This document shows, one piece after another, positions 1-21,916 of a stretch of DNA of 21,916 nt. A program made the position numbers and the translations under genes. The notes beneath the pieces are model-generated. The model was given only the letters and a program-made list of their open reading frames with translations, was not told the DNA's origin and did not search any database. Each line of letters opens with the position of its first letter. Positions within the stretch are counted from its first letter, which is position 1. The DNA lies in IMG/VR virus record IMGVR_UViG_3300012009_000014, positions 1-21,916 of that record; one strand, given 5' to 3'. Source of the stretch: a virus.

Positions 1-2
1 CG

Positions 3-203
3 GGGCAACCTGTACACGTCCGGCACATTGCTGGGCCTGAAGGTGTGAGGGGGCGTAATAGCAACAATGAAATTTGCCGCGAAATATTAGGGTGGGAGCC
101 GTCAATCGGCCTGCGCGAGGGACTGGCGTTAACTTACGCCTGGATTGAGCAACAGGTCAACGACCCCCCGCTAAAGCGGGGAGCTTTTACAAGCTCGTGT
201 TGA
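3..203 (+). CDS. GDP-mannose 3,5-epimerase-like NAD-dependent epimerase, C-terminal end (5' partial)
   Basis: Reading from base 3, the frame gives GPEGVRGRNSNNEICREILG followed by WEPSIGLREGLALTYAWIEQ. This closely resembles the C-terminus of extended short-chain dehydrogenase/epimerases of the GDP-mannose 3,5-epimerase type, which end with an RGRNSDN motif, a GWEPS motif and a TYxWI helix. Such enzymes make nucleotide sugars, which suits the glycosyltransferases downstream. The gene begins before the window. Its native stop is not visible: after about residue 51 (CAG at 153-155) the frame enters the omega RNA mini-element and adds about 16 foreign residues (VNDPPLKRGAFTSSC) before a TGA at 201-203 inside the omega RNA's first stem region. 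The catalytic part is outside the window. Assignment to the epimerase family is fairly sure; the exact substrate is inferred. Confidence 0.72.
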   Translation, partial: GQPVHVRHIAGPEGVRGRNSNNEICREILGWEPSIGLREGLALTYAWIEQQVNDPPLKRGAFTSSC

Positions 204-384
204 CCAGTCTTAGCTCTTCGGAGCTACGTTACGGGCGAATGCATAGGCACTCCGGGATGACGCTTCCAGTTCCGGACCCTGCGGTGAGTGGTTAAACAGG
301 CTGAGGGTCTAGGCCAGTGCTGCTCACACCAAACCGTCCGCTAACATTGACGAGGAAGACGTCACCGGCACGTTACGCCGAGAA
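140..384 (+). ncRNA. Stand-alone omega RNA (HEARO RNA), copy 1, guide from the epimerase gene
   Basis: The scaffold from 199 to 360 is identical over 162 bases to the RNA upstream of iscB (9414-9575). Visible structure includes the GTCAAC/GTTGAC closing stem, a CCCCGC-TAAA-GCGGGG hairpin (166-181), a GAGCTT/AAGCTC hairpin (181-196), a UUCG-capped hairpin TAGCTC-TTCG-GAGCTA (211-226) and a terminal CGGC/GCCG hairpin (366-380). In IscB systems the guide is the roughly 16 nt just 5' of the scaffold; here that is about 140-155, ctggattgagcaacag, the end of the epimerase coding region. No iscB follows, so it would have to work in trans with the IscB at 9611. The start at 140 is an estimate from family knowledge. 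Confidence 0.75.
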
Positions 385-497
385 GGCCGGGGCACGCCTT
401 GAGGTAACTCGAAGTGCCCCCTTCGACCGAAGATTAGTGAGAAAGGAGACGCGCCATTCCCCACCCCGCTAAAGCAGGGGGCACCCTGGCGCAACAG
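156..497 (+). mobile_element. ISC-type (IS200/IS605 superfamily) mini-element carrying omega RNA but no iscB
   Basis: The 342-bp block matches both ends of the iscB element at 9367-10930 but lacks the iscB coding sequence. The left end is the GTCAAC...GTTGAC stem (156-161 with 199-204) enclosing two hairpins. The right end is a two-part hairpin: outer stem GCGCCA/TGGCGC (451-456 with 487-492) and inner CCCCGC-TAAA-GCaGGGG (464-480). The sequence CAACAG occurs just outside the left end (150-155) and at the right end (492-497). It looks like an internal-deletion derivative or MITE-like form that would need transposase and IscB in trans. The exact boundaries are inferred from comparison of the two copies and could be off by a few bases. 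Confidence 0.75.
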
Positions 498-500
498 TCT

Positions 501-1127
501 ATGAAAAATCCACATGTAATAATCATTGACTTATGGCCAGTCCAGAAGCAACACGCAACGTTTGCGCCGGTCCATAACGCGGCAGTTCGTATGCGCTGGC
601 GGATCATTCAGGTTGTGCAATGGGCCATCGAACAGGAGATTCCCGTGTCAATCTTTAATCATTTGCGCACGCTGCCAGCTGATCCCCCAGAGTTGCGCCA
701 GGCACTAGAGTGCAAGGGCAAAACATTTAATGATGACTGGTTTCGGCCCGACGCATCAGGCCCGCACAATCGCGGTGTGAGGATTAAAAATGAAAAAGAC
801 TGGCGCACGGCAGACACGCTGCTTTACATGGGGATGAGTATTGATGAATGCGTGGGCGTGCGTACAATGGGATATATTAACGCGCCAAAGGATAAGCGCA
901 AAATAATCATTGTTGATGCCACGACCATTCAAGCGTGTGTCGCGCGCAGCTATTACTACTGGCCCGATTATCTAGCCGAGCATCGTTTGCCGCAGGGTTA
1001 TGAGGACCTATGGTGGGACAGCGCTGAGGAGCTGGAACGCGAGCGAGATTATTTTGCCGCAAACTATGCCAGCCAGTACGCCGAAATTATGACGGCAGAC
1101 ATGTTGACAGGGGCACAAAATGACTGA
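501..1127 (+). CDS. Isochorismatase-like (cysteine hydrolase fold) protein
   Basis: A 208-aa protein. Residues 5-12 (HVIIIDLW) look like the first strand with the catalytic Asp (D10) of the isochorismatase-like hydrolases, and LLYMGMSIDECVGVRT (107-122) matches their hhxxGhxxDxCVxxT nucleophile motif with C117. It is followed by a strand KIIIVDATT, as in the family. A lysine-rich stretch CKGKTF (71-76) may hold the catalytic Lys. The C-terminal tail (150-208) is acidic and does not match the core. The substrate is unknown. No ribosome binding site precedes the start codon, which lies 3 bases after the right end of the mini-element, so its native leader was probably displaced. It overlaps the next gene by 8 bases. 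A deleted remnant of a second copy lies at 10931-10978. Confidence 0.6.
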   Translation: MKNPHVIIIDLWPVQKQHATFAPVHNAAVRMRWRIIQVVQWAIEQEIPVSIFNHLRTLPADPPELRQALECKGKTFNDDWFRPDASGPHNRGVRIKNEKDWRTADTLLYMGMSIDECVGVRTMGYINAPKDKRKIIIVDATTIQACVARSYYYWPDYLAEHRLPQGYEDLWWDSAEELERERDYFAANYASQYAEIMTADMLTGAQND

Positions 1128-2073
1128 GCCTGTTGTGGTGTTGTCGTCGGCGGTTGACACCCAGGATACTGGGGATCGTGTCAGTAATGGCGGCATGAAG
1201 CTATACAACAATTGGGCAAAAGCGTTACGTCTTGCAGGTGTTGAGGCGTATGTATGCACAACGAATGGGCAATATACGCCCTGGCTCATTGAGCATCAGC
1301 CCCATGTGCCGCTAGCGATGGTGCAAGACTGGGTTAAAGCGGGGCGTAATGTGCGGGGGGTTACGTGCTGGTTGCCCGCGCAGGGCTTTATAAATACGGT
1401 CAAGGACCTGTATTACTACGACGCTGAACTAAAATGGACATTACACTTTAAGGCGTTATTTGACCAGTATCGGGAACGTATGCGCGGCATAGCAACACAT
1501 TCGCGGGTGCAGCAAGGATGGTATTTAGCGCAAAATATTGACGCAACATATATCCCCGACTGGACAGATGAACAAAGCTGGCGACCGGACGACACTGTGC
1601 GCGTATTGCAGCGTGTTGGCTTTATGTTTGAAGGCGACCATGTGCCGTCGGACATAAACATTATTCAGCAAATACTACGGCGCGCCGGCATTGAGGCGGA
1701 ATTTATTCCCGTCTCAGGCACAGAAAAAGAAGTCCGCGATATTATGCAAACATGCGATGTGTTTCTTGGGCTTAATCCGGGCAAGCATCCGTTGTGGGGG
1801 GAGGGCTGCCCGCGTTCGCAAATGGAAGCCATGTATGCCGGGGCCGTTGTTCTGGCGTATGATGTGCGGGGTAATCGCGAATATATTCTGGACGGGCTAA
1901 CCGGGGCGCTTGTGCCACGCGGCCATCCAGAACGCATGGGCCAGCGCCTTAAAACCTTGTTGCTCAATCGCTCAGAGCGCGAATTTATGCGCCGGGAAGG
2001 GCAGGGGGTAGTTGGGGGCACGTTTAGCTCAAAGGGACGCGCCGCAGCAATCAAAAAATGGCTAGAGCTATGA
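1120..2073 (+). CDS. GT4-like glycosyltransferase
   Basis: A 317-aa protein with the GT-B pattern of retaining family 4 transferases. The clearest feature is the C-terminal donor-binding segment around residues 228-275: GEGCPRSQMEAMYAGAVVLA, then YDVRGNREYILDG and a GxLVP stretch, as in Glycos_transf_1 domains. It would transfer a sugar from a nucleotide donor in the cytoplasm; donor and acceptor are unknown. The N-terminal acceptor domain is short and poorly recognisable (VSNGGMKLYNNWAKALRLAG, a typical first helix). AGGGG (1110-1114) precedes the ATG by 5 bases. The same leader precedes the other GT4 gene at 10979. It overlaps both neighbours, so translation is probably coupled. Confidence 0.82.
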   Translation: MTEPVVVLSSAVDTQDTGDRVSNGGMKLYNNWAKALRLAGVEAYVCTTNGQYTPWLIEHQPHVPLAMVQDWVKAGRNVRGVTCWLPAQGFINTVKDLYYYDAELKWTLHFKALFDQYRERMRGIATHSRVQQGWYLAQNIDATYIPDWTDEQSWRPDDTVRVLQRVGFMFEGDHVPSDINIIQQILRRAGIEAEFIPVSGTEKEVRDIMQTCDVFLGLNPGKHPLWGEGCPRSQMEAMYAGAVVLAYDVRGNREYILDGLTGALVPRGHPERMGQRLKTLLLNRSEREFMRREGQGVVGGTFSSKGRAAAIKKWLEL

Positions 2074-2675
2074 TCATCACCAAAGCTGTATTGTCGAGCG
2101 CCCTAAAGGAAGTGCCGTTTATACATGAGGCGGAAATCCCAGTGTTGTGTGGTTACGCCAGCGGGGCCAGGCAGGAGATTGTCGAAATTGGGACGGGGTT
2201 CGGAGGCTCGACCGTCTTGTGGCTGCTTTATTCGCAGGCGCGTGTGTCCACCATCGACCCGTTCGTCCAGGACTCGCAAGGAACATGGTGTGCAACGTAT
2301 GAACGAGCGCATGGGGCGATTTTGCGTGCCCTTTCGGAGTTGGCAGGCAATACCCGCGCGCTAGAGCGGTTGGTGATGTATTGTATGCCTAGCGACCAGG
2401 CGGCACAACACTGGAATAACGCCATTGATCTTTTGTACGTCGACGGCAATCACGCCTATAAGGCGGCACGGCAAGATGTGAATATGTGGTTGCCCTTTGT
2501 GCGGCAGGGCGGGCTAATAATTTTACATGACTCGCGGCGCTTGCCACAGGCTGCACCGGGGCATTATGCGCGCGGCTGGCCAGGGCCTACACAAGTGGCC
2601 GTAGAGCTGGCTATTGATGATCGTGTGCGATTGGTTAATGAGGTTCACAGCTTAACGGCGTGGGAGGTGTTGTGA
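2070..2675 (+). CDS. Class I SAM-dependent methyltransferase (Methyltransf_24-like)
   Basis: About 201 aa. The SAM-binding motif I is VEIGTGFGGST (about residues 37-47), followed by the acidic end of strand 2 (STIDPF), a DLLYVDGNHAY motif (about 125-135) and a QGGLIILHDSRR strand/loop. This set is typical of the Methyltransf_24 group, which often methylates sugars or acts in polysaccharide and secondary-metabolite clusters. The ATG at 2070 was chosen because it overlaps the previous stop as ATGA; an in-frame ATG at 2058 would add MARA. It probably modifies a glycan built by the neighbouring transferases; that role is inferred from context. Confidence 0.78.
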   Translation: MIITKAVLSSALKEVPFIHEAEIPVLCGYASGARQEIVEIGTGFGGSTVLWLLYSQARVSTIDPFVQDSQGTWCATYERAHGAILRALSELAGNTRALERLVMYCMPSDQAAQHWNNAIDLLYVDGNHAYKAARQDVNMWLPFVRQGGLIILHDSRRLPQAAPGHYARGWPGPTQVAVELAIDDRVRLVNEVHSLTAWEVL

Positions 2676-3352
2676 TGCAAGGCATACTATTTGACGATAT
2701 TGCTGTTAATATTGATGCGGCGTCTTTAGAGATGGGTGGCTCATGGCTCACCAACGGATGTGCGTGGGGAGGTCACGCCCTAAAAGAGTTTTATTCGTAT
2801 GCTCAGCATTTAGCCAGCCTTACAGTATTTGATGTGGGAGCCAATACGGGAAGTTTTGCGTTGTTGTCAGCTTTTCATCCCGGCATGACAGTTTATGCAT
2901 TCGAGCCTTCACCGCTTGCGCGCGCCATTCTCAAGAAAAACGTTGCGCTCAATGGCCTGGAAAATCGTGTGCATATTATGGACGTGGCACTTAGTGACAG
3001 TCCGGGACAAGGCGCAATCTCGGTGCCTGCGCGCAAAGAACTGTCAGGGTTAACCATGCTAGATGGGCAGCCAGTTCAAGAGTGCCACGTCTTAACCGTT
3101 GAAGTAAGTACAGTGGATTGTGTGCAGATAGATTACGGCCTTCAACGTGTTGACATGTTGAAGGTTGACGTAGAGGGCAAAGAGTTGTCTGTGTTACGCG
3201 GCGGAGCTAAAACGATAGAGCGCGATAGGCCGTATATCATGGCGGAATACCCGACGCAACAGCGATGCAAAAGGCCGATTGATATTGCGTTATGGCTTCG
3301 GGCAAGGGGCTATGAAACCCAAACCATACACGGGGAGATTGTGGCATGGTAA
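2675..3352 (+). CDS. FkbM-family methyltransferase
   Basis: About 225 aa. Motif I is VFDVGANTGSFALLSA (about residues 51-66), then AFEPSPLARAILKKNVALNG, a DMLKVDVEGKELSVLRGG block and a final AEY strand. This combination (DVGAN, FEP, K-DVEG-E) is the FkbM signature. Family members are typically O-methyltransferases acting on sugars or polyketides. The ATG at 2675 overlaps the previous TGA and has GGGAGG (2662-2667) 7 bases upstream; an in-frame GTG at 2660 lies inside this binding site and is unlikely. The gene overlaps the next one by 7 bases. Confidence 0.85.
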   Translation: MQGILFDDIAVNIDAASLEMGGSWLTNGCAWGGHALKEFYSYAQHLASLTVFDVGANTGSFALLSAFHPGMTVYAFEPSPLARAILKKNVALNGLENRVHIMDVALSDSPGQGAISVPARKELSGLTMLDGQPVQECHVLTVEVSTVDCVQIDYGLQRVDMLKVDVEGKELSVLRGGAKTIERDRPYIMAEYPTQQRCKRPIDIALWLRARGYETQTIHGEIVAW

Positions 3353-4026
3353 CCCGTACCGCTATTGTCATGGCAACCTATAACGAAGCAGCCAATATTG
3401 GGGGAATTTTAGAGAACCTTAGCGATTTTGATGTGTTTGTTGTTGATGATAATTCGCCAGACGGCACCGGGGAAATTGCGGAGCGTTATCGTCATGCTCG
3501 GCTTATTTCGCGTGCGCGCAAAATGGGGATAGCCAGTGCCTATCAAGAGGGATGGCGGCAAGCGTTGCGGACAACTCCGGAATATCACCACATCGTACAA
3601 ATGGACGCAGGAAACACGCACGCTCCTGTTGATGTTTGGCAATTGCTTAGTACCGCCGGCTGTCATCACGCCGGCCTAGTAATTGGGTCCCGGTTTTGCA
3701 ATGGTATACGGTGGCGCGGGGCACGCACTGGAATAAGCATAGGGGCGGCGTGGCTTATGCGGCGCATTGGCGTTAGCGTGCATGACGCAACTAGCGGGTT
3801 TAGGTGCTGGCGGCGCGATGTGCTAGAGGCAATATATAATTATCCGCAAGCATACGGTTTCGCTTTTCAGCTAGAGATGCTGTGGCACGCTGCCCAACTA
3901 GAAACCAAAATTGTTGAATATCCCATTGACTATACGCTAACCAACTCAAGTTTTAATGTGCAAATGGTGCAAGAGGCGCTGGCAGTTTACCTGCGCTTGG
4001 TAAAAGCAACTTTTATGTCGCGCTGA
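3346..4026 (+). CDS. GT2 glycosyltransferase, dolichol-phosphate mannosyltransferase-like
   Basis: A 226-aa GT-A fold protein. MATYNEAANIGGIL (9-22) and VVDDNSPDGTGEIA (32-45) are the N-terminal signature of DPM1-like GT2 enzymes. GSRF, HDATSGFRCWRR, YGFAFQLEML and EYPI follow in the family order. The usual catalytic MDADxSH reads QMDAGNTH here (85-92), so the second Asp is replaced. Family members move a sugar from GDP- or UDP-sugar onto a polyprenyl phosphate. There are no C-terminal membrane segments, so it would be soluble or peripheral. It overlaps the FkbM gene and ends 2 bases before the next possible start. GDP-mannose use is suggested only by the epimerase upstream. Confidence 0.85.
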   Translation: MVTRTAIVMATYNEAANIGGILENLSDFDVFVVDDNSPDGTGEIAERYRHARLISRARKMGIASAYQEGWRQALRTTPEYHHIVQMDAGNTHAPVDVWQLLSTAGCHHAGLVIGSRFCNGIRWRGARTGISIGAAWLMRRIGVSVHDATSGFRCWRRDVLEAIYNYPQAYGFAFQLEMLWHAAQLETKIVEYPIDYTLTNSSFNVQMVQEALAVYLRLVKATFMSR

Positions 4027-4055
4027 GAATGTGCTCTGAAGAGGCGGTAATTTTC

Positions 4056-4886
4056 GTGAAATTGACATTGGCGTTTCATATATTCAACAAAGAGGCCAGC
4101 ATTGACGGCGTGCTTAGAAGTTGGCTGGATCGACTGTCGGGTGACCATGACGTCGAGATTGTTTGCATTTTCGATGATTTAGCGGACCGCTCTGATATTG
4201 CAGCGAGGAAAACGCTCGACCAATATGACTACGATGCTCGCTTCCTATATACACGTAACGCCTGGGAGATGGGGGCCAATAATTTAGCGTTGGCTGTGGC
4301 AAGCGGGGATATAATCGTATTTATTCAGGATGACAATTGGATATATACTCCAGCGTGGGATAATGTGATCGTACAGACTGCAAACTTCCCCAAGATGGGA
4401 GCAATTGGTTTGCTGGCGGGGGCGGTGTGGAAAGACACGGGGATTTATACGCGAGTAGAGTGTGATGCACGGCATAAGGGAGAATCTTTCACAACCCATA
4501 ACATCCCGGCAGATGCTTACCCGCCCGGTATATGGCGCGTCGATTTCGTAACACGGCCTTTAGCAGTCTGTGTTGAGACAGCCCGCGCATTGCAGGGGAT
4601 AGATTGGGCATACTGGCCAATGGACTGGGACGAAACTGACTTTGCATGGCGCTTGCAATTGGCAGGGTTTGTCAATGTCATATTACCACTTGATTTGCTA
4701 AACACGGTGGGTAAACTCGACACGATTAAAGCGGCCAGGGCAGAAGAGAACTTTAAGCGCGGGCGTGAAATTTTCATGAGCAAGCACGCCAGCTCAATTT
4801 TACAACATAGAATAGGCGGACACGCGGAGCAGTTACGCCGCATATACGTATCGCATGATGGTAAACTAGCAATCCTGGAGGATTAG
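4056..4886 (+). CDS. GT2-like glycosyltransferase
   Basis: About 276 aa from the GTG at 4056. It begins with KLTLAFHIFNKEASIDGVLR, the N-terminal strand and helix of a GT-A domain, then has an FDD acidic loop, NAWEMGANNLALAVASGD and a FIQDDNW motif (about residues 88-94) corresponding to the metal-binding DxD. MDWDETDFAWRLQLAGF matches the ED-xxD-xxR region of GT2 enzymes. GTG 4056 was chosen because the fold starts there and GAGG (4041-4044) lies upstream; ATG 4029, 2 bases after the previous stop, would add 9 residues and cannot be excluded. Donor and acceptor are unknown. Confidence 0.75.
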   Translation: MKLTLAFHIFNKEASIDGVLRSWLDRLSGDHDVEIVCIFDDLADRSDIAARKTLDQYDYDARFLYTRNAWEMGANNLALAVASGDIIVFIQDDNWIYTPAWDNVIVQTANFPKMGAIGLLAGAVWKDTGIYTRVECDARHKGESFTTHNIPADAYPPGIWRVDFVTRPLAVCVETARALQGIDWAYWPMDWDETDFAWRLQLAGFVNVILPLDLLNTVGKLDTIKAARAEENFKRGREIFMSKHASSILQHRIGGHAEQLRRIYVSHDGKLAILED

Positions 4887-4888
4887 CA

Positions 4889-5275
4889 ATGGCAACCAAA
4901 TCGACAAGCAAAACTGACAAGGCACCCGCCAAGACTGGCAAAAAAGAATTTGAAATCCTGACGGAAAAGCGTCTTAAGCGCGACAGGCACGGGGAGAAGT
5001 GGGGAGTTGAAATTCCTACAGGCAAGTATGTTCCCGTCGTGTTGATTACAACTCCATTGGCGTTCAACGCCGCCCACGAAAATGAGCTGCGTAAAGCACT
5101 CAATGGTGTGTGCAAACGCCACGACCATGACGGTAAACTGTACTTCGAGGTGGGAGAGTCGGATGACGTGATCGAAGCGCGCATTAACGATGCCATTGAT
5201 GTATTGCGCGGCATGGGGATCACGGGGGAGCGTTCGGTTGAATACACGTCTTATCTGCATCGCCGGGAGTGGTAA
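4889..5275 (+). CDS. Hypothetical protein with basic N-terminus
   Basis: A 128-aa protein not recognised. The first 20 residues are rich in Lys, Ser, Thr and Ala (MATKSTSKTDKAPAKTGKKE), probably a flexible, nucleic-acid- or protein-binding tail. The rest looks like a small alpha/beta domain (KYVPVVLITTPLAF, then KLYFEVGESDDVIEARINDA). GGAGG at 4877-4881 sits 7 bases before the ATG, one of the strongest binding sites in this cluster, so it may be made in larger amounts than its neighbours. Its stop TAA overlaps the next ATG (TAATG). A small structural or accessory phage protein is possible, but nothing proves it. Confidence 0.65.
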   Translation: MATKSTSKTDKAPAKTGKKEFEILTEKRLKRDRHGEKWGVEIPTGKYVPVVLITTPLAFNAAHENELRKALNGVCKRHDHDGKLYFEVGESDDVIEARINDAIDVLRGMGITGERSVEYTSYLHRREW

Positions 5276-6042
5276 TGCTTACGCTGTTCTCGGTGCCGCA
5301 GGCGTGGGAAGGACATAGAGCCGTTATACAAAGCAATGCGCTGGAGAGCTGGCGGCGGTTGTCGCCAGCCCCGCTCATTGTATTGCTTTGTGACGACCCC
5401 GGCACTCAGATCGCTGCGGCACAGGCCGGTGCGGGATATATTCCGAATGTGGCGCGCAATGAATACGGCACGCCACTGGTATCCGATGTTTTCGCGCAAG
5501 GTGAAGCCTACGCGCAGACCAATATTGTATGCTATATCAACGCTGATATCATCTTGCTGCCAGGTTTTATGGAGGCGGTTGCTGCGTGTGCCAGTCTGGG
5601 CCGACCGTTCCTCATGATCGGGCAGCGTACCGATCTCGACGTGACTCAGCACTTAGGATTTGCCCCAGGGTGGGGCGGTCGTCTCAAGCGTGAAGCCAAG
5701 CGGCATGGTGTGTTGCATAAAGTTACCGGGATTGACTATTTTGTATATCGACCCGGAACAATGGGGGCAATCCCAGAGTTCGCTTTGGGCCGCTGGCGAT
5801 GGGACAACTGGCTAGTATGGAACGCCCTGGCTCGCGGGTTAATGGTTGTGGATGCAACGCAGGCAATAACAGCCATTCACCAAAACCATGACTATGCCCA
5901 TCACGTTGCCGCAGACCAGCAGCTTGTGGCCAACAACGCGCTTGTGGCACAAACCAAAGGTAAGCTCAAGTTGATTTCTGATGCGACACACATCCTCACC
6001 GCTGACCGTAGGATTACAGTGAAAAATGCGGCAGGAGTGTAA
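5275..6042 (+). CDS. Glycosyltransferase-like protein (GT-A fold, GT2-like)
   Basis: About 255 aa. LTLFSVPQAWEGHRAVIQSN and a PLIVLLCDDPG strand open a GT-A-like domain. CYINADIILLPGFMEAV (about 85-101) is the metal-binding region, with NAD in place of a classical DxD. GIDYFVYRPG and RWRWDNWLVWNALARG (about 175-190) match the acceptor-side region where similar proteins place a catalytic acid. The ATG at 5275 overlaps the preceding TAA and has CGGGAG 5 bases upstream; a GTG at 5269 is in frame but lies on the binding site. It is the last gene of the modification cluster. Specificity is unknown. Confidence 0.68.
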   Translation: MLTLFSVPQAWEGHRAVIQSNALESWRRLSPAPLIVLLCDDPGTQIAAAQAGAGYIPNVARNEYGTPLVSDVFAQGEAYAQTNIVCYINADIILLPGFMEAVAACASLGRPFLMIGQRTDLDVTQHLGFAPGWGGRLKREAKRHGVLHKVTGIDYFVYRPGTMGAIPEFALGRWRWDNWLVWNALARGLMVVDATQAITAIHQNHDYAHHVAADQQLVANNALVAQTKGKLKLISDATHILTADRRITVKNAAGV

Positions 6043-6058
6043 AGATAGGCAAAGCATA

Positions 6059-6129
6059 GCGTAAAATACGCATAAACGGTATTAAGATAGCAACCCTTTT
6101 GTTTATATAAGTTGTAATAGAAGGGTTGC
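6059..6129. repeat. Two inverted repeats between the sugar cluster and the late genes
   Basis: GCGTA-AAA-TACGC (6059-6071) is a small hairpin. GCAACCCTT (6090-6098) is perfectly complementary to AAGGGTTGC (6121-6129) across an AT-rich loop of 22 bases. There is no T-run after the 9-bp stem, so it is not a classical intrinsic terminator. Its place directly before the -35 box fits an operator or an attenuation or termination point between the two operons. Confidence 0.5.
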
Positions 6130-6136
6130 GCAAGTG

Positions 6137-6164
6137 TTGACTTGACAGGAAGGCGTGTTATAGT
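6137..6164 (+). promoter_or_regulatory. Sigma70-like promoter before the capsid operon
   Basis: TTGACT (6137-6142), a 16-base spacer and TATAGT (6159-6164) form a good -35/-10 pair. It lies in the only long gap between operons and 13 bases before the first small gene, so it probably drives the head and tail genes. Confidence 0.55.
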
Positions 6165-6176
6165 GGATGAGGGATT

Positions 6177-6347
6177 ATGCAACAAATAGATACGCGCGTG
6201 CTGCGAGCCTATCTGTTGACGCGGCGGCAAGCGCTCCTTATGGAATTGGGCCAGATTGAAGACCTTCTTGGCTTGGAGCGCACGAAGGTGCCAAAACACA
6301 AGGAACAAGAAGCGCGCGTTAAACGGAAAAAGAACGCCAGCGGTTAA
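6177..6347 (+). CDS. Small basic hypothetical protein (56 aa)
   Basis: The frame begins MQQIDTRVLRAYLLTRRQAL and ends KEQEARVKRKKNASG. It is helical in character, with a leucine-rich first half (LLMELGQIEDLLGLER) and a strongly basic tail. GATGAGGG (6166-6173) lies 3 bases before the ATG, and the promoter is directly upstream. Its TAA overlaps a following ATG (TAATG). The pattern of a short coiled helix plus basic tail occurs in many small phage proteins of unknown role. No function can be given. Confidence 0.55.
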   Translation: MQQIDTRVLRAYLLTRRQALLMELGQIEDLLGLERTKVPKHKEQEARVKRKKNASG

Positions 6348-6457
6348 TGCCACCGGCACACATCCATAAAAGGCTACCGGGAAATCCAGCGGCCCGCCAG
6401 GACCTCATGTTCTGGGGGGTCGCTTATGTGTTATGGGGGTACGTATGCCCTGGATAA
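6347..6457 (+). CDS. Possible 36-aa hypothetical protein
   Basis: The ATG overlaps the TAA of the previous small gene. The protein starts MPPAHIHKRLPGNPAARQDL and continues with a hydrophobic, aromatic stretch (MFWGVAYVLWGYVCPG) that could be a short membrane segment. It overlaps the start of the protease gene by about 13 bases. The overlap with the stop upstream argues for coupled translation, but the ORF is short and has no clear binding site of its own, so it may not be expressed. Confidence 0.3.
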   Translation: MPPAHIHKRLPGNPAARQDLMFWGVAYVLWGYVCPG

Positions 6458-7785
6458 TTGACGAGAACAACTGTGTATACAAACAAGGCGAAGACGGACT
6501 TCCCGAAGGGGAGGCGCTTGGCTGTCATGAAGCACGCGAGGAAGCTGAACAGCAGCTCGCTGCACTTGAGGCCAATGTAGATGAGCAGGAAAGTAAACCG
6601 TCTGCTGAGTTAGTACAAGAAACTACCGTAACCGAACTGAAGGGTTACGTACCTAGCATTCCGCTTGCGCCCGGGGTGAATTATGAGGCGTTGCTGGATG
6701 GCGATGACGACCCAATGTTTTTAGTGCTGTCTATTTCAGAAATCGGACAAGTATCTAAAAACGGACTACTTCATGATCAGGAGCTTGCCAGCGAACTGGT
6801 GCAGCAGATCAATGAGGAGCGTCCTGGCGGCATCATGGGACACATCCCCGATAGCGAGCGAAACACGGCTTACCCGGAGTCTCAAATTCACTGGGTAGGA
6901 GCCATTCAGGATCGCGGGCGAGTATGGGCGCGCGGGTATATCCCCCGAACCCAGGAGGGTGTGCGCGAAGAGTTCCGCATTCTGAAAGCGAAGGGTGGCA
7001 GGGCCGCCACGTCAATTTATGGTCGTGCCGTCAAAGAATACGACGAGGGCAATACTCGCAGGTGGCGCGCACGTCAATTCAATCTTGAGCAAATAGACCT
7101 GGCACCGTACAAACGGGCGTCGCTGCCGGGGAATGGTGAATTTGTACTCATGTCTGAAATGGCCGACGACTCAGACAAAAAAGGCTCGAATAAGACAGGA
7201 GAGAACAAGATGGACCGTGAACAAATCCTGGCAGAGTTGACCGCTGAGGATGTGCGCGAGCTATCCGTGTTCGACGAAATCAAGACTGCTCTTTTGGCTG
7301 AATTTCAGGAAGAACACGCCAGCGAACAGCGCGTGACTGAGATGGAAGAACAAGCCAAAGCACAGAAGCAGAAAATCGCCGAGCTTGAGGTAGACGTTGC
7401 AGCTAAAGAGGCAACCATTGCCGCATTTCAGGAGCAGCAATTCAAGCTGAACCTGGACACGCAGATTGCCGAATTGACTGACTGGAAAGTCAATAGCGAA
7501 GATGGCAAAGAGAAAGTCGACTCGCTGCGCCTGGTTATTCGTCAGATGGCGCTCGCTAAGCTGGGTGATGAACGCAAGCCCGAGAACGTTGCGGAGACGC
7601 TAGGCACGCTCATGGCCGACGATCTCAAACCGCTGGTAGAATTGACCCGCGACATGTTGAGCGGCGGCGCAGTAAAAGTGCCTTCTAAGAAAAACGGCGA
7701 TGATGCGTGGTTCTCCGAGTTTATCACGGACTCCGAAAACGCCGGGCGCGAAGCGATGGATGAGTTGGGCCTAAGCGTTGGATAA
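6445..7785 (+). CDS. Putative capsid maturation protease with fused scaffold domain
   Basis: About 446 aa, first gene of the head module. Residues 1-48 (MPWIIDENNCVYKQGE, then GCHEAREEAEQQLAALEANV) form a small Cys/His-containing module often seen at the N-terminus of phage head proteases. Residues about 65-235 look like a herpes/phage serine protease domain: GGIMGHIP (H133) and AATSIYGRA (S190) are candidate catalytic residues. A linker (SDKKGSNKTGENK) leads to an acidic, coiled-coil-rich C-terminal part, as expected for an internal scaffold. ATG 6445 was chosen for the MPW start and GGGGG 5 bases upstream; ATG 6433 would add MGVR. The protease call rests on motifs and gene order. Confidence 0.65.
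   Translation: MPWIIDENNCVYKQGEDGLPEGEALGCHEAREEAEQQLAALEANVDEQESKPSAELVQETTVTELKGYVPSIPLAPGVNYEALLDGDDDPMFLVLSISEIGQVSKNGLLHDQELASELVQQINEERPGGIMGHIPDSERNTAYPESQIHWVGAIQDRGRVWARGYIPRTQEGVREEFRILKAKGGRAATSIYGRAVKEYDEGNTRRWRARQFNLEQIDLAPYKRASLPGNGEFVLMSEMADDSDKKGSNKTGENKMDREQILAELTAEDVRELSVFDEIKTALLAEFQEEHASEQRVTEMEEQAKAQKQKIAELEVDVAAKEATIAAFQEQQFKLNLDTQIAELTDWKVNSEDGKEKVDSLRLVIRQMALAKLGDERKPENVAETLGTLMADDLKPLVELTRDMLSGGAVKVPSKKNGDDAWFSEFITDSENAGREAMDELGLSVG
7210..7785 (+). CDS. Probable nested scaffold protein (internal start in the protease gene)
   Basis: AGGAGAG (7197-7203) lies 6 bases upstream of an in-frame ATG (7210), exactly where the protease domain's linker ends. Translation from here gives a 191-aa acidic protein beginning MDREQILAELTAEDVRELSV, with a strong coiled coil around EMEEQAKAQKQKIAELEVDV. 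This is the arrangement of phage lambda C/Nu3, in which the scaffold is made from an internal start within the protease gene. The position and the quality of the binding site support it; expression is inferred. Confidence 0.55.
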   Translation: MDREQILAELTAEDVRELSVFDEIKTALLAEFQEEHASEQRVTEMEEQAKAQKQKIAELEVDVAAKEATIAAFQEQQFKLNLDTQIAELTDWKVNSEDGKEKVDSLRLVIRQMALAKLGDERKPENVAETLGTLMADDLKPLVELTRDMLSGGAVKVPSKKNGDDAWFSEFITDSENAGREAMDELGLSVG

Positions 7786-7797
7786 GGGAGATAAATC

Positions 7798-8214
7798 ATG
7801 AGCATTACTATTACAAGCGCAAATGTGCGTGTAGGAAACGATGCAGTGTTGCGCAACTACAAATCGGGCGCTGCGGTGACTGTGGGCTATTCGGTGTATT
7901 TGGATAGTTCCGGTTATGTACAGCATTCTGACGCTGACGCCAGCGAAGTTAAATCGCGCGGCATTGGGATTGTCGTTGCCAGCAAAGACGGTGAAACCAG
8001 CGTGACCAGCGGGGATCGCTGCACGGTGTGCCTGTTCGGACCTGTGTACGGTTTTTCCGGCATGACGCCGGGTGAGCCAGTTTACGTTGATACGACCGCT
8101 GGCCTATTGACGCAAACCAAGCCGACGAGTGCATATCAGCACAGTATTGGGTATGCCGAAAGTGCAACCTGCCTTTTCGTCAACCCGGATACTGAAGACC
8201 CGTCCAGCGCATAG
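7798..8214 (+). CDS. Capsid decoration-type protein (DUF2190-like)
   Basis: A 138-aa beta-rich protein. GAAVTVGYSVYLDSSGYVQHSDAD followed by a GIGIVVAS strand and a TVCLFGPVYGFSGMTPGEPV repeat resembles the DUF2190/head-fibre proteins that sit beside the major capsid gene and stabilise the capsid surface. AAGGGAGAT precedes the ATG closely. It lies between the scaffold and the MCP, where lambda gpD-like decoration genes are found. Function is inferred from position and fold type. Confidence 0.65.
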   Translation: MSITITSANVRVGNDAVLRNYKSGAAVTVGYSVYLDSSGYVQHSDADASEVKSRGIGIVVASKDGETSVTSGDRCTVCLFGPVYGFSGMTPGEPVYVDTTAGLLTQTKPTSAYQHSIGYAESATCLFVNPDTEDPSSA

Positions 8215-8227
8215 AGGAGAGACGATA

Positions 8228-9355
8228 ATGGCTGAAGTTCAAGGAGCACAGACAATTTTGGCGCGGGCGCTGCCGACTGGTGTTGACGGCGCGCGCTTAA
8301 CCCAGTGGCAGTTGCGCGATGGCGTGACGTGGGCACAACTCATTGGCCGCACGGCCCAGGCGTTAGGGCAGTTTAATAATGACCTGATGCAAAAATGGGG
8401 CTGGCTGATGTTCTCAACGGAAGAGCCTTACTTTGAATACCCTAATGGCGGATCGCTGACTAGTGCCCGAGTAATTACGGACCTGGACAAGCTCGATCCA
8501 ATCTCCGAAGGCACTATTGCACACCAATTGCAACTGTTGCCCGTTGGGGATGCCATTGGTGGTACGTATTTCTGGATGCGTGATGCACGCTCGGCGCAAA
8601 TCACCGCGCAGATTAACGGCGTTGTCAATCGCATCCGTGAAAAGTTTGAGGAAGACCTGCTGACGCGCTGGTTGACCAATACCGAAAACAACTTTGCTAC
8701 CAGTGCCTACGATGTACCGTTTGTGCGCGGCGCTGGCGGCAGTGTAGACTTTGTGCCGCCCGCACATGGCGGAGAAACCTTTTCCAGCGCGCACGATCAC
8801 TATATGGGCATAGACTCGGACAGCTACGGGTATGATGATTTCCTAAACCAGATGGCCGAGACGCTGCAAGAGCATGGGCATGAGGCACCGTATACTGCAA
8901 TGGTATCGCGCAGCGATATTAGCAGCTATTACGCGCTTCCCGACTTTGTAGAGCCGCTGGATCGGCGCGTGGTTATTGTAGACCGCGCTGCTGCTGACAC
9001 GGAGGGTGCCGGGTTCTTTTCGCGCCAACCGCGTGAGTTTGGGATCGTTGGTGGGTTCCAGTCTGAGTACGGCTATATCGAGCTGCGTGCCACCGCGCGC
9101 ATCCCGACCAAATACGCCGGATTGGCCAAGTCGTATGGTCAAAACAACATGCGCAATCCGCTTGCGGTGCGCGTACATCCCGACGAAGGCTTTGGGGCAA
9201 AAGTCCTGACCTACACCCGCGCAGATGACACCGTTCCGATCAAAAAGTTGGACGTTGTAATGGAATATGGCGTTGGGGTGGGTATGGATCGCACCAACGG
9301 CGTAGCGGGCTATCTGGATAGCTCCGGCACCTGGACGAACCCGACCATCTCGTAA
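8228..9355 (+). CDS. Major capsid protein (HK97-fold, inferred)
   Basis: A 375-aa protein. The ATG at 8228 has GAGGAGA (8213-8219) 8 bases upstream; the frame is open back to 8129, but that part overlaps the decoration gene. Size, place after protease and decoration genes, and a strong binding site all mark it as the MCP. Visible parts include an N-terminal arm, a long helix (QITAQINGVVNRIREKFEED) resembling the HK97 spine helix, and a C-terminal half with RVVIVDRAA and KYAGLAKSYGQNNMRNPLAV typical of A-domain strands. Its stop codon lies inside the probable guide of the adjacent omega RNA. Confidence 0.78.
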   Translation: MAEVQGAQTILARALPTGVDGARLTQWQLRDGVTWAQLIGRTAQALGQFNNDLMQKWGWLMFSTEEPYFEYPNGGSLTSARVITDLDKLDPISEGTIAHQLQLLPVGDAIGGTYFWMRDARSAQITAQINGVVNRIREKFEEDLLTRWLTNTENNFATSAYDVPFVRGAGGSVDFVPPAHGGETFSSAHDHYMGIDSDSYGYDDFLNQMAETLQEHGHEAPYTAMVSRSDISSYYALPDFVEPLDRRVVIVDRAAADTEGAGFFSRQPREFGIVGGFQSEYGYIELRATARIPTKYAGLAKSYGQNNMRNPLAVRVHPDEGFGAKVLTYTRADDTVPIKKLDVVMEYGVGVGMDRTNGVAGYLDSSGTWTNPTIS

Positions 9356-9596
9356 GCACCTTAACAGTCAACGACCCCCCACTGACGTGGGGAGCTTGCG
9401 CAAGCAGGCTCGCGTTGACCAGTCTTAGCTCTTCGGAGCTACGTTACGGGCGAATGCATAGGCACTCCGGGATGACGCTTCCAGTTCCGGACCCTGCGGT
9501 GAGTGGTTAAACAGGCTGAGGGTCTAGGCCAGTGCTGCTCACACCAAACCGTCCGCTAACATTGACGAGGAAGACATTACCCGCGAAAGCGGAGAA
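9351..9596 (+). ncRNA. omega RNA (HEARO RNA) of the iscB element, guide at the MCP stop codon
   Basis: The scaffold begins at the GTCAAC/GTTGAC closing stem (9367-9372 with 9414-9419), then hairpin CCCCAC-TGAC-GTGGGG (9377-9392), hairpin GCTTGC/GCAAGC (9394-9405), the UUCG-capped TAGCTC/GAGCTA hairpin (9426-9441) and a final CCGC-GAAA-GCGG hairpin (9581-9592), 18 bases before iscB. Position and structure are those of the RNA that guides IscB. The expected guide is the roughly 16 nt upstream, cgtaagcaccttaaca, which includes the TAA stop of the MCP gene. The 5' limit is estimated from what is known of IscB RNAs. Confidence 0.82.
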
Positions 9597-10930
9597 AACA
9601 GGTAACAACGATGCAAAACTATGTACTGGTTCTGGACACAAATTGGCAACCACTCGAGCCGTGTCATCCGGCACGCGCTCGGCAGTTGCTGCGTGAGGGC
9701 AAGGCGGCGGTGTTTCGCCACCAACCGTTCACGATCATCCTGAAGTATGCGGTCAACGATCCGCAGACACAGGAAAGCGAACTCAAGATCGACCCCGGCT
9801 CCAAAACGACCGGGATGGCCTTGGTGCGGCATGGCAAGCGCGGCCCCCGTGTGATTTGGGCCGCAGAACTTGAACACCGGGGCGAGACGGTCAAGGAGGC
9901 GCTGGCGACGCGGCACGTACAACGAAGAGCACGACGAACGCGCAACATGCGCTATCGCCCGCCGCGCTTTGACAACCGTCGCAGGCCGGACGGCTGGCTG
10001 CCGCCGTCGCTGCTGAGCCGGGTCAACAACACCATCACCTGGGCCGCACGGTTGTACCGCTGGACACCCTACACGCATATTGCGGTCGAACAGGTTAAGT
10101 TTGATACGCAGTTGATGGATAATCCGGCAATCAGCGGCATCGAGTATCAACAAGGAACGCTGCAAGGCTACAACGTGCGCGAATACTTGCTCGAACGCGA
10201 CGGGCGGAAATGTGCGTACTGTGGCGCAGAGCAAGTGCCGCTGGAGATTGAGCACATTGTGCCGCGCTCGCGCGGTGGCAGTGATCGTGTTACGAATTTG
10301 ACGCTTTCCTGCGGTCCCTGCAATCAAACCAAAAACAACCAGACTGCCGCCGAATTTGGTTTCCCGAACATTCAAGGCCGAGCCAAACAACGATCCATGC
10401 GCGACGTTGCCGCCGTTAATGCTACCCGTAACCGGATCGTACAGGAATTGCAGCATTCCGGCCTACCAGTCCTCACCGGGACCGGAGCCGAGACAAAATT
10501 CAATCGGACTCGCCAAGGCTACCCCAAAGCGCACTGGATCGACGCAGCTTGCGTTGGGTCTACGGGCGGGGCGGTGCTTCTCGATCCTGAATTGCAGGTC
10601 TTGAGTATTAAGGCCACAGGCCGCCAGCGCCGCCAGATGCAGTTGGTGGATCGTTTTGGCTTCCCGCGCACCAAACCGAAAGTGTGCAGCATCGTCAGGG
10701 GTTTCAAGACCGGCGATCTGGGGAGAGCAGTGGTTCCGCCTGGACGGCGCACCAGCGGCACACATGGGGGTCGGGTGGCTGTTCGTACTCAGGGTACTTT
10801 CCGGGTCGGTAGTGTGGACGGGATTAGTTGGCGATTTTGTACTCTATTACAGCGTGCTGACGGCTATAGCTATCGAAAGGAGAGCGCCATTCCTCACCCC
10901 GCTAAAGCAGGGTGTCTCCTGGCGCAACAG
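9367..10930 (+). mobile_element. iscB-bearing ISC element (IS200/IS605 superfamily), without tnpA
   Basis: The element carries omega RNA and iscB only; no Y1 transposase gene is in the window, so it must be moved in trans or spread by homing. The right end is a two-part hairpin with outer stem GCGCCA/TGGCGC (10884-10889 with 10920-10925) and inner CACCC...GGGTG (10895-10914). TAACAG overlaps the left end (9362-9367) and CAACAG lies at the right end (10925-10930). It is inserted 11 bases after the MCP stop, so it does not break a structural gene. The limits come from comparison with the mini-element at 156-497. Confidence 0.75.
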
Positions 10931-10966
10931 CCTATGGAAAAGACTGGCGCACGGCAGACATGTTGA
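9611..10966 (+). CDS. iscB: IscB RNA-guided nuclease
   Basis: A 451-aa protein with the full IscB layout: N-terminal PLMP-like domain (VLVLDTNWQPLEPCHPARAR, 5-24), RuvC-I with D61 (KIDPGSKTTGMA), an Arg-rich bridge helix (about 101-123), RuvC-II with E160 (IAVEQVKFD), an HNH domain with zinc-type Cys pairs C201/C204 and C234/C237 and catalytic H215 (EIEHIVPRSRGGSDRVTNL), and RuvC-III with H308 and D311 (KAHWIDAACVG). The C-terminal part (about 325-430) is the RNA/target-interaction region. All catalytic residues are present, so it should be active. It cuts DNA matched to the omega RNA guide. The last 11 codons lie beyond the element's right end, in the remnant of a flanking gene. ACAGGTAAC before the ATG is a weak binding site. 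Confidence 0.92.
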   Translation: MQNYVLVLDTNWQPLEPCHPARARQLLREGKAAVFRHQPFTIILKYAVNDPQTQESELKIDPGSKTTGMALVRHGKRGPRVIWAAELEHRGETVKEALATRHVQRRARRTRNMRYRPPRFDNRRRPDGWLPPSLLSRVNNTITWAARLYRWTPYTHIAVEQVKFDTQLMDNPAISGIEYQQGTLQGYNVREYLLERDGRKCAYCGAEQVPLEIEHIVPRSRGGSDRVTNLTLSCGPCNQTKNNQTAAEFGFPNIQGRAKQRSMRDVAAVNATRNRIVQELQHSGLPVLTGTGAETKFNRTRQGYPKAHWIDAACVGSTGGAVLLDPELQVLSIKATGRQRRQMQLVDRFGFPRTKPKVCSIVRGFKTGDLGRAVVPPGRRTSGTHGGRVAVRTQGTFRVGSVDGISWRFCTLLQRADGYSYRKESAIPHPAKAGCLLAQQPMEKTGARQTC

Positions 10967-10978
10967 CAGGGGCACAAA
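10931..10978 (+). pseudogene. Collapsed remnant of the hydrolase-like gene
   Basis: The 48 bases between the right end of the iscB element and the next start codon are made of two pieces of the region downstream of the mini-element. Bases 10934-10960 match 790-816 with one mismatch, and 10951-10978 match 1092-1119. The joins fall on short direct repeats: ATGAAAAA (501-508 and 790-797) and ACGGCAGACA (807-816 and 1092-1101). About 289 and 285 bases were lost, removing nearly all of a gene like that at 501-1127. The ribosome binding site for the next gene is kept. Confidence 0.7.
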
Positions 10979-12004
10979 ATGAATACAAACAATCACCTAC
11001 GCATCAATTACCTAATGTACCGGATGCTATGGTTTGACGGTTATGGTCGATATGGCCTCCAACAAGTGAAAGCGCTGGCGCGGAAAGGGGTAGATGTTTT
11101 TCCCGAACATGTGCTGGCGCTGGAGGCTCCGGGCTGGCTTCAGCGAATGCGTGGCCTTGATATGTCACGGGTTACAATTTCGCTGATGCCCCCACACGAA
11201 ATGTGCGGGATGCCTGGACGCCAGTGGAACTACACCATGTATGAAGGGACAGGTCTGCCCGATGAATGGGCAAGGCATATCAACGAAAAAGCTGAGCGAT
11301 TGCTTGTGCCTTCGGAATGGCTTGTGGATGTATTTCGTGAACATGGCGTAAAACCACAAATACCGATCCATGTCGTGCCCGGCGGAGTAGACGTTGACGA
11401 ATTTCCGATCATCGACACACCGCCGCCTGAACACCAACCGTATACGTTTTTGGCATTTGGGGACCGAGGCTCACGCAAGGGCCTTGACACAGCGTGGCGT
11501 GCGTTTTATCATGCATTTCGCGACTCGCGTGATGTACGCCTTGTGGTCAAATCGCGACCTACTAATCTGGTTTTTTTGTCAACCGCCAGGGGCGACCCGC
11601 GTGTATCGGTGTGGCGAGAGGATGTGCGAAGTCTGGCAGATGTATTTGCTCAGGTGGACTGTTTTGTTTTCCCGACTAAGGGCGAAGGGTGGGGGATGCC
11701 ACCCCGCGAAGCTGCCGCTATGGGCTTGCCGGTAATTTGCACACGCTTCGGCGGATGCGAAAGTGGCATTGACCAATGGGCTTTGCCAATCAACAACTAT
11801 AAGATGACTGCCGCCACACTGCGCGGCGGCGGCCAGTGGGCGATGCCGGATGTAGATGAAACGGCGGACTTGATGCGTTGGTGTTATGAAAATCGATTGG
11901 AAGCCAAGCAACGCGGGGTACAATCTGCGCATTGGTTGCGAGATAACCAGACCTGGGATCACAGCGCGCAAAAACTCATCGAGCTTCTGGAAGACTGGGG
12001 ATAA
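10979..12004 (+). CDS. GT4 glycosyltransferase between capsid and neck genes
   Basis: A 341-aa GT-B enzyme of family 4. LLVPSEWLVDVFREHGV and IHVVPGGVDVDEF (about 105-142) are the linker and start of the donor domain; FLAFGDRGSRKGLDTAWRAF gives the R-x-KG motif, and CFVFPTKGEGWGMPPREAAA then MGLPVICTRFGG is the nucleotide-sugar site with the E-x7-E type pattern. ACAGGGG upstream of the ATG is identical to the leader of the GT4 gene at 1120, though the two proteins are not close relatives. The gene starts 12 bases after the iscB stop and ends 1 base before the neck gene. Its place beside the MCP suggests a virion protein as acceptor, which is inference. Confidence 0.85.
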   Translation: MNTNNHLRINYLMYRMLWFDGYGRYGLQQVKALARKGVDVFPEHVLALEAPGWLQRMRGLDMSRVTISLMPPHEMCGMPGRQWNYTMYEGTGLPDEWARHINEKAERLLVPSEWLVDVFREHGVKPQIPIHVVPGGVDVDEFPIIDTPPPEHQPYTFLAFGDRGSRKGLDTAWRAFYHAFRDSRDVRLVVKSRPTNLVFLSTARGDPRVSVWREDVRSLADVFAQVDCFVFPTKGEGWGMPPREAAAMGLPVICTRFGGCESGIDQWALPINNYKMTAATLRGGGQWAMPDVDETADLMRWCYENRLEAKQRGVQSAHWLRDNQTWDHSAQKLIELLEDWG

Positions 12005-12005
12005 C

Positions 12006-12344
12006 ATGGCCACGATGACAAGCACGCAACTGAGCGACATTCGCGGCGACATTGGCGACGATGGCACCGTGTTTACTGATGCGGAACTAAATCGCCTATA
12101 TACCCGCGCATCCAGCAGCTACGACAAAACGGTTGTGCTGGCGCTTCGGCAAATCATGGCCAACGCTGCCAAGCTATACAACTATAAGATTGCGCAGTCA
12201 AGTGAGAGCAAGGCAGCGGTATTCAGCCACGCAAAAGCGTTACTGGAATACTGGGAAGAGCAAGTGCTCGATGCCGGTCAGCAAGTAAGTATTGTGGGAG
12301 TGCGTACTGTGCCCCCACGCGACAAGGACGAACCAAGCACATGA
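12006..12344 (+). CDS. Head-tail connector (adaptor) protein, putative
   Basis: A 112-aa, mostly helical protein: TSTQLSDIRGDIGDDGTVFTDAELNRLY then a long helical segment with ALRQIMANAAKLYNYKIAQS. This pattern, an N-terminal DIRxxIGD and FTDxELxxL, is typical of gp6-like adaptor proteins that sit under the portal. It is the first neck gene after the MCP once the iscB/GT insert is removed, and its TGA overlaps the next ATG (ATGA). Assignment comes from pattern and order. Confidence 0.62.
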   Translation: MATMTSTQLSDIRGDIGDDGTVFTDAELNRLYTRASSSYDKTVVLALRQIMANAAKLYNYKIAQSSESKAAVFSHAKALLEYWEEQVLDAGQQVSIVGVRTVPPRDKDEPST

Positions 12345-12724
12345 CGCCCGATCTGAACGCCTGGCTAGGCAATACGCCCCCGCTTACCGCGTGGCTTGAC
12401 GATATAGACCGCGCCTATGATACCGCGCGCCTTATCGCCGAGCAGTCAACAGAAATCACGGTTCGGCGCGCGGGGGTGGCGCAGGCAGCACAAACGGTGC
12501 GCCTTGAACCTTCTGGTGGCCCCAGTGTAAGCGTGGGCGAATTGTCAATTCCGAGTGATGTGGACGTGCTGATCATTGGATATAAGGGGCATCCGTCCGT
12601 CAGCAATACCGACATTCAACGCGGAGATCGTTTCTTCGAAGGGGATGTGTGGTATGAGGTAACGCAAACCGTCCCTGACTTGCCAGGCCGGCTGCTGGCG
12701 TATGCGAAAGCGAGTGAGGCGTAG
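12341..12724 (+). CDS. Head closure / neck protein, putative
   Basis: A 127-aa protein with a helical N-terminus (LTAWLDDIDRAYDTARLIAE) and a beta-rich rest: SIPSDVDVLIIGYKGHPSVS, then RGDRFFEGDVWYEVTQ. The GDRFxxxxxxYEV stretch is common in head-tail joining proteins that close the capsid after packaging. The start overlaps the previous stop; the next gene begins 2 bases after the end. No catalytic motif is expected. The role is inferred from gene order. Confidence 0.58.
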   Translation: MTPDLNAWLGNTPPLTAWLDDIDRAYDTARLIAEQSTEITVRRAGVAQAAQTVRLEPSGGPSVSVGELSIPSDVDVLIIGYKGHPSVSNTDIQRGDRFFEGDVWYEVTQTVPDLPGRLLAYAKASEA

Positions 12725-12726
12725 CT

Positions 12727-13080
12727 ATGTTTGACTTTGAATGGGAAACTGCGCCAGAAATTGCCTTTGGCACGCTCTACGATGATTACGCGCGACGGCT
12801 CTACAACCAGGCGCTTGGCATTGCGTATCGCTGTGCACCTGAAATAGAAAACTGGATGAAGGCAAATGCATCCTGGACAGACCGGACGGGGAATGCACGT
12901 CAAACGCTATATGCCGAAGTTATTCCGATGCTGGCGGAGATCGTGGTTAGAATCGGACACGGCATGGACTATGGCTTTTGGCTGGAAACTCGCTTTGCTG
13001 GCCGCTATGCCATTTTATCGCCAGCGCTCGATTACTGGGCGCCTAAAATCTTACAGGATATAAGGCGGTTCGCGTCATGA
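12727..13080 (+). CDS. Neck / tail completion protein (HK97 gp10-like)
   Basis: A 117-aa protein. ASWTDRTGNARQTLYAE and GHGMDYGFWLETRFAGRYAILSPAL (about 50-102) match the core pattern of HK97 gp10-like proteins: a WTDRTGxAR helix followed by GxxYxxxLE-hxxGRYxIL. These join the connector to the tail or control tail length at the head-proximal end. It overlaps the next gene by ATGA. The motif match is good, although no overall alignment could be made. Confidence 0.72.
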   Translation: MFDFEWETAPEIAFGTLYDDYARRLYNQALGIAYRCAPEIENWMKANASWTDRTGNARQTLYAEVIPMLAEIVVRIGHGMDYGFWLETRFAGRYAILSPALDYWAPKILQDIRRFAS

Positions 13081-13541
13081 TCACGGATGATGTGGCGACG
13101 CTGCTAGAGGCTGACGGCGGGGCGGGAGGCGTGGCCACGCTGCTTACGGGCGGCATCTACACGTATGAGGAAACCAAACGCCTGGGTATCAGCCGCGACA
13201 ACACGCCAAGTGCGTTTAACACTACAACGGGATTGCTTAAACCATGTTGTATAGTTAAAGCGCGGGCACAAACGGCAGACGGGGGCATTAGTGATGATCC
13301 TGAACAGAGCGTTAGCTATGTGCAGGTGCTTGAGTTATGGTTTTATGACGATGGTGATGCAGGATTTAGCACTATCGAGGCCGCGCGGGATCGTGCATTT
13401 GTAGTGCTGCACGGCCAAACAGTGGGGGCTAGCAACCTCATTCCGCGTTGGGTAGGAAATCCGATTATTGATGCGCGAGATGCGCAATTGGACTATGCGG
13501 CAATGTTGCGCACCGATTACAACGTGAACGGTTTAGTGTAG
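13077..13541 (+). CDS. Tail terminator protein, putative
   Basis: A 154-aa protein. The N-terminus DDVATLLEADGGAGGVATLLTGGIYTYEE has the L-x-D-xxL-xxLL-xGGIY form of tail terminators (gpU/DUF3168-like). A middle beta-strand VLELWFYDDGDAGFSTIEAARDRAFVVLHG and a C-terminal strand region ending in YAAMLRTDYNVNGLV also fit. It lies between the gp10-like gene and the tail tube gene, the standard place. AAGGCGG lies upstream of the ATG. Confidence 0.65.
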   Translation: MITDDVATLLEADGGAGGVATLLTGGIYTYEETKRLGISRDNTPSAFNTTTGLLKPCCIVKARAQTADGGISDDPEQSVSYVQVLELWFYDDGDAGFSTIEAARDRAFVVLHGQTVGASNLIPRWVGNPIIDARDAQLDYAAMLRTDYNVNGLV

Positions 13542-13551
13542 AGGTGGAGAA

Positions 13552-14091
13552 ATGGCAATCAATTCATTCAAGTTTGGCCTGAACGATGTCAAAATCGCAA
13601 CCTGGGAAGATGAGGAAAGCTACGGTACTGCGCTTGACGTTGAGTCTGTATCGTCTTTTACGGTAGAGGTGCAGACGGAAAGCGGGACGTTAGAGGGCGA
13701 CGACATTATAACCGCTGTTCACGCGAAAATCCAGGCTGCTCAGGTTCGCTTCCAGTTTGCCTTTAAGGACTTGGAAGCCTACGAAATTCTGACGGGCGTA
13801 ACCAATACAGAGAGCGATGAAAACGAGAGCATGATTTTTGCTCGTGACGACATGTCGTACTTCGCTATTTGCGGACGGATCAACGCAATTAGCGGTGGCG
13901 GGGATTCGCAAATTTTCTTGCCGAAATGCAAGCTAACTGAGGGCTTCTCGCTTGACATGACAAAAGGTCAGTTTATGACGCCGGAGCTGACCGCAATGGC
14001 GGTATATGAGGGTAGCACGTATGGTATCCTCAAGGTTGTCAACAATGCAACGGCGCAAACCGTAACCATCCCGCCGACGGGGGCAAGCTAG
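13552..14091 (+). CDS. Major tail tube protein
   Basis: A 179-aa beta-rich protein beginning MAINSFKFGLNDVKIATWED. VSSFTVEVQTESGTLEGDDI, the AAQVRFQFAFKDLEAYEILTG strand/helix and KCKLTEGFSLDMTKGQFMTPELTAMAVY follow the tail tube fold, in which a beta sandwich forms hexameric rings. GAGGTGGAG (13541-13549) gives one of the best binding sites of the window, as expected for an abundant protein. It lies just before the tail chaperone pair. Confidence 0.8.
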   Translation: MAINSFKFGLNDVKIATWEDEESYGTALDVESVSSFTVEVQTESGTLEGDDIITAVHAKIQAAQVRFQFAFKDLEAYEILTGVTNTESDENESMIFARDDMSYFAICGRINAISGGGDSQIFLPKCKLTEGFSLDMTKGQFMTPELTAMAVYEGSTYGILKVVNNATAQTVTIPPTGAS

Positions 14092-14096
14092 ACATA

Positions 14097-14561
14097 ATGA
14101 CAACTAAAAAGCTAACGCCTACCAGTGGCAAGACGTGGCGCGAAAGCGTGGAGGGGGGCGTCGTGCTAGAGCTTCCCTCCGGCTTTGTAGCTCGCATTCG
14201 CAGCGTGCAACCTGATGTGTTTTTCAGGGCGGGGAAAATCCCCGATGCGTTAACGCCGGTGGTGGTTCAAATGTTTGAGGGGATGCCAGACGAACTAGAG
14301 ATGACTTCGGTGGCCGACCTTAAACCATATACCGACCTGGTTAACGTGTTGTGCCAATCGATTATGGTTGAACCCAAGTTGGTCGAAAAACCAGAGGCAG
14401 ATGACGAAATCGGGTTTGATCACCTGGAATGGCCTGACAAGCAACTGCTGTTAACTGTGATTGGACGGTCTACTAAAGACATCGAGCTTTTTCGTGACCA
14501 ACAAAAAGACGATGTGGAAAACGTGGACACTGGCAAAGGCGACGGGGCAGCGGCCAAGTGA
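14097..14561 (+). CDS. Tail assembly chaperone, short (G-type) product
   Basis: A 154-aa protein placed between tail tube and tape measure, where tail chaperones always lie. The N-terminal half (VVLELPSGFVARIRSVQPDVFFRAGKIPD) is a pattern seen in such chaperones of siphoviruses. The C-terminal end is acidic with Gly and Lys (DVENVDTGKGDGAAAK). The binding site is weak. A second frame continues directly after its stop, so a frameshifted longer form is likely. Confidence 0.68.
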   Translation: MTTKKLTPTSGKTWRESVEGGVVLELPSGFVARIRSVQPDVFFRAGKIPDALTPVVVQMFEGMPDELEMTSVADLKPYTDLVNVLCQSIMVEPKLVEKPEADDEIGFDHLEWPDKQLLLTVIGRSTKDIELFRDQQKDDVENVDTGKGDGAAAK

Positions 14562-14805
14562 CGTTGTTCGGCTTCAAGACTACATACGGGCCACCACGCC
14601 CTTTGACGGGTGGTGGGAGTCCGTACAGTTCGATCACGCCGTTGTGTGGTTTGGGCAATACGTAGATAGCAAGTTGATGGAACGGGACGATAAGGGCGGC
14701 GCTGTTTATTCGCTTAAGGAAATGCTAGGCGATACGGATTCCGCGACCTCAGAGCACATGGCGCAAATGCTGGGGGCAATGTTCGGCACTATCAATAATA
14801 CATAA
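14512..14805 (+). CDS. Frameshift extension of the tail chaperone (T-type part)
   Basis: This frame is +1 (or -2) relative to the short chaperone gene and stays open to the TAA at 14805, 10 bases before the tape measure ATG. Its clear protein part begins around DVVRLQDYIRATTPFDGWWE (from 14560). The ATG at 14512 has no ribosome binding site, which argues against a separate gene. A fused product of about 236 aa could form by slipping at GGGG (14544-14547), where a shifted tRNA pairs again fully; CAA-AAA-GAC (14502-14510) is another candidate site. Frameshifted chaperones are usual in long-tailed phages, mostly -1, so this direction is uncommon. Confidence 0.6.
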   Translation: MWKTWTLAKATGQRPSDVVRLQDYIRATTPFDGWWESVQFDHAVVWFGQYVDSKLMERDDKGGAVYSLKEMLGDTDSATSEHMAQMLGAMFGTINNT

Positions 14806-14815
14806 GGCGGATGCA

Positions 14816-17800
14816 ATGTCTTGGCTGGATCAATACGCCATGTCTGGTAGCCCCGGCGGCAGGAATAATACTCCGGGCGGGGCGACGGCTGGACAGGCTA
14901 CCGGCACAATACGAATAAATACAGCCCAGCTTTCTAAAGGGCGCGCCATTGTGCAAACAGAAGCCCGCGCAATGGGCCGCGCCTTGCAGACCATTGGGCC
15001 GTCAACGCAATCCGGCGTCCGACAGGCAAATAGCGCATTGAATAGCCTCAAACAACAAGTCGGCGCGGTGACACAAGTGCTAAATATTGCGCTGGGGACG
15101 ATCACGGCTATTGGTGTGCGGTCTGCAAACCACATGCGCGCTATTAACGGTCTTTTCTTAACGCTGGCGGGCAGCCAAGAACAAGCAAATAAGTATATGG
15201 CACAGCTTGAAGAGGTGGCCGAGCGCACAAATCGTCCCATGACCACCTTGCTGGAAAGCGCTAACGGGCTGCTCCCGGCGCTGCGCAATACAAACGCGAG
15301 TTTGGGGCAAACGTTAATGCTGGCGCAGCGGCTTGCCATTCTCGATCCCGCACAAGGCATGGCTGGCGCAGCCTATGCTATTCGGGAGTTTCTAAATGAA
15401 GAATACATTTCGCTTTCCCGGCGCTTCGAAATGAGCCGCACTCGCCTTCAGCAAATCATTGAGGAGTCAGGCGGTGATCAGGCCAAGGCGATCCAGGGGC
15501 TATCTGACTATGTTAGCGAATTGGGCCTCACTGAAGAAGCACAAGAGGCAATGGGTAAGAGCGGGCGGTTTGCTTGGGCAAACTTGCGCGGTGAAGTTAA
15601 AATGACGCTAGCGGAAGCATTTGAGCCAACCGCCATTGTGCTGAATGAAATTGCACAGGGGTTTGCCAACATTCTCAAACAGGTTCGCCGGGTTGACCCC
15701 CAATTGCTAAAGGTGGCAGGGACGTTGGCAACCATTGCCACAATTAGCACGGCTCCGCAGGCCCTTGCCCGTCTTCCCCTTATTCGTGGCGTATTGACTG
15801 CTGGTGACGCCTCGTCTACTGATGGTACATCGCCTGCCGGTGGCGGGCGACTTGGGCGCAGCGTGCGGACGGCGGGCGTTTTAGCTGCGGCAGGTTATGT
15901 GGGGACGCAAGCGGGCGTCGGCCTGGCGCGTTTGGGGGGACGGGCGGGAAACAAGGAGCTTGCACGTTTTTCTGACAAGTCGCAGCAGGAAGCCTCCAAC
16001 ATGATCAAGACAACGCTCAAGCAAGTGCTAGTCATTATGTTTAATGCCCTGATGCAACTCGTAAAAGCTATCCAGGAGGGCGCGTTTCGTCTTGTTAACT
16101 TATGGGATATCATTAAGGCCGGTATGCAACGTGGTTGGGCGAAGGTGCGCAATGTGCTAGCCGACGCGGTTGATGCTTTGGGGCAAATATTCGGCCTCTT
16201 GGTTCTATTGCTTGCAGAAGTGTGGCGCAATCTGCGCAATGCCTTTGCCAGTCTCGTGGATGCCGTAGGCAATGCAGCGGCGGGTTTATTGCGCATGGTT
16301 GCGAGCCTACTGGATAAAATTAACACAATTGATCTTGGCTTTATGGGGGAAGTCAACCTGGGGCTAGGCGGCACAATTGACAACATGAATGAGTTTGCCG
16401 ATGCCGCCGATGCAATGGGCGAATCCATGCGCCAGAACGAATTGGACCAGGGGCTTATTGATACTGCTACGAGCTGGGGGAAGGCGGGCGACAGCATCCG
16501 GGTCAGCGACGAACAAATGCGCAAGTGGGCTGATACCATTGGCCAGGGAACGGCGTTAACCCGCGAGCAAGCGCGCGCACTAGAGAATACTGCCCGGTTG
16601 GGCGACGAATGGACAGAAAGCCTTGCTCGCACACTTGGCGTTATTAAGGAATACAACTCTGTGCTAGATATTACTGGCAACCTCGTGGAAGCGATTGCTC
16701 AAAAGCAATTGGAGGCTATCGACGACCCCCAAGATGTTGTATATAGCGACGAAGTGCTGGCGGCATGGATGGATTTTCAGGACGACTTGGAAGAAGCACA
16801 ACGCGAGATGCACGACGACCTGGCCGAAGAAGAACGGCAGTACAACGAGGCGCGCACCAAAGCTATTGGCAACCATAACGCCGAACTAGCGGACATGGAA
16901 GTAAAGTTTAACCGTGAGCGGGCTGAGGCCGCCAGCGAATACCAACATGATGTGGCGGAGCAAGAAGAAGAATATCAGCGCGAGCGCTCAGAAGAGTATC
17001 AAAAAGCAACCCAAAAACAAAAAGAGATCATTGCGGACCGCGAAGAAACCTTATCAGATTTGAATGAGGAATATCATGCGGATGTAGAGCGCGCAGAACG
17101 GGATCACAAAGAGCGCCTGGAAGACATTCAACGCAATGGCAAGGAGCAAATTATTCGCGCAGCTATGCGCCTGGATGCCCAGGGCGTATGGCAAGCACAG
17201 CGCAATATGGAACAAGGGCTGCGCGAAGAAAACGATAACTACAAAGATAAGCAGCGGGATCGAGAAGACAAGTTCAAGAAAGAGCGTGAAGAGGCACAAG
17301 AAAACGCTGAGGAATTGCTTAACGATTTGTGGGAATCGTACCGCGAACAAGAACGGGCCGACCGAGAACATCATCAGCGCAAGTTGGCAGACCTGGCGCA
17401 ATCTTACCATGAGCAGGAACAAAAAGACCGGGAACATTATCAACGTCAGCGGCAAGAAAAAGTCGTGGCACACCAGCAAGAACTAACTGAATTGCGCACG
17501 GCACATGCAAGACGTTTGTCGGAAATCCGAACCCAGGCAGACGCGGAAATCGAGGCCCTACGCGCTGAGTTTTTGGAAACGTTTATTGCCATGCAAAAAG
17601 ATGCGGGGGTGCACCAAGCCAACTTAATCAACATTCATCGTGTCGGGCAGGCGACTGCCGAGGCCGAACTAAGCGCCTGGTGGGAACGCCAAAAACGCAT
17701 GTTTAGTGGCGGCGGCACAACGCACATGCCTGCCACGCAATATCGGCAAACTTTCAACACCCCGACCCTTTCCAGCTATGGGGGGTATCGCGCGCCGCGT

Positions 17801-18088
17801 TTTGCGCGTGGGGGGGCAATGCCATTTACGGGGATGGCTCACCTGGAAGCGGGAGAACATGTGCTGACGCCGAACACGTCGGGCTTATTACGGCGGATGC
17901 TGGGTGGTGCAATTACCGAGCCGGCACTCTTGTCAGCGGTGGGCGGGGGACGTGAAGGTCGGGCCAATGTTATTGAGTCGCTGAATATGACGAATTATTA
18001 TCCGCAAACTGAAGCGCCTGTCTCACAGTACGAGATTGAGCGCATGGTAAATCGCGCGGTTCGTAACGCGCTGGGAGCGACCACATGA
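14816..18088 (+). CDS. Tape measure protein
   Basis: A 1090-aa protein, so a tail of roughly 150 nm would be expected from the usual 0.15 nm per residue. N-terminal part: SSxxL-type TMP helices (QLSKGRAIVQTEARAMGRAL; TNRPMTTLLESANGLLPALR). Middle: amphipathic and hydrophobic stretches, for example ALGQIFGLLVLLLAEVWRNL at about 452-471. Residues about 655-920 form one long, highly charged helix full of Glu, Arg, Lys and Gln. The C-terminus has the common GGAMPFTGMAHLEAGEHVLTPN motif (about 1000-1021). GGCGG precedes the ATG. It sets tail length and helps DNA entry. Confidence 0.9.
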   Translation: MSWLDQYAMSGSPGGRNNTPGGATAGQATGTIRINTAQLSKGRAIVQTEARAMGRALQTIGPSTQSGVRQANSALNSLKQQVGAVTQVLNIALGTITAIGVRSANHMRAINGLFLTLAGSQEQANKYMAQLEEVAERTNRPMTTLLESANGLLPALRNTNASLGQTLMLAQRLAILDPAQGMAGAAYAIREFLNEEYISLSRRFEMSRTRLQQIIEESGGDQAKAIQGLSDYVSELGLTEEAQEAMGKSGRFAWANLRGEVKMTLAEAFEPTAIVLNEIAQGFANILKQVRRVDPQLLKVAGTLATIATISTAPQALARLPLIRGVLTAGDASSTDGTSPAGGGRLGRSVRTAGVLAAAGYVGTQAGVGLARLGGRAGNKELARFSDKSQQEASNMIKTTLKQVLVIMFNALMQLVKAIQEGAFRLVNLWDIIKAGMQRGWAKVRNVLADAVDALGQIFGLLVLLLAEVWRNLRNAFASLVDAVGNAAAGLLRMVASLLDKINTIDLGFMGEVNLGLGGTIDNMNEFADAADAMGESMRQNELDQGLIDTATSWGKAGDSIRVSDEQMRKWADTIGQGTALTREQARALENTARLGDEWTESLARTLGVIKEYNSVLDITGNLVEAIAQKQLEAIDDPQDVVYSDEVLAAWMDFQDDLEEAQREMHDDLAEEERQYNEARTKAIGNHNAELADMEVKFNRERAEAASEYQHDVAEQEEEYQRERSEEYQKATQKQKEIIADREETLSDLNEEYHADVERAERDHKERLEDIQRNGKEQIIRAAMRLDAQGVWQAQRNMEQGLREENDNYKDKQRDREDKFKKEREEAQENAEELLNDLWESYREQERADREHHQRKLADLAQSYHEQEQKDREHYQRQRQEKVVAHQQELTELRTAHARRLSEIRTQADAEIEALRAEFLETFIAMQKDAGVHQANLINIHRVGQATAEAELSAWWERQKRMFSGGGTTHMPATQYRQTFNTPTLSSYGGYRAPRFARGGAMPFTGMAHLEAGEHVLTPNTSGLLRRMLGGAITEPALLSAVGGGREGRANVIESLNMTNYYPQTEAPVSQYEIERMVNRAVRNALGATT

Positions 18089-18462
18089 GTGAATACCAGC
18101 TTGCCGACGGAAGTGATGCGGAGGCATCCTATGCCTCTGTTGATCCACAGCCCGCCAGCGAGGGTCTGTTATATCCAGATCGCGTCTATGCAATAGATGG
18201 CACACCTATCGACAAGGGATTACCGTTCGTAATTTGGCGCTATGGTCCACAGCTTGACGAGGATGATTATGACAGCCTGCTTACGCAGTTTGGATTGTCG
18301 TCCGCCACGTCAAATGATGTAACCATTAAAACCCAAACCGGGGCCGGACGAGACACATGGAGCGATTACAACGGCAAAATCATTCGCCCCGCCCGGCCAG
18401 AATATCGCGAAGGCTACTATCGCAACGTTGAATTTCGGATTGTTGGCTTGGAGAGCACCTGA
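18085..18462 (+). CDS. Distal tail / minor tail protein, putative
   Basis: A 125-aa protein that overlaps both neighbours by ATGA-type junctions. YPDRVYAIDGTPIDKGLPFVIWRYGPQLDEDDYDSLLTQFGLS is followed by SNDVTIKTQTGAGRDTWSDYNGKIIRP, ending with a strand of the form VEFRIVGLES. Comparable small proteins between tape measure and tail hub in environmental siphoviruses are treated as distal tail or tail tip parts. No definite family was recognised. Confidence 0.55.
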   Translation: MSEYQLADGSDAEASYASVDPQPASEGLLYPDRVYAIDGTPIDKGLPFVIWRYGPQLDEDDYDSLLTQFGLSSATSNDVTIKTQTGAGRDTWSDYNGKIIRPARPEYREGYYRNVEFRIVGLEST

Positions 18463-21266
18463 TGGCGTGGAATAGTTACCCGCAGGGCCACAAGGGGTAT
18501 TTTTGGTTACATAATCCTGATGTGATCTTTGAGGCCGAGCTAGATTATAGCAATACATACACGACCGGACGCCTGACTTTTCTTGGCGATATGTGGCGCT
18601 ATCTCTGTGTGACCAATATTACAACCGGCGCGATGTCGGACATCAAGGCCGAGATGACACTTTCCATTGGAACCTCTGCGCAGGGGTGGGACTATGGCTT
18701 TTGTCGCGTGCGCGGCGTAAAAAATGTTGGGGGAACTGATGTTATTGAAATTCTAGTCAATGGTAATTCAGCGTTGGCAGGCGATTTATTGTTTCAAAGC
18801 AGCCCCACTTTATATGTTACGGTATGGGATGAGCGCCGTTTGTGGACCAAGCCGCCCATCTATAGCGATTCTGGCGTAGGATGGTATGACGGCGTTGAGT
18901 CGGACGGCATTGAAGGCCCGAATTACGATCATCCCCCTGTGGCCAATGGGGGGCCTCCGGTTATGGGCTGGATTGATACGGCTACCGAGGTGCTAAGTGT
19001 TGATTTTGACGCCAGCCGTAGTTACCGAGTAGAGCATACGGCGGTACTGGGATCATGGACAAGTGATATTGCCGCTACAGCTACTATCTCGTCAGACTCC
19101 GAAAACGGCGGCAATGTTGATGATAACGTCGTGGACGGGGACACAGGAACATATTGGGAGCCTTCAGATGCGCTTCCCGAAGGTATCCGTTTCACATTCT
19201 CAGCCTCAAAACGATTCTACAGGGTAGACATAACCGCAAGCGGCAACAACGCCCCTAAAAAATTCACAATTAGGCCCGTCGGCCTGTATGCAAGATTTCT
19301 CCACGTCACTGAGGAAACAGGATGGGGAAGTCATGAAACAAGGACGTATTACTTAGATGCCGACTACAACAACGAATTAGATGGGACCCGCGATAGCGAG
19401 GGGCACGATGAGTGCCAGATATATATTTACGAAGCCAATGGCGGAACGCTGCGTATTGAAGAAGTAAAAATATATGCTGAAGATCGGACTGGCGGTGCAA
19501 CGCAGGCATATACGTGGGACTTTGATGACGGCACCATTACAACAGGCGATGTCAATAGCGAGGCCCCAACCGTAACCTTTACGCCTGGTTTCCGGTGGGT
19601 CAGCCTGACGGTGGAGGATAGCAATAGCAACACAGATATTCATTGGATACCGGTGCTGGCGCTAGGAACGTCATATAAAACAGAAGAGAAAGACTATACC
19701 AGCGCCATATACGACGAAAGTGATGGTTTGGATGGTTTTCACTCTGATCAGCTATTTGATAATGATGACGATACTAGTTGGGCAATTTCAGTTTCAGCCG
19801 GCCAGTTACCTGCCTGGGCCTCTGTCGAGCTAAATGAGGCGCAGTGGGTTAACCAGTACTCCATAACCTTTAATCACTCCGACACAGACCAGGCACCAAA
19901 GGCCTGGGAGCTACAAGCGTACATTGATGGAGCCTGGACAACAGTTGATAGCCAGTCTGGGCAAACAGGCTGGAGTGAGGGAGAATCACGTTCCTTTACG
20001 ATCAGCAGCGCATACCAAAATGCGAAGTGGCGCATTTACGTTACCGAAAACAATGACGATACCTTCTTCTTGCGTTTTCATGAGTTAGACCTCGAATATA
20101 CCCTGGTAGTAGATCAGCAAGAATTGCCACTAACGGACGTTGAGCTTGAAAGTCGCCAATTAGACATTAAAGGGCAAACGTTGAGGGCGACTATTTATGA
20201 GGACATTAGCAGCTATCCTAGAGGCGCAATGGTCTTGTATGGCGAAGACGAGTGGTTTGACGGAGTGAAGGGGGCTTGTTCAGAAGCAGAGTACCCACTC
20301 GTTGACCGGGGCTTTCTTAAATTTTGGGGATGGATTGCCGAAGAGCATCCCAAGTGGCACACGACAAAGAATGGTTTAGTTACAAGCACGCGGGTTATCT
20401 GCCATGATGTGGGGCAATGTGCCAGCCAAATACCCGCCTGGAATCTTGTATTCCAACGCAAAGACTCTCCCTCTAGCGCGTTTGAAATGCGCCACCCCAA
20501 CGTTAGCCGTCTTTTATGGTTTGCTGCGCGCTACATAAGTAACCTTGCCAACCTGACAGATTTCTACTGGGGGGGGCTAGGAGATGAAGCAGGAAGTGGG
20601 GTGCTCGGCATGAATGGAGATTCTCTATTTATGTTGATGGATGGCCTAGCGCAATCTGCCGGAAGCCGAGTCACATGCAATAAATTTGGACAGATTGCAA
20701 TGCGCAAAGACCAGAATATAGCGCGTACTCGCAATACCACTTCGGCGGTTGACTTGACCGAAAGTGACTACTTGGAATTAGCCTTTTCAGAGCGAACACG
20801 CCCAAGGGCGGGTATCTTATGGCTCTCAGGCATCAGCACAACGTTAGAAGAATATGATGATGCGGGATTTTCAATTTCTCCCTGGTTCTACATGGCTCCG
20901 GGCCAACTTCCAACGCAGGGGGTTCAGAAAGTTGATGTGAGCGAGCAAATAGAGGTGTCTGACGCCGATTTAGGGAGACGCGCGCTAAACCTTCTGATTA
21001 ATAGGCACGCGGCTGTCAAGTCTTTAATCTCATTCCAGCTTGCCGCAGCCAATGACATAGGCATTGATCCTGCCGATATGTACGTCGTGACTCTGGATTT
21101 GGGGGCGGACTATGTCGCACAGCGCGGAACAACCTGGAGCGCCGAAAAATTCTATCCGCAGCGAGTGGTTTTTCAATATAACAATGAGGGCCATTTCTGC
21201 ATCATTACTGTTGAGGCCGAGCAGTACGCGACAAAAGGTAATCCGGCAGAGAATTACACGCCATAG
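18462..21266 (+). CDS. Tail tip / baseplate protein with PKD and F5/8C (discoidin) domains
   Basis: A 934-aa protein. Residues 1-155 are a beta-rich tail-tip domain. VANGGPPVMG...LSVDFDASRS (about 160-188) and TQAYTWDFDDGTITTGDVNS...VSLTVEDSNS (about 345-388) are the two halves of one PKD domain, split by a beta-sandwich resembling an F5/8 type C domain (about 191-345; NVDDNVVDGDTGTYWEPSD). A second such domain lies at about 404-547 (FHSDQLFDNDDDTSWAIS, then AWELQAYIDGAWTTVDSQSG). Residues 548-934 are probably the tail hub or attachment region (SRLLWFAARYISNLANLTD; DADLGRRALNLLINRHAAVK). The F5/8C domains suggest binding to cell-surface sugars. Domain calls are by eye. Confidence 0.68.
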   Translation: MAWNSYPQGHKGYFWLHNPDVIFEAELDYSNTYTTGRLTFLGDMWRYLCVTNITTGAMSDIKAEMTLSIGTSAQGWDYGFCRVRGVKNVGGTDVIEILVNGNSALAGDLLFQSSPTLYVTVWDERRLWTKPPIYSDSGVGWYDGVESDGIEGPNYDHPPVANGGPPVMGWIDTATEVLSVDFDASRSYRVEHTAVLGSWTSDIAATATISSDSENGGNVDDNVVDGDTGTYWEPSDALPEGIRFTFSASKRFYRVDITASGNNAPKKFTIRPVGLYARFLHVTEETGWGSHETRTYYLDADYNNELDGTRDSEGHDECQIYIYEANGGTLRIEEVKIYAEDRTGGATQAYTWDFDDGTITTGDVNSEAPTVTFTPGFRWVSLTVEDSNSNTDIHWIPVLALGTSYKTEEKDYTSAIYDESDGLDGFHSDQLFDNDDDTSWAISVSAGQLPAWASVELNEAQWVNQYSITFNHSDTDQAPKAWELQAYIDGAWTTVDSQSGQTGWSEGESRSFTISSAYQNAKWRIYVTENNDDTFFLRFHELDLEYTLVVDQQELPLTDVELESRQLDIKGQTLRATIYEDISSYPRGAMVLYGEDEWFDGVKGACSEAEYPLVDRGFLKFWGWIAEEHPKWHTTKNGLVTSTRVICHDVGQCASQIPAWNLVFQRKDSPSSAFEMRHPNVSRLLWFAARYISNLANLTDFYWGGLGDEAGSGVLGMNGDSLFMLMDGLAQSAGSRVTCNKFGQIAMRKDQNIARTRNTTSAVDLTESDYLELAFSERTRPRAGILWLSGISTTLEEYDDAGFSISPWFYMAPGQLPTQGVQKVDVSEQIEVSDADLGRRALNLLINRHAAVKSLISFQLAAANDIGIDPADMYVVTLDLGADYVAQRGTTWSAEKFYPQRVVFQYNNEGHFCIITVEAEQYATKGNPAENYTP

Positions 21267-21274
21267 GAGTAATT

Positions 21275-21811
21275 ATGGTAGATCAAGAGGTAAAGCAGGC
21301 GGTGCACCACGCCACTGTTACACGCCGTGTCCGGGCACGGGCATTTAAGCCCGAAAGCGACGGCTCATACACCGCAGTAGTTCCGGGCGAGCATAGCTTC
21401 ACATACGTTCGGATCCAGGGAGGAGCACTATCCATTGCTCGTGACGCCGTTGGGCTTACTTCTCCTACCGATGACGATGCGCCAGTTTGGCTGGAGCCAG
21501 ATGCGGATGGCGTCTGGGCCATTACCGGACGGCGCTGGGAGGGTAGCACAGGCGCAGAACCAGCCACGATCCCGCACGAGCGCGGCGGGCTGGAGGCCGA
21601 CGTATCTGGTTACAGCGGGCTGTTGAAGGTTAATGGCGGCAGCACATCTGAAATCAAATGGAATTTTGCGGCCAGCGCTGCGCCCGGGGTAGGGGATGAC
21701 GATGGCGATGGGTATAGCATCGGGTCGCTATGGCTGGACACAACCAACGATGAGGCATATATCTGCCTGGATGCTAGCACGGGAGCGGCGGTATGGAAAC
21801 AAATCACATGA
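21275..21811 (+). CDS. Tail fibre/tip protein, putative
   Basis: A 178-aa protein following the tail hub gene, with TAGGAG just upstream of the ATG. An N-terminal beta domain (VRARAFKPESDGSYTAVVPG, YVRIQGGALSIARDA, APVWLEPDADGVWAITGRRW) is followed by HERGGLEADVSGYSGLLKVN and DGDGYSIGSLWLDTTNDEAY. These last two patterns are frequent at attachment points and collar regions of phage tail fibres. It probably links the tail tip to a fibre. It overlaps the next start by ATGA. Confidence 0.6.
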   Translation: MVDQEVKQAVHHATVTRRVRARAFKPESDGSYTAVVPGEHSFTYVRIQGGALSIARDAVGLTSPTDDDAPVWLEPDADGVWAITGRRWEGSTGAEPATIPHERGGLEADVSGYSGLLKVNGGSTSEIKWNFAASAAPGVGDDDGDGYSIGSLWLDTTNDEAYICLDASTGAAVWKQIT

Positions 21812-21916
21812 CAGGGAAAATATTACTGCTTTTGCTGGTCGTGGCATTGTTTCTTCCTGCACCAGCCGGGGCACAAGTAGACGGCTACCCGCGTGGCGTG
21901 TTGATTATCCCGGCCA
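21808..21916 (+). CDS. Exported protein with Sec signal peptide (3' partial)
   Basis: The ATG overlaps the previous TGA (ATGA). The 36 visible codons begin MTGKILLLLLVVALFLPAPA and continue GAQVDGYPRGVLIIPA. This is a classic signal peptide: one Lys, a run of Leu/Val and a likely signal peptidase I site after AGA, before Gln. No lipobox Cys is seen. An exported product in a tail operon is unusual; a cell-wall enzyme, a surface-exclusion protein or a fibre-related factor are possible. The gene continues past the window. Confidence 0.55.
   Translation, partial: MTGKILLLLLVVALFLPAPAGAQVDGYPRGVLIIPA

What the first reader, a model, noticed from the sequence alone, without database searches (positions are those of the whole stretch)
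9351..10966. IscB with a guide lying on the major capsid stop codon: possible RNA-guided homing
Seen: an intact IscB (D61, E160, H215, H308 and D311 present) with its omega RNA 11 bases after the MCP stop. Known: the IscB guide is the sequence just 5' of the scaffold. Here that is cgtaagcaccttaaca, which spans the MCP TAA. Inference: the complex would cut related phages that lack the element at the end of their capsid gene, and repair would copy in the element with the neighbouring glycosyltransferase, as homing endonucleases do in phages.
Basis: partly seen in the sequence, partly recalled or inferred. Interest (0 to 1): 0.85.

Follow-up and report, generated by a model that had tools for sequence, protein, structure and literature searches.

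The report
Phage IscB transposon beside capsid gene
A bacterial virus carries a small RNA-guided DNA-cutting transposon (IscB, the Cas9 ancestor) right behind its capsid gene, with a guide that records its own insertion site, so it could in principle cut sister viruses that lack it; this is a known kind of element, and the virus also carries a second guide RNA without a nuclease gene.

Summary
An intact IscB (9611-10966, all five catalytic residues) follows an omega RNA (9367-9580, Rfam HEARO, E 2e-30) that starts 11 bases after the stop codon of a genuine major capsid gene. The 16 bases 5' of the scaffold span that stop. Thirteen insertions compared here (two in the window) abut RTGR in 12, usually the next gene's start codon. 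A sibling genome shows one exact empty site (...CTGAG|GTGACT...), and sister Nodularia phages are polymorphic for another IscB. A guide matching the empty insertion site is therefore automatic for this element class, not special to a capsid gene. Homing between co-infecting phages is the known IS200/IS605 retention or gene-drive logic applied to phage. It fits, but no relative of this phage with an empty site was found, and the flank after the right end is a deleted copy of a gene from beside the first omega RNA, so the ancestral target is uncertain. The glycosyltransferase lies outside the element. New member of a known kind.

The parts
8228..9355 (+). major capsid protein gene; stop TAA 9353-9355
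   Evidence: phrog_3990 major head protein E 1.5e-15; 25% to Mycobacterium phage Predator major head protein
9351..9366 (+). predicted guide of omega RNA 2 (cgtaagcaccttaaca), spanning the capsid stop codon
   Evidence: 16 bases directly 5' of the HEARO scaffold; guide position and length from PMC9640706
9367..9580 (+). omega RNA scaffold (HEARO) and left end of the IscB element; begins GTCAACG
   Evidence: RF02033, 143.6 bits, E 1.9e-30, full model
9611..10966 (+). IscB, 451 aa; conserved part ends about residue 421, remainder is read-through into the right end and flank
   Evidence: Pfam RRXRR 3.9e-70, HNH; catalytic residues, invariant in 15 IscBs; solved IscB relatives
10884..10933 (+). 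right end of the element: hairpin GCGCCATTCC-CACCCCGCTAAAGCAGGGTG-CCTGGCGC then CAACAGCCT, immediately followed by ATGGAA
   Evidence: shared with the right end at 451-500 (88%); same position relative to RTGR in relatives
10934..10982 (+). 49-bp junction: mosaic of ORF 501-1127 (790-816 joined to 1102-1123 through the repeat ACGGCAGACA), ending at the glycosyltransferase start codon
   Evidence: direct repeats D2, D8, D12; sequences printed
10979..12004 (+). glycosyltransferase (GT4-like), outside the element
   Evidence: PF20706/PF13692; no significant similarity to the first glycosyltransferase at 1120-2073
12006..12344 (+). next head/neck-region gene; start ATGGCC would serve as RTGR motif if the whole block 9367-12005 is the insert
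   Evidence: phrog_5274/phrog_1732, weak, unknown function; position
140..155 (+). predicted guide of omega RNA 1 (ctggattgagcaacag)
   Evidence: 16 bases 5' of the second HEARO; the only match to guide plus RTGR is its own occupied site, one mismatch
156..365 (+). second omega RNA, with no IscB gene after it; 162-nt core identical to omega RNA 2
   Evidence: RF02033, 139.4 bits; identity
451..500 (+). right end of the ORF-less element, followed by ATGAAA (start codon of ORF 501-1127)
   Evidence: 88% identical to the right end at 10884-10941

Best explanation
This is an IscB (HEARO/ISC-type, IS200/IS605-like) mobile element in a tailed phage. It landed behind the capsid gene, and because its guide is simply the DNA to its left, insertion programmed the nuclease with the last bases of the capsid gene plus the 11-base spacer. 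IscB bound to this RNA should cut any DNA with that 16-mer followed by an RTGR-like motif, i.e. the same site without the element, and leave its own copy alone because the scaffold begins GTCA. Repair from an element-bearing copy would restore the element after excision and, in mixed infection, copy it into sister phages. A second, ORF-less omega RNA at 156-365 can probably be served in trans by the same IscB and so guard a second insertion site. Shown: intact protein, both RNAs, element ends, RTGR rule, empty sites for related elements. Inferred: activity, guide 5' end, trans use, copying between phages.
For: Intact IscB with all catalytic residues, invariant across 15 relatives. Two HEARO RNAs far above cut-off. 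Right ends of 13 insertions (window copies plus L003, L004, L006, L012-L016, L018, L030, L040) abut ATGA, ATGG or GTGA in 12 and ATGT in one. Precise empty site of L040 in sibling genome G363...CTGAG|GTGACTATG.... Phage polymorphism: Nodularia phage kac68v162 has an IscB, while kac68v161 and the kac65 phages, 99.5-99.8% identical on the left flank, have the uninterrupted site. Both guides are followed in the window by GTCA, a one-base departure from RTGR. The omega RNA core is identical over 162 of 162 bases between the two copies although right ends differ by 12% and cores of relatives are 71-85% identical, which suggests both serve one IscB or were recently converted.
Against: No relative of this phage was found, so no empty site for this guide: the only two exact 16-mer matches in IMG/VR are unrelated chance hits. 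The DNA right of the element is a remnant of a gene from near omega RNA 1, so left and right flanks do not reconstruct one ancestral target. RTGR boundaries in most relatives were read next to a plausible right end rather than proved by an empty site (one proved). No transposase in the window. No expression data.
Confidence: 0.72

Rival explanations
1. Passive passenger: an IscB element inserted behind the capsid gene, the guide is whatever lies to its left, and nuclease activity serves only to restore the element after excision in the same genome; no transfer between phages matters.
For: The same geometry occurs in bacterial chromosomes of many phyla, where homing between phages cannot be the reason; no sign here of repeated spread of this site.
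Against: Sister Nodularia phages on the same host strain are polymorphic for an IscB insertion, the situation in which biased inheritance would act. TnpB elements do act as a gene drive in multicopy plasmids (PMC11870625).
Confidence: 0.45
2. Exclusion weapon: the complex mainly destroys competing related phages that lack the element, with little copying.
For: The guide would match only close relatives; co-infection competition is common in phages (general knowledge).
Against: A guide fixed to one site is escaped by one mutation or by gaining the element; no dedicated regulation or accessory gene seen; nothing distinguishes it from ordinary IscB elements.
Confidence: 0.15
3. Relic: the element is no longer functional; flanks are rearranged and the ORF lost its own stop.
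For: The right flank is a twice-deleted gene remnant; the ORF runs through the right end; no transposase in the window.
Against: Full-length ORF, all catalytic and conserved positions intact, scaffold complete and high-scoring; another phage IscB (L006) also reads through its right end.
Confidence: 0.2

Closest known systems
IscB/HEARO elements (RF02033; OgeuIscB, MG35-1)
   Same: RRXRR, RuvC and HNH nuclease, omega RNA directly 5' of the gene, guide 5' of scaffold, motif 3' of target
   Different: Sits in a phage structural operon, with a second ORF-less omega RNA in the same genome; 451-aa ORF reads through the right end. More than 16% of HEARO contigs are already classed as viral (PMC9755519)
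TnpB of IS200/IS605: RNA-guided retention and plasmid gene drive (PMC11870625)
   Same: Guide records the insertion site, so DNA lacking the element is cut and element-bearing copies are favoured
   Different: TnpB is a RuvC-only nuclease with its guide at the opposite end; shown experimentally for plasmids, not for this phage
Phage homing endonucleases (HNH, GIY-YIG)
   Same: Would cut element-free sister genomes during mixed infection and be copied in by repair
   Different: Specificity here would come from RNA, rewritten at every insertion, not from a protein-DNA interface
IscB of Nodularia phage vB_NspS-kac68v162
   Same: Intact IscB in a tailed phage with guide equal to the left flank, 50% identical protein
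   Different: Inserted in an IS607 tnpB gene rather than a structural operon; sister isolates with the empty site exist

Membership tests
IscB/HEARO mobile element | RRXRR-containing protein with split RuvC and HNH domains and catalytic residues D, E, H (HNH), H, D | tested here: met
IscB/HEARO mobile element | HEARO omega RNA directly upstream of the gene in the same orientation | tested here: met
   RF02033 9367-9580, 143.6 bits
IscB/HEARO mobile element | Defined left and right ends, right end abutting RTGR | tested here: met
   two copies in the window share both ends; RTGR follows both
IscB/HEARO mobile element | Empty site equals guide plus motif for this very insertion | tested here: inconclusive
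   no relative of the phage found; shown only for related elements
IscB/HEARO mobile element | RNA-guided double-strand cleavage | not testable with these tools
   needs biochemistry
Homing element / gene drive | Polymorphic presence among close relatives at one site | tested here: inconclusive
   no close relatives of this phage; met for the Nodularia phage IscB
Homing element / gene drive | Biased inheritance in mixed infection | not testable with these tools
   needs co-infection experiment
IS200/IS605 transposon | Y1 transposase gene tnpA within the element | tested here: not met
   no such ORF within the element; only a few IscB/HEARO loci have one nearby (PMC9755519)

The most novel reading that the evidence does not exclude
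One phage-encoded IscB works with two omega RNAs of different guide, one attached to it behind the capsid gene and one standing alone before a glycosylation cassette, and RNA-guided cutting drives the spread of surface-modification genes between co-infecting phages, the insert behind the capsid gene being the whole block 9367-12005.
Probability: 0.15. Interest if true: 0.75.

Novelty: new member of a known kind. Interest (0 to 1): 0.45.

Why it matters
If active, phages would carry homing elements whose specificity is rewritten by RNA at each insertion, extending the retention and gene-drive role shown for TnpB to IscB and to mixed phage infection. The Nodularia kac68v161/kac68v162 pair found here, two phages on one host strain differing by an IscB insertion, makes that directly testable with existing isolates.

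Tried and rejected
Searches for relatives of this phage by capsid, tape measure, the 934-aa tail-region protein, glycosyltransferase and ORF 501-1127 in IMG/VR gave no usable sibling (the glycosyltransferase gave one 30%-identical hit). The capsid protein in 301 genomes of the phylum of L013 (an Anaerolineae MAG) gave only a 66-residue fragment. DNA and neck-gene searches in the phage collection gave nothing. The exact 16-mer guide in IMG/VR gave two chance matches in unrelated contexts, followed by TATAAA and AGGAGC. Empty sites for L013, L016 and L030 were sought in related genomes and not found; L006 portal relatives gave only itself. The idea that the two glycosyltransferases are duplicates was rejected. 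The idea that position on the capsid stop is special was rejected because L006 has the same layout at another gene boundary. Weinberg et al. 2009, which from memory reports HEARO integration before ATGA/GTGA, is not in the library.

Full report
Observation. Pfam gives RRXRR 3.9e-70 and HNH, and OgeuIscB and other solved IscBs are recovered. Rfam places HEARO at 9367-9580, E 1.9e-30. The gene before it is a major capsid protein (phrog_3990, E 1.5e-15) ending at 9355. The guide position 5' of the scaffold and a length of 16-17 are established for OgeuIscB (PMC9640706). So the described arrangement is real.

What was missed. A second HEARO RNA lies at 156-365 (139.4 bits), followed by no IscB but by the same right-end hairpin (451-500 against 10884-10933, 88%). 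The 162-nt cores are identical, while the guide-proximal hairpins differ but fold alike, including a G-C to A-T exchange. Cores of other relatives are 71-85% identical to it. One IscB could therefore use two guides; equally, gene conversion could have made the cores equal.

Element ends and target rule. In 11 related loci and both window copies the right end is followed at once by ATGA, ATGG or GTGA (one ATGT), in most the start codon of the next gene. These boundaries were read by eye beside the right-end hairpin and are not independent proofs. One is proved: the flanks of L040 (IscB 57-59% identical) are joined without the element in a sibling genome as ...CTGAG|GTGACTATG.... From memory, ATGA/GTGA integration was described for HEARO in 2009; that paper could not be read here. 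OgeuIscB needs NNRR (PMC9640706), which RTGR satisfies. After both window guides comes GTCA, which fails position 3, so the carrier would be spared.

Same layout elsewhere. In the phage contig L006 an IscB element sits between the stop codon of one ORF (ending at 1476, where the scaffold begins at 1477) and the start codon of a portal-like gene. A guide spanning a stop codon is thus an expected outcome when the motif is a start codon. L005 carries two complete IscB copies near virion-like genes. Nodularia phage kac68v162 carries an IscB in an IS607 tnpB gene; kac68v161 from the same host strain and the kac65 phages have the intact site. Insertions in phages are therefore polymorphic, and the guide matches the empty site there by construction.

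The local history is not simple. The 49 bases right of the element (10934-10982) match pieces of ORF 501-1127, the gene behind the ORF-less copy: 790-816 and 1102-1123, joined through a 10-base repeat, with a further ATGAAAAA repeat at 501 and 790. Two deletions between short repeats in a copy of that gene would give it. This suggests that element, gene remnant and glycosyltransferase came together from a locus like 156-2073, and that the left junction with the capsid gene arose separately or by insertion of the whole block before ATGGCC, the start of the next gene at 12006. Either way the joined ancestral site is inferred, not seen. The two glycosyltransferases are not duplicates.

No relative with an empty site was found: nothing for the capsid protein in IMG/VR, two chance matches for the 16-mer, nothing by DNA or neck gene in the phage collection. 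The prediction stands untested rather than refuted.

Mechanism. Most likely the element does what IS200/IS605 RNA-guided nucleases do: cut the element-free site so that repair or biased survival restores or spreads the element. This is shown for TnpB in plasmids as a gene drive (PMC11870625), and viral HEARO loci are known (PMC9755519). Application to mixed phage infection is inference. The glycosyltransferase as hitchhiking cargo is possible by co-conversion of flanks but has no direct support.

Novelty. A new member of a known kind, with an interesting second guide RNA and a useful natural pair of Nodularia phages for testing.

Noticed in passing
window 156-500: ORF-less HEARO element with its own guide and right end, inserted near the 3' end of what reads like an epimerase gene (recalled resemblance; the 65-aa fragment had no Pfam hit) and directly before ORF 501-1127.
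   Followed up: partly
window 501-6042: Cluster of glycosyltransferases and methyltransferases (a group 1 and two GT2 glycosyltransferases, FkbM and Methyltransf_24) beside the head genes, likely a surface-glycan modification cassette.
   Followed up: no
L047 2740-4380 against L050 and L051: Nodularia phage kac68v162 has an IscB element inside an IS607 tnpB gene; sister phages including kac68v161 from the same host strain have the intact site, junction AAGA.
   Followed up: yes
L006 1477-3084: IscB element exactly between the stop codon of one phage ORF and the start codon of a portal-like gene, the same layout as in the window.
   Followed up: partly
L005 5684-7263 and 11323-12924: A viral contig with two complete IscB-omega RNA copies 5.6 kb apart.
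   Followed up: no
right ends of L004, L005, L006, L014, L040: The element's right end often carries a Shine-Dalgarno-like sequence just before the RTGR start codon, so insertion may replace the ribosome-binding site it displaces.
   Followed up: no
window 10934-10982 and 501-1123: Junction explained by two deletions between short direct repeats (ATGAAAAA; ACGGCAGACA) in a copy of ORF 501-1127; homology to the first locus stops exactly at the glycosyltransferase start codon ATGA.
   Followed up: partly
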